Below, piece by piece: positions 1 through 64,000 of a stretch of DNA of 64,000 bases (within the stretch, counting starts at the first letter, position 1; each line of letters begins with the position of its first letter). The notes under the pieces are model-generated. The model saw only the letters and a program-made list of their open reading frames with translations. It was not told the DNA's origin and did not search any database. The stretch is from Salegentibacter agarivorans. Lineage in GTDB: Bacteria > Bacteroidota > Bacteroidia > Flavobacteriales > Flavobacteriaceae. Made by a program: the position numbers and the translations under genes. Location of the stretch: NCBI RefSeq assembly GCF_900113135.1, contig NZ_FOOH01000015.1, positions 1-64,000 on the forward strand. Direction: 5' to 3'.

Positions 1-298
1 AGCCTGGAAAGGCGAATAATCAGGCTTCCCCCGTTAAGCAAACATTCCTGTTAGTGAAGCCATCCGTTTTAACATATATTGCTATTCGGATTTTGGGCAT
101 CGGCACTTTTTGCAACCTTACCCCCAATATATGCCAGAATCGGTTCGATTTCTCTATGTTCCACTAACTTGCTAGGTCTTCCTTCACACACCACCGTTGC
201 CAGTGACGCACTTGACTTTACATTGCTCTTCCCTCCGATCAGGTGAGCGGGCTTTCTTTCAAGCCTCGGAATTGTTTGCATGCAGGGCAAACAAAAAA
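1..298. other. Unassigned left edge, possible remnant of a mobile element
   Basis: No convincing gene is visible. An open frame of 73 codons on the minus strand (69-290) resembles no protein I recognise. The stretch is more GC-rich than its neighbours and contains short inverted repeats, for example AGCCTG at 1-6 with CAGGCT about 14 bases later. This could be the edge of a structured element, such as a group II intron, that continues left of the window. That is speculation: I cannot identify a domain V, a reverse transcriptase or a defined intron boundary. Confidence 0.2.
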
Positions 299-316
299 CC
301 CCGCAGTATTGCGGGG
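299..316 (-). terminator. Rho-independent terminator of the LVIVD lipoprotein gene
   Basis: A perfect 7-bp stem (CCCCGCA / TGCGGGG) closes on a four-base loop. On the minus strand it is followed by a run of T. It lies just beyond the minus-strand stop at 345, so it ends that transcript. Confidence 0.85.
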
Positions 317-344
317 CATCCTTAAAAAACCAAACAAAATAAAA

Positions 345-1598
345 TCAATTAAGGCTGAAAGTGCTTAGTAAATTGATCTCATTACCTTTATAAGTATATT
401 GGAAAAGTGTATTATCCCCAACCATTAAGAGCACATCTTCTAAGGGGATGACGTCATAGGTGTTAATGTCCTGAAAATGGTCTATTAGTTCCAGGTTGGG
501 GGTATTTTTTGTATCATATATTTTTAATCCGGCAGTACCATCACAAACAAAAAGCCAGTCGTCTTTTACGCCAAGCCCGTAAGGATTTTTCATTGGGTAA
601 GATTGTAATAACTGTGGATTGGACTTATCGGTTACATCTATTACATCCAGCTGGCTCCATTCCTGCCCGCATATATTTCCACCTCTAATAGTTACATAAG
701 CCATATCGCCTTTTACCACAACGGGATCGCAACCAAGAATATGTCTAAACATAGATTTATATTCTGGCGTAGCTGGATTTTCTACACTATAGATATACAT
801 ACCGGTAGAACTTCCCATGTATAAATGATTTTCTTTATAAAAAATAGTTTCTATATCTGGCCCAATCCATTCAGTTTTTAATAATTCGGGGTTACTTAAT
901 CCTGCAATATTGAAAACCGACAAATTATTTTGATCTACTACATATAAATAATCTTGGTGAATATTAAAACGTGCTAAAGAACCTCCGGTACCGGAACCGC
1001 CTGATGAATTTCCTGATTCAGAAAAAGATGCCCTGTCATTAGTTAGCCATTCTGTATTGCTTGCCATTTCGATTTTTCGGGTTTCCATAACATAACCTAT
1101 TACTACTTCGGTTTCAGCATTAAAATTATCGCTATCTACAAAAGATGCACTTGCAGGAATACGGTTATTATGGTTGGGAAAAACGTTCTTCATTCTTTCC
1201 GCTTGTGTAATATTATTCATATCGCTAATATCAAAAACTACGAGATCCATAGCTGAATTTGCAAATAACATGTCATCTTTTACAGCGATATCGGTATTTT
1301 GCGGAATTTCAAGAAATTTCATTTTTACAGGGTTTCGGTGATCACTGTTATCTATAATATGTACACCTTTTTGATCATCGTTTATAAAAACATAATCTCC
1401 ATAAGAATAGATCTTGCCCGCTTCGGTAATTGCTCTTGGCTCAGAAATTTTAACCATAGCCCTAAATTCTTCAATAGGCTTTACTACGGGAACGGCTACA
1501 TTATAAAACTCTTCTTCGGTTGCGTCTTTCTCGCAAGAAGTGAACAAAGCCATTAAAGCCAGAAGAAGCAACGTAATTAAACTGTAGAAAAATCTCAT
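345..1598 (-). CDS. LVIVD-repeat beta-propeller lipoprotein
   Basis: This 417-residue protein begins with a hydrophobic signal ending in a lipobox-like LFTSC, so it is probably lipidated and carried to the envelope. The body has repeated segments of the type 'hydrophobic-VFDISD...NP', as in VVFDISDMNN, VIDVTDKSNPQ and KIYDTKNTPN. These are typical of LVIVD repeats, which form beta-propellers of unknown function in Bacteroidetes. A Ser/Gly-rich insert lies near residues 193-206. The gene stands alone, with its own terminator downstream and the divergent miaB upstream. No catalytic residues are evident; a binding or scaffold role is inference. Confidence 0.75.
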   Translation of the reverse strand: MRFFYSLITLLLLALMALFTSCEKDATEEEFYNVAVPVVKPIEEFRAMVKISEPRAITEAGKIYSYGDYVFINDDQKGVHIIDNSDHRNPVKMKFLEIPQNTDIAVKDDMLFANSAMDLVVFDISDMNNITQAERMKNVFPNHNNRIPASASFVDSDNFNAETEVVIGYVMETRKIEMASNTEWLTNDRASFSESGNSSGGSGTGGSLARFNIHQDYLYVVDQNNLSVFNIAGLSNPELLKTEWIGPDIETIFYKENHLYMGSSTGMYIYSVENPATPEYKSMFRHILGCDPVVVKGDMAYVTIRGGNICGQEWSQLDVIDVTDKSNPQLLQSYPMKNPYGLGVKDDWLFVCDGTAGLKIYDTKNTPNLELIDHFQDINTYDVIPLEDVLLMVGDNTLFQYTYKGNEINLLSTFSLN

Positions 1599-1675
1599 AA
1601 TTATCTGGTTGGTTTCTATATAGATGCATTAATTACGAAAAGGTTGCGTGATAAAATTAAAAATATTGCTGTCAC

Positions 1676-1707
1676 TTTGTCAGAAGTTCGTTTTACCCTT
1701 ATCTTTG
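1676..1707 (+). promoter_or_regulatory. Bacteroidetes-type promoter of miaB
   Basis: A TTTG at 1676-1679 is followed after 20 bases by TATCTTTG at 1700-1707. This matches the Bacteroidetes primary sigma consensus (TTTG, about 19-21 bases, TAnnTTTG). The miaB start follows 33 bases downstream. Confidence 0.7.
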
Positions 1708-1740
1708 CATTTCTTAATCCTGAAAAGGAAGATTTGAATT

Positions 1741-3186
1741 ATGGAGAAGACAATAGACGAAAAACAACAGGGAAACACGCTCGTAATGGAGCCTAGGCAA
1801 GAAAATACCCGAAAGCTTTTTATTGAAAGTTACGGTTGTGCAATGAATTTTAGCGATAGCGAAATTGTTGCTTCTATTCTTGCAAAAGAAGGTTTTAATA
1901 CTACTCAAAATTTAGAAGAAGCAGATCTGGTTTTGGTAAACACCTGTTCTATTAGAGAAAAAGCTGAACAAACCGTTCGTAAAAGACTTGAAAAATATAA
2001 TGCAGTAAAAAGAATAAATCCCGGAATGAAAGTGGGCGTATTAGGTTGTATGGCCGAGCGTCTTAAAGAAAAATTCCTGGAAGAAGAAAAAATAGTAGAT
2101 CTTGTAGTTGGGCCAGATGCCTATAAAGACCTTCCAAATCTTATAAATGAAGTTGAAGCAGGCCGGGATGCAATAAATGTTCTACTCTCTAAAGAGGAAA
2201 CTTATGGTGATATTTCTCCTGTTCGATTGCAAAGCAATGGAGTGTCAGCATTTGTCTCTATCACCAGGGGTTGCGATAATATGTGTACTTTTTGCGTGGT
2301 ACCTTTCACCCGAGGAAGAGAGCGAAGCCGCGACCCACAAAGTATAGTAGAGGAAGTAAACGATCTTTGGAATAAAGGTTTCAAAGAAATTACCCTTCTG
2401 GGCCAAAACGTAGATAGCTATTTATGGTATGGCGGCGGACTCAAAAAAGATTTCAAAAATGCTTCGGAAATTCAAAAAGCTACAGCCACAGATTTCTCCG
2501 CACTTTTAAGGCTGGTCGCCGAAGCACAACCAAAAATGAGGATTAGGTTTTCAACTTCAAATCCGCAGGATATGACTTTGGAGGTAATTGAAGTTGTAGC
2601 CGCTTATCCCAATATTTGCAAGCATATTCATTTACCGGTTCAAAGCGGAAGTGATAGAATCTTAAAAGAGATGAATAGATTACACACCCGCAAAGAATAT
2701 TTTAAACTTATAGACTATATAAGAGAATTAATGCCAGAGTGCTCTATTTCCCAGGACTTAATTGTTGGTTTCCCAACTGAAACTGAAGAGGATCACAAGG
2801 ATACTCTATCATTAATGGAATATGTGAAATATGACTTTGGGTATATGTATGCATATTCTGAAAGACCGGGTACTATGGCGGCCCGTAAATTGGAAGACGA
2901 TGTGCCTGCAGATACAAAACAAAGAAGATTAGCCGAAATAGTAGCGCTTCAGCGTGAACATAATCATTTTAGGACGCAAAGATTTCTTGGAGAAACCGTA
3001 GAAGTTTTAGTTGAAAAAGAATCCAAAAAGTCTAGCGAACACTGGAGCGGCCGAATCACTCAAAACACCGTGGCGGTATTCCCAAAAGAGAATTACAAGA
3101 TTGGTGACTTTGTAAACGTAAAAATTAATGACTGTACCAGCGCAACCCTAATTGGAGAAGCCGTTGGATATAGTGAAAATAATTAA
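1741..3186 (+). CDS. miaB: tRNA-2-methylthio-N6-dimethylallyladenosine synthase MiaB
   Basis: This radical SAM methylthiotransferase converts i6A37 to ms2i6A37 in tRNAs that read UNN codons. The 481-residue protein has the usual order: an N-terminal UPF0004 domain starting at RKLFIESYGCAMN with further cysteines (NTCSIR, LGCMAE), a radical SAM domain whose CxxxCxxC motif is C178, C182 and C185, and a C-terminal TRAM domain. All six expected cluster cysteines are present. It leads a run of same-strand genes (sigma-54 activator, lptE, TPR-like protein, secG) and has its own promoter at 1676-1707. The N-terminal 25 residues before the UPF0004 domain are poorly conserved. Confidence 0.95.
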   Translation: MEKTIDEKQQGNTLVMEPRQENTRKLFIESYGCAMNFSDSEIVASILAKEGFNTTQNLEEADLVLVNTCSIREKAEQTVRKRLEKYNAVKRINPGMKVGVLGCMAERLKEKFLEEEKIVDLVVGPDAYKDLPNLINEVEAGRDAINVLLSKEETYGDISPVRLQSNGVSAFVSITRGCDNMCTFCVVPFTRGRERSRDPQSIVEEVNDLWNKGFKEITLLGQNVDSYLWYGGGLKKDFKNASEIQKATATDFSALLRLVAEAQPKMRIRFSTSNPQDMTLEVIEVVAAYPNICKHIHLPVQSGSDRILKEMNRLHTRKEYFKLIDYIRELMPECSISQDLIVGFPTETEEDHKDTLSLMEYVKYDFGYMYAYSERPGTMAARKLEDDVPADTKQRRLAEIVALQREHNHFRTQRFLGETVEVLVEKESKKSSEHWSGRITQNTVAVFPKENYKIGDFVNVKINDCTSATLIGEAVGYSENN

Positions 3187-3260
3187 AAAATAGTTATTCA
3201 GTCTAAAGGAATCAGTTTTAGTAACTAGATTAATTCCTTCTGAAATAACAGGATTAATAT

Positions 3261-4538
3261 ATGGAATCAATTCAGGCAGTAAAACAGCGGTTTGGAATAA
3301 TTGGCGACGATCAACGCCTTAACCGCGCTATAGAAAAAGCAATCCAGGTTGCGCCTACAGATATCTCGGTTTTGGTAACCGGGGAAAGTGGGGTTGGGAA
3401 AGAAAGTATTCCAAAAATAATCCATTCATTATCTCATAGAAAACACGGGAAATATATTGCAGTAAACTGTGGTGCAATTCCCGAAGGCACTATAGATTCT
3501 GAACTTTTTGGTCACGAAAAAGGCGCTTTTACCGGTGCCACCCAAACCCGAAGCGGTTATTTTGAAGTTGCCGATGGCGGGACCATTTTTTTAGATGAAG
3601 TTGGAGAATTACCACTTCCCACACAAGTTAGGTTACTGCGTGTTTTAGAAAACGGGGAATTTATAAAAGTTGGTTCATCTAAAGTGCAAAAATCTGATGT
3701 TCGTATTATCGCGGCTACCAACATTAATATGCAGGAATCTATTAAAAAAGAACGCTTCCGTGAAGACCTGTATTATAGATTAAGCACAGTAGAAATTAAC
3801 CTTCCGCCACTGCGGGATCGTAAAGACGATATTCATTTATTGTTTAGAAAATTCGCTTCAGATTTTGCGCTGAAATATAAAATGCCAACCATTAAACTTC
3901 AGGATGATGCGGTAGGTTTATTAAAAAAATACCGATGGGGCGGGAATATTCGGCAGTTAAGAAATATTGCCGAGCAAATTTCAGTTTTAGAGCAGGAACG
4001 CATTATTGGCCCCGAGCGTTTAAAAGAATATTTACCTGATATTGGTAGCAATTTACCCGCAGTTATTTCAGAAAAAAAGAAAGAAAGCGATTTTAGCAAC
4101 GAACGGGAAATTCTTTACAAAGTGCTTTTTGATATGAAAAGCGACCTGACCGATCTCAAAAAACTCACCCTAAAACTTATGGAGAGTGGGAATACGCAAA
4201 AAGTTCAGGATGAAAACGAAAGCCTAATTCAAAAACTTTACGGCGACGATGATGGTGAAGATGTTGATGCAGAAGAATTAGAAGCGTTAAATGATGAAAG
4301 GCTGGAAGTACTTCAAATTCCGCAGAACAGTCCGAAATCTGAAATTAGTAGGGAAAAGGATAAATATTATTTTGCAGAAGAGATCCAGGAAGAAGAAACC
4401 CTTTCTTTGCAAGATAAAGAATTGGAACTTATAAAAAAATCTTTAGAAAGACATAGCGGAAAACGCAAAGCTGCCGCTGAGGAATTAGGGATAAGTGAAC
4501 GCACACTTTACCGAAAAATAAAACAATACAACCTGTAA
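3261..4538 (+). CDS. Sigma-54-dependent transcriptional activator without a receiver domain
   Basis: This is a bacterial enhancer-binding AAA+ ATPase of 425 residues. It starts almost directly with the ATPase module: Walker A GESGVGKE at 41-48, the sigma-54 contact loop GAFTGA at 88-93 and Walker B GGTIFLDE at 106-113. A Fis-type helix-turn-helix lies at the C-terminus (ISERTLYRKIKQYNL). There is no N-terminal receiver, GAF or PAS domain, so its activity must be controlled in another way. An unusual acidic linker of more than 100 residues (about 265-390) separates the ATPase from the DNA-binding domain. It sits between miaB and lptE, 15 bases before lptE; a role in envelope-stress regulation is inferred from position. 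Confidence 0.9.
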   Translation: MESIQAVKQRFGIIGDDQRLNRAIEKAIQVAPTDISVLVTGESGVGKESIPKIIHSLSHRKHGKYIAVNCGAIPEGTIDSELFGHEKGAFTGATQTRSGYFEVADGGTIFLDEVGELPLPTQVRLLRVLENGEFIKVGSSKVQKSDVRIIAATNINMQESIKKERFREDLYYRLSTVEINLPPLRDRKDDIHLLFRKFASDFALKYKMPTIKLQDDAVGLLKKYRWGGNIRQLRNIAEQISVLEQERIIGPERLKEYLPDIGSNLPAVISEKKKESDFSNEREILYKVLFDMKSDLTDLKKLTLKLMESGNTQKVQDENESLIQKLYGDDDGEDVDAEELEALNDERLEVLQIPQNSPKSEISREKDKYYFAEEIQEEETLSLQDKELELIKKSLERHSGKRKAAAEELGISERTLYRKIKQYNL

Positions 4539-4553
4539 TTTTAGTCCGCTTAT

Positions 4554-5057
4554 ATGAAAAAAACTGCTTTTCTTTTATGTTTTGTGCTCCTGCTTAGCAC
4601 CCAATCTTGCGGAATTTACTCTTTTACGGGCGCGGATACGGGTGATGCAGAATCTTTCCAGGTGAATTTCTTTCAAAACCAGGCAGATCTAGTAGAACCG
4701 GGAATAGACAGAACTTTCACTTTACAGTTACAGGATCTTATTCAAAATCAAACCAGTTTAAGCCTGGCCAACAATAACGCCGATCTTATTTTTGAAGGAG
4801 AAATTATTGATTTTTATGTAGCACCTATTACCGCTACCGCTGAAAATACGGCGGCACAAAACCGACTCACCATTGCAGTGAATGTTCGTTATTATAACAC
4901 CCTGGAACCCGAAAAAGATTTTGAAAGAAGGTTTTCTTTTTACTACGATTATCCCGCCAATGCGCAATTAGTTGGTGATGTTTTGGCCACTGCCTTAGAT
5001 GAAATTTACAACAGGTTAACCCAGGATATTTTTAATGCCGCTTTAACCGATTGGTAA
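4554..5057 (+). CDS. lptE: LptE-like outer-membrane lipoprotein for LPS assembly
   Basis: This 167-residue protein has a lipoprotein signal with lipobox STQSC followed by GIYSFTG, a start common to Bacteroidetes LptE-family proteins. LptE plugs the LptD barrel and helps insert lipopolysaccharide into the outer leaflet. The alternation of strands and Asn/Gln-rich segments fits the small alpha/beta LptE fold, though family similarity to proteobacterial LptE is weak. It is tightly linked to the preceding activator gene and lies one base before the next gene, so it is surely co-transcribed. Confidence 0.75.
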   Translation: MKKTAFLLCFVLLLSTQSCGIYSFTGADTGDAESFQVNFFQNQADLVEPGIDRTFTLQLQDLIQNQTSLSLANNNADLIFEGEIIDFYVAPITATAENTAAQNRLTIAVNVRYYNTLEPEKDFERRFSFYYDYPANAQLVGDVLATALDEIYNRLTQDIFNAALTDW

Positions 5058-5058
5058 T

Positions 5059-5931
5059 ATGGAAGCAAACGAATTCATACAACTGCTGCAAAACCCAGCC
5101 GAAATCACTGCCGGGCAAACCAGTGCTCTGGAAAAGCTTATTCAGAAAGCACCGTATTTCCAGGCGGCACGTGCAGTAAGGCTCAAAGGTTTAAAAGAGC
5201 ATCAGGAATTCAGCTACAACAGCGCACTAAAAAAGACTGCCGTCTATACCACTAATCGTAGTGTACTTTTTGATTTTATAACCTCGGTAGAATTTAATCA
5301 GAATAAAATTGCAAGGCAAATCCAGGAGCAGGAAGAACAATTGCGAAATATTACCGTTTTTGAACCCGAAGAAGTTTTTGCCAAAAGAAGTATGGCTATA
5401 GATGAAGCCATAAAAATGAGGCAATCTGAATCTGAACAGGTGATGGATCCCGACTTGTTTTCTGAGAAAAGTGTGAAAGCAAAGGAACATACCGAAGAAG
5501 ATTTATCTGAAGACCAATTGAAATTGGGAGAACCTTTAGAGTTTGATGCTTCAGAATCACATTCTTTTTCAGAATGGTTGCGACTTACTTCAGCAAAACC
5601 TATAAAAAGAGAAGAATCCGAAGAAGAAAATCCGAAAGATGAGGTTCAGCATAAAAAGTTTGAACTTATAGACAGGTTCATATCCAAAAGTCCGAAAATA
5701 AAACCGGGTAAACCCAGCAATAAATCCAACCTGGCAGAAGTAAGCACAACCCCGCCAGAGTCGTTAATGACAGAGACTTTAGCACGGGTTTATTTGGAAC
5801 AAAAAAATTATAAAAAGGCAATCCAGGCATATAAAATATTAATTTTGAAAAATCCCGAAAAAAGTGGTTTCTTTGCTGACCAAATTCGGGCAATCGAAAA
5901 ATTACAAGAAAATAATACAAAGCAAGAATGA
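5059..5931 (+). CDS. TPR-like cytoplasmic protein of the lptE-secG operon
   Basis: This 290-residue protein has no signal peptide or membrane segment. The middle (about 95-220) is highly charged and probably disordered. The C-terminus has a TPR-like helical hairpin pattern (TETLARVYLEQKNYKKAIQAYKILILKNP reduced: LARVYLEQ...KAIQAY...LKNPEKS), typical of a protein-protein interaction repeat. It starts one base after lptE ends and overlaps secG by four bases. Homologues in this position are conserved in Flavobacteria but uncharacterised; I infer only an adaptor role linked to envelope biogenesis. Confidence 0.7.
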   Translation: MEANEFIQLLQNPAEITAGQTSALEKLIQKAPYFQAARAVRLKGLKEHQEFSYNSALKKTAVYTTNRSVLFDFITSVEFNQNKIARQIQEQEEQLRNITVFEPEEVFAKRSMAIDEAIKMRQSESEQVMDPDLFSEKSVKAKEHTEEDLSEDQLKLGEPLEFDASESHSFSEWLRLTSAKPIKREESEEENPKDEVQHKKFELIDRFISKSPKIKPGKPSNKSNLAEVSTTPPESLMTETLARVYLEQKNYKKAIQAYKILILKNPEKSGFFADQIRAIEKLQENNTKQE

Positions 5932-6272
5932 GCACATTCACGATTTTTTTAGCATTAATAGTTATTGTAGCCTTTTTACTGGTAGTGGTAATTATGGTAC
6001 AAAACCCTAAAGGCGGTGGTTTATCTTCCTCTTTTGGCGGTAGCGGACAACAAGTAGGTGGAGTAAAGAAGACCGGAGACTTTTTAGATAAAAGTACCTG
6101 GACTTTAGCAACACTTTTATTAGTCCTTATTTTACTTTCTAATGTAACTATTATGGACGATTCAAGTTACGGCGAATCAAGGGTTTTTGACGAAGATGCA
6201 ATGCCTGAAAATACCGCTACTCCACCGGCACAAATGCCAGGACAAACTTCAGAATCTGACAGCGCTCAATAA
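5928..6272 (+). CDS. secG: Preprotein translocase subunit SecG
   Basis: SecG is a small membrane partner of SecYE that assists protein export across the inner membrane. The 114-residue protein has the expected two transmembrane helices (about residues 4-24 and 57-74) joined by a Gly/Ser-rich loop containing NPKGGGLSSSFGG, the family signature. A polar C-terminal tail of about 40 residues is longer than in E. coli and usual for Bacteroidetes. It overlaps the previous gene by ATGA and is followed by a strong terminator, so it ends the operon. Confidence 0.93.
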   Translation: MSTFTIFLALIVIVAFLLVVVIMVQNPKGGGLSSSFGGSGQQVGGVKKTGDFLDKSTWTLATLLLVLILLSNVTIMDDSSYGESRVFDEDAMPENTATPPAQMPGQTSESDSAQ

Positions 6273-6300
6273 ACGCTTCCATTCTTTATAAAATTCACAA

Positions 6301-6325
6301 ATGCCAGCTTATGACAAGCTGGCAT
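6301..6325 (+). terminator. Rho-independent terminator after secG
   Basis: A perfect 10-bp stem (ATGCCAGCTT / AAGCTGGCAT) with a five-base loop is followed by TTTTTTG. It separates the miaB-secG run from groES-groEL. Confidence 0.9.
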
Positions 6326-6426
6326 TTTTTGTTTGTAATTGGCAGTAAAAGCGGGGTGGCATAATTTTAGAAATAGGCTTAGTCGCTTATTCAAAGATTA
6401 ATTAACCTAAATAAATTTATAAAAAA

Positions 6427-6702
6427 ATGGGACTAAACATTAAACCGCTCTCAGACAGGGTTCTTATTGAGCCTGAAGCAGCCGAAACTAAAACGGCATC
6501 TGGAATTTACATTCCCGAAACAGCTAAAGAAAAACCACAACGTGGAAAAGTTGTAGCTGTAGGCAAGGGTAATAAAGACCACGATATGACTGTGAAAGTT
6601 GGTGATACTGTGCTTTACGGAAAATACTCCGGTACAGAATTAAAACTTGAGGGCACAGACTATCTAATGATGAGAGAAGACGATATCCTTGCAATAGTAT
6701 AA
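6427..6702 (+). CDS. groES: Co-chaperonin GroES
   Basis: GroES forms the heptameric lid of the GroEL folding chamber. The 91-residue protein has the Cpn10 pattern, with [16 protein letters not shown] at the N-terminus, the mobile loop around [17 protein letters not shown] and [11 protein letters not shown] at the end. It lies 94 bases before groEL. Upstream I see no CIRCE inverted repeat, so HrcA control is not supported here. Confidence 0.97.
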
Positions 6703-6790
6703 GACTTCTTTTCCCCACTCCCGGGGAAACTTTCAAAATAAATAATAGTATTAATTAGATTTCCGTCTTTACGGAAATGACAAAACATAA

Positions 6791-8437
<1,647 letters not shown>

Positions 8438-8460
8438 TGGCCCGGCCATAGCAAATATTA

Positions 8461-8490
8461 AAAACCCGTTTCTTTATTGAAACGGGTTTT
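8461..8490 (+). terminator. Rho-independent terminator after groEL
   Basis: A 12-bp stem (8461-8472 with 8479-8490, core CCCGTTTC / GAAACGGG) with a six-base loop runs into a T-rich tract (TTTTTCTTTTTT). It closes the groES-groEL operon. Confidence 0.9.
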
Positions 8491-8544
8491 TCTTTTTTCC
8501 AGAAACTTAAAAACTGGATTTATTAATTTCATTTAGAAAAATAA

Positions 8545-9171
8545 TTATTCCAATCCCCGAACAATTCTTTTCCCGTGATAGGCTTTAGCATTGATTTCCC
8601 GGTGTAAGCCTTCCAGATTTTTTGAGGTGATTTTTCCTGCGCAAATCACTTCCATATCACCAGCCAGAGCTGTTATTTTTTTAAGTTGAAGGATGCCTTC
8701 AGCCGCGGTATTTTCTCCTCCTGAAGTAAGAATTCCATTTACAACACCTAAGTCTCTTAAAGATTTCACAGATTCTAAAATAGCCGGAGTTTCATCAATG
8801 GCTTTATGAAAGACAAATTTCATAGGTTTTCCTATTTCCGCAAGTTTTTCAACGGCATCAATATTTATTGTTTTATCTTCTTTTAAAATTCCTAATACCA
8901 CGCCATTTACACCGGCTTCTTTACAAAAGACTATATCACTAGCCATCTGCTTAATTTCAGCATTATTATACACGAAATCACCAGCCCGGGGTCTAATCAT
9001 AACGCGGATCGGAATATTTAAATGGGATTTAGCCGAAAGGATCAATTCTCTGGAAGGTGTTAAACCTTCTGCATCTAAATCTGCACAGAGCTCGATGCGA
9101 TCAGCTCCATTTTCTTCAGCAACCAAAGCTTGTTCTATGCTTTCTACGCAGGCTTCTCTTATATAAGTCAT
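8545..9171 (-). CDS. cutC: CutC-family TIM-barrel protein
   Basis: The protein carries the CutC hallmarks: an N-terminal EACVESIEQA, GADRIELCADL, IPIRVMIRPRAGDF and FHKAIDE, ending with a TSGG motif at ILTSGGENTA. CutC proteins form TIM barrels and were named for copper tolerance, but the biochemical role is unsettled. At 208 residues it is shorter than the roughly 248-residue E. coli protein, the C-terminal helices being reduced. It is followed upstream by an SRPBCC-domain gene nine bases away on the same strand, so the two are probably co-transcribed. Confidence 0.85.
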   Translation of the reverse strand: MTYIREACVESIEQALVAEENGADRIELCADLDAEGLTPSRELILSAKSHLNIPIRVMIRPRAGDFVYNNAEIKQMASDIVFCKEAGVNGVVLGILKEDKTINIDAVEKLAEIGKPMKFVFHKAIDETPAILESVKSLRDLGVVNGILTSGGENTAAEGILQLKKITALAGDMEVICAGKITSKNLEGLHREINAKAYHGKRIVRGLE

Positions 9172-9180
9172 TACATTATA

Positions 9181-9636
9181 TTAGCTTTTCTTCATAAAAT
9201 CAAAGCCACCTTTCCTAAGATTGATCCCAAATTCCAAATAAGCCTTTAAACAGGCAAGGAAATTTGCCCAACCTTCGGTATTTCCACCAAACCATTGGAT
9301 GCCCATCTCATCTGCTTTCATCTTGCCTTCTTGTATCCTTACTAGCGTACTGGTTTTAGAAACTTCGGTAAGGCTAATTTCAACCAGTAAGATTTTATCT
9401 TTCGCTCCTTCCCATTCAAAAGAAATGAATTCACCAGGAACTAGTTTTAGAACATTTACCGGCGCATATTCTTCAAATTCCGGAAATTTCCAGCTTATAG
9501 ATTTCCCCTCTTCCATCATTCCGGAGCTTTCGGCAATAAAATAATTTTTCATTTGCTCAGAATCTATAATCGCTTCATAAACTTCAGCTTTCGATTTTGC
9601 GATTTGCAGGGCCGTTTTAATTTCTAACATCTTCAT
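9181..9636 (-). CDS. SRPBCC / AHSA1-type ligand-binding protein
   Basis: The 151-residue protein has the pattern of the AHSA1-like START superfamily: IAKSKAEVYEAIIDSEQMKNYF at the N-terminus (written here as its opening helix), a beta-sheet core, then WFGGNTEGWANFLACLKAYLE at the end, matching the C-terminal helix that lines the ligand cavity. I chose ATG at 9636; the open frame reaches a GTG at 9681, but that codon lies inside a palindromic repeat and is an unlikely start. The ligand is unknown. It sits just upstream of cutC on the same strand. Confidence 0.75.
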   Translation of the reverse strand: MKMLEIKTALQIAKSKAEVYEAIIDSEQMKNYFIAESSGMMEEGKSISWKFPEFEEYAPVNVLKLVPGEFISFEWEGAKDKILLVEISLTEVSKTSTLVRIQEGKMKADEMGIQWFGGNTEGWANFLACLKAYLEFGINLRKGGFDFMKKS

Positions 9637-9675
9637 AAGTTGAAATTTACTTAAATATAAAACAGAAATTCCAAA

Positions 9676-9702
9676 CCTCACAGGTTTTTGAAACCTGTGA
9701 GG
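9676..9702. repeat. Palindromic interspersed repeat (CCTCACAGG family), copy 1
   Basis: Inverted arms of 12 bp (CCTCACAGGTTT / AAACCTGTGAGG) flank a three-base centre. The same palindrome recurs at 27279-27307, so it is a dispersed family rather than a local hairpin. It lies just upstream of the SRPBCC gene. Confidence 0.8.
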
Positions 9703-9883
9703 AGAGCGATAGATAGCTTAAGAATTATTCTCCTTCTATTTCAATTAATTTTTTCGGAATAAATAACACAAATTTAAAGTCAAACCAAGATTACTAAAAA
9801 ATAAAATTTTTCATATCTATAACTAACTAATTCTACTTGTCTTACTTAATATACACCCGTTAAGAATGATTATTTAGAGTTAA

Positions 9884-10377
9884 TTATATCTCTAAAATAA
9901 CCAAAAAATTAAGCTCTGATGATACTTCACTTATTTCTAAAGTTTCTTTCTTATAACTAGCAACAACAGGTGTATAATAATCTGTACCACATATTGTTCT
10001 TGATTGTTCTGTTTCAAATTGAACATTAATAGTTTCTTCTATATCATCTAAATAAATAGTGTATTCGTATGATGATCTATGTGGCACTGTTAACATAATC
10101 GAATTATCCAGCACTCTAATTTCAGCATCAGGGTTTGCAAATTCATTTCCTGGAATAAATTGAAAAGTAATAAGTTCTTCTGAATAATCAGCTTCTACCC
10201 TGATATTATCTGGGTCAATAGTCCCATTTTAAAAGAGATTAGCACCTGAGTCATCAACTATCTTGAGATGCAAGGAAGGCACTGGCATATCTAAAATACA
10301 GTCATCTCCTTCATCGTCGCTGTTGGAACAACTGGAAATAAGAGACCAATTAAAATAAGCGTAATGATTTTTTTCAT
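9884..10377 (-). pseudogene. Disrupted small lipoprotein gene
   Basis: Reading from ATG at 10377 gives a lysine-rich hydrophobic signal start (MKKIITLILIGL). A one-base deletion near 10345 then breaks the frame. In the next frame the expected lipobox continues (LISSCSNSDDEGDD), followed by about 30 residues and an in-frame TAA at 10229-10231. Coding-like sequence resumes immediately (NGTIDPDNIRVEADYSEE) and runs to a stop at 9884, including an open stretch of 76 codons from 10114. The total of 494 bases is one short of a multiple of three, consistent with one deletion plus one nonsense mutation in a protein of about 164 residues. I do not recognise the family. The flanks (9703-9883 and 10378-10608) hold no gene. 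Confidence 0.75.
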
Positions 10378-10608
10378 AATTCAGTATTTATTAAAATTTA
10401 ATACTCTTAGTTCTATTTATTAGATGCACTTTCTTCTAAATGGTTGCGCCAAATGGCATACAATTTTATTATACTACTCCTTTCAAGTAGCATTTAAAGT
10501 ATAACAGTTATTTCGTGGTAATTAAAAACTAAACCCTAAACTCAAGAAATACAAAACTTATAATTCACTCAGGCTTAGATTTTGAAATATATCCAGAAGG
10601 ATGCTTAG

Positions 10609-13254
10609 TTAGAGACTAAATTTTAGCGTTGCTAAAACCTGCGAAGGCCGCAACTGATAACTGCTCTGCACATAATAATATTGATTGTTATATGCATTTA
10701 TAAAAGTATCTGTATTCAAAATATTTCGCCAGCTTAAATTCAAGTCCATTTTGGGCTTTTTAAAAGTAAACTGATAGCCCAAGTTTACAAAATAATTATC
10801 CCCATTTTCAGAAAGCGAATTTCCATAATATTCTCCACTCAAACTCAAATATTGATTATCCTTAGGATAAAAATAAAGTTCTATGATATGTTGATGGGTT
10901 TCTATTTTTTGAAAATTGTTCCCTTCAAAACCCGAAGTATAAGTAGAGAAATTACCTGAATAATTCGCAATTAGCCAACTCCAAATATCGGCTTCCAAAC
11001 TTCCTCGTAGATTCAAATTTTGTGTATTCACCTCGGCCAGCGTATTATTTAAAAGCTGTTGCCGATTTGATAAATTATATGAAGCATTTAGTTTAAGTGT
11101 TGTTTTTAGTTCCCTAAAGTATTTGCTTCCGCCGGCTTTGAAACTATGATTATCGAAACTATTATTGCGAGCCACAGCTTCTAAAATTGTTGTTCCATTT
11201 TCACCAATATTAGAACTGTACAATAGGTTATTTTCAGAATACGCATACGAGTAAGACGCATTTAAAAATAATTGCTTTAACGGATTTCGATAACGTAGGC
11301 CTCCGCTATAATTTTGTTTTTGTTCTTCGGAAATTGGTGCATTGTAGCGATTTAAATTCCGATAGCCTTTCAGTAAAAATCCGTAATATAATTGCTGAAT
11401 TTCACCAAAATTATAACTCAATCCTGCTGAAGCATTTGCTTCCCAAAAAGCTGAAATTTTCTTTCTTACATAAAAATTAGGTTCAAAAACCAAACGATCC
11501 AGATTTCTGCTATCCTCAAAATTATCATCTTCAAGGTGAAAGCTTTTAAATTCAAGCGGTGTACTTAAACGCAAATTCCATGTTTCATCCTTACTTTCAA
11601 ACCTGAAAGCGTTTTTAAAATACACCGAAGATTGTACAAATTCGGTTCGATTTTTAAAATTCACATCCAAAACTTCGTCGATCTCATTAAGGAAAACATC
11701 GCTATCTAACTGCTGATGCTGAAATGAAAAGCCAAATTTTGGGGAGATAGTGAATTTCCCCAGTGCTTTTGTCAATCCGGCAGAATTATCGGTATAAATT
11801 TTTCTGGCTGATACCAATTGCTGAATTTCCCCAAATGGATCGCCATCATTAAAAATAGCTTCAAATTGTCCTGGCTGCACCATGAGATCCTGATTATTTT
11901 CTGTAAATCCGGTATTCGAATTAAAAGTGATTAATTGTTTACCCACGGCCCTAAGCAAACGCAGATCGTTTTTAATTCCGAAGAAAGGATTATCCAGCTG
12001 CTGCTTTATTTTTGTACCAGGACGATCTATAACACCTCGTGCAGCATTCCAAAATCCGTTAAATTCCAATTGATTTTTCAGGTAATTTTTATCGGCATTA
12101 TTTTCTAGGGTTAGTTTCCCCTGAAGTGTACTCACATAAAGATGGTTGTTTGTATTCTCGATCACATCAATCGTATCTGTAGGTGTAAAATAGCGGGTTT
12201 GTGTACTCCCATCCTGTTGCTGGTAATCATTTAGATAAGAGATATTCAGTTTTAGATCTATATTCTCTTTTATACGCTGTAAAATATTTGCAGAACCCAA
12301 ATGCACATTATTATCCAACCAGCGTTCCTGAGAAAAAGGCGGCTCTGAAATGTTCTGAATCGAAAGCCAATCGGTTTTATCGATCGTAAACTGATCACCC
12401 AAAAAATTAATCGAAAAATCACGAATCTCCCGGGAAACATCACTACCGGTATTATTACTTTGATAAGTAAAGATCGCCTGTTGTTTTTTAGTAAAAATCA
12501 TGGGCGTTACCTTTGCTTGCCAAAGCAGAGGCGCTGCACCAATCCCGGCGGTGGCCGTTCCGCTATACGTAATATCTTTTTTAAGCTTGATATTTATGGA
12601 AGCGCGCTCTGAAAATTCCAAACTATCCAAAACTTTTACCGGCTGGTGATTTTCCAGGATCTCTACTTTAGAAACCGCCTCGGCAGACAGGTTATCATTC
12701 GCCAGATTATAACGCCCTTCTAACAAATCTAAACCTTCGATATAATATTTCTGAATAGGCTCATCTCTATAAAAAATCTGTCCGTTTGGCCGAATATCGA
12801 TACCCGGTATTTTTTTTAGAACATCAGCGATCACACGGTCATTTTTTCCTTTAAAGGCTGCTACTGAAAAACTAAGCGTATCGCCACGTTGCTGCAAAAT
12901 TTCAGATTTTACGAGCACCTCTTTTAAAGATTCTGAAGAAGGTGAAAGCTTAACTTCAAGTGTCTGTGATTTATTCTGAATCGTTTTTTTAAACGTACCA
13001 AAACCTATATATGAAACTTTTAAAAACAGGGAATCACTCTCATTTTTGACAGCTATTTTGAATTTTCCATTCGCATCTGAAATACCATAAGCTAGTATTG
13101 GAGAAACAGAATCTTTACTCACCATCACCGTTGCCCCACTCAGTTTCTCATCTTGATCGTCTAGAACCTGTCCCGAGATTTCTTTTTGAGAATAACCTAC
13201 AGAAATGATAAATATCGATATGAGGAATAGGAAAATCTGTCTAAAATGATCCAA
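10609..13254 (-). CDS. SusC/TonB-receptor-like outer-membrane protein with carboxypeptidase-regulatory domain
   Basis: The 881-residue protein has a signal peptide, then a carboxypeptidase-D regulatory-like beta-sandwich (KEISGQVLDDQDEKLSGATV, near residues 23-110), a plug-like domain (DVLKKIPGIDIRPNGQIFY through VSKVEILENHQP, near 140-215) and a long C-terminal run of amphipathic strands forming a barrel that ends in an aromatic-rich strand. A classical TonB box is not obvious. It starts with TTG at 13254; no in-frame ATG precedes the signal peptide. It is the last gene of the operon with three GLPGLI proteins, which suggests a joint envelope role. The substrate is unknown. Confidence 0.8.
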   Translation of the reverse strand: MDHFRQIFLFLISIFIISVGYSQKEISGQVLDDQDEKLSGATVMVSKDSVSPILAYGISDANGKFKIAVKNESDSLFLKVSYIGFGTFKKTIQNKSQTLEVKLSPSSESLKEVLVKSEILQQRGDTLSFSVAAFKGKNDRVIADVLKKIPGIDIRPNGQIFYRDEPIQKYYIEGLDLLEGRYNLANDNLSAEAVSKVEILENHQPVKVLDSLEFSERASINIKLKKDITYSGTATAGIGAAPLLWQAKVTPMIFTKKQQAIFTYQSNNTGSDVSREIRDFSINFLGDQFTIDKTDWLSIQNISEPPFSQERWLDNNVHLGSANILQRIKENIDLKLNISYLNDYQQQDGSTQTRYFTPTDTIDVIENTNNHLYVSTLQGKLTLENNADKNYLKNQLEFNGFWNAARGVIDRPGTKIKQQLDNPFFGIKNDLRLLRAVGKQLITFNSNTGFTENNQDLMVQPGQFEAIFNDGDPFGEIQQLVSARKIYTDNSAGLTKALGKFTISPKFGFSFQHQQLDSDVFLNEIDEVLDVNFKNRTEFVQSSVYFKNAFRFESKDETWNLRLSTPLEFKSFHLEDDNFEDSRNLDRLVFEPNFYVRKKISAFWEANASAGLSYNFGEIQQLYYGFLLKGYRNLNRYNAPISEEQKQNYSGGLRYRNPLKQLFLNASYSYAYSENNLLYSSNIGENGTTILEAVARNNSFDNHSFKAGGSKYFRELKTTLKLNASYNLSNRQQLLNNTLAEVNTQNLNLRGSLEADIWSWLIANYSGNFSTYTSGFEGNNFQKIETHQHIIELYFYPKDNQYLSLSGEYYGNSLSENGDNYFVNLGYQFTFKKPKMDLNLSWRNILNTDTFINAYNNQYYYVQSSYQLRPSQVLATLKFSL

Positions 13255-13291
13255 TTGATTATTTTTTTTGATTGATGATGATTTATTATGG

Positions 13292-14086
13292 CTAAAGCTC
13301 GATTGGATTATTTCGTTTTTTATATTTTTCGCTTAGTTCTTTTCTTGTTTTAGTTTCATCTTCTTCGCTCCAACCGAATTTTATGCCTGCCTTTTGCATT
13401 GTACCAATAGGATCACGATCATAATCGTCCCGAACCTGATCAAGTTCTTGCTGAGAAACAGTTTTATAATTATCTAAATTCAATAGTTTATCTACCGGAT
13501 TTGCTAATTCCTGAAATGCTGTTAAGCTAAAATGATAATGATTTTTCAGGTCTGAAATCTCTAGAATAAGTCCCGGCAAACCACTAAACTTATAAGGCCC
13601 ATCAGAGAATGGTAATTCTGGCGCAAACCAGGCGACATAATTTCTCCCTGCAAAATCACCTGTGGCTTTCTGAACGCTAAAACCTAAAATTTCTTTATTC
13701 TCTGGCTGAATTTCCCAATCAATCTGTTTTAGATCCTGTTTATATTTTAGTTCATATTGAAAAACTTTTTCGGCTAAAATAAGTTCGTTCTCCTGATAAT
13801 CTTTATAGATGGTATATTTAAAATCGGTCATTTGATTGTACTCATCCATCCTCATGCTTACAGGATTTGTCATATTTTTTAAAGAATCTTTAACTGCTTT
13901 ACCCAGGCTGGAATATCGTGATTGCTCCTCACTTAAATAAAGTACACCGGTTTCAGATTTTATGGAGTTTTCATCTGTCGAATCCTCCTGGAATTCGAGT
14001 TGATACGTAGCTTTATAGGAATATTGATCCTGTGCCTGCAAATTTCCTAAACTAAGTAAAAGCACTAACATTATAAGACTTCTCAT
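13292..14086 (-). CDS. GLPGLI family protein, third tandem copy
   Basis: This 264-residue protein has an N-terminal signal peptide (cleavage likely after LQAQ) and the family signature KFSGLPGLILEISD near residue 168. It ends with KRNNPIEL, a tail shared with its two neighbours. GLPGLI proteins are exported Bacteroidetes proteins of unknown function, often next to outer-membrane barrels. Its start overlaps the stop of the upstream copy by four bases (ATGA), so the two are translationally coupled. The SusC-like gene follows 37 bases downstream. Confidence 0.85.
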   Translation of the reverse strand: MRSLIMLVLLLSLGNLQAQDQYSYKATYQLEFQEDSTDENSIKSETGVLYLSEEQSRYSSLGKAVKDSLKNMTNPVSMRMDEYNQMTDFKYTIYKDYQENELILAEKVFQYELKYKQDLKQIDWEIQPENKEILGFSVQKATGDFAGRNYVAWFAPELPFSDGPYKFSGLPGLILEISDLKNHYHFSLTAFQELANPVDKLLNLDNYKTVSQQELDQVRDDYDRDPIGTMQKAGIKFGWSEEDETKTRKELSEKYKKRNNPIEL

Positions 14087-14883
14087 TTTTGTAGTTCTAT
14101 TTGGTTATTCCTTTTCGCAAAACTTTCTTTAAACGCTTCAACATATTTTTTTTTGGTTTCTGCAGAGATGGTTATATTAGGGGGGATGGGAGCATACCCC
14201 CATGGATCTTCCATATATCGTTTCCAAACTTTATATAATTCAGTTTTATTGGTTTCAGCGTATTGGTTAAGATTGATCTTGTATTTAAGTTTTGGACTGA
14301 GTTTCTCAAGACCGAAAAATTCAAATACATAATGCTGCTGGGTATCTTCAAGCTCCAATATTAAACCCGGCAAACCACTAAACTTATAAGGCCCGTCTGA
14401 AATTGGAATTTCTGAAGTGAACCAGGCTATATAATCTCTTCCGGCAAAAGAAGTTTTAGCTTTCTGAACCTCAAAATCTTTAATTTTCTTTTTCTCCGGT
14501 AGAATTTCCCATTTAAATTGATTCATTTCCTGGGTATAGTAAAATTGATCACGTGAAATAGTTCTCGTGAAAAACAGCTTATTTTCACTCCTATGCTTCA
14601 AAATAACATATTGAAAATCTGTAACCGCTTCCCGGGAAGTATGTGCAGTATTTCCTTTTCTAACAATAGGATTGGCCAGAGTTTTTGCCCGACTTGAAAA
14701 TTTAGAAAGTTCGTCTCCGGCAAACAGGAGCATATATTCAGATTTCGATTTATCCAGATTGGTAGAGTCTAACTTATAAGTGAGCTTGTAGGTAACTTTA
14801 TATTCGAATTTATCGGTGAGTTTTTGAGCACTGCAAATTGATGTAAACAAAATAAGTAGAAATATCAAGTAGGCTTGTTTCAT
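14083..14883 (-). CDS. GLPGLI family protein, second tandem copy
   Basis: The 266-residue protein has a signal peptide ending near CSAQ and the motif KFSGLPGLILELED. It shares the same layout as both neighbours: EYKVTYKLTYKLDST at the mature start, a WFTSEIPISDGPYKFSGLPG core and an NNQIELQK end. It starts eight bases after the first copy ends. Divergence among the three copies is large outside these motifs, so the duplication looks old. Confidence 0.85.
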   Translation of the reverse strand: MKQAYLIFLLILFTSICSAQKLTDKFEYKVTYKLTYKLDSTNLDKSKSEYMLLFAGDELSKFSSRAKTLANPIVRKGNTAHTSREAVTDFQYVILKHRSENKLFFTRTISRDQFYYTQEMNQFKWEILPEKKKIKDFEVQKAKTSFAGRDYIAWFTSEIPISDGPYKFSGLPGLILELEDTQQHYVFEFFGLEKLSPKLKYKINLNQYAETNKTELYKVWKRYMEDPWGYAPIPPNITISAETKKKYVEAFKESFAKRNNQIELQK

Positions 14884-14891
14884 AGTTTAAA

Positions 14892-15722
14892 TTATTTCAG
14901 TTCTATGGGGTTATTTTTCTTCTTAAATTCCTCGCGATGTTCCTTTAATAATTTCTCCTTTTGACCGGGTTGAAAACCCATTGTAATCCCGGAACTTTCC
15001 ATTATTACAAAGGGATTTTCAGCATACTCTTCTTTTATTTGTAAAAATCTTTCTCTACTAACCTCCAGATAATTTTCTGGATTAAACTCCATCGAAATTT
15101 CATCGTTCAATTCTTTGAAACCGGTAAGTTTAAAGGTATAATAACCTTTATTATCTGAAATTTCCAGGATCAGGCCCGGTAAGCCACGAAATTTATATGG
15201 CCCTTCTGAAACAGGTATCGCAGTAGTAAACCACGCGGTATAATTCCTTCCTGAAAAACTTGTTTTTGCCTTTTGTGCCCCAAAACCGGCTACATCTTTA
15301 GTCTCGGGCAATATTTCCCAATTCAAATCAGCAATTTCCTGTTTATACCGGTAATTGTCCTTGACGATTTTCTCAGTAACAGAAACCTCTGCTGAGTTCT
15401 GCCTCTTAAAAATATAAAAGTTTAATGCCGACATTGGCATTTTGGACCTCATTTCATTAAAACTTTGTTGGGTTCGTTCGCGATCTTTATAAGCCTCTTT
15501 TATAGAATCTGCTATGTATTGGCCTTCGCTGGAAAATCGCGAAATCTTATCACCAATAAACAATACCATAGCTTCATTCTGGATAGACTTAGCATCTGTT
15601 GAATCTATTTGCCAGGTAAGGTTGTACGTAGCTTTGTATTTAAATTGATCTTCAATCTCTTTGTTTTGTGCAAAAGCGGAAGAAAAAATAGGACTGAAAA
15701 TAATCAAAAGGAAAGTCTGCAT
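14892..15722 (-). CDS. GLPGLI family protein, first tandem copy
   Basis: The 276-residue protein opens the operon. It has a signal peptide ending near SAFAQ, the same repeated architecture, the motif KFRGLPGLILEISD and the terminal KKNNPIELK. A charged insert near residues 70-90 (KEAYKDRERTQQSFNEM) is not matched in the second copy. The 190-base region upstream, shared with the divergent SLC13 gene, should hold its promoter; I see no strong consensus there. Confidence 0.85.
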   Translation of the reverse strand: MQTFLLIIFSPIFSSAFAQNKEIEDQFKYKATYNLTWQIDSTDAKSIQNEAMVLFIGDKISRFSSEGQYIADSIKEAYKDRERTQQSFNEMRSKMPMSALNFYIFKRQNSAEVSVTEKIVKDNYRYKQEIADLNWEILPETKDVAGFGAQKAKTSFSGRNYTAWFTTAIPVSEGPYKFRGLPGLILEISDNKGYYTFKLTGFKELNDEISMEFNPENYLEVSRERFLQIKEEYAENPFVIMESSGITMGFQPGQKEKLLKEHREEFKKKNNPIELK

Positions 15723-15911
15723 TAGTGATGATATATTAAGGATTAGATTGATATGGTGAATAATTATTCAATAATAAGAATATATTTTTCCTAATAAAAA
15801 TTTTAACTAAATAAATAGTAGTTCAACTAAAAATAAAGTTGTCGCATATTTAAAGAATTATCCAGCTTTATTAAATTTAATATCTTGGTAGATCCTTGAG
15901 AACCTTATCTA

Positions 15912-17381
15912 ATGAATAAATTTATAAGAGCGCTAATTTTAATAGCGGGGCCATTATTATTTTTTATCCTTCAAATCATCGGAGCACCGCAATCTATGCC
16001 GCCGGCAGCTTTTGATATTCTTTGTATTACCATTTGGATGGCGCTCTGGTGGGTTACCGAGGTAATCCCAATTTCGGTTACCGCTTTATTACCCATTGTC
16101 ATGTTCCCCTTAACCGGCGCTTTAGATATTGAAGCCACCACCGCTGCTTTTGGTCATAAATACGTGTTTTTATACCTGGGCGGATTTGTTCTCGCGGTAG
16201 CTATAGAAAAATGGGATTTACACCGAAGAATCGCGCTGAACATCATCAATCTTATTGGCAGCAAAATAAAATTTATAATCCTTGGCTTTATGATAGCCAC
16301 AGCATTTCTTTCTATGTGGATCTCCAATACCGCAACTTCAGTTATGATGCTTCCAATTGGCACCGCGATAATAAGTCAGTTAAAAAACAATCCTTTTAGC
16401 AACGAAAATGAACCTTTGGTCTTTGGTAAAGCATTAATGCTCGCAATTGCCTATAGCGCTTCTATTGGTGGAATTGGAACGCTGATAGGAACACCACCAA
16501 ACCTGGTTTTTGCGGGAATAGTTGAAGAGTTATACGGAATAGAGATCAGTTTTTTAAAATGGGCAATGTTAGGAATTCCTATCTCGGTTTTTCTGTTGTT
16601 TATCTGCTGGAAATACTTAACCAGTTTTGCTTTTAAATTTGATAAAGCTGAATTCCCGGGTGGAAGAGCCGAAATTAATAAACTACTGAAGTCTTTAGGA
16701 AAAATAAGCAAGCAGGAAAAAAGGGTGCTGGTTATCTTCGGTTGCACCGCTTTTTTTTGGATCACAAGATCATTTTTAATTCAGCCTTTTTTACCCTTTA
16801 TAGATGATACTATAATAGCTATTATTGCGGCAATCGCACTCTTTATTGTTCCCTCCGGAAAAGAAACAAAACCTTTATTAAACTGGGAAGAAGCGGTGAA
16901 AATTCCGTGGGGAATTATTTTACTTTTTGGCGGCGGAATGGCATTGGCAAAAGGTTTTAGCGAAACAGGATTAGCCATTTGGATAGGCGAACAACTCACC
17001 TATCTACAAAACCTGCCGTTATTTCTATTAATATTAATTCTTGTCGCTGCCGTTAATTTTCTAACTGAAGTAACCTCTAACCTGGCTACTACGGCAATGC
17101 TACTTCCAATTTTAGCGCCTATGGCTTTGGCAATTGGACTTCACCCTTACTTATTATTAATAAGCGCAACACTGGCCGCATCCTGCGCTTTTATGTTGCC
17201 GGTAGCAACTCCACCAAACGCGGTAGTCTTTGGCTCCGGCTATTTAAATATTCCAGATATGATAAAAACAGGATTATGGATGAACCTGTTTTCTATTCTT
17301 TTAATAAGTATTTTAGTGTATTTCTTTTTACCCAGCATCTGGGGTTTTAAAGTGAACGAGATTCCAGAAGTTTTTGCATAA
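15912..17381 (+). CDS. SLC13/DASS family sodium:carboxylate symporter
   Basis: This 489-residue polytopic membrane protein matches the divalent anion:sodium symporter family. It has the two inverted-repeat signatures: MWISNTATSVMMLP (first SNT motif, about 138-151) and LTEVTSNLATTAMLLP (second, about 380-395). The region GGIGTLIGTPPN between them is also typical. Family members import succinate, malate, citrate or sulfate with sodium; the substrate cannot be told from sequence alone. It stands alone, convergent with the AraC gene. Confidence 0.9.
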   Translation: MNKFIRALILIAGPLLFFILQIIGAPQSMPPAAFDILCITIWMALWWVTEVIPISVTALLPIVMFPLTGALDIEATTAAFGHKYVFLYLGGFVLAVAIEKWDLHRRIALNIINLIGSKIKFIILGFMIATAFLSMWISNTATSVMMLPIGTAIISQLKNNPFSNENEPLVFGKALMLAIAYSASIGGIGTLIGTPPNLVFAGIVEELYGIEISFLKWAMLGIPISVFLLFICWKYLTSFAFKFDKAEFPGGRAEINKLLKSLGKISKQEKRVLVIFGCTAFFWITRSFLIQPFLPFIDDTIIAIIAAIALFIVPSGKETKPLLNWEEAVKIPWGIILLFGGGMALAKGFSETGLAIWIGEQLTYLQNLPLFLLILILVAAVNFLTEVTSNLATTAMLLPILAPMALAIGLHPYLLLISATLAASCAFMLPVATPPNAVVFGSGYLNIPDMIKTGLWMNLFSILLISILVYFFLPSIWGFKVNEIPEVFA

Positions 17382-17416
17382 AAAAAACTTGTGACTGATC
17401 AAGGGGAAAACTTTTT

Positions 17417-18439
17417 TTAATCAACTTCCTTCTTTCTCGTTTTCAAAAAGTATTTAGGATTTACTCCATACTTTTCTTTAAAGATCTTAGAGAAATAACT
17501 CCTGTTATTTAAACCAATCGCGGTTACAATTTCAGAAATATTCTTTTCTGAAGTCATTAGCATTTCTTTGGCGGCTTCCAGCTTTTTATGCTGCATATAT
17601 TTATTTACCGTAAGATCGTAAACATATTTAAAACCTTCCTGCAGTTTATTTACGTTTGTTCCCGCCTCTTTTGCCAGGGCTTCTACTGTTAGATTACTTC
17701 CTAAATCACCCTGAATGCGTTTTACCACATAATCTACCTTTTCAATGTCAGACTGTCTTAGTATCTGCGGAAGCTTATCGCCATCTTCGTCATCTTCATA
17801 CTGGGCAATTTGAATAACGAGCATTTGAAATGTTTTACCTTCCAAATAAAGAGAACGTAAGAAACCGGTGAATTCCTTAGTATTAATCTCATTCATAATA
17901 TCGGCAGCTTTTATACTATAGTTGCCCTGGTAGAAAAACTGCTTTTCGGCCACCGCATCCTGAAATAATCCTTTTAGTGTGGGTTCAAGATCTTTAAAAT
18001 CGTAGTTACGCCTATGGGCAAAAACCGATCTAATAATTTCAAGGCTGGAAATGTGAGTTGCCTCGTTGGCTTTAAAATACAGTACGTGCCCATTATACCC
18101 GCTACTGGATACAATGATATTTTGATAAGCTTTTATTTCATTTACTTTCTCAGCATCCTGGAAAGAATGACCAATTGATCCCGCTGAGCAAAAAATAAAC
18201 TTTAAGGGATGCACCGTGTTTAAGGCAAAATGAATTTCCACATCTTCATAAAACTTGCAGTTGTATGAAATGAAGCCCATTCCAGAGTCAAAACTAATTC
18301 CCCTAATATAGCCTTCGCCCACTTCTTTTGGCAATTCTATGGTGTATTCTCCACTTCCATTTTGAATTGGTGCATTAAGGTTTTTAGAAATATCCTGAAT
18401 AATTTCATCTACTGGTAAAGTTTTTACATTTATCCTCAT
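17417..18439 (-). CDS. AraC family transcriptional regulator
   Basis: The 340-residue protein has a C-terminal AraC/XylS DNA-binding domain of two helix-turn-helix units (about 235-335): LTVEALAKEAGTNVNKLQEGF and ISEIVTAIGLNNRSYFSKIF, followed by the usual KYGVNPKYF. The N-terminal 225 residues are not recognised and resemble Flavobacterial regulators that respond to unknown effectors. It is convergent with SLC13 and divergent from the arsenosugar operon, with about 580 bases between them. Regulation of either neighbour is possible but unproven. Confidence 0.88.
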   Translation of the reverse strand: MRINVKTLPVDEIIQDISKNLNAPIQNGSGEYTIELPKEVGEGYIRGISFDSGMGFISYNCKFYEDVEIHFALNTVHPLKFIFCSAGSIGHSFQDAEKVNEIKAYQNIIVSSSGYNGHVLYFKANEATHISSLEIIRSVFAHRRNYDFKDLEPTLKGLFQDAVAEKQFFYQGNYSIKAADIMNEINTKEFTGFLRSLYLEGKTFQMLVIQIAQYEDDEDGDKLPQILRQSDIEKVDYVVKRIQGDLGSNLTVEALAKEAGTNVNKLQEGFKYVYDLTVNKYMQHKKLEAAKEMLMTSEKNISEIVTAIGLNNRSYFSKIFKEKYGVNPKYFLKTRKKEVD

Positions 18440-18506
18440 AAACTAAACGTGGGGAAGCCCCTTTATTTCGAATTTTAAAACTTAATATTAGTTTTATTTT
18501 AAATAC

Positions 18507-18531
18507 CAACGAAGTGTTTTAACACTCGTTG
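18507..18531. promoter_or_regulatory. Imperfect inverted repeat upstream of the AraC gene
   Basis: CAACGA-A-GTGTT and AACAC-TCGTTG form an 11-bp inverted repeat with a single bulged base and a two-base centre. It lies about 70 bases before the AraC start, in the intergenic region 18440-19017, and could be an operator or a leader hairpin. There is no U-tract, so it is not a typical terminator. Confidence 0.4.
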
Positions 18532-18792
18532 AATTTCTGTAAAGTTAGAATATCCTTCGCAAATAGCACTAAAAGCCATTAACAAATCGGTTTTAAGTTA
18601 ATATTTAGAGCTTTTGCGTTAAACACTTTACTTAATTGCAACCTCAAAATACGCAATTGTGCCCGATTTCACGTTATAAACCGTAACTTTTATCTTAAAA
18701 ACGGCAAGCAAAACAAATTAACAATCAGATATTTACATATTATTAATCGCGCCCTCTCCTACCCTGGTTAGGTACCAAATATATCGATTACT

Positions 18793-18894
18793 ATGGATAT
18801 TATTTTTCTTCTTTTGGGCCTTGAAGCTTTGGCAATAATTATTGTTTCCACATTTTTTGTAAAAAAAATAATTAAAACACTAAGAAAGAAGTAG
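18793..18894 (+). CDS. Putative 33-residue single-span membrane protein
   Basis: An open frame from ATG at 18793 encodes a hydrophobic helix (about residues 2-23) followed by a strongly basic tail ending KKIIKTLRKK. This is a well-formed single-pass membrane peptide with a positive-inside end. It lies upstream of the arsenosugar operon in an otherwise gene-free region. Such small proteins are easily missed, but a chance frame of this size is common, so confidence is modest. Confidence 0.4.
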   Translation: MDIIFLLLGLEALAIIIVSTFFVKKIIKTLRKK

Positions 18895-19017
18895 CTGCCA
18901 ACTACCTTTTAAATTCTCAAATTTCAAAACTTCCCTTATTAAAACAAACATTCATTGGGTAAGTAAGTTTTAATGGATATTTTAGACCAAAATTGTATAA
19001 ATTAAACTTGTTACAAA

Positions 19018-19353
19018 ATGTCTAAGACTTACTATAATCCAGATGATTTAAGAAAATTCGGCGAAATAACCGAATGGAGTGAAGAATTAGGAAATAAATT
19101 TTTTGATTACTACGGAAAAGTTTTTGAAGAAGGAGCACTTTCTGCTAGAGAAAAGTCGCTTATAGCCCTTGCGGTTTCGCACGTTGTAAAATGCCCATAT
19201 TGCATTGATGCCTATACTAAAGACGGTTTGCAAAGAGGAATCACCAAAGAAGAAATGATGGAAGCCGTACACGCCGGCGCCGCTATTGAAAGTGGAGCTA
19301 CCCTTGTACACGGGGTACAGATGATGAACAAATATGATAAATTGAGTATGTAA
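19018..19353 (+). CDS. Arsenosugar biosynthesis-associated peroxidase-like protein (CMD family)
   Basis: The 111-residue protein is a carboxymuconolactone-decarboxylase/AhpD-like protein. It has the redox pair C59 and C62 (VKCPYCIDAYT), preceded by a helix with REKSLIALAVSHV, and the AHAGAAIESGATLVHG segment lower down. This subfamily is encoded next to arsS in many bacteria. Its role in arsenosugar formation is unproven; a thiol-disulfide or arsenic-redox function is plausible. It is the first recognised gene of the operon, 66 bases before arsS. Confidence 0.87.
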   Translation: MSKTYYNPDDLRKFGEITEWSEELGNKFFDYYGKVFEEGALSAREKSLIALAVSHVVKCPYCIDAYTKDGLQRGITKEEMMEAVHAGAAIESGATLVHGVQMMNKYDKLSM

Positions 19354-19419
19354 GTTTTATACTGAAATATTTAAATACAAAATCATTTTCTTCAAATTAG
19401 CACAAAATGTAATTTTTAC

Positions 19420-20478
19420 ATGGCTTTATTAAAATCCTTATCGGCTAGAAAAAACGATCTTTCAAAACCCGAGAACCAACTTGCCTTTTTAAGCAACGGA
19501 ATTTTTAAAGAAGGAGAACTTCCTTTTTTTAAAGATAAAATTGCCAAAACCGGTAATTACCCGTTAAAACCTGAAAAACTAGAAATCCTTCAGCTTAATT
19601 TAGGTTATATGTGCAACCAGGTTTGTTCGCATTGTCACGTAGACGCCGGTCCCGATCGCAAGGAAATTATGACCAAAGAAACCATGCAGCAATGCCTGGA
19701 GGTTATTAAAACCACTAAAGCCCATACCTTAGATCTCACTGGCGGCGCACCGGAAATGAACCCGAATTTTAGATGGTTTGTAGAAGAAGCTTCTAAAGCA
19801 GGGATCAAAGATTTTATTGTTCGGTCTAACCTTACTATAATTCTGGCAAACAAAAAATACCACGACTTACCAGAATTCTTCAAAAAATATAATGTTCACG
19901 TAGTTTCCTCGCTTCCATTTTATAAAAAGGAAAAAACAGATAAACAGCGCGGAACTGGTGTTTTTGATAAATCTATCAAAGCTCTACAAATGCTTAACGC
20001 TGTGGGCTACGCACAGCCAGAAACAGAACTAAAATTGGATCTCGTATATAATCCATCAGGGGCCTTTCTACCTACCAATCAACAAGCACTGGAACAGGAT
20101 TTTAAAACCGCACTTAAAGAAGATTTCAATATAGATTTTGATAACCTTTTTGCTATTACTAATCTTCCTATAAGCAGGTTTCTGGAATTTTTGATCGCTT
20201 CAGAGAATTATGAAGATTATATGTATGCGCTTGTAGAGGCTTACAATCCCGCCGCGGTAGAGAGTGTGATGTGCACCAATACCATTTCGGTAAGTTGGGA
20301 TGGCTGGTTATACGACTGTGATTTTAATCAAATGTTAGAACTAAAAGTAGACAGCAAAGTGCAGCACATTAGCGATTACAACGAAGATTTGCTCAATAAC
20401 CGGGAAATAAGAATTTCACAACATTGTTACGGCTGTACTGCAGGTGCTGGAAGTAGCTGCCAGGGAACAGTTGCATAA
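19420..20478 (+). CDS. arsS: Arsenosugar biosynthesis radical SAM protein ArsS
   Basis: The 352-residue protein has a radical SAM cluster motif at C65, C69 and C72 (CNQVCSHC), the LDLTGGAPEMNP segment and a Cys-rich C-terminus (HCYGCTAGAGSSCQG) that may bind auxiliary iron-sulfur clusters. In cyanobacteria, ArsS transfers a 5'-deoxyadenosyl group to dimethylarsenite, yielding 5'-deoxy-5'-dimethylarsinoyl-adenosine. I infer the same here from the motif pattern and neighbours. No arsM methyltransferase is in the window, so the methylated substrate must come from elsewhere in the genome or the environment. Confidence 0.9.
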   Translation: MALLKSLSARKNDLSKPENQLAFLSNGIFKEGELPFFKDKIAKTGNYPLKPEKLEILQLNLGYMCNQVCSHCHVDAGPDRKEIMTKETMQQCLEVIKTTKAHTLDLTGGAPEMNPNFRWFVEEASKAGIKDFIVRSNLTIILANKKYHDLPEFFKKYNVHVVSSLPFYKKEKTDKQRGTGVFDKSIKALQMLNAVGYAQPETELKLDLVYNPSGAFLPTNQQALEQDFKTALKEDFNIDFDNLFAITNLPISRFLEFLIASENYEDYMYALVEAYNPAAVESVMCTNTISVSWDGWLYDCDFNQMLELKVDSKVQHISDYNEDLLNNREIRISQHCYGCTAGAGSSCQGTVA

Positions 20479-20502
20479 TTTTCACTTCTTAAATTTTAAA
20501 CT

Positions 20503-21120
20503 TTGAGCCTTAAACCTACCGAAGCTTTATTAATTATCTTTACCAGGAATCCAGAACCGGGAAAAGTAAAAACCAGGCTTGCCAAAGATGTTGGCGATAT
20601 AATTGCTTTTAAAATTTATAATTTTTTGCTGGAACACACTGTTTCAGTTACTAGAAATCTTGCAGTTGGCAAAGAAGTATATTATTCTGAAGGAATTGCC
20701 CAAAACGATATTTGGGACCCTGAGATTTATGCTAAAAAACTTCAGCAGGGAGAAGGCCTTGGAGAAAGAATGAAGAACGCCTTTGAAGAAGGCTTTAAAA
20801 ATGGCTACCAAAATATTATAATTATTGGCAGCGATCTTTACGATTTACAGCGGGAAGATCTGGAAAAAGCTTTTCAATTACTTCAGGAAAAAGATGCGGT
20901 AATTGGCCCGGCTACAGATGGCGGTTATTATTTATTGGGAATGAATCAATTGTTTCCAGAAGTATTTGAGGATAAAAAATGGGGAACCTCATCGGTTTTG
21001 GAGGATACTTTAAAGGATTTAAAAGGAAAAAATATCGGTTTGCTTGACGCCAGGAACGATGTAGATTATTATTCAGATATTAAAGATCATAAAGATTTTC
21101 AGCAATTTTTCAAAAATTAA
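20503..21120 (+). CDS. TIGR04282-type arsenosugar biosynthesis glycosyltransferase
   Basis: The 205-residue protein starts with TTG at 20503, giving MSLKPTEALLIIFTRNPEPGKVKTRL reduced to the family motif IIFTRNPEPGKVKTRLA. It continues with IIIGSDLYDL and AVIGPATDGGYYLLGM, which match the nucleotide-diphosphosugar-transferase-like family often linked to radical SAM proteins. It lies 24 bases after arsS. A role in attaching or activating the sugar part of arsenosugar is suggested by name and position; no activity has been shown that I know of. Confidence 0.85.
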   Translation: MSLKPTEALLIIFTRNPEPGKVKTRLAKDVGDIIAFKIYNFLLEHTVSVTRNLAVGKEVYYSEGIAQNDIWDPEIYAKKLQQGEGLGERMKNAFEEGFKNGYQNIIIIGSDLYDLQREDLEKAFQLLQEKDAVIGPATDGGYYLLGMNQLFPEVFEDKKWGTSSVLEDTLKDLKGKNIGLLDARNDVDYYSDIKDHKDFQQFFKN

Positions 21121-21123
21121 AAA

Positions 21124-21936
21124 ATGATTAAAGAAATACAGGAAACTACTAAATACCTGAAGGAAAAAGGATTTGAAAACCCTGAAATTGGAATAATCCT
21201 GGGCACCGGTTTAGGTCAGCTCTTAGACGAGATAAAAATAGAAATTGAGGTTAGTTACAATCATATTCCGCATTTTCCAACCGCAACGGTAGAATTCCAT
21301 AAAGGGAAATTAATTTTTGGAGAACTGGAAGGAAAAAAAGTGATGGTCATGCAGGGGCGTTTCCATATGTATGAAGGCTACACGATGCAAGATGTTACTT
21401 TTCCTGTGCGCATTATGCACCAGCTTGGTATTAAAAAACTACTTGTTTCTAATGCTTCCGGATCGGTAAATTTGAAGTTCAAAAAAGGTGAACTTATGCT
21501 AATTGACGATCATATTAATTTGCTGGGAGATTCTCCTTTAGCCTTTAAAGGAGTTTCACAAATGGGCGAACGTTTTGTGGATATGAGTGCGCCTTACGAT
21601 GCTGAAATGAATAAAGCATTTGAAATTATCGCTAAAAATGAAAGAATTACACTGCACAAAGGAGTCTACGCAGCACTTTTAGGTCCGCAATTAGAAACCC
21701 GTGCCGAATATAGAATGTTGCAGGTCTTGGGAGCAGATGCTGTGGGAATGAGTACCGTACCCGAAATTATTGTGGCCAATCATCTAAAACTACCGGTTTC
21801 GGCTATTTCTGTAATTACAGATGAAGGCGACCCAGATAACCTAGAACCGGTAAATATTAATGAAATTATTGCAATGGCCGAAAAAGCAGAACCAAATATG
21901 ATTAAGCTTTTTAAGGAAGTAATAAAATCTGTTTAA
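21124..21936 (+). CDS. Purine nucleoside phosphorylase
   Basis: This 270-residue protein is a trimeric-type (PNP I) phosphorylase. It has IGIILGTGLGQL at the N-terminus (phosphate loop), VMQGRFHMYEGY, the VSNASGSVN segment, GPQLETRAEYRM and DAVGMSTVPE. The reaction is phosphorolysis of inosine or guanosine to the free base and ribose 1-phosphate. It starts three bases after the previous gene. In this operon it may remove the adenine from the ArsS product, exposing the arsenic-bearing sugar phosphate. That is inference; adenosine is not the normal substrate of this type. Confidence 0.92.
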   Translation: MIKEIQETTKYLKEKGFENPEIGIILGTGLGQLLDEIKIEIEVSYNHIPHFPTATVEFHKGKLIFGELEGKKVMVMQGRFHMYEGYTMQDVTFPVRIMHQLGIKKLLVSNASGSVNLKFKKGELMLIDDHINLLGDSPLAFKGVSQMGERFVDMSAPYDAEMNKAFEIIAKNERITLHKGVYAALLGPQLETRAEYRMLQVLGADAVGMSTVPEIIVANHLKLPVSAISVITDEGDPDNLEPVNINEIIAMAEKAEPNMIKLFKEVIKSV

Positions 21937-22035
21937 GAACAGTTGCTTTGAACAAATTCAAAAGAAAAAATAAGAAATAATAACTTAATTTCGAAGAAGG
22001 CCCTGGAGCTTTTAAATCTCGATTATCGAGCACGT

Positions 22036-23328
22036 ATGGAACATATTGTTATTATAGGAAATGGGATTGCAGGAATTACCTGTGCGCGGCATATCAGGAA
22101 AAATTCCGATGCGAAAATTACCGTAATTTCTGCGGAAAGCGATTATTTCTTTTCCCGTACCGCATTGATGTATGTGTATATGGGGCATATGAAATGGAAT
22201 CACCTAAAACCTTATGAAGACTGGTTTTGGGAGAAAAATAGAATTGAACTAAAAAAAGCCTGGGTTGAGACCATATATTTTGAAGAAAAAACATTGCATT
22301 TTTCTTCGGATGAAACAATGAAATACGATAAGCTGGTTTTGGCAACGGGTTCAGTTTATAATAAATTTGGTTGGGAAGGACAGGATTTAGAGGGTGTGCA
22401 GGGCTTGGTTTCTAAACAGGATCTGGAGCTGCTGGAGAAAAACACCAAAAACTGTAAAAAAGCGGTAATAATTGGCGGCGGACTTATTGGCGTGGAACTC
22501 GCCGAGATGCTCAAAACCCGAAATATTGAAGTCACTTTCCTGATTCGGGAAGAAGCTTTTTGGCATAATGTATTACCAATCCAGGATGCTAAAATGATCT
22601 CGGAACATATTAAATCTCACGGTGTAGACCTTAGAGAGAAAACAGAACTGGATAAGATTGTTGCTAATGAAAATGGAAGAGTTAAATCTATAATAACAAA
22701 TTCCGGAGAAGAAATTGAATGCCAATTAGTGGGACTTTGCACCGGCGTTAAACCCAATATAGATTTTCTTAAACATTCAGCTTTAGAAACCGATAAAGGA
22801 ATTTTGGTAGATGAATTTCTACAAACCAATATCAAAGATGTTTACGCTATTGGCGATTGTTCACAATTAAAGCAGCCTTTATCTCATCGCAAACCCATTG
22901 AAGCAGTTTGGTATGCCGGCCGTATGATGGGTGAAACCCTGGCACAAACCTTAACATTAACAGGCAATGAAATACCCTACAAACCCGGAAACTGGTTTAA
23001 TTCGGCTAAATTCTTTGATATTGAATATCAAACTTACGGCAATGTTTCAGCAAAACCGGGCGATAACGAAATGCATTTTCACTGGCAGCATAAAGATAAT
23101 ACCAAAGCTATTACGATCGCCTTTGATGCAAATTCCAATAAATTCCTTGGAATAAACACCTTCGGAATTAGGATGCGTCATTCAGTTTTCGATCAATGGT
23201 TGAGCGAAAATCGAAAAATAGATCACGTTTTGGCTAATCTAAAACAAGCTAATTTCGATCCCGAATTTTATACTCATTACGAGAAAGACATTTTTAAAAG
23301 TTTTAAAGAGAATCTACAGAAAGCATGA
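22036..23328 (+). CDS. FAD-dependent pyridine-nucleotide-disulfide-type oxidoreductase
   Basis: The 430-residue flavoprotein has two Rossmann motifs: IVIIGNGIAGITCARHI (FAD, residues 3-19) and AVIIGGGLIGVELAEML (NAD(P)H, near 146-160). A further DVYAIGDCSQL segment closes the FAD site. No redox-active CxxxxC is present, so it resembles NADH:rubredoxin or nitrite-reductase-type oxidoreductases rather than disulfide reductases. It overlaps the Fe-S protein gene by four bases. The pair probably forms an NAD(P)H-driven electron chain. Confidence 0.85.
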   Translation: MEHIVIIGNGIAGITCARHIRKNSDAKITVISAESDYFFSRTALMYVYMGHMKWNHLKPYEDWFWEKNRIELKKAWVETIYFEEKTLHFSSDETMKYDKLVLATGSVYNKFGWEGQDLEGVQGLVSKQDLELLEKNTKNCKKAVIIGGGLIGVELAEMLKTRNIEVTFLIREEAFWHNVLPIQDAKMISEHIKSHGVDLREKTELDKIVANENGRVKSIITNSGEEIECQLVGLCTGVKPNIDFLKHSALETDKGILVDEFLQTNIKDVYAIGDCSQLKQPLSHRKPIEAVWYAGRMMGETLAQTLTLTGNEIPYKPGNWFNSAKFFDIEYQTYGNVSAKPGDNEMHFHWQHKDNTKAITIAFDANSNKFLGINTFGIRMRHSVFDQWLSENRKIDHVLANLKQANFDPEFYTHYEKDIFKSFKENLQKA

Positions 23329-24908
23329 GCAAAATAGAACATAACATGTCTCTCACGGCAGAAGCACCGGCAAAACTTTCTACTACGCAAAGACTAGCCA
23401 GTGGCATAGGTTTAGTTGGCCTTTTTATCTTAGTGCTTGCAGTTGCGAACGTGAATTTTCCCAATAAAACTTTATTCTTAACTTTATCTTTAGGGCTTAT
23501 CGCAGCCGGTACCATAATTTTTGCCAACGATCTCTATTTAGGAAAACACGAAGGCATAAAAAACGACGGAGTTTGGTTTAAATCGCTTAGCGGTCGCGGT
23601 TTTTGGGCCTGGATCCTTGGCATTTGCCTTACCCTTTTTTATGTGGTTTTGTATTGGTATCCACAATATTTAGGATTAAATGCTGACGGAGCCAATACCG
23701 GTATCATCTCACTTTTTGATCCATTAAGTCAATTCATTAGCGGAAATCCTGCCAGTCAATGGTTTGTTTACGGTACGCTTTACACGCTGGCAATCCTTAT
23801 TTTCGGCTATAAATTTATTCTCAAATATCGCAATAATCGCTACGAGGTAATTCGCACTTTTTCGGTGATGTTCTTTCAGTTGGGTTTCGCGTTTATACTT
23901 CCCGAAATTTTAATTCGCCTAAACCAACCTTACTATAATCCTGCCAATATATGGCCGCTTAACTACGATTTGTTTACCGATTATAAGATCAACGAATTCC
24001 TTTCGGCAGGCAATATTGGAGTTATTATGCTAGCTTTTGGTTTGATTTCCATTTTTGTAATCACTCCAATTTTAACTTATAAATACGGTAAACGTTGGTA
24101 TTGCAGCTGGGTTTGTGGCTGTGGCGGCCTCGCGGAGACCGCCGGCGATCCTTACCGCCAGCTTTCGAATAAATCACAATATGCGTGGAAAATTGAACGC
24201 TGGGTAATTCATAGCGTTTTGGTTTTTGTTACCGTAATGACCATCGCGGTTTTATACTCATTTTTAGGCGACAGTGCCAATGATTTCTGGCTTACCAAAG
24301 ATGTTTTTCTTTGGGGTGCGGCCGGATTTCTCACCTTCCTTTTTGCCGTAATTATGATTTTTAAGCGTAAAGAATTGGCGAAAGATGCTAAATATGGTGC
24401 GATTGGTTATTTAGTAGTGATTTTATCAATTATCAGTATCAATTATTTCAGCGGAAATGGGAATATCTTTTTCTTCGGCGGTTATCAACTTAGGGAATGG
24501 TACGGTTTCTTAATTGGCGCCGCATTTTCAGGAGTTATTGGCGTAGGTTTTTATCCAATTTTTGGAAGCCGAGTTTGGTGCCGTTACGGTTGCCCAATGG
24601 CGGCGATTTTAGGAATGCAGCAACGTCTTTTTTCAAGGTTTAGAATTACTACCAATGGCGGACAGTGCATTTCCTGCGGAAATTGCTCTACCTATTGCGA
24701 AATGGGAATTGATGTTCGCGCTTATGCTCAAAAAGGAGAAAATATCGTGCGCTCCAGTTGTGTTGGCTGCGGAATTTGCTCGGCAGTTTGCCCAAGAGGC
24801 GTTTTAAAACTTGAAAATGACGATATGGGCGGACGCATAAATTCTGAAGAAGTGCTGTTGGGAAATGATGTAGATCTAATGGATTTAGTAAACCAGAAAT
24901 CGAAGTAA
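23325..24908 (+). CDS. Membrane-bound 4Fe-4S protein (NapH/NosR-like)
   Basis: The 527-residue protein has several transmembrane helices, the twin motifs YCSWVCGCGG and WCRYGCPMAA typical of NapH/NosR-type membrane ferredoxins, and a C-terminal ferredoxin domain with CISCGNCSTYCEMG and CVGCGICSAVCPRG. Two [4Fe-4S] clusters are predicted. Such proteins move electrons across or along the membrane from quinol or a flavoprotein. It overlaps the FAD oxidoreductase gene by ATGA and is followed by GT2 with no gap. The acceptor is unknown. Confidence 0.85.
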   Translation: MSKIEHNMSLTAEAPAKLSTTQRLASGIGLVGLFILVLAVANVNFPNKTLFLTLSLGLIAAGTIIFANDLYLGKHEGIKNDGVWFKSLSGRGFWAWILGICLTLFYVVLYWYPQYLGLNADGANTGIISLFDPLSQFISGNPASQWFVYGTLYTLAILIFGYKFILKYRNNRYEVIRTFSVMFFQLGFAFILPEILIRLNQPYYNPANIWPLNYDLFTDYKINEFLSAGNIGVIMLAFGLISIFVITPILTYKYGKRWYCSWVCGCGGLAETAGDPYRQLSNKSQYAWKIERWVIHSVLVFVTVMTIAVLYSFLGDSANDFWLTKDVFLWGAAGFLTFLFAVIMIFKRKELAKDAKYGAIGYLVVILSIISINYFSGNGNIFFFGGYQLREWYGFLIGAAFSGVIGVGFYPIFGSRVWCRYGCPMAAILGMQQRLFSRFRITTNGGQCISCGNCSTYCEMGIDVRAYAQKGENIVRSSCVGCGICSAVCPRGVLKLENDDMGGRINSEEVLLGNDVDLMDLVNQKSK

Positions 24909-25694
24909 ATGCCGCAAAAAAATCAGGAATCAGAGAGTAAAACCCCGACCAATGATTCAGAAAAATATTCTGCTAATGATAAAAAATTTCATGATATAAA
25001 AACCTCTGTAGGGATTAAGGTTATTATTCCGGCTTATAACGAAGAAGAGTCCATAGCTAAAGTCATTGCAGAAATTCCTGAAATTGTTCAGGAAATAATT
25101 GTAGTAAGCAACAATTCTACTGATGCTACCGAAGAAAATGCTAAAAACGCCGGTGCCACGGTACTACAGGAGAAGCAAAAAGGTTACGGCTATGCCTGTT
25201 TAAAGGGAATGGATTATATTTCAAAACAAGAAAACCAACCCGATATTATTGTTTTCCTCGATGGCGATTACAGCGATTTCCCGGGCGAATTAACTAAAAT
25301 TGTGGCCCCAATTATTAAGGAAAATAAAGACGTTGTTATTGGCTCCAGGGTAAGAAGATGGCGGGAAAAAGGTTCAATGACCTTTCCGCAGATATTTGGA
25401 AACTGGCTGGCCACTTCGCTAATGAAATTATTTTTCAATGCCCACTTTACCGATCTGGGTCCTTTTAGAGCCATCAAATACAATAAGTTGCTTCAACTTG
25501 AAATGCAGGACAAAACTTACGGCTGGACGGTAGAAATGCAATTAAAAGCCTTAAAAAAAGGATTTTCTTACACTGAAGTTCCCGTACATTACAAAAACAG
25601 GATTGGCACTTCTAAAGTTTCGGGAACTTTGAAAGGTTCTATCTTTGCAGGAGTAAAAATCCTGGGTTGGATCTTTAAATATAGTTTTAAGTAA
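24909..25694 (+). CDS. Glycosyltransferase family 2, dolichol-phosphate-mannose-synthase type
   Basis: The 261-residue protein starts with a charged 35-residue leader, followed by a GT-A fold: VIIPAYNEEESIAKVI, a DxD-like VFLDGDYSDFPGE (about 115-127), and VIGSRVRRW. These match polyprenyl-phosphate glycosyltransferases of the DPM1 type. No transmembrane helix is seen. It starts on the base after the Fe-S gene stops and overlaps the next GT2 by one base. It may load a sugar on a lipid carrier for the polytopic enzymes downstream. Confidence 0.85.
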   Translation: MPQKNQESESKTPTNDSEKYSANDKKFHDIKTSVGIKVIIPAYNEEESIAKVIAEIPEIVQEIIVVSNNSTDATEENAKNAGATVLQEKQKGYGYACLKGMDYISKQENQPDIIVFLDGDYSDFPGELTKIVAPIIKENKDVVIGSRVRRWREKGSMTFPQIFGNWLATSLMKLFFNAHFTDLGPFRAIKYNKLLQLEMQDKTYGWTVEMQLKALKKGFSYTEVPVHYKNRIGTSKVSGTLKGSIFAGVKILGWIFKYSFK

Positions 25695-27160
25695 TGGATT
25701 TAGCCATTATCATTATATACACGCTTGCCCTGCTGCTTATTTTCTTCTATAGTATCTCGCAGTTGCATTTGTTATTGAATTACCTGAAAGCCAAAAAACA
25801 GATAGATGCTTCGGAAAAATTTGATTTAAAAAATCCTGCGGAAACACCTTTCGTCACTATCCAGCTCCCACTCTACAACGAACTTTATGTAGTGGAACGT
25901 TTGCTGAAAAATATTGCGAAAATTGATTATCCTCGTGAAAAATTAGAGATCCAGGTTTTAGACGATTCCACCGATGAATCAGTTGAGAAAATTAAAACCC
26001 TGGTAGAGCAACTTCAAACAACCGGACTCGACATCCAACATATTACCCGAAAAGACCGAAGCGGATTTAAAGCCGGTGCTTTAAAAGAAGGTTTAAAAAT
26101 CGCAAAAGGAGAATTTATCGCGATTTTTGATTCCGATTTTATGCCTAAAAAAGATTGGTTGCTACAAACAGTGCCATATTTCAAAGATCCTGAAATTGGG
26201 GTGGTGCAAACTCGGTGGGGACATATTAATCGGGACTATTCCTTGCTCACAAAAATTCAGGCTTTTGCTTTAGATTTTCATTTTATCCTGGAACAAACCG
26301 GAAGGAATTTTGGACGGCATTTTATCAACTTTAACGGGACAGCAGGAATATGGAGGAAGGAATGCATTTTAGACGCGGGAAATTGGAGCGGAGACACCTT
26401 AACCGAAGACCTTGACTTAAGTTACCGCGCACAGCTTAAGAACTGGAAATTTAAGTACCTGGAAGATGTGGAAACTCCAGCCGAATTGCCAGTGGCGATA
26501 AGCGCGGCGCGTTCGCAACAATTTCGCTGGAATAAAGGTGCTGCAGAGAATTTTAAAAAAAACTTCAAGAAGTTACTTAAAGACAAATCGGTACCTTTTG
26601 GCACTAAGTTTCACGCATTCTTCCATCTTCTAAATTCCAGTATGTTTTTAATCATCCTGGTGTTGGCGGTTTTAAGTATTCCGGTATTATTTATTAAAAA
26701 CAACAATCCGCAGTTTGGCTGGTATTTTAATTTGGTGGCTTTCTTTTTAGTAAGTACCGTGATTTTCTTTCTTTGTTATTACGCGGCTTATGTGAAGATT
26801 CACGGAAAAAGCTTTAAAAGCTTTTTGAAGTTTATAGGCATGTTTTTTACTTTCTTTTCGGTAGCGATGGGATTTTCGGTTCATAATTCCCTGGCGGTTT
26901 TGGAAGGTCATCTGGGGAAAAAATCGGCTTTTATTAGAACTCCAAAATTCAATGTAAGTTCCCTAAACGATTCCTGGAAAAAGAATATTTATATTCAGCA
27001 GAAATTTTCCTTAAGCATTGGGGTTGAATTTGCTTTATGGCTGTATTTTGGTTTCGGACTCTATAGCGCTTTTATGCTGAACGATTTTAGCCTCGCCATT
27101 TTCCACTTGATGCTGTTTATAGGCTTTGGGTTTGTTGTTTTTAGATCGGTTAGGGTTTAA
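25694..27160 (+). CDS. Membrane glycosyltransferase family 2 (cellulose-synthase-like)
   Basis: The 488-residue protein has an N-terminal helix, a processive-type GT2 domain (VTIQLPLYNE, VLDDSTDES, FIAIFDSDFMPKKDW, NFNGTAGIWR, TLTEDLDLSYR, and QQFRWNKG as the QxxRW signature, about residue 270-280) and four or more C-terminal transmembrane helices. The signature set is complete, so it should be active. Homologues act as beta-glucosyl or ceramide-type transferases; the acceptor here is unknown. It is directly coupled to the preceding GT2. Confidence 0.87.
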   Translation: MDLAIIIIYTLALLLIFFYSISQLHLLLNYLKAKKQIDASEKFDLKNPAETPFVTIQLPLYNELYVVERLLKNIAKIDYPREKLEIQVLDDSTDESVEKIKTLVEQLQTTGLDIQHITRKDRSGFKAGALKEGLKIAKGEFIAIFDSDFMPKKDWLLQTVPYFKDPEIGVVQTRWGHINRDYSLLTKIQAFALDFHFILEQTGRNFGRHFINFNGTAGIWRKECILDAGNWSGDTLTEDLDLSYRAQLKNWKFKYLEDVETPAELPVAISAARSQQFRWNKGAAENFKKNFKKLLKDKSVPFGTKFHAFFHLLNSSMFLIILVLAVLSIPVLFIKNNNPQFGWYFNLVAFFLVSTVIFFLCYYAAYVKIHGKSFKSFLKFIGMFFTFFSVAMGFSVHNSLAVLEGHLGKKSAFIRTPKFNVSSLNDSWKKNIYIQQKFSLSIGVEFALWLYFGFGLYSAFMLNDFSLAIFHLMLFIGFGFVVFRSVRV

Positions 27161-27176
27161 ATTCAGGCTTGTTACC

Positions 27177-27254
27177 GTCGTCACCCTGAATTTATTTCAG
27201 GGTCTAAGAAGTGGATCAGTTCATGTTAGATCCTGAAACGAATTCAGGATGACG
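27177..27254. repeat. REP-like double-hairpin element
   Basis: Two hairpins face each other as inverted copies of one unit. The left has stem ACCCTGAA / TTCAGGGT at 27183-27203; the right has ATCCTGAA / TTCAGGAT at 27230-27250. Outer sequences CGTCA and TCTAA are inverted between the halves as well. The second base pair is C:G on the left and T:A on the right, a compensatory change that keeps both stems. It has no gene. Confidence 0.8.
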
Positions 27255-27278
27255 AAGTATATATATGGATACAAATAG

Positions 27279-27307
27279 ACCTCACAGGTTTTAAAAACCT
27301 GTGAGGT
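27279..27307. repeat. Palindromic interspersed repeat (CCTCACAGG family), copy 2
   Basis: Perfect 14-bp arms (ACCTCACAGGTTTT / AAAACCTGTGAGGT) flank a single central A. It is the same family as 9676-9702. The right arm contains the first possible GTG start of the next gene. Confidence 0.85.
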
Positions 27308-28740
27308 TTCAATCAAAAATTGTGTTAGATTTCCTTAAAAATCATAAGTTTTCCTTTCTCCTAATCTTAACAGGAATTGCTTTTTATTGGTCTTTCGCTT
27401 ACGATCTAAACCGCACTGATTTCACAAAACTGATCAGTCTTTATACCGGTTTATTTTTTATCAGTTTTAAGCTTCTTCAATTAGAAAAAAACAATTTCTG
27501 GTTGTTAGCTGGAATTGCAGTTTTATTCCGACTCGTTTTTATTGTGGCCACGCCAAACCTTTCGCAAGATTTTTACCGTTTTATCTGGGATGGAAAATTG
27601 ATTCTGGACGGAATAAATCCTTATTTATCGGTGCCGAATGATTTAAAAGAGATTTCAACTTCTCTCGAATTCACACAGCAAAAACTAATACAGGGAATGG
27701 GAAGTTTAAGTGCGGGAAACTACACCAGTTATCCGCCGGTAAATCAACTGCTGTTTGCAATTTCAGCATTTTTAGGAGGAAAGAGTATTTTGGGTTCTGT
27801 GATCACGATGCGATTTTTTCTCATTTTAGCCGATCTGGGCACGCTATATTTCGGCCGAAAATTACTGCTGAAATTAAAACTACCCACTCACAAGGTCTTC
27901 TGGTTTATTTTGAATCCTTTTATAATCATAGAACTCACCGGAAATCTTCATTTTGAAGGCGCAATGCTGTTCTTCTTAACCTGGTCTATTTATTTATTAC
28001 ATCAGAAAAAATGGATTTGGAGTGCGGTACTACTTGGAATATCAGTTTCGGTAAAATTGTTGCCACTATTGTTCTTACCGCTTTTATGGAATTATTTCTT
28101 AAAGAAAAGAAACTTTAAAAACCTACCCGACAATGCACTGATTAGAAACAAAATAAGACAAGTTAGGGAGCTAAATTCTCAGCAGTTATTGATATATTAT
28201 CTAATTGCGGGAACCACTATTTTAATTAGTTTTCTACCTTTTCTTTCTTCGAAATTTATCTCCAATTTTTCAGCAAGTATTGCGCTATGGTTTCAGAAAT
28301 TCGAGTTTAATGCGGGTATTTATTATATAATTAGATGGATTGGATTTCAGCTAAAAGGCTACAATATTATTGGCACAGCCGGGAAAATCCTACCTCTAAT
28401 TGTAATTTTAATTCTAGCAGGACTGGCCTTTTTCAGAAGAAATAATTCAACCCAAAAGCTAATTGGCACTATGCTGCTGGGAGTCTCGGTTTACTTTTTT
28501 CTTTCAACAACCGTACATCCCTGGTATATTGCCACCCCACTTTTGCTTTCGGTTTTTACCAAATTCAGGTTTGCACTGGTATGGTCGTTTTTGGTAATGC
28601 TAAGTTATTCGGCTTATACCATTAACGGATTCCAGGAAAATTACTGGTTAATTGCGGTTGAATATATTCTTGTTATAGGAATCTTCCTAATAGAAATTTT
28701 TAAACCGAAATTACTCACCAGACTTCCGTATTATAAATAA
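27301..28740 (+). CDS. Polytopic GT-C/mannosyltransferase-like membrane protein
   Basis: The protein of up to 479 residues has about ten hydrophobic helices and a periplasmic motif SQDFYRFIWDGKLILDGINPY, typical of lipid-linked-sugar-dependent mannosyltransferases; the aspartates there are likely catalytic. No ATG precedes the first helix: the start is GTG at 27301, inside a palindromic repeat, or more probably GTG at 27322. A charged loop lies near 265-290. Its 3' end overlaps a convergent LAB_N gene by 30 bases. It would use a polyprenyl-phosphate sugar made by a GT2 upstream. Confidence 0.75.
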   Translation: MRFQSKIVLDFLKNHKFSFLLILTGIAFYWSFAYDLNRTDFTKLISLYTGLFFISFKLLQLEKNNFWLLAGIAVLFRLVFIVATPNLSQDFYRFIWDGKLILDGINPYLSVPNDLKEISTSLEFTQQKLIQGMGSLSAGNYTSYPPVNQLLFAISAFLGGKSILGSVITMRFFLILADLGTLYFGRKLLLKLKLPTHKVFWFILNPFIIIELTGNLHFEGAMLFFLTWSIYLLHQKKWIWSAVLLGISVSVKLLPLLFLPLLWNYFLKKRNFKNLPDNALIRNKIRQVRELNSQQLLIYYLIAGTTILISFLPFLSSKFISNFSASIALWFQKFEFNAGIYYIIRWIGFQLKGYNIIGTAGKILPLIVILILAGLAFFRRNNSTQKLIGTMLLGVSVYFFLSTTVHPWYIATPLLLSVFTKFRFALVWSFLVMLSYSAYTINGFQENYWLIAVEYILVIGIFLIEIFKPKLLTRLPYYK

Positions 28741-29067
28741 ATTCCTAATATAAACAATTCCCCCAAAAAAGTGGGCGGCAATTAAAACCGGGTCATCCCG
28801 AAAAATGCCGTAAGTAAAAATAAGAATTGATCCCACGAGGCTTATAATCCAGAATTTAAGCGGTAAATCTGACTCCTGGTTTCTTTCGGCATGAATCCAT
28901 TGATAAATAAAACGCGCAGTATAAATAAGTTGCCCCACAATTCCAAGAGCAATAAGCCATATAGAAATATTGTCGCCTTTAATAAGATCTTCCCAGTCTA
29001 ACTGCCCAAATAAGCCGATATATAATGCGATTAGAATTGGCAAAACAATGACATAAACCTTGAACAT
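28711..29067 (-). CDS. Orphan lipid-A-disaccharide-synthase N-terminal domain (LAB_N) membrane protein, long copy
   Basis: The 118-residue protein has three to four transmembrane helices and the LAB_N signature: GQLIYTARFIYQWIHAE, then P-x-x-FWIISLVGS and a FRDDP segment ending in YIRNL. In LpxB this domain precedes the synthase; here it stands alone and has no catalytic domain. Orphan LAB_N proteins are often found with polyprenyl-phosphate glycosyltransferases and resemble small flippase-like proteins. It lies 15 bases after the short copy on the same strand. Confidence 0.82.
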   Translation of the reverse strand: MFKVYVIVLPILIALYIGLFGQLDWEDLIKGDNISIWLIALGIVGQLIYTARFIYQWIHAERNQESDLPLKFWIISLVGSILIFTYGIFRDDPVLIAAHFFGGIVYIRNLFIIRKSGE

Positions 29068-29082
29068 TATGCCAGATTCTCC

Positions 29083-29337
29083 TCATTTACCCTGTAACTG
29101 AAGGTTTCTAAAATAACCGCCATACACCAGGAATTGTCCTAGCATAATAGCCATATCGTCTCGAAGATACCCGTAGATAAAAAGTAAAACAGCACCCTGC
29201 AGGCTCAGCTTCCAAAATAGCGTTGGTGTTTCAATTTTTTTGTTTTTCTCTGATTTTATCCACTGCATTATTAATCTTGCAGAAAATAAAAGCTGGGCTA
29301 AAAAACCAATGGCATATACTATCCAACTACTACTCAT
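29083..29337 (-). CDS. Orphan LAB_N membrane protein, short copy
   Basis: The 84-residue protein has three hydrophobic helices and the same signature as its neighbour (AQLLFSARLIMQWIKSE, then FWKLSLQGA and YFRNL). It is first in a two-gene minus-strand unit. The two may act as a heterodimer, as small multidrug-resistance or ArnEF-type proteins do; that is inference from size and pairing. Confidence 0.8.
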   Translation of the reverse strand: MSSSWIVYAIGFLAQLLFSARLIMQWIKSEKNKKIETPTLFWKLSLQGAVLLFIYGYLRDDMAIMLGQFLVYGGYFRNLQLQGK

Positions 29338-29373
29338 ATCTTCATCTCAACTTAACTAAAAAATGGCACAAAA

Positions 29374-29416
29374 AAAGCTGTTCAATAATACATTAAATGC
29401 ATTTCTGAACAGCTTT
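29374..29416 (-). terminator. Terminator of the polyamine operon
   Basis: An 11-bp perfect stem (AAAGCTGTTCA / TGAACAGCTTT) closes a 21-base loop. On the minus strand it is followed by a T8 tract, just after the deoxyhypusine-synthase-like gene. Confidence 0.85.
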
Positions 29417-29439
29417 AAAGTCTAATAATAATTTGTTAA

Positions 29440-30411
29440 TTACATATCTAACAAATAAGCAAAGATTAAGGGCGCAACAATGGTTGCATCACTTTCTATA
29501 ATATGTTTTGGAGTGTTTATATCTAGTTTTCCCCAGGTAATTTTCTCGTTAGGAACCGCTCCCGAATAAGAACCGTAACTGGTAGTTGAATCTGAAATCT
29601 GGCAGAAATAGCTCCAAAAAGGAGTATCGGTTCTTTCCATATCCTGGTACAACATTGGCACCACGCAAATTGGGAAATCGCCCGCAATACCACCACCAAT
29701 TTGGAAGAAACCAATTCCCTCTTTAGAATTGTTGGTGTACCAATCGGCAAGAAAAGTCATATACTCAATTCCCGACTTCATGGTGCTGGCTTTTAATTCA
29801 CCTTTTAGCACATAGGAAGCAAAAATATTACCAAGCGTACTATCTTCCCAACCGGGAACAACCATTGGTAAATTCTTTTCGGCTGCGGCATACATCCATG
29901 AATCTTTAAGATCTATTTCGTAATGCTCTTCCAAAACCCCCGAAAGTAATAACTTATACAGAAATTCATGCGGAAAATAACGTTCGCCACTAGCCTCAGC
30001 ATCTTTCCAAATCTTTACAATATGCTTCTGAATTCTTCTAAAAGCTTCTTCTTCCGGAATACAGGTATCGGTTACCCGGTTAAGCCCTTTTTCAAGTAAA
30101 TCCCATTCATCCTGAGCGGTTAAATCACGATAATGTGGTACTCTTTTATAATGAGAATGAGCCACCAAATTCATTACATCTTCTTCAAGGTTTGCACCGG
30201 TACAGGAAACAATATGCACCTTATCTTTCCGAATCATTTCGGCAAAAATCTTACCTAATTCAGCAGTACTCATAGCTCCTGCAAGGGAAACCAACATTTT
30301 TGAGCCGCCTTCAAGTTGCTTTTCGTAATCTTTTGCAGCATCTACAAGTGCTGCGGAATTAAAATGTAAATAATATTTTTCTATAAATTGGGAAATCGCT
30401 CCTTTACTCAT
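29440..30411 (-). CDS. Deoxyhypusine-synthase family protein
   Basis: The 323-residue protein matches the deoxyhypusine synthase fold: VHIVSCTGANLEEDVMNL for NAD binding, a GGG-containing FFQIGGGIAGDFP, and the catalytic-lysine segment TWGKLD with K295. In eukaryotes this enzyme transfers aminobutyl from spermidine to eIF5A; bacteria have no eIF5A, and related bacterial enzymes make homospermidine. It overlaps the agmatinase gene by eight bases and belongs to a putrescine operon, so a polyamine-making role is likely. Confidence 0.85.
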   Translation of the reverse strand: MSKGAISQFIEKYYLHFNSAALVDAAKDYEKQLEGGSKMLVSLAGAMSTAELGKIFAEMIRKDKVHIVSCTGANLEEDVMNLVAHSHYKRVPHYRDLTAQDEWDLLEKGLNRVTDTCIPEEEAFRRIQKHIVKIWKDAEASGERYFPHEFLYKLLLSGVLEEHYEIDLKDSWMYAAAEKNLPMVVPGWEDSTLGNIFASYVLKGELKASTMKSGIEYMTFLADWYTNNSKEGIGFFQIGGGIAGDFPICVVPMLYQDMERTDTPFWSYFCQISDSTTSYGSYSGAVPNEKITWGKLDINTPKHIIESDATIVAPLIFAYLLDM

Positions 30412-31279
30412 CTTCGTCTTCTTCGTTATAATTTTGGTATTTGAATTTGTAGCTCAGCATTTTGTAATACAACTTGGCCGCAAGAAAATCTGATGATTTT
30501 TCATTCTCATTTGGGCAAAGTTCTACAATGTCAAAACCTACAACATTTTTCTTTTTAAACATCATTTTTAGGAATTCCAGCGTCTCGTACCAGAAAAGGC
30601 CTCCTGGCTCCGGCGTGCCGGTAGAGGGTAAAATAGAAGGATCAAATGCATCTAAATCTATAGTGATAAATACATTTGGCGTCATTTGTCCAATAGCATC
30701 ATCCTGCCAGTCTTCATAAAGATCGTGAGCAAAATACACCTGGTTTTCATCCATATGTTCTACTTCAGAAACATCCATAGAACGAATTCCAACCTGCAAT
30801 AAATTTGTCTTTTTACTAGCCTCGTGCAATGCGCAGGCGTGATTACAAGTAGAACCTTCATATTCTGGTCTAAGATCGGCATGAGCATCTAATTGCACCA
30901 CGGTAAGATCTTCAAAACTTTCATTAAAAGCTCTAATAGTCCCAATAGACACTGAATGTTCTCCTCCAAAAATAGTAACAAACTTCTCCTGCTTTATGTA
31001 GTTTTTTACCGTTTTATATACGGTATCTACCATTTTCTCGGGTGAAGAATCTTCGGTTACTGCAGGTGCCAGATAAATTCCTTTTTTATAGACTTCAGAT
31101 TTTGTTTCAATATCATAAAGTTCCATATTCTCTGAAGCTTCTAAAAATGCGTCAGGGCCCTTATCTGCTCCTTTTTGCCAGCTACTGGTTCCATCGTACG
31201 GCACCGGTATTAATACCACTTTCGCGTCGTCTATTCGCGAGTATTTATCTGGTATTCCGGCGTAATTCTTTTTACTCAT
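30404..31279 (-). CDS. speB: Agmatinase (ureohydrolase family)
   Basis: The 291-residue enzyme should cleave agmatine to putrescine and urea. The manganese ligands are visible: GGEHS, DAHADLR and the DLDAFDPS motif (D-x-D). The segment STGTPEPGG is typical of agmatinases and arginases. The position between arginine decarboxylase and a deoxyhypusine-synthase-like gene makes agmatinase the better call than arginase. It lies 46 bases after the decarboxylase. Confidence 0.88.
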   Translation of the reverse strand: MSKKNYAGIPDKYSRIDDAKVVLIPVPYDGTSSWQKGADKGPDAFLEASENMELYDIETKSEVYKKGIYLAPAVTEDSSPEKMVDTVYKTVKNYIKQEKFVTIFGGEHSVSIGTIRAFNESFEDLTVVQLDAHADLRPEYEGSTCNHACALHEASKKTNLLQVGIRSMDVSEVEHMDENQVYFAHDLYEDWQDDAIGQMTPNVFITIDLDAFDPSILPSTGTPEPGGLFWYETLEFLKMMFKKKNVVGFDIVELCPNENEKSSDFLAAKLYYKMLSYKFKYQNYNEEDEDE

Positions 31280-31325
31280 TGTAATGCTAAATTGGTTGTT
31301 GTTGGTTATATAAATTTATAAAAAA

Positions 31326-32729
31326 TTAATTGCTTCCATTATAACCCAGAATTTTAAGCATATCCTCGGCATTTTGTTCAGGGCTAAATAAACTGGTTTT
31401 TATATTTCCATCTTGGTCTTTATCGATAAGAAGATGTTTTGGCTGCGGAATTAAACAGTGGTGCAAACCACCGTGACCTCCAATAGTTTCCTGGTAAGCC
31501 CCGGTATTAAAAAAGCCGATATAAAGTGGTTTTTCCTTTTTATACTTAGGAAGATAAATGGCGTTTACGTTCTGCTCTGAATTATAATAATCGTCACTGT
31601 CGCAAGTTAATCCTCCAAGTAAAACACGTTCATATTCATCATTCCAACGGTTTACCGGCAACATCACAAACTTTTTGCTTATGGCCCAGGTATCTGGTAG
31701 AGTAGTGATAAATGAAGAATTGATCATATTCCATTTCTCACGATCGTTTTGTTGTTTTTGATACAAAATCTCGTAAATAGCACCACCGCTTTCTCCTACG
31801 GTAAAACTTCCAAATTCGGTAAAAATATTAGGGACATCAACTTCAGCTTCCTCGCAATATAATTTGATTTGATTAATAATCTCGTCTACCATATAGGCGT
31901 AATCGTACTCAAAGTGAAGTGAATTTTTTACCGGGAACCCTCCACCAATATTTAGGCTGTCCAGCTCTGGACAAACTTTTTTCAGGTTTACATAAACGCG
32001 TAAACATTTCTGTAATTCGTTCCAATAATAGGCTGTATCACGAATACCCGTATTAATAAAGAAATGGAGCATTTTTAGAGAAACCTGGTCGTTTTCCTTT
32101 ATTTGCTTATTATAAAAAGGTACAATATTCTTATAACCTATTCCCAACCTGGAAGTATAGAACTCAAATTTTGGCTCTTCTTCTGAAGCAATCCTGATTC
32201 CGATAGGAAATTTACCGTTAATCTTTTCAGCCAAAAGGTCTATTTCTTCGTAATTATCGATAATTGGAATACAGTTCTTATGACCATCATTTAACAGTCT
32301 GGAAATATTTTCTACGTATTGATCGCGCTTAAACCCATTACACAGCACGTAAGTATCATTGGTAATTTTACCAGATTTTTTAAGCTGCTCCACAATATTA
32401 ATATCAAAAGCCGAAGAGGTTTCAATATGAATATCGTTTTTTAAAGCTTCGTTTAATACGTGCTGAAAATGTGAACTCTTGGTACAATAACAATAATTAT
32501 AACTTCCTTTATAATCGTGTTTTGCCATAGCATCTGCAAACCACTTTTTGGCCCGACCAATATTTTCTGAAATTTTGGGCAAATAAGTGAATTTTAATGG
32601 AGCACCATATTCCTTTACAAGCTCCATTAAATCTATGTTATGGAATTTTAATTCGGTGCCTTCCAAAGTGAATTCTTCCTGTGGAAAATAATAAGTCTGG
32701 TCTATTAAATCGCTGTATTTCGTATTCAA
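31326..32729 (-). CDS. speA: Arginine decarboxylase, PLP-dependent fold type III
   Basis: This 467-residue decarboxylase starts with TTG at 32729. The PLP lysine lies in the early YNYCYCTKSSH segment, and GGGFPVK and TEFGSFTVGESG match the Orn/DAP/Arg decarboxylase type 2 family. It is shorter than E. coli SpeA (about 658 residues), as is normal in Bacteroidetes. Product agmatine would feed agmatinase. It is the first gene of the three-gene operon; a weak TACCTTTA element (32745-32752) may be its -7 site. Confidence 0.85.
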   Translation of the reverse strand: MNTKYSDLIDQTYYFPQEEFTLEGTELKFHNIDLMELVKEYGAPLKFTYLPKISENIGRAKKWFADAMAKHDYKGSYNYCYCTKSSHFQHVLNEALKNDIHIETSSAFDINIVEQLKKSGKITNDTYVLCNGFKRDQYVENISRLLNDGHKNCIPIIDNYEEIDLLAEKINGKFPIGIRIASEEEPKFEFYTSRLGIGYKNIVPFYNKQIKENDQVSLKMLHFFINTGIRDTAYYWNELQKCLRVYVNLKKVCPELDSLNIGGGFPVKNSLHFEYDYAYMVDEIINQIKLYCEEAEVDVPNIFTEFGSFTVGESGGAIYEILYQKQQNDREKWNMINSSFITTLPDTWAISKKFVMLPVNRWNDEYERVLLGGLTCDSDDYYNSEQNVNAIYLPKYKKEKPLYIGFFNTGAYQETIGGHGGLHHCLIPQPKHLLIDKDQDGNIKTSLFSPEQNAEDMLKILGYNGSN

Positions 32730-32948
32730 TTGATTGGTTTATATATTAAAGGTAAAAATTTAGACATTAATTTTTCGCATCAAAAGAAACGACTGGTAAA
32801 TTAATGTTAAGAAAGTGAGTTGAATTAATTGATTTGAAGCCTGAAAGGGTTTCAGAAAAAATAAAATTAAAGAGCGGAGAGCGCTCACATTTGTTTAGGT
32901 TATAAAATCCTGTCAATTAATTGTATGCATTAAAGTTTTTAAATAAAA

Positions 32949-32977
32949 AACCGGAAAAGGAAAATCCTAATCCGGTT
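32949..32977 (-). terminator. Terminator of the pseudouridine synthase gene
   Basis: A stem AACCGGA / TCCGGTT with a 15-base loop, itself able to pair AGGA with TCCT, is followed on the minus strand by TTTTTTAT. The 280-base gap around it (32730-33014) holds no gene. Confidence 0.75.
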
Positions 32978-33014
32978 CAAAAATATTAAAAAACTTAATA
33001 CGGAATCACTTTTT

Positions 33015-33857
33015 TTAAAGCATTCCTAAATTTATAACTTCCTGATCTGTAAGCCTTCTAAATCGGCCTCTTGGTAGGTCTTTTTTTGTTAGTCCGCCAA
33101 AAACTACACGATCCAGTTTTTCTACTTCATAACCCTGACTTTTAAAAAGTCGTTGAATAATATGGTTTTTTGTACTGTTGGTTTCTATCCCAACTTCGTT
33201 CTTTGGTCTCTCAGCAATATAACTAATATCCTGAATGTTTACTTTCCCGTCTTCCAGGATCACACCGTTCCTAATTTTCTCTAAGTGTTCTACAGAAAGT
33301 GGTTTGGTTAGATTTACCTGGTAAATTTGTCTAATTCCATTTCTTGGCTTACCAAGTCTTTTAGCTAGAGTACCATCGTTAGTAAAAACCAATAATCCCA
33401 TGGCCTGGGTATCTAATTTCCCTACAGGATCAAGCTTTGCTTTGGTAGCTTTAGCCATAATATCCATTACGGTTTTCCCTCCTTTTTCGGTACTGCCGGT
33501 AACATACACTCCTTTTGGCTTATTAAGCACAAAATATTCAGGCTTATCTGGATTCACGCTTCTTCCATCAAACTTCACCTCATCGGTTGGGGCTACCTTA
33601 AAGCCCATTTCGGTCACCACTTTTCCATTAACGGTTACATTTCCGGCAGAAATAAAGATATCGGCATCACGGCGGGAACAAATTCCGGCGTTTGCAATAT
33701 ATTTATTTAAACGAATTCCATCGGTTTTGGAAGGGGTTTTAGGAGCGGACTGCTGCTTTTTTATAGGCGCATTGCCGCGGGCCATAGACTTTTTAGAGTT
33801 TCCACCACCCTGTCTTCCGCTAACTTTTCCACCTTTAGATTTATCGTTTCTACTCAT
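33015..33857 (-). CDS. RsuA/RluB-family 23S/16S rRNA pseudouridine synthase
   Basis: The 280-residue protein has a basic, low-complexity N-terminus (about 45 residues), then an S4 RNA-binding domain (RLNKYIANAGICSRRDADIF) and a catalytic domain with GKLDTQAMGLLVFTNDG, where the aspartate is catalytic. It should modify a uridine in rRNA, RluB-like. I use ATG at 33857: an in-frame TTG at 33875 lies inside the -7 element TACCTTTGC, so it cannot be the start. The leader is very short. The basic tail is usual for Bacteroidetes members. Confidence 0.9.
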   Translation of the reverse strand: MSRNDKSKGGKVSGRQGGGNSKKSMARGNAPIKKQQSAPKTPSKTDGIRLNKYIANAGICSRRDADIFISAGNVTVNGKVVTEMGFKVAPTDEVKFDGRSVNPDKPEYFVLNKPKGVYVTGSTEKGGKTVMDIMAKATKAKLDPVGKLDTQAMGLLVFTNDGTLAKRLGKPRNGIRQIYQVNLTKPLSVEHLEKIRNGVILEDGKVNIQDISYIAERPKNEVGIETNSTKNHIIQRLFKSQGYEVEKLDRVVFGGLTKKDLPRGRFRRLTDQEVINLGML

Positions 33858-33871
33858 ATCGCTAATTTTTT

Positions 33872-33880
33872 GCAAAGGTA
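33872..33880 (-). promoter_or_regulatory. Promoter -7 element of the pseudouridine synthase gene
   Basis: TACCTTTGC on the minus strand fits TAnnTTTG. Only 14 bases separate it from ATG at 33857, implying a leader of a few bases. I cannot see a clear -33 TTG. Confidence 0.55.
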
Positions 33881-33952
33881 CTCTATTGATTTATAGTGGC
33901 ATTCTATTTCGCCTAAAGATTTTACACCATATTTTGATTAAAAACCAGCAGA

Positions 33953-34429
33953 TTAATAATCTACCCGATCGCCCTTAGCCTCCCATTTTTGAAAAATCGG
34001 AAGTCCTTCTTCTCGCATTAAATTTTCAAAAGGAATTTTACGATCGTCCATTTTCAGTGCAATTTCATCGTAAATAAACTGGTCGTCAAAACCTATTTTA
34101 GCTGCATCTTCCCTGGTTAGCGCGTAATAAACTTTTTTAGGGCGCGCCCAGTAGATTGCTCCCAAACACATGGGGCAAGGCTCGCAGGAAGTATATAAAA
34201 TACAATTTTCTAATTGAAAATCCTGCAATTTTTCACAGGCTTTTCTAATCGCAACGACTTCTGCATGTGCTGTAGGATCGTTACTGGCTGTAACTTTATT
34301 GTTAGCTTCAGCTATAATTTCGCCATCTTTTACAATTACGGCTCCAAAAGGACCGCCCTGGCCTTTATCCATTCCTTCTTCGGCTAATTGAATAGCTCTT
34401 TTCAGAAAATAGCTATGATCTTTTTTCAT
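33953..34429 (-). CDS. guaD: Guanine deaminase (cytidine-deaminase-like fold)
   Basis: The 158-residue protein has the zinc-site motifs PTAHAEVVAI (HAE) and SCEPCPMCLGA (PCxxC). The segment GGPFGAVIVKDGEIIAE and the overall pattern, including GFDDQFIYDEI, closely follow Bacillus subtilis GuaD, which converts guanine to xanthine and ammonia. tRNA adenosine deaminase (TadA) is the alternative, but the C-terminal swap segment favours GuaD. It lies 21 bases after the UbiA-family gene on the same strand. Confidence 0.83.
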   Translation of the reverse strand: MKKDHSYFLKRAIQLAEEGMDKGQGGPFGAVIVKDGEIIAEANNKVTASNDPTAHAEVVAIRKACEKLQDFQLENCILYTSCEPCPMCLGAIYWARPKKVYYALTREDAAKIGFDDQFIYDEIALKMDDRKIPFENLMREEGLPIFQKWEAKGDRVDY

Positions 34430-34450
34430 ATAAATTTTTGAATAAAATGA

Positions 34451-35356
34451 TTAGAATACTCTGTTGAGCACTTCTTGAATATCTATAAGCAGAATGCTGA
34501 AAACACCTACTACAATTATTAATTTAAGAATATTATGGAGCAATAAATATTGCCATTTTGCCTTGCTGAAATAAAGAAACAACAGGAAAAACACGAGTAA
34601 CAGCAGCGATACATAGAAATAGTAATTCATATAGCCAGTATCATACCGCGTGATTAAAAGCAAAATGGGAACAATAGCCAAAACACATAAGACTGAAAGA
34701 AATAGCTTACTAAGTCGTTCACCATAAACTACCGGGATGGTCTGGTAATTTTGAATTAAATCGCCTTTCATATTTTCCAAATCTTTCACTAATTCACGCA
34801 TCACAATCATTAAATAAAGGAAAGTCGCGTGGATAAAAATTACAGTTTCAAAATTCTTATAGTACACAAACACCACAAAAAATGGTGTAATGGTTAAAAT
34901 GGAAGCAACAAGATTCCCCAGGAACAATATTCGCTTTAAACGATGGGAATACAACCAAATCGCAAAAATGTAGATTGAAAAGAAAACTACCGCTCTAAAC
35001 GAAACATAACTCGCGAAGAAAATAGCAAGCAAATTAAGTATGAAATAGCCTGAAAGTTTTGTACGCTGACTTACAAACCGGTCTAACATTGTTTTTTTAG
35101 GCCTGTTAATAAGGTCTTTTTCGCTATCGTAGAAATTATTGATAATATATCCGGAAGCGATTACCGTTGCTGAAGAAAGGATGAGAAAAAATAAATTATC
35201 GTCAAAAAGAATTTCACGTAAAGGCAGCTCTGGCGCTAAAATAAATGCCGAAGTAAGATATTGTGCTACGATGAGCACAAGGATATTATAACCACGAACC
35301 ACCGAAAACAAACTAAGCATTTTCAGCAATAAGCGCTTATTAGAAGAGGACGCCAT
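34451..35356 (-). CDS. UbiA-family prenyltransferase, digeranylgeranylglyceryl-phosphate-synthase-like
   Basis: The 301-residue membrane protein has about eight helices and the first Asp-rich motif NNFYDSEKDLINRP (NxxxDxxxD), plus a second DLENMKGD region. Both bind the prenyl diphosphate through magnesium. Flavobacterial homologues are usually labelled geranylgeranylglycerol-phosphate geranylgeranyltransferase, from similarity to archaeal ether-lipid enzymes. The acceptor is unproven. It lies 12 bases after the mevalonate kinase gene, so both are probably transcribed together. Confidence 0.8.
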   Translation of the reverse strand: MASSSNKRLLLKMLSLFSVVRGYNILVLIVAQYLTSAFILAPELPLREILFDDNLFFLILSSATVIASGYIINNFYDSEKDLINRPKKTMLDRFVSQRTKLSGYFILNLLAIFFASYVSFRAVVFFSIYIFAIWLYSHRLKRILFLGNLVASILTITPFFVVFVYYKNFETVIFIHATFLYLMIVMRELVKDLENMKGDLIQNYQTIPVVYGERLSKLFLSVLCVLAIVPILLLITRYDTGYMNYYFYVSLLLLVFFLLFLYFSKAKWQYLLLHNILKLIIVVGVFSILLIDIQEVLNRVF

Positions 35357-35368
35357 GAAGGGTGAAAT

Positions 35369-36307
35369 TTAGAAGTTATAAACCACTTCTAATTTGTAAT
35401 CTTTAAGAGCTTTTCTGGCTTTTTCAATATCTTCAGTAAAACCTAAAATATAGCCACCACCACCAGAACCACAAAGTTTCAGGTAGTAATCGTTGGTATC
35501 AATTCCGTGTTTCCATAGTTTATGAAATTGGGCAGGAATCATTGGTTTAAAATTGTCCAGCACAACGTGAGAAAGCCTTTTTACGTTACTGAATAAGGAT
35601 TTCACGTCCCCTTTAAGAAAATCGTCTACACAGGCATCGGTATGTTTTACAAATTGCTCTTTAAGCATTTGACGGAAACCTTCCTGTTTCATATTTTCCA
35701 TAAAAATCCCAACCATAGGGCCGGTTTCACCAGTGCTCCCGCTGTCTAATAAAAATACCGCACCCTGGCCATTTTCCGTTTGAGATGGAATACCGGCGGG
35801 CTCAATATTATCTTTAGAATTTATAAGAATTGGTATACTTAAATAACTATTAAGCGGATCTAAACCTGAAGATTTTCCGTGGAAAAAAGATTCCATTTCT
35901 CCGAAAACTTTTTTCAGTTTTAATAATTTCTCCCGGGTAAGATTTTCTAAAACAGTAATTTTCCCGGTTGCGTATTTATCGTAAATAGCAGCAACTAAAG
36001 CACCACTACTTCCCACACCATACCCTTGCGGAATAGTAGAATCAAAATACATGCCTTTTTCAATATCTGCATTTAAAGCAGTTATATCAAATTGCACAAG
36101 CTCTGGATTGTTTTTCTGAAGTTCGTTAAGATAATCGGCAAAACGGCGTAAACTTTTATTAGAAGCAATAGCTGCTTCAGAAGGATCTTCATCTACTTTT
36201 AAAGCTCCATTATAAAAATTATAAGGAATGGATAAACCTTTGGAATCTTTGATAATTCCATATTCTCCGAAAAGAAGAATTTTTGAATAAAATAAAGGTC
36301 CTTTCAT
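35369..36307 (-). CDS. mvk: Mevalonate kinase (GHMP family)
   Basis: The 312-residue GHMP kinase has KILLFGEYGII at the N-terminus, the ATP-binding PQGYGVGSSGALVAA (about 94-108) and a C-terminal KLCGSGGGGYILGF motif. With mvaD nearby it fits ATP-dependent mevalonate phosphorylation. In Bacteroidetes, a related kinase acts as phosphomevalonate kinase, so the exact step is not certain. It is 34 bases after the toxin gene. Confidence 0.85.
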   Translation of the reverse strand: MKGPLFYSKILLFGEYGIIKDSKGLSIPYNFYNGALKVDEDPSEAAIASNKSLRRFADYLNELQKNNPELVQFDITALNADIEKGMYFDSTIPQGYGVGSSGALVAAIYDKYATGKITVLENLTREKLLKLKKVFGEMESFFHGKSSGLDPLNSYLSIPILINSKDNIEPAGIPSQTENGQGAVFLLDSGSTGETGPMVGIFMENMKQEGFRQMLKEQFVKHTDACVDDFLKGDVKSLFSNVKRLSHVVLDNFKPMIPAQFHKLWKHGIDTNDYYLKLCGSGGGGYILGFTEDIEKARKALKDYKLEVVYNF

Positions 36308-36341
36308 ATTCTAATGTTTTAATTCAATGGAAGCTTTGATT

Positions 36342-36668
36342 TTAGCCTTCACTTAAACTTGCAATTTCTTTACAATAATTATTCATTATTGTGGTAACCA
36401 GATAGTGTTGCTGCTTTTTTTCAAAAAACACATACCAGGTTGTACGCTTATTAGGTTTATAAAAAATATCATAAGTACCTAAGAAACGTAAGTTCTCCGG
36501 AGTGATTTTATGCGGAAAACTGTCTATTTTCGTTGTAACAAAATCAACAATTTTATCAACATAATTTTGTGCATTTTCTTTAAAAGAAAAATAGTCTTGC
36601 CTAAAAAGAGGATGCAAATAATTATCAAAATACTCTAAGGTGGATCTGGTAAAAATTACTTTTTCCAC
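36342..36668 (-). CDS. RelE/ParE-superfamily toxin of a type II toxin-antitoxin pair
   Basis: The 108-residue protein has a compact alpha/beta pattern with LGTYDIFYKPNKRTTWYVFFEK, as in RelE/ParE-type toxins that act on mRNA at the ribosome or on gyrase. It starts with GTG at 36668 and overlaps the 3' end of the antitoxin gene by 13 bases, a typical coupled arrangement. It lies inside the mevalonate operon. Which toxic activity it has cannot be said. Confidence 0.75.
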   Translation of the reverse strand: MEKVIFTRSTLEYFDNYLHPLFRQDYFSFKENAQNYVDKIVDFVTTKIDSFPHKITPENLRFLGTYDIFYKPNKRTTWYVFFEKKQQHYLVTTIMNNYCKEIASLSEG

Positions 36669-36856
36669 GGATATTCATTAATCCTTTTACGCATTTCTGC
36701 TTTAAATTCTTCGCCAGTCAAACCGTTCTCCCATTCCTTATCGAAATCGAATTCCTCATTCCTGTCCTTAATAGCCTTAATCTCATTAAGAACATTTTCA
36801 TCTTCCAGGTCTTTCAACCAATCCAGCAGTTCGAATCTTTTAAAATCTACTTGCAT
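36656..36856 (-). CDS. Antitoxin of the type II toxin-antitoxin pair
   Basis: The 66-residue protein is acidic and helical (FELLDWLKDLEDENVLNEI, then a DKEWENGLTGEEF segment). It is first in the pair, as is usual, and its last codons overlap the toxin start. No ribbon-helix-helix or HTH is obvious, so it may not autoregulate strongly. It begins 53 bases after the mvaD stop. Confidence 0.7.
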   Translation of the reverse strand: MQVDFKRFELLDWLKDLEDENVLNEIKAIKDRNEEFDFDKEWENGLTGEEFKAEMRKRINEYPWKK

Positions 36857-36909
36857 AGCGAATGCTTTTAGCTAAAAATACGAATAATTATTAAACCCTG
36901 TTTTTTAGC

Positions 36910-38010
36910 TTATTGTATAGAAACAACTTTTTCTGCTCCCTTTCCTACAACATCGCAAATATACTGCCCTTTTTCACAATAGGCAACAAGCTCATTCTTA
37001 ATGAATTCTAAAACTTTTGTTTTATTTGCCTCGGGATAAAGCACATGTACGTTAGCACCTGCGTCCAATGTGAAACAAATAGGCGTTTCGGTAGCTTCCC
37101 TAAACTCCCAGATTTTATTGATAATCTGTAATGTATTAGGCTTCATCAAAATAAAATAAGGATTGCTACTCATCATCATCGCGTGAAGTGTAAGCGCCTC
37201 ACTTTCTACAATAGAAATAAACTTTTCTAAATTTCCGGAAGCAAAAACCTCTTTCAATTTGTCTAAATTTGAATGCGCCTGGGCAAAACGATTTTCAGCA
37301 AATGGATGGCCGTGCATTAAATTATGACCAACACTGCTGCTCACCTGTTTTTGGCCTTTGTCTACCAACAAAATAGTATCCTGGAAACTTTTAAAAACTT
37401 CATTAACTTCAAACGGATATTTTATTCCGAAGAGATCACTGCTTCCCGGGATATCTTTATGTTCTCCCCACTCAATTAATTCTCCTTCCAAACTACGGCA
37501 GGCGCTTCCTGAACCCAATCTTGCTAAGAATGAGGCTTTTTTATAAAAATATTCTTCATTATTAGTTTGTATAGCTTCTAATTCCTTTTCCAAACTCATT
37601 ACGCAAAGCGCGAGAGCACTCATCCCACTGGCCGAAGATGCAATTCCGCTACTATGTGGAAAAGAATTTTCGGTATAAATCTTAAAGCTATATTCTTTTA
37701 AAAACGGGCAGTAAGTTTCAATTCTTTCAAAAAATTGTTGAATTTTCGGTTTAAAATCTTCCTTCTTTTTTCCTTCAAAATAAAGTTCAAAATCAAAAGA
37801 TTCAGATTTTCCTGATTTCTTCTGAAATTCCAGTTTGGTAGTGGTTTTGCAATTATTCAAGGTAAAACTCACCGATGGATTTGCCGGAATCTGGTTTTCC
37901 TTTTTTCCCCAATATTTTACCAATGCGATATTGCTGGGAGATTGCCAGGTTACTTCTCCTTTCTCTATATTATTCGAAATTTGCTTGGAAATAAAATCCT
38001 TTTCAGGCAT
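36910..38010 (-). CDS. mvaD: Diphosphomevalonate decarboxylase
   Basis: This 366-residue GHMP-family enzyme converts mevalonate diphosphate to isopentenyl diphosphate with ATP. Visible signatures are NIALVKYWGKKENQIPANPSVS, the phosphate loop HSSGIASSASGMSALAL, and ARLGSGSACRS. I use ATG at 38010, since the longer frame begins with TTG at 38016. It leads the operon to the toxin-antitoxin, mevalonate kinase and prenyltransferase genes, with a -7 element at 38072-38080. Confidence 0.92.
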   Translation of the reverse strand: MPEKDFISKQISNNIEKGEVTWQSPSNIALVKYWGKKENQIPANPSVSFTLNNCKTTTKLEFQKKSGKSESFDFELYFEGKKKEDFKPKIQQFFERIETYCPFLKEYSFKIYTENSFPHSSGIASSASGMSALALCVMSLEKELEAIQTNNEEYFYKKASFLARLGSGSACRSLEGELIEWGEHKDIPGSSDLFGIKYPFEVNEVFKSFQDTILLVDKGQKQVSSSVGHNLMHGHPFAENRFAQAHSNLDKLKEVFASGNLEKFISIVESEALTLHAMMMSSNPYFILMKPNTLQIINKIWEFREATETPICFTLDAGANVHVLYPEANKTKVLEFIKNELVAYCEKGQYICDVVGKGAEKVVSIQ

Positions 38011-38071
38011 AATCAATATTTTAAAACTATGAATATTGGAGCTTAATAAACCAAATATCCCAAATTAAGAA

Positions 38072-38080
38072 GCAAAGATA
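38072..38080 (-). promoter_or_regulatory. Promoter -7 element of the mvaD operon
   Basis: TATCTTTGC on the minus strand matches TAnnTTTG. It lies 62 bases upstream of mvaD. No good -33 TTG is seen at the usual spacing. Confidence 0.5.
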
Positions 38081-38241
38081 TGTTTTATGTTTTGGGAATT
38101 TTCTTTCCCGGTTCAAATAAATTTATATTTTAGTAGTTGAAAACTCACAAGCTTAGCGTCTGAAATAGTGATTTTTACACAATCTATTTCAGGAAACAAA
38201 TGCTTGAGCGGTTTTAATTTTACTTTGAAAATCAACCAGGA

Positions 38242-38718
38242 ATGACCAAAAAACTCTTTTTTCGAAGTTCGGTGGCCATTGGCATTTGTTTGCTGTTCGG
38301 TTTTATGGGCGTGATTGCTACCCAAACGGGATTTGAAGGTTGGTATCCAGAGTTGAACAAGCCCTGGTTTAATTTGCCAGATTCTATATTCAGGCCTATT
38401 TTATTTTTAATGTATGTTTTAATGGGAATTGCCGCTGGGATAGTTTGGAGTAAAGGTTTTTATCATAAATGGGTAAAAACGGCTTTATATCATTTTGGAT
38501 TTCAGTTGTTGTTAAGCGGCGCCTGGTTCCTTCTATTTTTTGGCCTCCAACAGCCACTTTTAGCACTTTTAAATATTATTGCTTTATTTATTCTACTTCT
38601 TTTCACCATAAAATGGTTTAAAGTAGTAAATAATACTGCAGCTTATTTGCTTCTTCCCTATGCTGTTTGGGTGCTTTTTGCGATAGCACTTAATTTTGAA
38701 ATTTGGCGACTCAACTAA
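38242..38718 (+). CDS. TspO/MBR family protein
   Basis: The 158-residue membrane protein has five hydrophobic helices and the TspO features WYPELNKPWFNLPDSIF in the first loop and LLPYAVWVLFAIALNFEIW at the end. TspO proteins bind porphyrins or cholesterol-like ligands and act in stress responses. It is slightly overlapped (four bases) by the convergent HI0933-type gene. Function in this organism is unknown. Confidence 0.88.
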   Translation: MTKKLFFRSSVAIGICLLFGFMGVIATQTGFEGWYPELNKPWFNLPDSIFRPILFLMYVLMGIAAGIVWSKGFYHKWVKTALYHFGFQLLLSGAWFLLFFGLQQPLLALLNIIALFILLLFTIKWFKVVNNTAAYLLLPYAVWVLFAIALNFEIWRLN

Positions 38719-39935
38719 TCTTTACTTATTGCTTGCGCGGCAAGAAAGCCACCCGTCCAGGCATTCTGAAAGTTAAATCCTCCGGTTATGGCGTCTATAT
38801 TTAAAATTTCTCCTGCAAAAAATAGATTTCTATAAAGTTTGCTTTCAAAAGTTTTAAAATTGACTTCTTTAAGATCTACGCCACCGGCCGTAACAAATTC
38901 TTCTTTAAACGTGCTTTTTCCATTTACTTTAAAAGAGGCCTCGGTAAGTTGTGCGCTTAAATTTTGCAGCTGATTTTTATTTAAATCTGCCCAGGTGGTA
39001 CCATCTGTAATTCCTGCTGCAACTATTAAATTTCTCCAAAATCTTTTGGGTAAATCGAATTGCGCATTTTTTAAAACCTGCTGTTTGGCGAGTTTGTTTT
39101 TTAATTCTTTTAGTTGATCTAAAATTTCTTCGGCAGGATAACCCGGAAGCCAATTTACCTTAATTTCAAACTGATAATTTAGCTTTTCTAAATCCCTTGC
39201 TCCCCAGGCCGAAAGCTTTAAAATCCCCGGCCCGCTCATTCCCCAATGGGTAATTAAAAGCGGCCCTTTACTTTCTAAATTTACTTTTTTAGAATTTATT
39301 TTTACTACCGCTTCAGTCGCAATTCCCGGTAGGTCTTTAATTCGCTCGTCTTTAATATTAAAAGTAAAAAGGGAAGGTACCGGCTCAATAATTTTATGAC
39401 CGATTTTTTTCAACAAATTCCACATTTTGGGATTGCTTCCTGTAGCCAGCATAACTTTTCCTGCTGAAAAATCTCCTTTACTGGTCTTTATCTCCCAAAA
39501 ATCATTTTTTTGCTGAAATGTTTGAACTGCATGACTTTTTAATACCTGAATTTTTAATCTATCGGTTTCTCGTAAAAAGCAGTCTATAATACTCTGGGAA
39601 TCGTCTGAAACAGGAAAAATTCTTCCGTCGTCTTCAATCTTTAATGCTATGTCTCTTTCTTCAAACCATTGCATAGTATCGCCGGTCATAAAGCTGTGAA
39701 AGGGCCCCAATAATTCTTTTTCGCCACGAGGATAATTAGTGCTAAGTTCCTTTGGAAGAAATTCAGCGTGGGTAACATTACATCTCCCCCCACCTGAAAC
39801 TTTTACCTTGGTAAGCACATCTTTGCCACGTTCTAAAATGGCAATTTTTAAGTTGGGGTTTATCTCTGCTGCATTTATTGCGGTGAAAAATCCGGCTGCC
39901 CCGCCGCCAATTATAATGATATCAAAATGCTGCAT
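38715..39935 (-). CDS. HI0933/YhiN-family NAD(P)/FAD-dependent oxidoreductase
   Basis: The 406-residue flavoprotein has the FAD motif IIIGGGAAGFFTAINAAE, the family-specific VKVSGGGRCNVTH, and C-terminal GGVDLKEV and FAGEILNIDAITGGFNFQNA. These define the YhiN/HI0933 family, whose substrate is not known. Length is typical. The gene is on its own strand segment, with a convergent TspO gene. Confidence 0.9.
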   Translation of the reverse strand: MQHFDIIIIGGGAAGFFTAINAAEINPNLKIAILERGKDVLTKVKVSGGGRCNVTHAEFLPKELSTNYPRGEKELLGPFHSFMTGDTMQWFEERDIALKIEDDGRIFPVSDDSQSIIDCFLRETDRLKIQVLKSHAVQTFQQKNDFWEIKTSKGDFSAGKVMLATGSNPKMWNLLKKIGHKIIEPVPSLFTFNIKDERIKDLPGIATEAVVKINSKKVNLESKGPLLITHWGMSGPGILKLSAWGARDLEKLNYQFEIKVNWLPGYPAEEILDQLKELKNKLAKQQVLKNAQFDLPKRFWRNLIVAAGITDGTTWADLNKNQLQNLSAQLTEASFKVNGKSTFKEEFVTAGGVDLKEVNFKTFESKLYRNLFFAGEILNIDAITGGFNFQNAWTGGFLAAQAISKD

Positions 39936-39986
39936 TTTCAGGTTTAAAAGTTTAAAAATTCGGGTTTTTCAGCTTTCTGGCTTCTC

Positions 39987-40673
39987 TTAAAATAGTCTAT
40001 CGGGAAAATCTGAAATAATCCCGTCAACACCAAATTCTTGCATTCGCGCAATATGTTCGGGTTCGTTAACCGTCCAGACATTTACTTTAAATCCGGCTTC
40101 GTGAGAAGCTTTTACATTATCTCTTGTAATAATTCCTAGGGAAGGGTGAATTGCTGAAGCATTGAGTAGTTTTCCCAATTCTATTGCCTCAGTCACACTT
40201 GCTTTACTCAAAATTCCTAAGGGAACATTTTCATCGAGTTTTCGCATTTGAAATAACTCGTTTTTCTGAAAACTGGAGACGATAAAATCTTCATATTTCC
40301 AGTTTCTTTCAGCAATATATTTCTTTAAAATTTTTGAGGTAGCTGTTGCGGTATTTAATCCTTTCAATTCAATATTTATGGCGCATTTTCCCTCAATAAG
40401 ATCTAAAACTTCAGTAAGCAATGGAATTCTAAATTTATTTTCAATTTTAAGGGCTTGCAATTCTGCTAAAGATTTTTTTGCGATTTCTCCACTCCCATTG
40501 GTAGTTCGGTCTAAAGTAAAATCGTGAATTATCACTAATTCGCCGGTTTTACATCTATGTGCATCAATCTCTATGGCATCAACTCCAAAATCAAGGGCTT
40601 TTTGAATACTCTCCAGCGTATTTTCGGCTAAATGACCTTTGGCGCCCCGATGTCCAATCTTTAATAAATTCAT
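39987..40673 (-). CDS. Glycerophosphodiester phosphodiesterase
   Basis: The 228-residue protein has the GDPD pattern: KIGHRGAKGHLAENT, ALDFGVDAIEIDAHRCKTGE and IIHDFTLDRTTNG, containing the catalytic histidines and metal-binding acids, and a terminal VNVWTVNEPE. It splits glycerophosphodiesters into glycerol 3-phosphate and an alcohol. There is no signal peptide, so it is probably cytoplasmic. I use ATG at 40673; a longer frame from GTG at 40697 spans the promoter. Confidence 0.9.
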   Translation of the reverse strand: MNLLKIGHRGAKGHLAENTLESIQKALDFGVDAIEIDAHRCKTGELVIIHDFTLDRTTNGSGEIAKKSLAELQALKIENKFRIPLLTEVLDLIEGKCAINIELKGLNTATATSKILKKYIAERNWKYEDFIVSSFQKNELFQMRKLDENVPLGILSKASVTEAIELGKLLNASAIHPSLGIITRDNVKASHEAGFKVNVWTVNEPEHIARMQEFGVDGIISDFPDRLF

Positions 40674-40677
40674 TCGA

Positions 40678-40685
40678 CAAAGGTA
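40678..40685 (-). promoter_or_regulatory. Promoter -7 element of the GDPD gene
   Basis: TACCTTTG on the minus strand ends only four bases before the ATG at 40673. The transcript would be leaderless or nearly so, and the longer GTG start would lie upstream of transcription. Confidence 0.5.
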
Positions 40686-40863
40686 TTCAATTAACACAAA
40701 TGAATGTTTTTTTAACCTTATTAGGTTTTTAAAAGACCTCTTTAGAAAGACTTATAAATCCTTAACATTTTATTGTAGGCAATGCTTCTTAACTTTATAC
40801 TTCGCCCGATTTCGAAATTGCCAAAGCATTAATTATAAAATATTTAGCCTAAAACCAATCAAT

Positions 40864-41712
40864 ATGAATAAACCAGAAAAATTTCCTGACCAGCAGCAGG
40901 AGCAACCCGGAAAAGAATACAAATTGAATCCGGAACCGGAAATTATTAGAAAAAACTATAAAGGTTCGGGTAAATTAGAAGGTAAAAACGCGTTAATAAC
41001 CGGTGGCGATAGCGGAATTGGACGAAGCGTTGCCGTTCACTTTGCTCGTGAAGGGGCAAACATCGCGATTATCTATTTAGAGGAAAATGAAGATGCCCTG
41101 GAGACCAAAAAGTTAGTAGAAAAAGAAGGAAAAAAATGCCTCATTATTGAAGGGGATTTAAAGAAAGAAGACTTCTGTAAAAAGGCTTTGCAAGAAACTT
41201 CTAAAGAATTAGGTAAATTAAATATCCTGGTGAATAATGCCGCGATTCAGTTTCCCAAAGAAAATATAGATGATATAAGCACAGAGCAAATTCATAAAAC
41301 TTTTGAAACCAACATTTATCCTTATTTCTATATCGTAAAAGAAGCGCTACACCAACTTCAGGAAGGTGATGTAGTGATAAATACCACGTCTGTTACAGCT
41401 TATCGTGGCAGTGAACATTTACTGGATTATAGCAGCACAAAAGGCGCAATTGTAAGTTTTACGCGTTCATTATCTAAAATGCTTGCAACTAAGAAAATTA
41501 GGGTTAACGGTGTTGCGCCCGGTCCCATCTGGACACCGTTGATTCCAGCTACTTTTGATGATGTAACCGAGTTTGGCCAGGATACTCCAATGGGAAGGGC
41601 AGGCCAACCCAGTGAAGTGGCTCCGGCCTATGTATTTCTGGCCAGTGAGGATAGCAGTTATATCACCGGACAAATTATTCACGTAAATGGTGGTGAAATT
41701 ATTGGGGGATAA
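40864..41712 (+). CDS. Short-chain dehydrogenase/reductase (YhdF/YghA-like)
   Basis: The 282-residue protein carries the SDR signatures: NALITGGDSGIGRSVAVHF (TGxxxGIG, about 42-60), NNAAIQF, catalytic serine in NTTSVTAY and YSSTKGA with the Tyr-x-x-x-Lys pair. The charged N-terminal extension (MNKPEKFPDQQQEQPGKEY) is typical of the YhdF/YghA subgroup of oxidoreductases linked to general stress. I use ATG at 40864 because the longer frame from 40639 covers a non-coding leader. The substrate is not known. Confidence 0.88.
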   Translation: MNKPEKFPDQQQEQPGKEYKLNPEPEIIRKNYKGSGKLEGKNALITGGDSGIGRSVAVHFAREGANIAIIYLEENEDALETKKLVEKEGKKCLIIEGDLKKEDFCKKALQETSKELGKLNILVNNAAIQFPKENIDDISTEQIHKTFETNIYPYFYIVKEALHQLQEGDVVINTTSVTAYRGSEHLLDYSSTKGAIVSFTRSLSKMLATKKIRVNGVAPGPIWTPLIPATFDDVTEFGQDTPMGRAGQPSEVAPAYVFLASEDSSYITGQIIHVNGGEIIGG

Positions 41713-41745
41713 GCTGAAAATCAGTTAAATTACTAAAAACTTATT

Positions 41746-42267
41746 ATGGAAAAATGGTTTGAAGCTTCCTGGACATCTATTCTGGCAATTTTTCTCACTG
41801 CCGCCGGGATTTACCTGGCTATTATTATTTTTACAAGAATTGCCGGAAAACGCAGCTTCTCTAAAATGTCCAGCTTTGATTTTGCGATGACGGTAGCAGT
41901 GGGTTCTATTCTGGCAACTACAATCCTCTCAAAATCGGTGAGTTTAATACAGGGAATTATAGGTTTGGCAGCCGTATATATTCTGCAAATTTCAGCGGCA
42001 ATATTAAGGCGATTTTCCTGGTTTCAGGAAGCTATTGATAATTCACCGCTACTCCTAATGGACGGTAATACAATACTTCATAATAATTTAAAGAAAGCTC
42101 GGGTTACCGAAGGTGATCTCCGGTCTAAATTAAGGGAGGCCAACGTTCTAAATCTTTCGCAGGTGCGTGCGGTCGTTTTTGAAACTACCGGTGATATTTC
42201 CGTATTACATTCTTCAGATGAAAATGAGGAATTAGAAGACTGGCTTACTAAAGATGTCCTAAAATAA
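41746..42267 (+). CDS. DUF421 (YetF-type) membrane protein
   Basis: The 173-residue protein has three N-terminal hydrophobic helices, then a cytoplasmic DUF421 domain with ARVTEGDLRSKLREANVLNLSQVRAVVFETTGDISV. Bacillus homologues (YetF) stabilise spore germinant-receptor-linked channels, but Bacteroidetes members are uncharacterised. It lies 34 bases after the SDR gene and seven bases before the SemiSWEET gene, so the three may be one unit. Confidence 0.85.
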   Translation: MEKWFEASWTSILAIFLTAAGIYLAIIIFTRIAGKRSFSKMSSFDFAMTVAVGSILATTILSKSVSLIQGIIGLAAVYILQISAAILRRFSWFQEAIDNSPLLLMDGNTILHNNLKKARVTEGDLRSKLREANVLNLSQVRAVVFETTGDISVLHSSDENEELEDWLTKDVLK

Positions 42268-42273
42268 TAAAAT

Positions 42274-42543
42274 ATGAATTTAGAGTGGACCGATATTCTG
42301 GGACTGGCGGCAGGAATTTGCACTACGGTGGCAGTGATTCCGCAGATTAAAAAAGCCTGGAAAACCAAGAAAGTGGAAGATGTTTCACCGGGAATGTTTA
42401 GTATTTTGATACTGGGCGTTTTTCTTTGGGTAATCTACGGAATCACCCAAAAAGATCTTCCTATAATCGCTACTAATGGAGTTTCCCTGGGATTAAATAG
42501 CGTTATGCTGTATTTAATGATTCGCTATCGGAAGAAGGAATGA
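42274..42543 (+). CDS. SemiSWEET/PQ-loop sugar transporter
   Basis: The 89-residue protein has three transmembrane helices and the PQ-loop motif VAVIPQIKKAWKTKKVEDVSPGM. Bacterial SemiSWEETs dimerise to move sugars down a gradient. Length is typical. Substrate is unknown. Confidence 0.85.
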   Translation: MNLEWTDILGLAAGICTTVAVIPQIKKAWKTKKVEDVSPGMFSILILGVFLWVIYGITQKDLPIIATNGVSLGLNSVMLYLMIRYRKKE

Positions 42544-42645
42544 AGCAACCTGTTAATCTTTTAAAATTTTGAACTAATTTATTCTTAAACCCCATAGAAG
42601 CTTTCAGAAAACCTGATAGTTTTACAAAAATAACCATTCAACATT

Positions 42646-43344
42646 ATGATTTCCACCAGAGAAAAATCTAAAGTAAAACAAATGAAAGCTTCTACAGATC
42701 AAGCTATAGAGCCTGCATTTAAAGACTTTGTGCTTACGCAAGATCATCCTTGTATAATGGCACAAACTGTATTTAGCCAGGAGCATATAGACCTCCATAC
42801 CTACGATGAATTTCCAAGTCGAAAAACCGCGAAACTCATTTATAACGATTTAGAAAAGTATATTGAAAACTACGACTTTGAATCGAATGAATTTCATACG
42901 TTCATGGCTGTTTTTAAAAATCAGGAATCTTTTTCTGAAACCCAGTTTGAAACCGCACTTTGGAAACAATTAGAATTTCTACACGATATTGACAATAAAG
43001 CCTGGGATCCCACCGTAAGCAAAAATCCCAAAGACGATAACTTTAGCTTTAGTATTGGCGGAAAAGCTTTTTATATGGTTGGCCTGCACCCCAACAGTAG
43101 CCGAAAGGCGAGACAAAGCCCATACCCCGCAATGGCATTTAACCTGCACTGGCAATTTGAGAAATTAAGGGAAATGGGGGCGTATTATACTGTAAGAGAT
43201 AAAATTAGGGAACGCGATACCGAATTACAGGGTAATATAAACCCAATGTTAGAAGATTTTGGTGATAAAAGTGAAGCCAGACAGTATAGTGGACGTAAAG
43301 TTGGAGATGAATGGAAATGTCCCTTTCATCAAGGAAAAAAATAA
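42646..43344 (+). CDS. YqcI/YcgG (GntA-type) heme-dependent oxygenase-like protein
   Basis: The 232-residue protein matches the YqcI/YcgG family: DHPCIMAQTVF near residue 33, FEGKAFYMVG-like GGKAFYMVGLHPNSSRKARQ, FNLHWQFE and a terminal CPFH. GntA of this family N-hydroxylates the guanidine of pre-guanitoxin with heme; Bacteroidetes members are uncharacterised. H34 and C36 are conserved candidates for heme binding. It leads a three-gene operon (PaiB-like, DUF1989), with the next start only two bases after its stop. Confidence 0.8.
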   Translation: MISTREKSKVKQMKASTDQAIEPAFKDFVLTQDHPCIMAQTVFSQEHIDLHTYDEFPSRKTAKLIYNDLEKYIENYDFESNEFHTFMAVFKNQESFSETQFETALWKQLEFLHDIDNKAWDPTVSKNPKDDNFSFSIGGKAFYMVGLHPNSSRKARQSPYPAMAFNLHWQFEKLREMGAYYTVRDKIRERDTELQGNINPMLEDFGDKSEARQYSGRKVGDEWKCPFHQGKK

Positions 43345-43346
43345 CT

Positions 43347-43964
43347 ATGTACCAACCCAAAAAATACAAAAAGGATGATCCTGAATTTATCTTTAAATTT
43401 ATACAGCATCATCCTTTTGCAACTTTTATAATTAATGGAGACCGACTTTTAGCTACTCATATTCCTGTTCTCACTCTTGGTACGGCAAAAGACTTTATTT
43501 TATTTGCTCATATAGCAAACCACAACGAGCAGTTTAAACACCTGGAAGATGGTAAAGAAGCTCTGCTTATTTTTCAGGGAGCCCACGGCTACGTTTCTTC
43601 CTCCTGGTATAAAGAAAAAGATATTAGTACCTGGGATTATTCGGCAATACATGTAAATGTTAAGCTGAAAATTCAATCGCGGGAAGAGCTGGAAGAATCT
43701 TTGCAGGAACTAGTAGCTACTTTTGAAAAACAGCAGGAAAACCCGTTGTATTATAAAGATATTCCTAAAGAAATGCTGGAAGACCATTTACCACACATCA
43801 CAGGATTTTGGTGTAAAGTTGAGAAAATTCAGGCCATTGCAAAATTGCACCAGGGGTATGATAAAGACGATATAGCATCGGTTACTTCACATTTGGAAAA
43901 GCAAGAAAATAATTTATCTTCCGCGTTAAGCGAAAACATTAAAAAAGAGCATAAATGCAAGTAA
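43347..43964 (+). CDS. PaiB-family FMN-binding protein
   Basis: The 205-residue protein matches the FMN-binding negative transcriptional regulator (PaiB) family, which has a flavin-reductase-like split barrel: PFATFIINGDRLLATHIPVL, GPHAYVSSSWY-like GAHGYVSSSWYKEKD and VPTWDYSA-like ISTWDYSAIHV. PaiB in Bacillus affects sporulation genes, but enzymatic roles are possible. I use ATG at 43347, two bases after the previous stop; the longer frame overlaps that gene. It overlaps the DUF1989 gene by ten bases. Confidence 0.82.
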   Translation: MYQPKKYKKDDPEFIFKFIQHHPFATFIINGDRLLATHIPVLTLGTAKDFILFAHIANHNEQFKHLEDGKEALLIFQGAHGYVSSSWYKEKDISTWDYSAIHVNVKLKIQSREELEESLQELVATFEKQQENPLYYKDIPKEMLEDHLPHITGFWCKVEKIQAIAKLHQGYDKDDIASVTSHLEKQENNLSSALSENIKKEHKCK

Positions 43965-44533
43965 TTAAAAAACAATCTGGAGCTGCCTTTAAATTGAAAA
44001 AAGGACAGAAGCTGAAGGTGATAGACCCCGAAGGTGAACAGGTTAGCGATATGGTTCTATTTAATGCAAAAGATAGAAGGGAAAAAATATCATCGGGCAA
44101 AACCCTGGATTTTGAAGAGTCTATTTTAATAAGTACCGGGAATTTTCTTTGGAGCAACCGCAGTAATAAAATGATGGAACTCCTGGAAGATACTAACGGT
44201 AGAAACGACTTTCTACTGGCACCCTGCAGCCCTGAAACTTTTGAGGTGATGTATGATTATGAAGGTTATCATCCTAGCTGTTTTGAAAACCTCTACACCA
44301 ACCTTGAAAAATTTGAAATTGAGCCGGATGATATTCCTACGGCGTTCAATATTTTTATGAACGTACAATTTGATGAAAAAGGAAAACTTAGCGTAGACCC
44401 GCCATTAAGCAAAGCAGGAGATTATGTGTTGTTTGAAGCCAAAATGGACCTGATTGTAGCCTTAACCGCGTGTTCTGCTGAAGATAGCAATAACGGTAGT
44501 TTTAAGCCTATACATTATGAAATAGTAGATTAA
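43955..44533 (+). CDS. DUF1989 (urea-carboxylase-associated / carboxyguanidine-deiminase-like) protein
   Basis: The 192-residue protein matches DUF1989: KLKVIDPEGEQVSDMVLFNA, FLLAPCSPETFEVMYDYEGYHPSCFENL and FNIFMNVQFDEKGKLSVDPPLSKAGDYV. DUF1989 includes the paired subunits CgdA and CgdB that deiminate carboxyguanidine. Here only one member is present and there is no urea carboxylase, so the substrate is likely different. It ends the operon, followed by a strong bidirectional terminator. Confidence 0.82.
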   Translation: MQVIKKQSGAAFKLKKGQKLKVIDPEGEQVSDMVLFNAKDRREKISSGKTLDFEESILISTGNFLWSNRSNKMMELLEDTNGRNDFLLAPCSPETFEVMYDYEGYHPSCFENLYTNLEKFEIEPDDIPTAFNIFMNVQFDEKGKLSVDPPLSKAGDYVLFEAKMDLIVALTACSAEDSNNGSFKPIHYEIVD

Positions 44534-44557
44534 TTATTTCGAAAAACTACAAAAAAA

Positions 44558-44586
44558 GCGGCCGAAAATTCCAGATTTCCGGCCGC
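44558..44586. terminator. Bidirectional terminator between DUF1989 and clpX
   Basis: A 12-bp stem with one mismatch (core GCGGCCG / CGGCCGC) is flanked by A7 on the left and CTTTT on the right. It serves the converging DUF1989 operon and clpX. Confidence 0.85.
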
Positions 44587-44611
44587 CTTTTAATTTATCC
44601 TAAAATGGTTT

Positions 44612-45844
44612 TTAAGAAACCGCTTTAAGTTTATTTATTGTTGATTTATTCAATTTATCCTCGGCATATTCCCGTGACACTTTAAGTTTGCTATGGCCAC
44701 TTTCTGGCATTTCAAACATTGCATCAGTAAGGATTGCTTCGCATAAAGATCTTAATCCTCTTGCTCCTAATTTATATTCAACGGCCTTCTCCACTATATA
44801 ATCCAGTGCATCATCTGTCATTTCAAACTCGATATCGTCCATTTCAAACAGTTTTTGATACTGTTTTACAATGGCGTTTTTCGGTTCTGTTAAGATAGAA
44901 CGAAGCGTACTTTTATCCAACGGATTCATATAAGTAAGCGCCGGTAACCTTCCAATTATTTCAGGAATAAGTCCGAAATCTTTTAAATCCTTCGGAATAA
45001 TATATTTCAGAAGATTGGTTCTTTCAATCGTGTCTTCACTTTTTGAAGCGCTAAACCCAACAGCCTGCATATTTAACCGCTTACTGATGTTACGTTCAAT
45101 ACCGTCAAAGGCACCTCCTGCAATAAAAAGGATATTTTCGGTATCTACCTCAACAAATTTCTGATCGGGATGTTTACGACCTCCTTTTGGCGGCACGTTA
45201 ACTGTGGTTCCTTCCAGTAATTTCAATAAAGCCTGCTGAACACCTTCCCCTGAAACATCTCGGGTAATTGACGGATTATCGCTTTTACGGGCAATTTTAT
45301 CTATTTCATCAATAAATACAATGCCGCGCTGTGCTTTTTCAACATTATAATCGGCTGCCTGAAGCAATCTCGTTAAAATACCTTCTACATCTTCACCTAC
45401 ATAACCAGCCTCGGTAAGTACCGTAGCATCTACTATAGCCAAAGGCACATTAAGCATTTTCGCGATGGTTTTGGCAATAAGGGTTTTACCCGTACCGGTT
45501 TCCCCAACCATAATAATGTTAGATTTTTGAATTTCTACATCATCGTCGCTTGCCGGTTGTAACAACCTTTTATAGTGGTTATAAACGGCTACAGACATTA
45601 CTTTCTTGGTAGCTTCCTGCCCAATTACATATTGGTCTAAAAACTCTTTAATTACTTTGGGTTTGCTAAGCATGAGATCTGAAGACAATTCTTTGGCTTC
45701 TCCCTGCTTAAGCTCTTCCATTACAATGCCGTGCGCCTGCTCTATACATTTATCACATATATGCGCATCTAAGCCTGCAATAAGTAAATTGGTTTCGGGT
45801 TTCTTTCTACCGCAAAACGAACATTCTAATTCTTCTTTCGCCAT
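44612..45844 (-). CDS. clpX: ATP-dependent Clp protease ATP-binding subunit ClpX
   Basis: The 410-residue unfoldase has an N-terminal zinc finger (CSFCGRKK...ICDKC), Walker A GETGTGKT, Walker B FIDEIDK and the [23 protein letters not shown] segment reduced here to its [14 protein letters not shown] sensor region. It feeds proteins to ClpP. I chose ATG at 45844 ([11 protein letters not shown]); the longer frame begins with TTG at 45859. It lies 52 bases after clpP on the same strand. Confidence 0.97.
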
Positions 45845-45896
45845 TTCTTCAAATTTCAATTTTCAATCTATAAAATAATAAACTGAAAATTAATTC

Positions 45897-46574
45897 TTAT
45901 CCTTCTCTCGTTAAAATCTCATCAATCATTCCGTACTCTTTGGCTTTTTCAGCCTTCATCCAGTAGTCACGATCACTATCTTCTTCAATTTTTTCATAAG
46001 ATTGGCCAGAATGTTTTGCGATAATATCGTAAAGTTCCTTTTTAAGGGTTAATATCTCTCTCGCTGTAATTTCTATATCGCTGGCCTGTCCCTGCGCACC
46101 TCCTAAAGGCTGGTGAATCATCACTCTTGAATGCGGTAAACCGCTTCTTTTTCCTTTTTCACCTGCACAAAGCAATACTGCGCCCATTGAGGCTGCCATT
46201 CCTGTACAAATTGTGGCCACATCTGGTTTTATAAACTGCATAGTATCATAAATTCCCAAACCTGCATAAACGCTTCCTCCCGGAGAATTTATATAGATCT
46301 GGATATCTTTAGAAGCATCTGTACTTTCTAAAAATAACATTTGCGCCTGGATGATATTTGCAACCTGGTCGTTTATTGCAGTACCCATAAAGATAATCCT
46401 ATCCATCATTAACCTGGAAAAAACATCCATCGCGACTGCATTCATTTGTCGCTCTTCAATAATATTAGGAGTCATCCCCGTAGGAGTCACGCTGCTCACT
46501 ATCTTTTGGTAATAGTTACTATTTATACCGTGATGTTTAGTGGCGTATTTTTCAAATTCTTTTCCGTAATCCAT
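45897..46574 (-). CDS. clpP: ATP-dependent Clp protease proteolytic subunit ClpP
   Basis: The 225-residue serine protease has the catalytic serine in [11 protein letters not shown], the histidine in [14 protein letters not shown] and a conserved aspartate further on in [27 protein letters not shown] is the family's substrate groove. I start at ATG 46574, since a preceding TTG is less likely. It works with ClpX, encoded 52 bases downstream, and follows tig. Confidence 0.97.
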
Positions 46575-46622
46575 CAATTTTTCTGTTTTTAAGCTTTTTC
46601 TCTTAGCTGCCTTTCAAGTGAA

Positions 46623-46652
46623 AAGGCGTTAATCCAAATGGTTTAACGCCTT
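46623..46652 (-). terminator. Hairpin between tig and clpP, partial terminator
   Basis: A perfect 10-bp stem (AAGGCGTTAA / TTAACGCCTT) has a 10-base loop and, on the minus strand, only TTTTC after it. It may end most tig transcripts while letting some read through to clpP. Confidence 0.6.
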
Positions 46653-46681
46653 AAATATAAGTATAAATTTATAGAAAAAGC

Positions 46682-48004
46682 TTACTCGTAAATCTCTTTC
46701 ACAAATTCATCGTAAGTCACTTCTTTTTCTTCAAAAGACATTTTCTCTTTGTAGAAATCAAGCAATTTCTCGTTCATTAATTGCTCTGACATTCTTTTTA
46801 CTTCGTCCTGATTAGAAAGAATTCTTGCCGCGATATCGTCAAGTTCTTTATCTCCAGGATTCATTTGGCCGAACTGTGCCATTTGTTCTTTGATCTTTTC
46901 TTTAGCAAAAGCTTTAAGATCTTCAAACTCTACTGTAAGGTTATTTTCGTTTACTATTTTACCTTCAATTAACTGGTAACGTAAACCTTCTTCACTCTTT
47001 TCGTATTCTTCTTTGGCTTCTTCTTCAGTCATTGGTTTCTCACCAACTGTTTGAATCCATTTTTGAAGAAATTCTTTAGGAAGTTCAAATTTAGTTTGCT
47101 CAATAAGCTGCTTGGTCACATCGTTCATTAACTGCTGATCGCTTTGCTGCTTAAATTGTTTTGCTGCATCTTCTTTGATCTTTTCTTTAAGCTCATCTTC
47201 ACTGGTTACTTTACCTTCACCAAAAAGCTTATCGAATAATTCCTGGTTAAGCTCAGCCAGTTCTCTATGGTTAATCTCTTTTATGGTAAATTCAACTTCA
47301 ATATCAAGATCGTGCGCCTTATCGTGCTCAATTCCTAAATGCTGAATTAGCTCATGGTCATCTTCAAAAAGACTTTTGGTCTTTAAAGTGATAGAATCGC
47401 CAACTTTAGCACCAACAAACTTATTAAGATTTCTTTTCCCTTTAAGTTTTTCTAATTCTACTGAAGTTTCTTTCTCAATCCCTTCTTCTTCATTTTTGAA
47501 GGTACCAGCAACGATATCTCCTTCTTCAGCCTCATCTTTAGAGATCAGTTTCCCGTATTGTTTTCTAATAGATTCAATCTGGTTATTCACCATTTTTTCA
47601 TCTGCCACAATATTGTAATGGGTAACCGGCTTTTCAAGTTCAAGGTTTACATCAAACTCTGGAGCCAAACCAAGTTCAAACTCAAAGCTATATTCTTCTT
47701 TATTCCAATCGAAGTTTTCCTGTTCTTTTGGAAGAGGATTTCCAAGAACATCCAGTTTTTCTTCGGTAAGATATTTATTTAGTGAATCCTGTAAAAGTTT
47801 ATTTACCTCATCTACCAACACAGCCTGACCGTATTGTTTCTTTACCATTCCCATAGGCACGTGCCCTTTTCTAAAGCCGGGAATATTGGCATTTTTACGG
47901 TAATCTTTTAAGATTTTATCAACTTTACCGGCGTAGTCTTCTTTGGCGATATCTACTTTTACTACCGCATTCAATTCATCAATATTCTCTCTGGTAATAT
48001 TCAT
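46682..48004 (-). CDS. tig: Trigger factor
   Basis: The 440-residue protein is a ribosome-bound chaperone. It has NIPGFRKGHVPMGMVKKQYG (the ribosome-docking loop and helix), a middle FKBP-type prolyl-isomerase domain and a helical C-terminal domain rich in Glu and Lys. The peptidyl-prolyl domain is divergent, as in other Bacteroidetes. It leads the tig-clpP-clpX set, with a clear promoter at 48031-48060. Confidence 0.9.
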   Translation of the reverse strand: MNITRENIDELNAVVKVDIAKEDYAGKVDKILKDYRKNANIPGFRKGHVPMGMVKKQYGQAVLVDEVNKLLQDSLNKYLTEEKLDVLGNPLPKEQENFDWNKEEYSFEFELGLAPEFDVNLELEKPVTHYNIVADEKMVNNQIESIRKQYGKLISKDEAEEGDIVAGTFKNEEEGIEKETSVELEKLKGKRNLNKFVGAKVGDSITLKTKSLFEDDHELIQHLGIEHDKAHDLDIEVEFTIKEINHRELAELNQELFDKLFGEGKVTSEDELKEKIKEDAAKQFKQQSDQQLMNDVTKQLIEQTKFELPKEFLQKWIQTVGEKPMTEEEAKEEYEKSEEGLRYQLIEGKIVNENNLTVEFEDLKAFAKEKIKEQMAQFGQMNPGDKELDDIAARILSNQDEVKRMSEQLMNEKLLDFYKEKMSFEEKEVTYDEFVKEIYE

Positions 48005-48030
48005 CTTGACTTGTTATAAAAATTGGAGTG

Positions 48031-48060
48031 CAAAATTACACTTTTTTCCCAAGCCAACAA
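48031..48060 (-). promoter_or_regulatory. Bacteroidetes-type promoter of tig
   Basis: On the minus strand TTG (48060-48058), 19 bases, then TAATTTTG (48038-48031) matches the consensus closely. The start of tig follows 26 bases later. Confidence 0.7.
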
Positions 48061-48093
48061 AGTTTCAAATTATTGAATTTCAGCAATATTGTG

Positions 48094-48435
48094 CTAATCT
48101 TTTCCTAATAAAGAAAACAGCAAGGATTGAAAGAGTGATAAAAGCAAACTAAACAGCAAGGCTATAAAAAAGCCGCTAACTCCAAATCCTGAAACAAAAG
48201 CATCTGCCAGTAAGATAATTATCGCATTTATTACGAGTAAAAATAAACCCAGAGTAAGGATAGTAACCGGCAAGGTGAAAATTACCAAAATTGGTTTTAC
48301 CAGTAGGTTTAGAATAGCCAGGACAATTGCTACAATTATTGCAGTTAGATAGCCTTCTACCTCAACCCCGGGTAAAAATTTGGCCAGTATAACTACTGCA
48401 ACTGCGGTAAGTAATATTCTTAATATAAAATTCAT
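48094..48435 (-). CDS. Holin-like four-helix membrane protein (superfamily IV type)
   Basis: The 113-residue protein is almost entirely hydrophobic, with four transmembrane helices and the NLLVKPILVIFTLPVTILTLGLF segment reduced to its core VKPILVIFTLPVTILTLG, which is typical of the 'phage holin family' in non-phage chromosomes. No phage genes are nearby, so the name reflects family only. It lies between tig and the SGNH lipoprotein on the same strand. Confidence 0.8.
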   Translation of the reverse strand: MNFILRILLTAVAVVILAKFLPGVEVEGYLTAIIVAIVLAILNLLVKPILVIFTLPVTILTLGLFLLVINAIIILLADAFVSGFGVSGFFIALLFSLLLSLFQSLLFSLLGKD

Positions 48436-48470
48436 AATATTCAGATTAGTTAGATTCTGAAAAATACAAA

Positions 48471-48494
48471 AAACGCCGGAAAAATCCGGCGTTT
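48471..48494 (-). terminator. Terminator of the SGNH lipoprotein / FadL operon
   Basis: A perfect 10-bp stem (AAACGCCGGA / TCCGGCGTTT) has a four-base loop. On the minus strand it is followed by TTTTTTG-like sequence, just after the stop at 48523. Confidence 0.85.
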
Positions 48495-48522
48495 GTATAT
48501 CTGTATTAAAAAGTATGTGTTC

Positions 48523-50058
48523 TTATTGAACTTCGTTGTTATAGGTCACTGTACCGTAAGCACCTACGTTTACTTTAGGCACATCGGCATTATAAGTAGT
48601 ATTAATTGCATCAATTATACGGTTAGAAACTATTGCGTTTCCTCGAGGTGTAAGGTGGATACCATCAAGTGAGAAAGCACCTCCAGTTACAAAATCTGAA
48701 GTTACAAATCCGCCATCAAAAGAGATCCCATCTGTTGCTAATTTATTTAGCATTGCATTAGCATCTACAAACGCAAGACCATTAGCCTCTGCCAAACCAG
48801 AAATAACCTGATTATATCTAGTTGTAGCATCTCTAATTAATTCTTGCTCTGCATTTGTCAAAACGTGCTCATCTCCTAAAGGAACCGAAACCCCGTTTAT
48901 CATATTTGGATTATCACCCACGGGAGTTCCAAGAATTCCAGAGCTGGTTAAAGGAATAAGATCTGTAGGTGTAGCCTGTCTTAACTGACTTAACAATCCT
49001 GCATTTTGAGGATCAAGATTAAATGGCGCTCCCTGAATAGCCTGGCCAATATTGGTTAGCGACTCATCTTGTAGCGTTACATAATTTTGACCTTCAGCAA
49101 AATTAATTTGTCTGCTTTGCGCTTCTTCAGCGGTAATAAAACCAGCCTGAACCAAACCAGGAAGAACCTGTGTATTGTAAGCTGAAAATTGCTGATTTAA
49201 GGCTGCGGCGGTTTGAGCATCTAGAGGTATAGCATTAACAGGTACTCTTGTAAAAAAGGGAACCGAAGCTACATCTGGAATATTAATAAGAACTCCACCA
49301 CTTGCATTTGCGGCTAAAGCCTGTACCATTTCACTATATACACTGGCAAAAACGTTTGGATCTGTAATATCATTATCTGCGTATGTAGAAGGCTGCAAAT
49401 TATTTAATTGATATACTCCTGTTCCCCCAGTTCTTGCATAACCAAGAACATCATTATTTCCTATCCATAAAGAAAAGAAAGTTGGGTCCTGAGCAAGAGC
49501 ATCTTCCATTACAGAAGCATTAGGCGCAGATGCGAAGCGAGCAAAATAAGGGTTTGCAGTTCCTACTGCTATTCCCTGGACATTTCCATATCCTGCAGCA
49601 CCTAAATGATAAGATTTAGCGCCGGGTACTCCCATATTACTAAACGGCCCCTGTTGAACATTTCCCACTTCAGTAGTTGGTTGCATTCCTGTATATACTC
49701 GTGGAAGGGTATCGCCATTTACCACAGATAGCACCAATCTATTATTTGTTATTTGATTACCTCCTGCTAAAAGTCCGCCGGCATTATCACTCATAAAAGG
49801 AATAGTAAAATCCTCGATATCCTGAGTTTTATCAAATTGCTGCGCAAGGATGTTTGGATAAGAATTTTCCTGCCCGGTGATATAAAGGGCGTTATCTGCA
49901 TATCCAGCAGTTAGTGAATTACCAAGGGCTACGTATCGGGAAAAATCTGCTTCCCCGTTACTGTACGCCCCGGCTTCGTCTACCGGGTTATCAAATTCTG
50001 GCTCGCAGGAAACAATTCCCAGCGCCAATATTGCTATATATTTAAAATACTGTTTCAT
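48523..50058 (-). CDS. SGNH/GDSL-hydrolase-family lipoprotein
   Basis: The 511-residue protein has a lipobox (LGIVSC) and the SGNH blocks YVALGNSLTAGYADNAL (catalytic serine), LWIGNNDVLGY and DGIHLTPRGNAIVSNRI (Asp-x-x-His). It should be a surface or periplasmic esterase or lipase. Insert regions between blocks are long. It follows the FadL-type gene by ten bases, so the pair may free and import fatty acids; that is inference from order. Confidence 0.87.
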   Translation of the reverse strand: MKQYFKYIAILALGIVSCEPEFDNPVDEAGAYSNGEADFSRYVALGNSLTAGYADNALYITGQENSYPNILAQQFDKTQDIEDFTIPFMSDNAGGLLAGGNQITNNRLVLSVVNGDTLPRVYTGMQPTTEVGNVQQGPFSNMGVPGAKSYHLGAAGYGNVQGIAVGTANPYFARFASAPNASVMEDALAQDPTFFSLWIGNNDVLGYARTGGTGVYQLNNLQPSTYADNDITDPNVFASVYSEMVQALAANASGGVLINIPDVASVPFFTRVPVNAIPLDAQTAAALNQQFSAYNTQVLPGLVQAGFITAEEAQSRQINFAEGQNYVTLQDESLTNIGQAIQGAPFNLDPQNAGLLSQLRQATPTDLIPLTSSGILGTPVGDNPNMINGVSVPLGDEHVLTNAEQELIRDATTRYNQVISGLAEANGLAFVDANAMLNKLATDGISFDGGFVTSDFVTGGAFSLDGIHLTPRGNAIVSNRIIDAINTTYNADVPKVNVGAYGTVTYNNEVQ

Positions 50059-50068
50059 CTTCTAAATT

Positions 50069-51316
50069 TTATAATTTGTAGGTTACACCAAGTCCCGGAA
50101 TAAAGGCTGAAGTTTTATAAGTTCCTTCAAAAGGAACAGTCTCTCCATTCTCAGTATAATAATTGTAAGATTCGTCTACTTCCTCATACCTGTTGTAAAG
50201 GAAAGCCGCATCTATAGAGAATCTATCACTTACGTGTAAAGAAAGTCCGCCGGTAAATCCGTGGGCATCGTTTCTTGGAGTTTCAGGAGCAAAGTAACCT
50301 GATTGCACCGGAGATTCGTCAAAATAATATCCAACTCTTAAGGTAACGGTTTCGTTTGCAAAATACTGTAAACCAAACCTGTAAGAAGAAGAGTTTTTGT
50401 AATTTCTTGGGTTATTAGAATCTGGAGTTGCATTTGCAAAATCTATATCTAAGGATTCGTAAACATCCCAGTAGGTCATATTATAATCGAATGCAAAAAG
50501 CCATTTATCCAGAAGCTCATAAGAAAGTCCTACCGAAAGCTCTGCAGGCATAGGCAATGCAGCATCAAATTGTGTATCCTGAAAAGGAGTTAAAGGAGAA
50601 TTTGGAACGTTTTGAAAAGTAGCGTCCCCACCTTCTGCTTCAACCATAATTTCACTTCGGTAATTTATACCAAAACGTAAATCCTCGGTTGCGTTATACA
50701 TTGCACTGGCAGACCATCCAAAGGCGCTAACCCCACTGGCATCTACGGTTACATTAGATCGGTTTCCATTAAGATCAGTTAGCGTACGGTTAAGGTTACG
50801 GTTAAAGTTTACCGATCCATTTACATAGATTGGCCCACCACCAACACTTAATTTATCTGAAATTTTCACAGAAGCAAGAGCCTGGATATAAATTGCTTGG
50901 AGATCTATATTGTTTACCAAATGAGACCCGGCCCAATCTGTTGGCCACTCTACACTACTACCGTAGGGAGTATAAGCTGCCAATCCTAAAGTTAACCAAT
51001 CGTTCACACGGTAAGAACCATAGGCATAGAATGGCGTTCCTACAGGACTATCGGTTTCAGAACTAATTCCGAATTCAGAATTTTGATATTTCACATTGGA
51101 AAAAACAGCACTGGCACCGGCTGCTACATTTATCTTGTTTTCAAGATACACAAGGCCTGCGGGGTTAAAAAATGCAAGCTCAGCATTGTTGACTACCGCA
51201 ACACCGGTGTGGCCCATAGCTAGCGATCTTTGTCCCTGGAGACTCACTCTATACCCACCTGCATAAGTTACCGCAGCCATTAGACCAAAAAGGCCCAGGA
51301 AAAGTAATTTTCTCAT
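50069..51316 (-). CDS. OmpP1/FadL-family outer-membrane transporter
   Basis: The 415-residue protein has a signal peptide (cleavage near TYAGG), then a FadL-type hatch segment NNAELAFFNPAGLVYLENK and many amphipathic strands. FadL barrels admit long-chain fatty acids or aromatic hydrocarbons. It leads a two-gene unit with the SGNH lipoprotein. The substrate is not determined. Confidence 0.88.
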   Translation of the reverse strand: MRKLLFLGLFGLMAAVTYAGGYRVSLQGQRSLAMGHTGVAVVNNAELAFFNPAGLVYLENKINVAAGASAVFSNVKYQNSEFGISSETDSPVGTPFYAYGSYRVNDWLTLGLAAYTPYGSSVEWPTDWAGSHLVNNIDLQAIYIQALASVKISDKLSVGGGPIYVNGSVNFNRNLNRTLTDLNGNRSNVTVDASGVSAFGWSASAMYNATEDLRFGINYRSEIMVEAEGGDATFQNVPNSPLTPFQDTQFDAALPMPAELSVGLSYELLDKWLFAFDYNMTYWDVYESLDIDFANATPDSNNPRNYKNSSSYRFGLQYFANETVTLRVGYYFDESPVQSGYFAPETPRNDAHGFTGGLSLHVSDRFSIDAAFLYNRYEEVDESYNYYTENGETVPFEGTYKTSAFIPGLGVTYKL

Positions 51317-51399
51317 AATTGATTTGGATTTTATTCTATACTAATAATTTACTATCTCCAAATTTAGAATAAATTACATATTACTCAACAAAAAACGAT

Positions 51400-51425
51400 A
51401 ATTTATTATGCACACATAATAAATT
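51400..51425. repeat. AT-rich hairpin between the hydrolase and FadL genes
   Basis: An 11-bp inverted repeat (AATTTATTATG / CATAATAAATT) closes a four-base CACA loop. It lies upstream of the FadL gene and ten bases after the hydrolase stop. It lacks a clear T-run, so it could be a weak terminator or an operator. Confidence 0.45.
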
Positions 51426-51435
51426 TAGAAGGATT

Positions 51436-52200
51436 TTAAAGAAAATCGGCCACAGCTTTGTAGAAATCGTTCATTTTCTCAGCGTGAACCCAGTGCCCTG
51501 CATTGCGAATTTCCTCAAATTTAACTTCAGGAAATTGTTTTTGAATAGCAGCTTTGTCTTCTTCTTTGATATAATTTGAATTAGCGCCTTTTATAAATAG
51601 CGTAGAACCCTTAAAAATTTTATCTTGCGGAAGAGACTTGCCTACTTCTTCAATATTCTCTTTTAAAGTTTCCAGGTTTACTTTTAGACAGTATGTGCCC
51701 TCAGATTTTCGGTTTAAATTCTTTAAAAGAAAAAGCCTGATTGGTTTTTCTGAAATAAATTCTGAAAGTAATTTATCGGCTTCCTGCCGGGAGTCTAAAT
51801 CTGCTTCTTCCAGAGCTGTTAATCCATCCAGGATTTGCTGATGATGCGGTTTATAATATTTAGGCGCAATATCTACCACAATAAGTTTTTCTACCAAATC
51901 AGGATATTCGGCTGCGGCAAGCATTGCAGTTTTACCTCCCATAGAATGCCCCATTAAAATAATATTTGATAAAGAATGTTGCTCGCAATAATCCTTCACA
52001 TCTTCAGCCATTAACTCGTAGCTATGCTCATTGGTATGCGGACTTTTCCCGTGGTTACGTTGATCTATAAGATGCACCTGGAAATCCTTTTCTTCAGCAA
52101 GTTTATTGCCAATGGTTTTCCAATTATCACTCATTCCTAAAAAGCCGTGCAGTATTAATAAGGGCTGCCCCTTTCCCAGTATTATAGAATTTAATTTCAT
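51436..52200 (-). CDS. Alpha/beta-hydrolase (YbfF-type esterase)
   Basis: The 254-residue hydrolase has an oxyanion segment LLILHGFLGMSDNWK, the nucleophile elbow IILMGHSMGGKTAM and the catalytic histidine in IRNAGHWVHAEK. It is closest to YbfF-like acyl-CoA or p-nitrophenyl esterases. The substrate is unknown. It lies 25 bases after pdxJ on the same strand. Confidence 0.87.
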   Translation of the reverse strand: MKLNSIILGKGQPLLILHGFLGMSDNWKTIGNKLAEEKDFQVHLIDQRNHGKSPHTNEHSYELMAEDVKDYCEQHSLSNIILMGHSMGGKTAMLAAAEYPDLVEKLIVVDIAPKYYKPHHQQILDGLTALEEADLDSRQEADKLLSEFISEKPIRLFLLKNLNRKSEGTYCLKVNLETLKENIEEVGKSLPQDKIFKGSTLFIKGANSNYIKEEDKAAIQKQFPEVKFEEIRNAGHWVHAEKMNDFYKAVADFL

Positions 52201-52225
52201 TGCAATTATTTTTTATGGAATTGTA

Positions 52226-52939
52226 TTATTTCAGCAATTCCAGGTATTTTTCAATGGTTTTTTCCAGCCCAATATATAAAGCTTCAGCAATTAGTGCGTG
52301 GCCAATAGAGACCTCATCTAAGTAAGGTACATTATCTTTAAAATAATTTATATTTTCTAAAGAAAGATCGTGCCCGGCATTTATTCCCAAACCTAATTGA
52401 TGTGCCAGAGTTGCACATTTTTTATAAGGTTCTACCCCCGTTTTATCACCTTTCGCATATTTTACTGCAAAAGCCTCGGTATATAATTCTATTCTCTCGG
52501 CACCGGTTTCCACAGCTCCTTCTATCATTTTTTTATCGGGATCAACAAATATAGAAGTACGAATACCGTTATTTTTAAATTCCTGGATTACTTCCTGAAG
52601 AAATTCTTTGTTTTTAATAGTATTCCAGCCGGCATTAGAGGTAATTGCATCTTCGGCATCTGGTACTAAAGTAACCTGAGCCGGTTTTGCCTCCAGCACC
52701 AAATTAATAAATTTTGCAACCGGATTTCCTTCAATATTAAACTCGGTTTTCACAATTGGAGAAAGATCCCGCACGTCCTGGTAAGTAATATGCCGTTCGT
52801 CTGGCCTTGGGTGAACAGTGATACCCTGCCCACCAAAAGATTCTATTTTCTTGGCGGCTTCCACTACGTTGGGAATATTGCCCCCTCGGGCATTTCTTAA
52901 AGTGGCAATTTTATTGATATTTACACTTAATTTAGTCAT
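52226..52939 (-). CDS. pdxJ: Pyridoxine 5'-phosphate synthase PdxJ
   Basis: The 237-residue TIM-barrel protein joins 1-deoxyxylulose 5-phosphate with 3-amino-2-oxopropyl phosphate to give pyridoxine phosphate. It has [33 protein letters not shown] and [11 protein letters not shown], all diagnostic. It diverges from the CBS-nadK operon and is followed by the hydrolase. TATTTTTG at 52969-52976 (minus) is a likely -7 site. Confidence 0.96.
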
Positions 52940-52968
52940 TTTATAAGCTTTTGTTTAACAAAAATACA

Positions 52969-52976
52969 AACTTGTA
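52969..52976 (-). promoter_or_regulatory. Promoter -7 element of pdxJ
   Basis: TATTTTTG on the minus strand fits TAnnTTTG and lies 30 bases upstream of the start. No -33 element stands out. Confidence 0.4.
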
Positions 52977-53029
52977 AATGCCCTAATGAATTTTATTTTA
53001 ATTAATTTGCATAAAAAGGAAGCGACATC

Positions 53030-53686
53030 ATGAACATGCAAGATATTATAATTAACGATGTCTCTATAAGGCATTTTTCTGATAAAATTGGGGAAGTCCA
53101 GGACTTATTCAATCAGTTAACCTATTCGCATTTACCAGTAGAAAACAATGGTATTTATATGGGTTGTATTCCAGAAAACGATATTCGTTGTTTTGAAGCC
53201 GAAAAATCGCTGGAAGATTATCAATATGCCCTGGAAGGTTTCTTTGTTAGAAATACAGATTTTTGGCTGGATATTTTAGAACGTTTTGCCCAAAACAATA
53301 CCAATATTCTTCCTGTTTTAGATGAAGAAAACACCTATTTGGGCTATGTAGAACTCAACGAAATTATTGCCTTATTTAACGAAACGCCTTTTTTAAGCGA
53401 AGCGGGAAATATTATTGTGATCCAAAAAGGTATAAAAGATTATTCCTTTAGCGAAATCACCCAAATTACCGAATCTAATAATGCCAATATTCTGGGGATC
53501 TTTATTTCAAAAATTGAAAATGATGTTGCCCAAATCACGGTTAAATTAAGCCCTTCGGGTATAAATGAAATTATTCAGTCTTTCCGCCGCTATGGTTATA
53601 AAATAATTTCTGAACACCGGGAAGACAATTTCAACAAAAATCTTAGAGACCGCTCTAAGTATTTAGATAAATATATGAATATATGA
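53030..53686 (+). CDS. CBS-domain protein
   Basis: The 218-residue cytoplasmic protein has two CBS motifs (about 15-70 and 75-130; SHLPVENNGIYMGCI and NILPVLDEENTYLGYVEL), which bind adenine nucleotides, and an ACT-like C-terminal part. It may sense adenylate charge. It overlaps nadK by four bases, which suggests control of NAD kinase; that is inference. ATG at 53036 is an alternative start. Confidence 0.85.
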   Translation: MNMQDIIINDVSIRHFSDKIGEVQDLFNQLTYSHLPVENNGIYMGCIPENDIRCFEAEKSLEDYQYALEGFFVRNTDFWLDILERFAQNNTNILPVLDEENTYLGYVELNEIIALFNETPFLSEAGNIIVIQKGIKDYSFSEITQITESNNANILGIFISKIENDVAQITVKLSPSGINEIIQSFRRYGYKIISEHREDNFNKNLRDRSKYLDKYMNI

Positions 53687-54567
53687 AAGTAGGCATCTAC
53701 GGTCAGTTTTACCATACCAATGCCGGGATCTATATAGGGCAGCTTCTGGAATTGCTGAAGCGCGAAAATATTAAAGTAGTAATTGAAGAAAATTTCCTGG
53801 ATCTAATTCATTTAAATAAAACTATAAATGAAAATTACTCACACTTCAACACATTTGAAGAGTTAGATAATAGTTTCGATTTGTTTTTTTGTATTGGTGG
53901 AGATGGTACTATTTTAAAATCTATAAATTATATTAGAAATTTAGATATTCCAATTGTAGGAATTAACACAGGGAGATTGGGCTTTTTGGCAACTATTCAA
54001 AAAGAGGAAATCAAAGAATGTTTACAGAGTATTCTTGAAAAGAAATTTAGTATTTCCCGTAGAACTGTTTTAAATATTAAAACAAATCCCACCAGCCACG
54101 ACCCGGTTTTTAGAAATATAGCCCTTAACGAAGTTGCAGTTAGCCGAAAAAACACCACTTCTATGATTACCGTAGATACGTGGCTAAATGATCAATATTT
54201 AAATTCTTATTGGGCCGATGGATTAATTGTCTCTACACCCACAGGCTCTACCGGTTACTCCCTTAGTTGTGGCGGCCCGGTTATAACCCCAGATGCAGGC
54301 TCTCTTATAATTACCCCCATTGCGCCACATAATTTAAACGCGCGTCCTTTAGTAATTAAAGACGATACTAAAATAACACTTCGGGTATCGGGACGGGAAG
54401 AATCTCATTTAGTTTCTATGGATTCCCGTATCGCAACCCTGGAAAATGATACTGAAATTATTATAGAAAAAGCACCCTACGCAATAAATCTTGTTGAACT
54501 TAAAGGCGATAGTTTTCTTCACACCCTAAGAAAAAAGTTAATGTGGGGTGAGGATAAACGTAATTAA
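53683..54567 (+). CDS. nadK: NAD kinase
   Basis: The 294-residue enzyme phosphorylates NAD to NADP. It has the GGDGT motif at residues 72-76 (with the catalytic aspartate), GINTGRLGFLATI, NEVAVSRK and STPTGSTGYSLSCGGPV. Start ATG overlaps the CBS gene stop. Length is normal. Confidence 0.95.
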   Translation: MKVGIYGQFYHTNAGIYIGQLLELLKRENIKVVIEENFLDLIHLNKTINENYSHFNTFEELDNSFDLFFCIGGDGTILKSINYIRNLDIPIVGINTGRLGFLATIQKEEIKECLQSILEKKFSISRRTVLNIKTNPTSHDPVFRNIALNEVAVSRKNTTSMITVDTWLNDQYLNSYWADGLIVSTPTGSTGYSLSCGGPVITPDAGSLIITPIAPHNLNARPLVIKDDTKITLRVSGREESHLVSMDSRIATLENDTEIIIEKAPYAINLVELKGDSFLHTLRKKLMWGEDKRN

Positions 54568-54621
54568 GCAATAAATGATTTTAAAAACTGTTTAAGAATA
54601 TATACAAAATTGCTCAAATTA

Positions 54622-54650
54622 TTGTGGAGCAAACATAATTGTTATATTTG
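54622..54650 (+). promoter_or_regulatory. Promoter of the DUF6089-uppS-bamA unit
   Basis: TTG at 54622-54624, an 18-base spacer and TATATTTG at 54643-54650 fit the Bacteroidetes consensus. The DUF6089 ATG is 17 bases downstream. Confidence 0.6.
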
Positions 54651-54667
54651 CAAACTTTTGAAAGCCT

Positions 54668-55372
54668 ATGAGGTACCTATTAGTTGTAGTAATCATGCTT
54701 GTTTTTGCTCCAAAAACAAATTCTCAAACATTTGAAGTAGGACCATATATTGGTGGCGCCAATTATATTGGAGATGTAGGGCGAACCAATTTTGTTCTAC
54801 CCAGCGGACTGGTTGGAGGCGCATTGCTTAAATGGAATCGCAGCCCACGTCACGCTTTTAGATTTTCGCTTTTATATGCAGAAATAAATGCCGACGATGC
54901 AAATTCTAATGACCCCCGAAGATTAAACAGAGGCTACTCTTTTAACAATACAATTGCAGAAGCTTCGTTAGGATTAGAGTATAATTTCTGGAGTTTTGAT
55001 TTGCACGAAGGCCATCCCCAAAGCACCCCATATTTGTATACAGGGATAACTTATTTTAGAGCAGATCACTTACTACTTGATGCCGATTTTCCTAACGGCC
55101 AATTGGAAAACCAGGGCGCCAACTGGGATTTTGCTATTCCGGTAGTTTTTGGTTACAAAGAAAGTATTACCTCGCATATTGTAGGAGCCCTGGAAGTAGG
55201 TGTTCGTTATACTTTTACCGACAACCTGGATGGAAGCTGGCCTGAAGAAATTTTTGGGAACAGAATGCCAAAAAAGGAATTCGGAAATAGAAATACCAAC
55301 GATTGGTATGTTTTTACGGGCGTGAATTTCACCTTCTCATGGGGTAGGGAACCTTGCTACAGTAGATTTTAA
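54668..55372 (+). CDS. DUF6089 outer-membrane beta-barrel protein
   Basis: The 234-residue protein has a short signal peptide ending near TNSQ and repeated amphipathic strands (FEVGPYIGGANYIGDVG, EASLGLEYNFWSF, TPYLYTGITYF, WYVFTGVNFTFSWG). DUF6089 barrels sit just before uppS and bamA in Flavobacteria; their role is not known. It is one base before uppS, so tightly coupled. Confidence 0.83.
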   Translation: MRYLLVVVIMLVFAPKTNSQTFEVGPYIGGANYIGDVGRTNFVLPSGLVGGALLKWNRSPRHAFRFSLLYAEINADDANSNDPRRLNRGYSFNNTIAEASLGLEYNFWSFDLHEGHPQSTPYLYTGITYFRADHLLLDADFPNGQLENQGANWDFAIPVVFGYKESITSHIVGALEVGVRYTFTDNLDGSWPEEIFGNRMPKKEFGNRNTNDWYVFTGVNFTFSWGREPCYSRF

Positions 55373-55373
55373 T

Positions 55374-56114
55374 ATGAATTATAAAAAAAACATAGATCTT
55401 AAGAAACTACCTAAACACATTGCCATAATTATGGATGGTAATGGGCGTTGGGCAAGAAAAAAAGGCTTTCTTAGGGCTGCTGGGCACGAAGAAGGCACTA
55501 CCGCAGTTAGAGATGTTGTAGAAGCTTCAGCCGAAATTGGCATAGAATACCTCACCCTCTATGCTTTTTCTACCGAAAACTGGAAGCGTCCAAAATTAGA
55601 AGTAGACACTTTAATGCGTCTATTGGTCTCTTCCTTAAGAAAAGAAATTAAAACACTTCAGGACAATAATATTAGGTTAAACGCTATAGGAAATCTAAAT
55701 ACCCTGCCTAAAAAGGTATTTAGAGAACTTCACGAAGTTATAGAGAAAACTAAAACCAACGATCGTATGGTGCTTAACCTTGCACTAAGTTACGGTTCAC
55801 GGGAAGAGCTAAGTTCTGCAATACGTGAAATTAGCCTGAAAGTTAAAAATAATGAAATAAGCGCCGATGCTATTGATGAATCGGTTATAAATCAGCATCT
55901 TTACACCCGAAATTTTCCGGAGGTGGATTTACTAATCAGAACCAGCGGAGAACAACGTATAAGCAACTTTCTATTATGGCAAATTGCTTATGCCGAATTA
56001 TATTTTACAAAAATCTTATGGCCAGATTTTAGAAAAGAAAATCTTTTTGAAGCCATTTACAATTATCAAAATAGAGAACGACGATTTGGAAAAACCAGTG
56101 AGCAACTCAGTTAG
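55374..56114 (+). CDS. uppS: Isoprenyl transferase / undecaprenyl diphosphate synthase UppS
   Basis: The 246-residue cis-prenyltransferase makes undecaprenyl diphosphate, the lipid carrier for peptidoglycan and glycans. It has IAIIMDGNGRWARKKG with the catalytic aspartate D21, LTLYAFSTENWKRP and DLLIRTSGEQRISNFLLWQIAYAEL reduced to its signature RTSGEQRISNFLLWQ. Start is ATG at 55374. bamA follows seven bases later. Confidence 0.95.
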   Translation: MNYKKNIDLKKLPKHIAIIMDGNGRWARKKGFLRAAGHEEGTTAVRDVVEASAEIGIEYLTLYAFSTENWKRPKLEVDTLMRLLVSSLRKEIKTLQDNNIRLNAIGNLNTLPKKVFRELHEVIEKTKTNDRMVLNLALSYGSREELSSAIREISLKVKNNEISADAIDESVINQHLYTRNFPEVDLLIRTSGEQRISNFLLWQIAYAELYFTKILWPDFRKENLFEAIYNYQNRERRFGKTSEQLS

Positions 56115-56121
56115 CGCATTC

Positions 56122-58740
56122 ATGACGAAGAAAGTATTTACCCTTCTGGCAATAGCATGCAGTTTAATATTCAGCATTTCTTCACAAGCTCAGGGCTTAC
56201 CATTAGCAGATGGCAAAAAATATATAATTGGAGATATAAAAGTTACGGGTACCGTTAGTTTTAACGAGCAAACCGTAATTGCTTATACCGGTCTAAAAAA
56301 AGGGGAAGAAATCTATATTCCCGGAGATAAAATTAGTAGCGTGATCAATAAACTATGGGATATTGATCAATTTAGTGATATTAACTTTTATATCACCAAT
56401 GTAAGTGACGGCAATGTAGCCGATCTTGAAATTGAGATACAGGAAGTTCCAAAACTTAATAAAGTTCAGGTTACCGGACTTAAAAAACGGGAGAAGGAAG
56501 AAATAATTAAGGAAAACAAACTAAGAACAGGCGCAAAAGTTTCTGAAAACCTTATAACCACCACCAAAAATTATATTGAAAGTAAGTATAGAAAAGAAGG
56601 TTATTTTAATGCTAAGGCAAAAATAAGCACTAGTGAAGTTACCGATACTACAGCAAATACCAACCTGGTAAATATGCTTATAGACATAGACCAGGGTGAT
56701 CGTGTAAAAATTGCCGAAATAAATTTTTCTGGCAACGAAAAATTTTCTAACTGGAAGCTTAAAAGGGCCATGAAAAACACCAAACAAAAGAATTTTTTCC
56801 GCTTTTGGAAAAGATCAAAATTTGTGAGGGCAGATTACCAGGAAGACAAAGAAAATATTATAGATAAATATAAGGAAAGTGGTTATAGAGATGCCAGGAT
56901 TGTTACAGATTCTTTGGTAGAAGTTGACGACGAAACCATAGCCTTAAACCTTAAGGTAGAAGAAGGAGATCAATATTATATTGGTAATATAGATTATTTA
57001 GGAAATTCGGTTTATACCGATGCGCAATTACAACGAGCTTTAGGAATTAATAAAGGCGATGTTTATAACGGGGTGCTTTTAGACGAGCGAATTGCCGATG
57101 AAACCAAACCAGACGGGGAAGATCTTTCTAACCTGTATAAAAACAATGGTTATTTATTTTCTACCATTAACCTTGTAGAAACCAATGTTTACAACGATAC
57201 CATAGATTTTGAAATACGAATAATTGAAGGAAAAGAAGCATACTTCAATAATATTAGTGTAACCGGAAACGACAAAACAAAAGATCACGTTATTTATCGT
57301 GAATTAAGAACAAAACCAGGCCAAAAATATAGCCAGGAAGATGTGGTTAATACCGTTAGGGAACTTGGACAACTTGGATTTTTTGATGCAGAGCAATTAG
57401 AACCAAAATTTGTTGATCCAGATCCGCAGGCCGGTACTTTAGACCTTGAATATTCTGTTGTAGAAGCAGGCGCCAGCCAAATAGAACTACAAGGTGGTTA
57501 CGGTGGCGGTGGCTTTATTGGCACTTTGGGGCTGTCCTTTAACAACTTCTCTTTATCTGGAATTTTTGATAAAGAAGCCTATAAGCCAGTACCTATGGGA
57601 GATGGGCAAACGCTTTCTTTAAGAGCACAAGCCAGTACGTTTTATCAAACGTACAGCCTGTCTTTTCAGGAGCCATGGTTGGGAGGTAAAAAGCCGGTAA
57701 GTTTGCAAACCTCTTTCTCTTATACAAGACAGTTTTTATTCGATTATATAAACAGAGAAGCAGATAGAAGCAGAAGTTTTGATATACTTGGAATAAACGT
57801 AGGCCTGGCAAAACGTTTAACGGTACCAGATCCTTATATGACGGTGTCTCACTCGGTAGGTTTTCAGCGTTATAACTTAAATAATTACAATACGGGGCTA
57901 TTTACTTTTGGTGATGGTCACTCTAACAACTTCACCTATACTTTTGGACTCACAAGAGATAATACTTATGTAAACCCAATTTTCCCAATGGGGGGTTCTA
58001 AATTTAAACTTACGGCAAAATTCACTCCTCCTTATTCTTTATGGAATGGTGTAGATTATGCAAATTTAGCTGATCAAAGAGAGTTTCAGCTGGAAGATGA
58101 TAATGGGAATCTTATAGACCAACAAGGCAACAGGGTCACTCCTGAAAATGCAGTTGGAGACCAACGTCTAATAGATCAGAAGAAATTTAACTGGTTAGAA
58201 TTCTATAAAGTTAAGTTTAGTGGTGAGTGGTTTACTCAAATCTACGACAAACTTGTACTAAGAACTAACGCCGAATATGGTTTCCTTGGAGCTTATAATA
58301 GCGATCGTGGTGTTCCACCTTTTGAAAGATTCTTTCTTGGGGGAGATGGCCTTGGCGCATTTAGTTTAGATGGCAGAGAAACCGTACAGTTAAGAGGTTA
58401 TCCAAATCAATCTGTAGTTCCTTTAGATCGTCCTGCCGGAGTTAATGATGATGGCGCTACCATTTACAACAAATACTCTTTAGAACTTAGATATCCTATT
58501 ACCTTAAAGCCAACAGCATCTATTTATGCACTTACCTTCCTGGAAGCAGGTGCATCTTACGATAATTTTAGGGACTTTAATCCTTTCCAGGTGAATAGAT
58601 CTGCCGGGGCAGGTTTAAGAATCTTTATGCCAGCCTTTGGTTTACTTGGTATTGACTTTGGTTACGGTTTTGATCCTATTGGAGGACAACCCGGGCCTAA
58701 CGGTTGGGAAACGCATTTCATTATCGGACAGCAATTTTAA
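56122..58740 (+). CDS. bamA: Outer-membrane protein assembly factor BamA
   Basis: The 872-residue protein has a signal peptide (cleavage near SSQAQG), five POTRA domains (about 30-450) and a C-terminal 16-strand barrel with the loop-6 motif VQLRGYPNQ, close to the VRGF signature. It inserts barrel proteins in the outer membrane. I start at ATG 56122; the frame is open from 55984 but that part lies inside uppS. It is upstream of two Skp-type periplasmic chaperones. Confidence 0.95.
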   Translation: MTKKVFTLLAIACSLIFSISSQAQGLPLADGKKYIIGDIKVTGTVSFNEQTVIAYTGLKKGEEIYIPGDKISSVINKLWDIDQFSDINFYITNVSDGNVADLEIEIQEVPKLNKVQVTGLKKREKEEIIKENKLRTGAKVSENLITTTKNYIESKYRKEGYFNAKAKISTSEVTDTTANTNLVNMLIDIDQGDRVKIAEINFSGNEKFSNWKLKRAMKNTKQKNFFRFWKRSKFVRADYQEDKENIIDKYKESGYRDARIVTDSLVEVDDETIALNLKVEEGDQYYIGNIDYLGNSVYTDAQLQRALGINKGDVYNGVLLDERIADETKPDGEDLSNLYKNNGYLFSTINLVETNVYNDTIDFEIRIIEGKEAYFNNISVTGNDKTKDHVIYRELRTKPGQKYSQEDVVNTVRELGQLGFFDAEQLEPKFVDPDPQAGTLDLEYSVVEAGASQIELQGGYGGGGFIGTLGLSFNNFSLSGIFDKEAYKPVPMGDGQTLSLRAQASTFYQTYSLSFQEPWLGGKKPVSLQTSFSYTRQFLFDYINREADRSRSFDILGINVGLAKRLTVPDPYMTVSHSVGFQRYNLNNYNTGLFTFGDGHSNNFTYTFGLTRDNTYVNPIFPMGGSKFKLTAKFTPPYSLWNGVDYANLADQREFQLEDDNGNLIDQQGNRVTPENAVGDQRLIDQKKFNWLEFYKVKFSGEWFTQIYDKLVLRTNAEYGFLGAYNSDRGVPPFERFFLGGDGLGAFSLDGRETVQLRGYPNQSVVPLDRPAGVNDDGATIYNKYSLELRYPITLKPTASIYALTFLEAGASYDNFRDFNPFQVNRSAGAGLRIFMPAFGLLGIDFGYGFDPIGGQPGPNGWETHFIIGQQF

Positions 58741-58773
58741 TTTGGCACGATATTTTCTATATTCGATTTAAGT

Positions 58774-59577
58774 ATGCTTAAAAGAACATTTTTATTCACA
58801 CTTTTTATTTTTATTGGATTGGGGGCAAGCGCTCAAAAGCCAATAAATATAGGCTTTGTGGATATGGAATACATCCTTGAAAATGTTCCAGAATATCAGC
58901 AAGCTTCATCTCAATTAGACGGGCGAGTAAAAGAATGGCGAAACGAAATTGAGCAAAAGCGAAACGAAATTAGTGAAATGAAAACCAGCCTGCAAAATGA
59001 ACGGGCGTTACTCACTCCCCAACTAATTGAAGAACGGGAAGAAGAGATCGCTTACCAGCAAGAGCAGGCTACAAATTACGAGCAGAAACGTTTTGGCCCG
59101 AAAGGTGATTACATGATTCAAAAGAGGCAATTAATAAAGCCAATCCAGGATCAGGTTTTTAACGCCCTGCAGGAAATAGGTGAAAACAGGGATTTCGATT
59201 TTATATTTGACCGTAATGCTGAATCGGGTATGTTATTTGCAAAAAAACGCTTTGATTTAAGTGACCAGGTTCTAAGAAGTATTAACAGAGCTTCTAACCG
59301 TAAACAAATTGAAACAAAACAGGAAGAACGAGAACTTGAGAGAGCTGAAGCGCGTACAGCAGAGGAAGATGAAGAATTAAGCCAACGCGAACAAGCTATT
59401 GAAGATCGTAAAAGCGAACGCGAAGCCTTAATAGAAGAACGCAGAAAAAAACAAGACTCTATTAAAGAAGCCAGACAAAAAGCTTTTGAAGAACGCCGGG
59501 AAAGAATTTTAAAGGAAAGAAAACAAAAAAGAGATTCTATAGAAGCGGCACGAAATAGAAAAGACACCATAAACTAA
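58774..59577 (+). CDS. OmpH/Skp-family chaperone with long charged C-terminal extension
   Basis: The 267-residue protein has a signal peptide (GASAQ), then a Skp-like head and helical arms (GFVDMEYILENVPEYQQASSQ onward, to about residue 170). After that comes an extra 95-residue stretch almost wholly of Glu, Arg, Lys, Gln and Ser that should be a long coiled coil. Normal Skp ends near residue 160-170. It holds unfolded outer-membrane proteins in the periplasm, by family. It lies between bamA and a normal-length paralogue. Confidence 0.88.
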   Translation: MLKRTFLFTLFIFIGLGASAQKPINIGFVDMEYILENVPEYQQASSQLDGRVKEWRNEIEQKRNEISEMKTSLQNERALLTPQLIEEREEEIAYQQEQATNYEQKRFGPKGDYMIQKRQLIKPIQDQVFNALQEIGENRDFDFIFDRNAESGMLFAKKRFDLSDQVLRSINRASNRKQIETKQEERELERAEARTAEEDEELSQREQAIEDRKSEREALIEERRKKQDSIKEARQKAFEERRERILKERKQKRDSIEAARNRKDTIN

Positions 59578-59620
59578 ATAATTTTAAACCTTAATACTTA
59601 AACAATTAATATCAATTAAA

Positions 59621-60130
59621 ATGAAACAATTCAGAACACTTTTTATAGCCCTTGCATTAACCATAGGAGCTACTGCATTTACAAACGCACAAAGCAAAGT
59701 TGCTCACATCGCAACCCAGGAGCTTGTAGAAACTATGCCTGCTTATAAAGATGCAATGTCTCAACTTGAGAAGTTAGAGAAAACTTACGATGCAGAGATT
59801 AAAGACATGCTTACTGAAGCTCAAAACACGATGCAACGTTACCAATCTGAAGCTGAAACAGTAACAGAAGAAGAAAATGCAAAAAGAGCAAGCGAACTTC
59901 AGGCAACTGAAAGAAGAATTCAGGAGCACAGCCAGAGAGCTCGTCAGGAACTTCAAAAGAAAGAAAACGATCTAATTAGACCGGTAATTGAAAAAGCTCG
60001 TGAAGCTATCCAAAAAGTAGCAAGAGAACAAGGATTTGATTATGTACTTGACTCTACTACAGGAACAGGAGTAATTCTTGCCGATGGTAAAGATCTTATG
60101 ACAGATGTAAAAGCTGAATTGGGAATGTAA
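59621..60130 (+). CDS. OmpH/Skp-family periplasmic chaperone
   Basis: The 169-residue protein has a signal peptide (FTNAQS), VAHIATQELVETMPAYKDA and long helical arms, with FDYVLDSTTGTGVILADG at the end. This is standard Skp length. It is 43 bases after its longer paralogue and is followed by a terminator. Confidence 0.9.
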   Translation: MKQFRTLFIALALTIGATAFTNAQSKVAHIATQELVETMPAYKDAMSQLEKLEKTYDAEIKDMLTEAQNTMQRYQSEAETVTEEENAKRASELQATERRIQEHSQRARQELQKKENDLIRPVIEKAREAIQKVAREQGFDYVLDSTTGTGVILADGKDLMTDVKAELGM

Positions 60131-60157
60131 TATTCACCCAATACATAAATAAAGATT

Positions 60158-60188
60158 AAAAACTGCGTCCTTTCCAGGCGCAGTTTTT
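60158..60188 (+). terminator. Terminator after the second Skp-type gene
   Basis: A 10-bp stem (AAAAACTGCG / CGCAGTTTTT) with an 11-base loop ends in a T-rich tract. It lies 12 bases before murI, so murI may have its own weak promoter or rely on read-through. Confidence 0.8.
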
Positions 60189-60200
60189 ATTTTTGTATCA

Positions 60201-60998
60201 ATGAGCAATTTGCAACCCATAGGTATTTTTGATTCTGGTGTAGGGGGAACTTCCATTTGGAGAGAAATTCACGAGCTACTTCCCTTTGAAAAAACCATCT
60301 ACCTCGCCGATAGTAAAAACGCTCCATACGGCGAAAAACCTATTGAAGATATTAAAAATTTAAGTCGAAAAAATACTGAAAAATTGCTGGAAATGGGCGC
60401 CAAAATTATTGTGGTTGCCTGCAACACCGCTACTACAAACGCCATTAAAGACCTTAGAAATGAATATGCATTTCCTTTTATAGGGATTGAACCGGCTATT
60501 AAACCCGCTGCACTAAATACCAAAACCAAAACTATAGGTATTTTGGCTACCCGTGGAACCTTAACCAGCACACTTTTCTCAAAAACATCAGATTTTTATG
60601 CCAGAAATATTAATGTGGTTGAAGTAGAAGGTCGCGGCCTGGTAGAACTTATTGAAGCAGGAGATTTAGATTCTCCCCAAATGAGAAGCCATTTACTCAG
60701 ACTCCTGGAGCCGTTTTTAGTAAATAAAATAGATTACCTGGTGTTGGGTTGTAGTCACTATCCCTACCTTATTCCTATTTTAAAAGAATTAATGCCAAAA
60801 GATGTTATAATTATAGATTCGGGAGAAGCAGTGGCCAGACAAACAAAATCTATTCTTAACGAAAATAATTTATTAATAACGGAAGTGCCTTCTCAAAAAC
60901 CTATCCCGGAATTTTTCAGCAATACCAATCCTAAAGTTCTGGAGAATTTAACTGAAGCTGAAAAAAATGGCTATAAAGTCTCTTACCTGGACTTTTAA
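60201..60998 (+). CDS. murI: Glutamate racemase
   Basis: The 265-residue enzyme makes D-glutamate for peptidoglycan. It has IGIFDSGVGGTSIWREI, the first catalytic cysteine in VACNTATTNA and the second in LGCSHYPYLI. Length is typical. It closes the bamA-Skp region and overlaps the convergent PorP/SprF gene by four bases. Confidence 0.95.
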   Translation: MSNLQPIGIFDSGVGGTSIWREIHELLPFEKTIYLADSKNAPYGEKPIEDIKNLSRKNTEKLLEMGAKIIVVACNTATTNAIKDLRNEYAFPFIGIEPAIKPAALNTKTKTIGILATRGTLTSTLFSKTSDFYARNINVVEVEGRGLVELIEAGDLDSPQMRSHLLRLLEPFLVNKIDYLVLGCSHYPYLIPILKELMPKDVIIIDSGEAVARQTKSILNENNLLITEVPSQKPIPEFFSNTNPKVLENLTEAEKNGYKVSYLDF

Positions 60999-62053
60999 TT
61001 AATAGCGGGGCATTTACAATCCCAACGCCCTCTACTCTTTCCAAAATCGTAGCCAATGGTAATTTGATGAAAACCATTATTACTTAAAACCACCGAGTTA
61101 AACTGGTAGCTAAAAGTATAGCCAAACATAAAATTTTTGTAATCCAGGCCTACAAAAGGGGTAATATACCGCAGCTGCTGACTTTCAATTTCGTTACCAT
61201 CCGTAGTATATTCGGCACCTTCAAAACTGTTTCTATAGGAAACCCCGCCCCATAGTTGCCCGAAATCAACTTCCCGATACACTTTCATATTTAAATCTAT
61301 ATTCATCTCGTTTGTAGCTTCCCGTAACTGATATAAAATTGAAGGCTCATAACTCCAATCATTATTATTATCAAAAACATAACCCGTAGAGAATAAATAT
61401 TTACGCTGATTGCTGGGCACAGCATCAGAATAAAATAATTCACGTCTTACTGAAATTAAATTTTTTGCAGCCAGGTGTGCATAAAAATCTAAATAATAAT
61501 AAGAGACTCCAATATCCATATTTCCGAAGATGTCAGAAACATTACTCCCACTTACAATAGGATCAAATTCGGTAAATCCACTTTGATCTAATCTATGCTG
61601 AACAATCCCGGCACTAATTCCAAAAGAAAGTTGATTCAGGTCCAGTTCACTTCTGGAAAAAAGTAAATGATAGGCTACGGTTCCATAAGCACCTATTTTA
61701 GAAAAATTCCCGTTTTGGTCGTTGAAAACAATTCCACCAATCCCAAGCTTATCTCCTACCCGGCCATTAACCGCAAGGGTTTGTAAGCTAGGTGCATTTT
61801 CTACGTCAAACCATTGCTGTCTGGCCGTAAGTCTAATTTGATTTCTATTAGCAGCACCGGCCATAGAAGGATGAAGAAGAAAAAGATTATCGGTTAAATA
61901 ATCTGAGTATATAGGAATTACCTCCTGTGACTTCACCGACGAGCCGGTTAAAAAAACAAATAATATTAAGAAGATAAATTTAATAATTAAGCTAATTTGA
62001 TTAGCTCTTAAAAAAACATTATAATCCCCACTAAATAAAGTTCTAATCCCCAT
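60995..62053 (-). CDS. PorP/SprF family type IX secretion-associated membrane protein
   Basis: The 352-residue protein has a hydrophobic signal (about residues 22-42, ending SSVKSQE), then a barrel of about 14 strands with SDYLTDNLFLLHPSMAGAANRNQIRLTARQQW cut here to its core LLHPSMAGAANRNQIRL. PorP/SprF proteins sit in the outer membrane and help secretion and gliding adhesins. Many paralogues exist per genome, often next to a large adhesin; none is nearby here. ATG at 62053 is the start, though a later one is possible. Confidence 0.88.
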   Translation of the reverse strand: MGIRTLFSGDYNVFLRANQISLIIKFIFLILFVFLTGSSVKSQEVIPIYSDYLTDNLFLLHPSMAGAANRNQIRLTARQQWFDVENAPSLQTLAVNGRVGDKLGIGGIVFNDQNGNFSKIGAYGTVAYHLLFSRSELDLNQLSFGISAGIVQHRLDQSGFTEFDPIVSGSNVSDIFGNMDIGVSYYYLDFYAHLAAKNLISVRRELFYSDAVPSNQRKYLFSTGYVFDNNNDWSYEPSILYQLREATNEMNIDLNMKVYREVDFGQLWGGVSYRNSFEGAEYTTDGNEIESQQLRYITPFVGLDYKNFMFGYTFSYQFNSVVLSNNGFHQITIGYDFGKSRGRWDCKCPAIN

Positions 62054-62093
62054 AAGAAAGGTAAAGATATAGATTAACTAAGTTTTCTTTAGT

Positions 62094-62101
62094 ACTTTTG
62101 C
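62094..62101 (+). promoter_or_regulatory. Promoter -7 element of the NifU-family gene
   Basis: TACTTTTG fits TAnnTTTG. The ATG follows 12 bases later, giving a short leader. The -33 site is not clear. Confidence 0.45.
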
Positions 62102-62113
62102 AAAAAAAATGAT

Positions 62114-63037
62114 ATGAGCAATTTCACCATAAATATACAAGCCACCAACAAACCGGGAATCATTAAATTTGAAACTAACAAATTTCTTACCCGGCACGAG
62201 AATCACGAGTTTAAAAATATTGATGAAGCATCCAAATCTCCTATAGCCCAGCAGTTATTTTATTTACCATTTGTAAAAACGGTTTATATCGCTCAAAATT
62301 TTATCGCGATAGAAAAATATGATATAGTGGAATGGGATGATGTACAGGAAGAAGTTGCCTCGCAAATAGAAGAATTTTTAAATAAAGGCGGTGTAGTTGT
62401 AAAAGAAGACACCAAGGACGCCAAGAATGTTCCGGTTACGGTTTATGCTGAAAGTACTCCCAACCCGGGCGTAATGAAGTTTGTAGCCAACAAAAAACTG
62501 GTTTTAAAAACTGCCGAGTTTAAAAATATTGATGAAGCTAAAGATGCGCCACTTGCGCAACAACTTTTTCATTTTCCATTTGTAAAAGCAGTATTTATAG
62601 ATTCTAATTACGTTTCTATCCATAAGTATGATGTTGCACAATGGGAGGAAATCACCCTGGAGTTAAGAGAATTCATTACTAATTACCTACAGGATGGGAA
62701 AGAAGTTTTAAAAGCCGAAGCCTCGGTACCACAACAAACTGAAGCAGCGAGCCATCCGGCAAATCCAGAGGTAAGCCAGGAAATTAAAGATCTTGACGAT
62801 ACTTCTAAACAAGTTATCGCAATTCTTGATGAATATATTAAACCTGCGGTTGCCAGCGATGGTGGAAACATCCTTTTTGATTCTTATAATGCCGATAATA
62901 AAACCGTAAAAGTAATTCTTCAGGGAGCTTGTAGTGGTTGTCCTTCTTCTACAATGACGCTTAAAAGTGGAATTGAAACAATGCTAAGGGATATGCTACG
63001 CGGAAAAGTAGATTATGTAGAAGCAGTAAACGGATAA
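62114..63037 (+). CDS. NifU-family Fe-S scaffold protein with two Nfu_N domains
   Basis: The 307-residue protein has two tandem Nfu N-terminal domains (about 5-95 and 108-195; both contain a KNIDEA...PLAQQLF-type block and FPFVK) and a C-terminal NifU domain with the cluster-binding CxxC at C273 and C276 (GACSGCPSS). Nfu proteins carry [4Fe-4S] clusters to target enzymes. Most bacterial Nfu proteins have one N-domain; duplication is usual in Bacteroidetes. A Pro/Ala-rich linker joins the second domain to the NifU domain. Confidence 0.9.
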   Translation: MSNFTINIQATNKPGIIKFETNKFLTRHENHEFKNIDEASKSPIAQQLFYLPFVKTVYIAQNFIAIEKYDIVEWDDVQEEVASQIEEFLNKGGVVVKEDTKDAKNVPVTVYAESTPNPGVMKFVANKKLVLKTAEFKNIDEAKDAPLAQQLFHFPFVKAVFIDSNYVSIHKYDVAQWEEITLELREFITNYLQDGKEVLKAEASVPQQTEAASHPANPEVSQEIKDLDDTSKQVIAILDEYIKPAVASDGGNILFDSYNADNKTVKVILQGACSGCPSSTMTLKSGIETMLRDMLRGKVDYVEAVNG

Positions 63038-63048
63038 TTCTTTAAACG

Positions 63049-64000
63049 TTAAAGCGTAGACTTCGCTTCCACATAAAATTCTCTGAATAACTGAATTAGA
63101 TTAAGGGTAGACGAAATAAGGTCTTTAGACTCCAGTAAAAACCCAAAATAAAGTTTTGTGTTTTTAGGACTGCTTTCTGAAGTCCTTATTCGTGTGATCT
63201 GTTTCTCTATCATTTCTGAAACCATATCTAGCAACTGTTGCTTTTCAGCAAGAATATTGTCTAAGCGCTCAAAGTCGTGTTCATCAAAGGTGTATTTTAT
63301 CTCTCCAAATAACTCCTGAAGTTTTCTATCAATCTTTTTCAAATCCCTAATCTGGTTAAATTTTAGGTTTTTGTGATTGTTATTTACGTGTTCAAAAGAG
63401 TTTCTGGTAATGTATCGGGTAGAGTTTACCATTTCCTGCAAATAATCCAGCAAATGAATATAAAATCGGCTTGCTTCAATTGAATCTTCGTCTAGCGATT
63501 TTATAAAGTAATAGATATTTCCTTTTAAATCATCTACTTCGCTTTCAAGCTCTCCAACTTTCTTATTATTCTTCTTTAGTTTTCCTAAATCGTGATAACC
63601 CAGGTTATCTACGGTTTTGGTATAGCGTTTACTAATCCCAGAAATTACCTGGGAGATATTTACAGAGCTTTCTGCAGTAATTTCGTTAATAGTAATTATA
63701 TCGGTTCGTTTATACCTTTTCTGGCGCTTATCGGCTTTAGCTTTTTTAGCGTGAGAGAGTGTATTCTTAACGATAAAAAAAGCGGTTATAGAAACCAAGA
63801 CGGCTATAGCAATTAAACCTCCATAATAAATTATTGCGGCAAAAATTGCAGCTCCTAAAAAAGCCACCAAAGCCGTAACAAACCAACCTCCAATTACATT
63901 TAAAACTCCCGCCACCCTGTAAACGGCACTTTCCTGGTTCCAGGCCCTATCGGCCAAAGAAGTACCCATGGCCACCATAAAGGTAACGTAAGTGGTAGAA
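63049..64000 (-). CDS. PiT-family inorganic phosphate transporter, C-terminal part
   Basis: The frame stays open to the right edge of the window, reading STTYVTFMVAMGTSLADRAW, so the 5' part of this gene is cut off. The visible part has two transmembrane helices (about 30-75 of the visible frame) and a long cytoplasmic helical domain resembling PhoU/DUF47. Bacteroidetes phosphate transporters of the PiT type commonly end this way. An internal ATG at 63978 should not be taken as the start. Confidence 0.75.
   Translation of the reverse strand, partial: STTYVTFMVAMGTSLADRAWNQESAVYRVAGVLNVIGGWFVTALVAFLGAAIFAAIIYYGGLIAIAVLVSITAFFIVKNTLSHAKKAKADKRQKRYKRTDIITINEITAESSVNISQVISGISKRYTKTVDNLGYHDLGKLKKNNKKVGELESEVDDLKGNIYYFIKSLDEDSIEASRFYIHLLDYLQEMVNSTRYITRNSFEHVNNNHKNLKFNQIRDLKKIDRKLQELFGEIKYTFDEHDFERLDNILAEKQQLLDMVSEMIEKQITRIRTSESSPKNTKLYFGFLLESKDLISSTLNLIQLFREFYVEAKSTL

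Follow-up and report, generated by a model that had tools for sequence, protein, structure and literature searches.

A candidate ArsM-less arsenosugar-type locus with a linked flavoprotein-polyferredoxin pair in Salegentibacter agarivorans

In a 64,000-nucleotide stretch of the Salegentibacter agarivorans genome (the window), genes for a CMD protein, ArsS, a TIGR04282-type protein, a purine nucleoside phosphorylase (PNP), a FAD oxidoreductase (FADox), a membrane Fe-S protein (NapH), and glycosyltransferases (DPM, CESA, and GTC) follow one another on the plus strand (Table 1). The genes named in an initial annotation of this DNA are all present where it placed them. CMD, ArsS, TIGR04282, and PNP pass curated cut-offs, and the first three belong to named arsenosugar families, in agreement with the arsenosugar-type core proposed at the outset; the extension genes match no named arsenosugar family above cut-off. 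The window has three of the five members of the NCBIfam "arsenosugar biosynthesis" set (TIGR04167, TIGR04169, TIGR04282, TIGR04283, and NF038099) above cut-off. No gene of the run reaches TIGR04283 (the DPM-like protein scores 40.6 bits; cut-off, 182), and NF038099 is absent from the genome, whereas relatives have both. The intergenic gaps from CMD to CESA in the open reading frame table are 66, 24, 3, 99, -4, 0, and -1 bp, which makes this run operon-like. CESA is separated from the GTC gene by 140 bp that hold two copies of the palindrome CCTGAATTNNTTTCAGG; a perfect 14-nt inverted repeat at 27279-27307 encloses the listed GTG start (27301) of the GTC gene. The two LAB_N genes, both matching PF07578, lie on the minus strand and are convergent with the GTC gene; they do not belong to the run in which they had been included. 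Behind them lie DHS, SpeB, and SpeA.

Table 1. Genes and other features of the arsenosugar-type locus in the window
Feature	Position	Strand	Match or remark
CMD/AhpD-like protein, arsenosugar-associated family TIGR04169	19018..19353	+	199.7 bits, cut-off 120
ArsS, radical SAM enzyme (TIGR04167), DUF3641 C-terminal domain	19420..20478	+	447.9 bits, cut-off 300
TIGR04282/DUF2064 transferase-like protein, listed start TTG	20503..21120	+	215.5 bits, cut-off 134
Purine nucleoside phosphorylase (PNP)	21124..21936	+	TIGR01700 299.3 bits, cut-off 293
99-bp gap at the arsM site of congener G031	21937..22035		no recognisable remnant
FADox, Pyr_redox_2 flavoprotein	22036..23328	+	184 bits
NapH-like membrane polyferredoxin, FADox partner	23325..24908	+	Fer4_5, Fer4_9
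DPM/AglJ-like GT2	24909..25694	+	119.3 bits to TIGR04182, cut-off 325
CESA-like processive GT2	25694..27160	+	under cut-off of nearest named family
Repeat block between CESA and GT-C genes	27161..27307		two palindromes and 14-nt inverted repeat
GT-C-like (GT87/mannosyltransferase-like) membrane protein (GTC)	27301..28740	+	TIGR03459 51.5 bits, cut-off 439; true start uncertain

CMD, ArsS, TIGR04282, and PNP are linked across Flavobacteriaceae. In the -5/+13 kb interval around arsS, 59 of 60 family loci have CMD, 54 have TIGR04282 (weak matches included), and 49 have PNP; the extension genes FADox, NapH, DPM, CESA, and GTC occur in 23, 20, 16, 13, and 6, respectively. Since the upstream neighbours AraC and DASS occur in only 3 and 2 of these loci, both core and extension genes lie near arsS more often than by chance. 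The cluster in relatives also holds ArsM, rhodanese, DUF547, and TIGR04283. The locus genes other than the absent arsM are under purifying selection. In the absence of NF038099, median dN/dS values were 0.016 for CMD, 0.026 for ArsS, 0.040 for NapH, and 0.061 for FADox, with the housekeeping gene DHS (0.026) as a yardstick. The initial annotation had assigned the PNP a step in the path, and its linkage to arsS holds within the family, but it adjoins ArsS in none of the 12 ArsS loci taken from other families. An Asp at the base-specificity residue favours adenosine in human PNP. Asp233 is present in 122 of 123 aligned PNPs (the other has a gap) and Glu191 in all 123; Asp233 was ruled out as a mark of arsenic use, since Asp occupies this position equally in 33/33 PNPs from loci with no ArsS in view and in the solved PNPs 4lna, 8swt, and 4m1e.

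FADox Thr42, an invariant column of its alignment, aligns with a Cys of NoxA-3 (6pfz) and of 3cgb that we take to be catalytic; Thr at this position is found in ferredoxin-reductase-type relatives, and FADox lacks the N-terminal-motif Cys expected of CoA-disulfide reductase/NADH oxidase flavoproteins. Like the NapH/MauN-type membrane ferredoxins (TIGR02163), the NapH-like protein has membrane Fe-S motifs together with a pair of 4Fe-4S ferredoxin motifs, but it misses the family threshold (46.5 bits; cut-off, 213) and is paired with a flavoprotein. Its Cys motifs are invariant in all 11 sequences compared, including 5 from other families, and each of the 80 named loci has its gene together with FADox.

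The association of this pair with ArsS was assessed in 199 family genomes, of which 148 have ArsS and 51 do not. FADox is present in 135/148 ArsS-positive versus 7/51 ArsS-negative genomes (counts uncorrected for phylogeny). ArsS and FADox lie within 25 kb of each other in 87 of the 109 genomes that have both on one contig, and on different contigs in 26 more; ArsM and FADox are within 25 kb in 95 of 101. Genes beyond the phosphorylase are therefore linked to arsS in relatives, and the suggestion that the run reaches past the known ArsM-ArsS steps is borne out both by this linkage and by rearranged orders in other families: FADox-NapH-CMD-ArsS-DPM (L213), CMD-ArsS-TIGR04282-FADox-NapH (three loci), and FADox-NapH beside ArsM (one locus). 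The association is weak in genomes from outside the family, with FADox in 21/91 ArsS-positive versus 13/129 ArsS-negative genomes (odds ratio, 2.7; p = 0.013) and within 5 kb of ArsS in just 4 of the 21 genomes having both; 8 of the 12 ArsS loci taken there have neither FADox-NapH nor the MerT-like protein described below.

These patterns have to be weighed against an explanation by neighbourhood only, in which CMD-ArsS-TIGR04282-PNP would form one pathway and FADox-NapH-DPM-CESA-GTC a separate surface-glycan or glycolipid pathway that still lies next to it because rearrangement is slow. We consider this somewhat unlikely, although several observations favour it. Seven family genomes have FADox in the absence of ArsS and ArsM, with NapH and mostly with DPM-CESA-GTC; two of them (G104 and G184) also hold rhodanese, TIGR04282, PNP, DUF547, and TIGR04283, which means that the backbone can serve something else. 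DHS-SpeB-SpeA are conserved neighbours as well (DHS in 26/80 loci) and have no claim to arsenic, and a GH113 glycoside hydrolase gene is near FADox in 66/80 loci. In two genomes (G014 and G087), FADox is far from ArsS and the glycosyltransferase trio is the nearer of the two. On the other side, 44 of the 51 ArsS-negative genomes lack FADox, FADox-NapH adjoin ArsS or ArsM in rearranged order in other families, and FADox is still near ArsS in four genomes from whose locus the glycosyltransferase trio has gone. The break in the run falls after NapH in three congeners (G031, G436, and G445), which leaves FADox-NapH with ArsS. In 12 genomes, more than 370 kb of one contig separates ArsS from ArsM and FADox is still within 25 kb of ArsM, a pattern that plain synteny would also give.

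The three glycosyltransferase-like proteins each fall under the cut-off of the nearest named family, and GTC is present in 52/80 named loci. The initial annotation had DPM, CESA, and GT-C act on the arsenosugar to give a lipid-linked or exported product, a model that we regard as improbable. Consistent with it, CESA is found in 144/148 ArsS-positive genomes, DPM adjoins ArsS in L213 and belongs to an ArsS cluster in a second non-Flavobacteriaceae family (L222), and one locus (L124) has a compact order, TIGR04282-PNP-ArsM-DUF547-TIGR04283-FADox-NapH-DPM-CESA-GTC. However, CESA is also present in 16/51 ArsS-negative genomes, where in the stretches seen of five it occurs without DPM or GTC; this observation favours the neighbourhood explanation too. 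Several ArsS-positive genomes have the trio away from ArsS, among them G031, in which it sits on another contig beside SpeA-SpeB-DHS. Constraint on DPM (median dN/dS, 0.10) and GTC (0.097) is weaker than on ArsS, CMD, PNP, FADox, and NapH, but not weaker than on TIGR04282 (0.13), and CESA (0.037) is constrained like the core. What stands of the lipid-linked or exported product is the linkage of the glycosyltransferase genes; the role of the linked DPM-like GT2 in the arsenosugar path is putative, as would be any exported arsenolipid.

Where FADox-NapH are missing, a MerT-like membrane protein with a CC motif stands in the same place. It is encoded in 12 of 13 ArsS-positive, FADox-negative genomes, in 11 of them in the FADox slot, and in 0/147 FADox loci; about eight module changes were counted on the ArsS tree. 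The CC pair is invariant in 13/13 of these proteins, and all four scanned against MerT (PF02411) missed the gathering score of 32.9, at 15.4 to 17.3 bits. Neither this protein nor FADox or NapH matches an arsenosugar-named family above cut-off.

A search of the S. agarivorans genome for arsM, as suggested in the initial annotation, did not find an arsenite methyltransferase. The best NF008823 match, at 46.2 bits (cut-off, 263; 28.6 bits for the same protein by tblastn), was rejected as MenG/UbiE; further candidates were weaker and all under cut-off, and NF038099 had no match at an E value of 1e-8. The step that supplies dimethylarsenic is thus missing in this genome, in that no ArsM is above cut-off. 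In G031, arsM lies exactly between PNP and FADox (L062:7377-8342); a search of the corresponding 99-bp gap for a remnant gave merely 9- to 10-nt chance matches. The absence of arsM recurs beyond this genome. Within the genus, ArsS is present in 14 of 15 genomes (the one without it is 61% complete) and ArsM above cut-off in 3; across the family, ArsM is found in 116/199 genomes, never without ArsS, and about ten changes of its presence were counted on the ArsS tree. Among 32 ArsS-positive genomes without NF038099, 11 have a canonical ArsM above cut-off and 21 do not (5 of the 21 are less than 90% complete). That ArsS is constrained in the absence of NF038099, and that these 21 genomes lack both methylases, could mean that its substrate is no longer dimethylarsenic, having changed to inorganic arsenite, a compound of sulfur or selenium, or some other element that binds thiols; we find this doubtful, since the window ArsS bears no mark of such a change, keeping all 8 cysteines invariant in the 73/73 ArsS proteins aligned and every column conserved in at least 97% of them, and since a canonical ArsM in 11/32 hints at a continuing need for methylated arsenic.

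The ArsM-ArsS arsenosugar steps of Synechocystis are reportedly the subject of Xue 2017, Xue 2019, and Cheng 2021 (cited in PMC12159101 and PMC8552651). The window resembles this system in having a TIGR04167 ArsS with all conserved cysteines, and differs in having no detected ArsM in the genome and in the added FADox-NapH and glycosyltransferase genes. Membrane proteins with flavin oxidoreductases also occur in ArsS loci on plasmids: Pseudanabaena galeata has TVP38 and a MerA-like protein next to ArsM, and Acinetobacter portensis has a TVP38/FAD-oxidoreductase fusion with ArsS. Unlike FADox-NapH, these TVP38/TMEM64 loci use a MerA/lipoamide dehydrogenase-type flavoprotein and another membrane family. 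No such module was found within 6 kb of a Hymenobacter plasmid ArsS, and the plasmid search gave no match to the MerT-like protein at 1e-3 or to the NapH-like protein at 1e-30. A few neighbouring proteins of ArsS loci in other Bacteroidota families, inspected by eye, included no obvious TVP38- or MerA-like module. Among the literature matches listed, which cover titles and abstract starts in part, none tied the NapH-like/FAD pair or the MerT-like protein to ArsS.

Judged from sequence and gene order, the locus may be an ArsM-less, compact variant of the Flavobacteriaceae arsenosugar-type locus in which the redox pair prepares methylarsenic for ArsS, with dimethylarsenic coming from the surroundings; we see the chances of this reading as evenly balanced. 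Dimethylarsenic would be taken up rather than made by the cell, and since the cluster is kept under strong selection in a genome without the methylase, it may come from other organisms. FADox would be an NAD(P)H flavoprotein passing electrons to the membrane polyferredoxin NapH, and the pair would either reduce pentavalent methylarsenic at the membrane or supply electrons to ArsS. ArsS would place the 5'-deoxyadenosyl group onto trivalent arsenic, PNP and the transferase would exchange the adenine, and the product could be handed on, perhaps to the linked glycosyltransferases. In genomes with the MerT-like protein, this small dithiol protein would take over from the redox pair in providing the trivalent arsenical. 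It is conceivable, though in our view rather unlikely, that FADox-NapH and the MerT-like protein are unrelated, interchangeable modules delivering trivalent methylarsenic to ArsS, that these modules allow ArsM-less bacteria to build organoarsenicals out of methylated arsenic scavenged from neighbours, and that arsenosugars are made by a pathway shared across the community.

We know of no description of how arsenosugars and arsenolipids are made beyond the ArsS step, and the linked FADox-NapH pair is a candidate for a missing component. Both its role and the running of ArsS on scavenged methylarsenic are now directly testable. The genus Salegentibacter retains ArsS without the usual ArsM.

In the window, part of a genome of 4.3 Mb with a listed completeness of 100%, the genes for CMD (TIGR04169), the radical SAM protein ArsS (TIGR04167), TIGR04282, a purine nucleoside phosphorylase (PNP), a Pyr_redox_2 flavoprotein (FADox), a NapH-like membrane polyferredoxin (NapH), a DPM-like GT2 (DPM), and a CESA-like GT2 (CESA) form a same-strand series with intergenic distances of -4 to 99 bp. 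A repeat block and then the gene for a GT-C-like membrane protein (GTC) lie 3' of the CESA gene; both LAB_N genes lie on the opposite strand, adjoining DHS-SpeB-SpeA. Within the block, the palindrome CCTGAATTNNTTTCAGG occurs twice in inverted order, with no further copies at up to 2 mismatches in the whole window (0.29 expected by chance); the block also contains a 14-nt inverted repeat without mismatches, which overlaps the listed GT-C gene start.

Window coordinates of the repeat block and of the stretch compared with S. lacus
Feature	Window position	Location	Remarks
Repeat block	27161-27307	between CESA-like and GT-C-like genes	palindrome pair and inverted repeat
TIGR04282 and PNP	20503-21936		compared with S. 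lacus L133:8475-9991

ArsS exceeded its cutoff in 148 of 199 Flavobacteriaceae genomes, almost every one of which represents a different genus. Sixty of the 148 loci, hand-picked with high-ranking matches on long contigs preferred, were taken and gene-clustered. Their common layout is CMD, ArsS, rhodanese, TIGR04282, PNP, and ArsM (NF038099), often with a fatty-acid-hydroxylase-like protein, DUF547, and TIGR04283; FADox, NapH, DPM, CESA, and GTC come next in many clusters. With the window included, clustering counted rhodanese 39, ArsM 42, and TIGR04283 36 times. In a set centered on FADox (80 named loci, the best 80 of 562 confirmed), neighbors within at most 10 kb were NapH (80), DPM and CESA (67 each), GH113 (66), TIGR04283 (59), GTC (52), PNP (46), TIGR04282 (43), ArsM (32), and ArsS (26); the nearest named match of the window FADox among these 80 was that of S. 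lacus (89%), which makes Salegentibacter the most likely source genus. In an alternative layout (L052, L058, L086, and similar loci), CMD-ArsS adjoins a block of glycosyltransferase-9 and PurD and is separated from ArsM and FADox by hundreds of kilobases or by a contig boundary. The 1.8-Mb genome G178 has two separate arsenosugar-type clusters (L123 and L124), and copies of ArsS, ArsM, and FADox are present in both.

In co-occurrence counts that, like the linkage and CESA counts below, carry no phylogenetic correction, 111 of the 199 genomes had ArsS, ArsM, and FADox, 24 had ArsS and FADox, 5 had ArsS and ArsM, 8 had ArsS alone, 7 had FADox alone, and 44 had none; ArsM without ArsS was not found among them. 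Same-contig pairs lay within 25 kb in 87/109 cases for ArsS-FADox, 95/101 for ArsM-FADox, and 93/105 for ArsS-ArsM, with 26, 10, and 11 more pairs, respectively, on different contigs. CESA was present in 144/148 genomes with ArsS versus 16/51 without it, within 10 kb of FADox in 121/124 same-contig pairs and within 25 kb of ArsS in 78/106.

The initial annotation had continued the arsenosugar-type run through the redox pair into the glycosyltransferase genes. FADox-NapH keeps its place in the genus mates G031, G436, and G445, where the run is interrupted after NapH (in G031, DPM-CESA-GTC is on a separate contig, adjoining SpeA-SpeB-DHS), while inclusion of CESA is weakened by its occurrence without DPM and GTC in five genomes lacking ArsS and FADox (18 kb seen). 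Since the run breaks after NapH and CESA stands alone, FADox-NapH is the firmer extension, DPM and GTC are intermediate, and CESA is the weakest.

Across 247 genomes of the phylum, ArsS was found in 104 and FADox in 49. With the family excluded (220 genomes), 21 had both, 70 ArsS only, 13 FADox only, and 116 neither (p 0.013); the two genes lay within 5 kb in 4 of the 21. Gene order was FADox-NapH-CMD-ArsS-DPM in L213 and CMD-ArsS-TIGR04282-FADox-NapH in L214 to L216, three genomes of a single other family (TIGR04282 and NapH of L214 were verified by tblastn); because L213 to L216 were picked for gene closeness, they are existence proofs, not rates. In G342, FADox-NapH adjoins ArsM (L223), and the ArsS run (L222) comprises DPM, a TIGR04283/TIGR04282 fusion, DUF547, a TIGR04282-like gene, CMD, and ArsS; L224 (G282) reads DUF547-FADox-NapH-CESA-DPM-GTC. 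Such variation in order speaks against synteny alone as the explanation for FADox-NapH; for DPM it does so less strongly.

Nearly all family genomes with ArsS and no FADox carry a different module. A small membrane protein of 134 to 154 aa with an invariant CC pair, whose likeness to MerT is below every cutoff (MerT-like), was found in 12 of 13; in the thirteenth, G062, the assembly is broken at that site. Its gene lies immediately before DPM in 11 of the 12, and in G095 it adjoins TIGR04283 with no DPM in view. G052, which has neither ArsS nor FADox, also encodes it. Among the loci taken, it was absent from all 147 FADox-bearing loci (of 267, some genomes having several) and from six in which the glycosyltransferase genes are parted from FADox (L096, L247, and L264 to L267), each of these genomes having FADox elsewhere. 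Of 12 ArsS loci taken from other families, 8 had neither FADox-NapH nor the MerT-like protein. On a quick ArsS tree (86 rows, 84 labeled, several long branches), the swap needs 8 changes, 4 of them forced. TIGR04282 and DUF547 accompany DPM-CESA-GTC in L119 (G184), L120 (G104), and L250 (G052) despite the lack of ArsS and ArsM in these genomes, and part of the backbone may thus have an arsenic-independent role; L119 and L120 also keep PNP, TIGR04283, and FADox-NapH, and L250 has the MerT-like protein.

The search for ArsM in the window's own genome, proposed in the initial annotation, found none. In the congener G031 (L062), ArsM sits between PNP and FADox; no remnant was recognized at this site in the window, where 99 bp are left. 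NF038099 exceeded its cutoff in 3 of 15 genus genomes, G435 and G437 had sub-cutoff matches of 99 bits that may be canonical ArsM, and 10 had no match at 1e-8, including one 61% complete genome, the only one of the 15 without ArsS. NF038099 is missing from 32 of the 148 family genomes with ArsS; canonical ArsM (NF008823) over its cutoff replaces it in 11, and neither exceeds its cutoff in 21, 5 of them <90% complete. On a quick single-gene ArsS tree of 73 rows with one very long branch (G002), 10 changes in NF038099 presence are required, and well-supported branches force 6 of them.

We compared the window with up to 8 congeners without NF038099 over the cutoff, a set including G437 with its sub-cutoff match (NG86, pairs with dS under 3). 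Median dN/dS was 0.016 for CMD, 0.026 for ArsS, 0.037 for CESA, 0.040 for NapH, 0.053 for PNP, 0.061 for FADox, 0.097 for GTC, 0.10 for DPM, and 0.13 for TIGR04282, with DHS (0.026) and SpeB (0.032) as yardsticks. The low ArsS value among these congeners therefore indicates that ArsS is used without that ArsM. Relative to S. lacus, TIGR04282 and PNP are 56% and 79% identical, beside 91% for ArsS and 94% for NapH in the same genome pair, as if TIGR04282 and PNP had been exchanged.

Three annotated plasmid stretches were compared, a fourth having no annotation. ArsS occurs with other membrane or flavoprotein modules on two named plasmids; the Hymenobacter plasmid ArsS has none within 6 kb. On L281, an Acinetobacter portensis plasmid typed as mobilizable, ArsS adjoins a TVP38/TMEM64-FAD-oxidoreductase fusion, with DUF547, TIGR04283, TIGR04282, and a methyltransferase nearby.

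Among the known arsenic steps, DMA is supplied by ArsM, according to the title of a cited paper, and oxo-arsenosugar synthesis uses a radical SAM enzyme to adenosylate arsenic (PMC12159101, where a cited title names ArsS; further papers cited are PMC8552651, PMC8787705, PMC12608789, and PMC8801600). An invariant Thr42 of FADox occupies the position of a Cys in 6pfz and 3cgb, and ferredoxin reductases and CoA-disulfide reductases are among the FADox relatives with solved structures. NapH retains its membrane cysteine motifs, as well as two motifs of ferredoxin type, in 11/11 sequences, five from other families. The plain reading of these motifs is that NAD(P)H electrons would pass via FADox to the membrane Fe-S protein NapH. 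From there, they could alternatively go to ArsS; in the proposed mechanism, the FADox-NapH electrons would reduce pentavalent methylarsenic.
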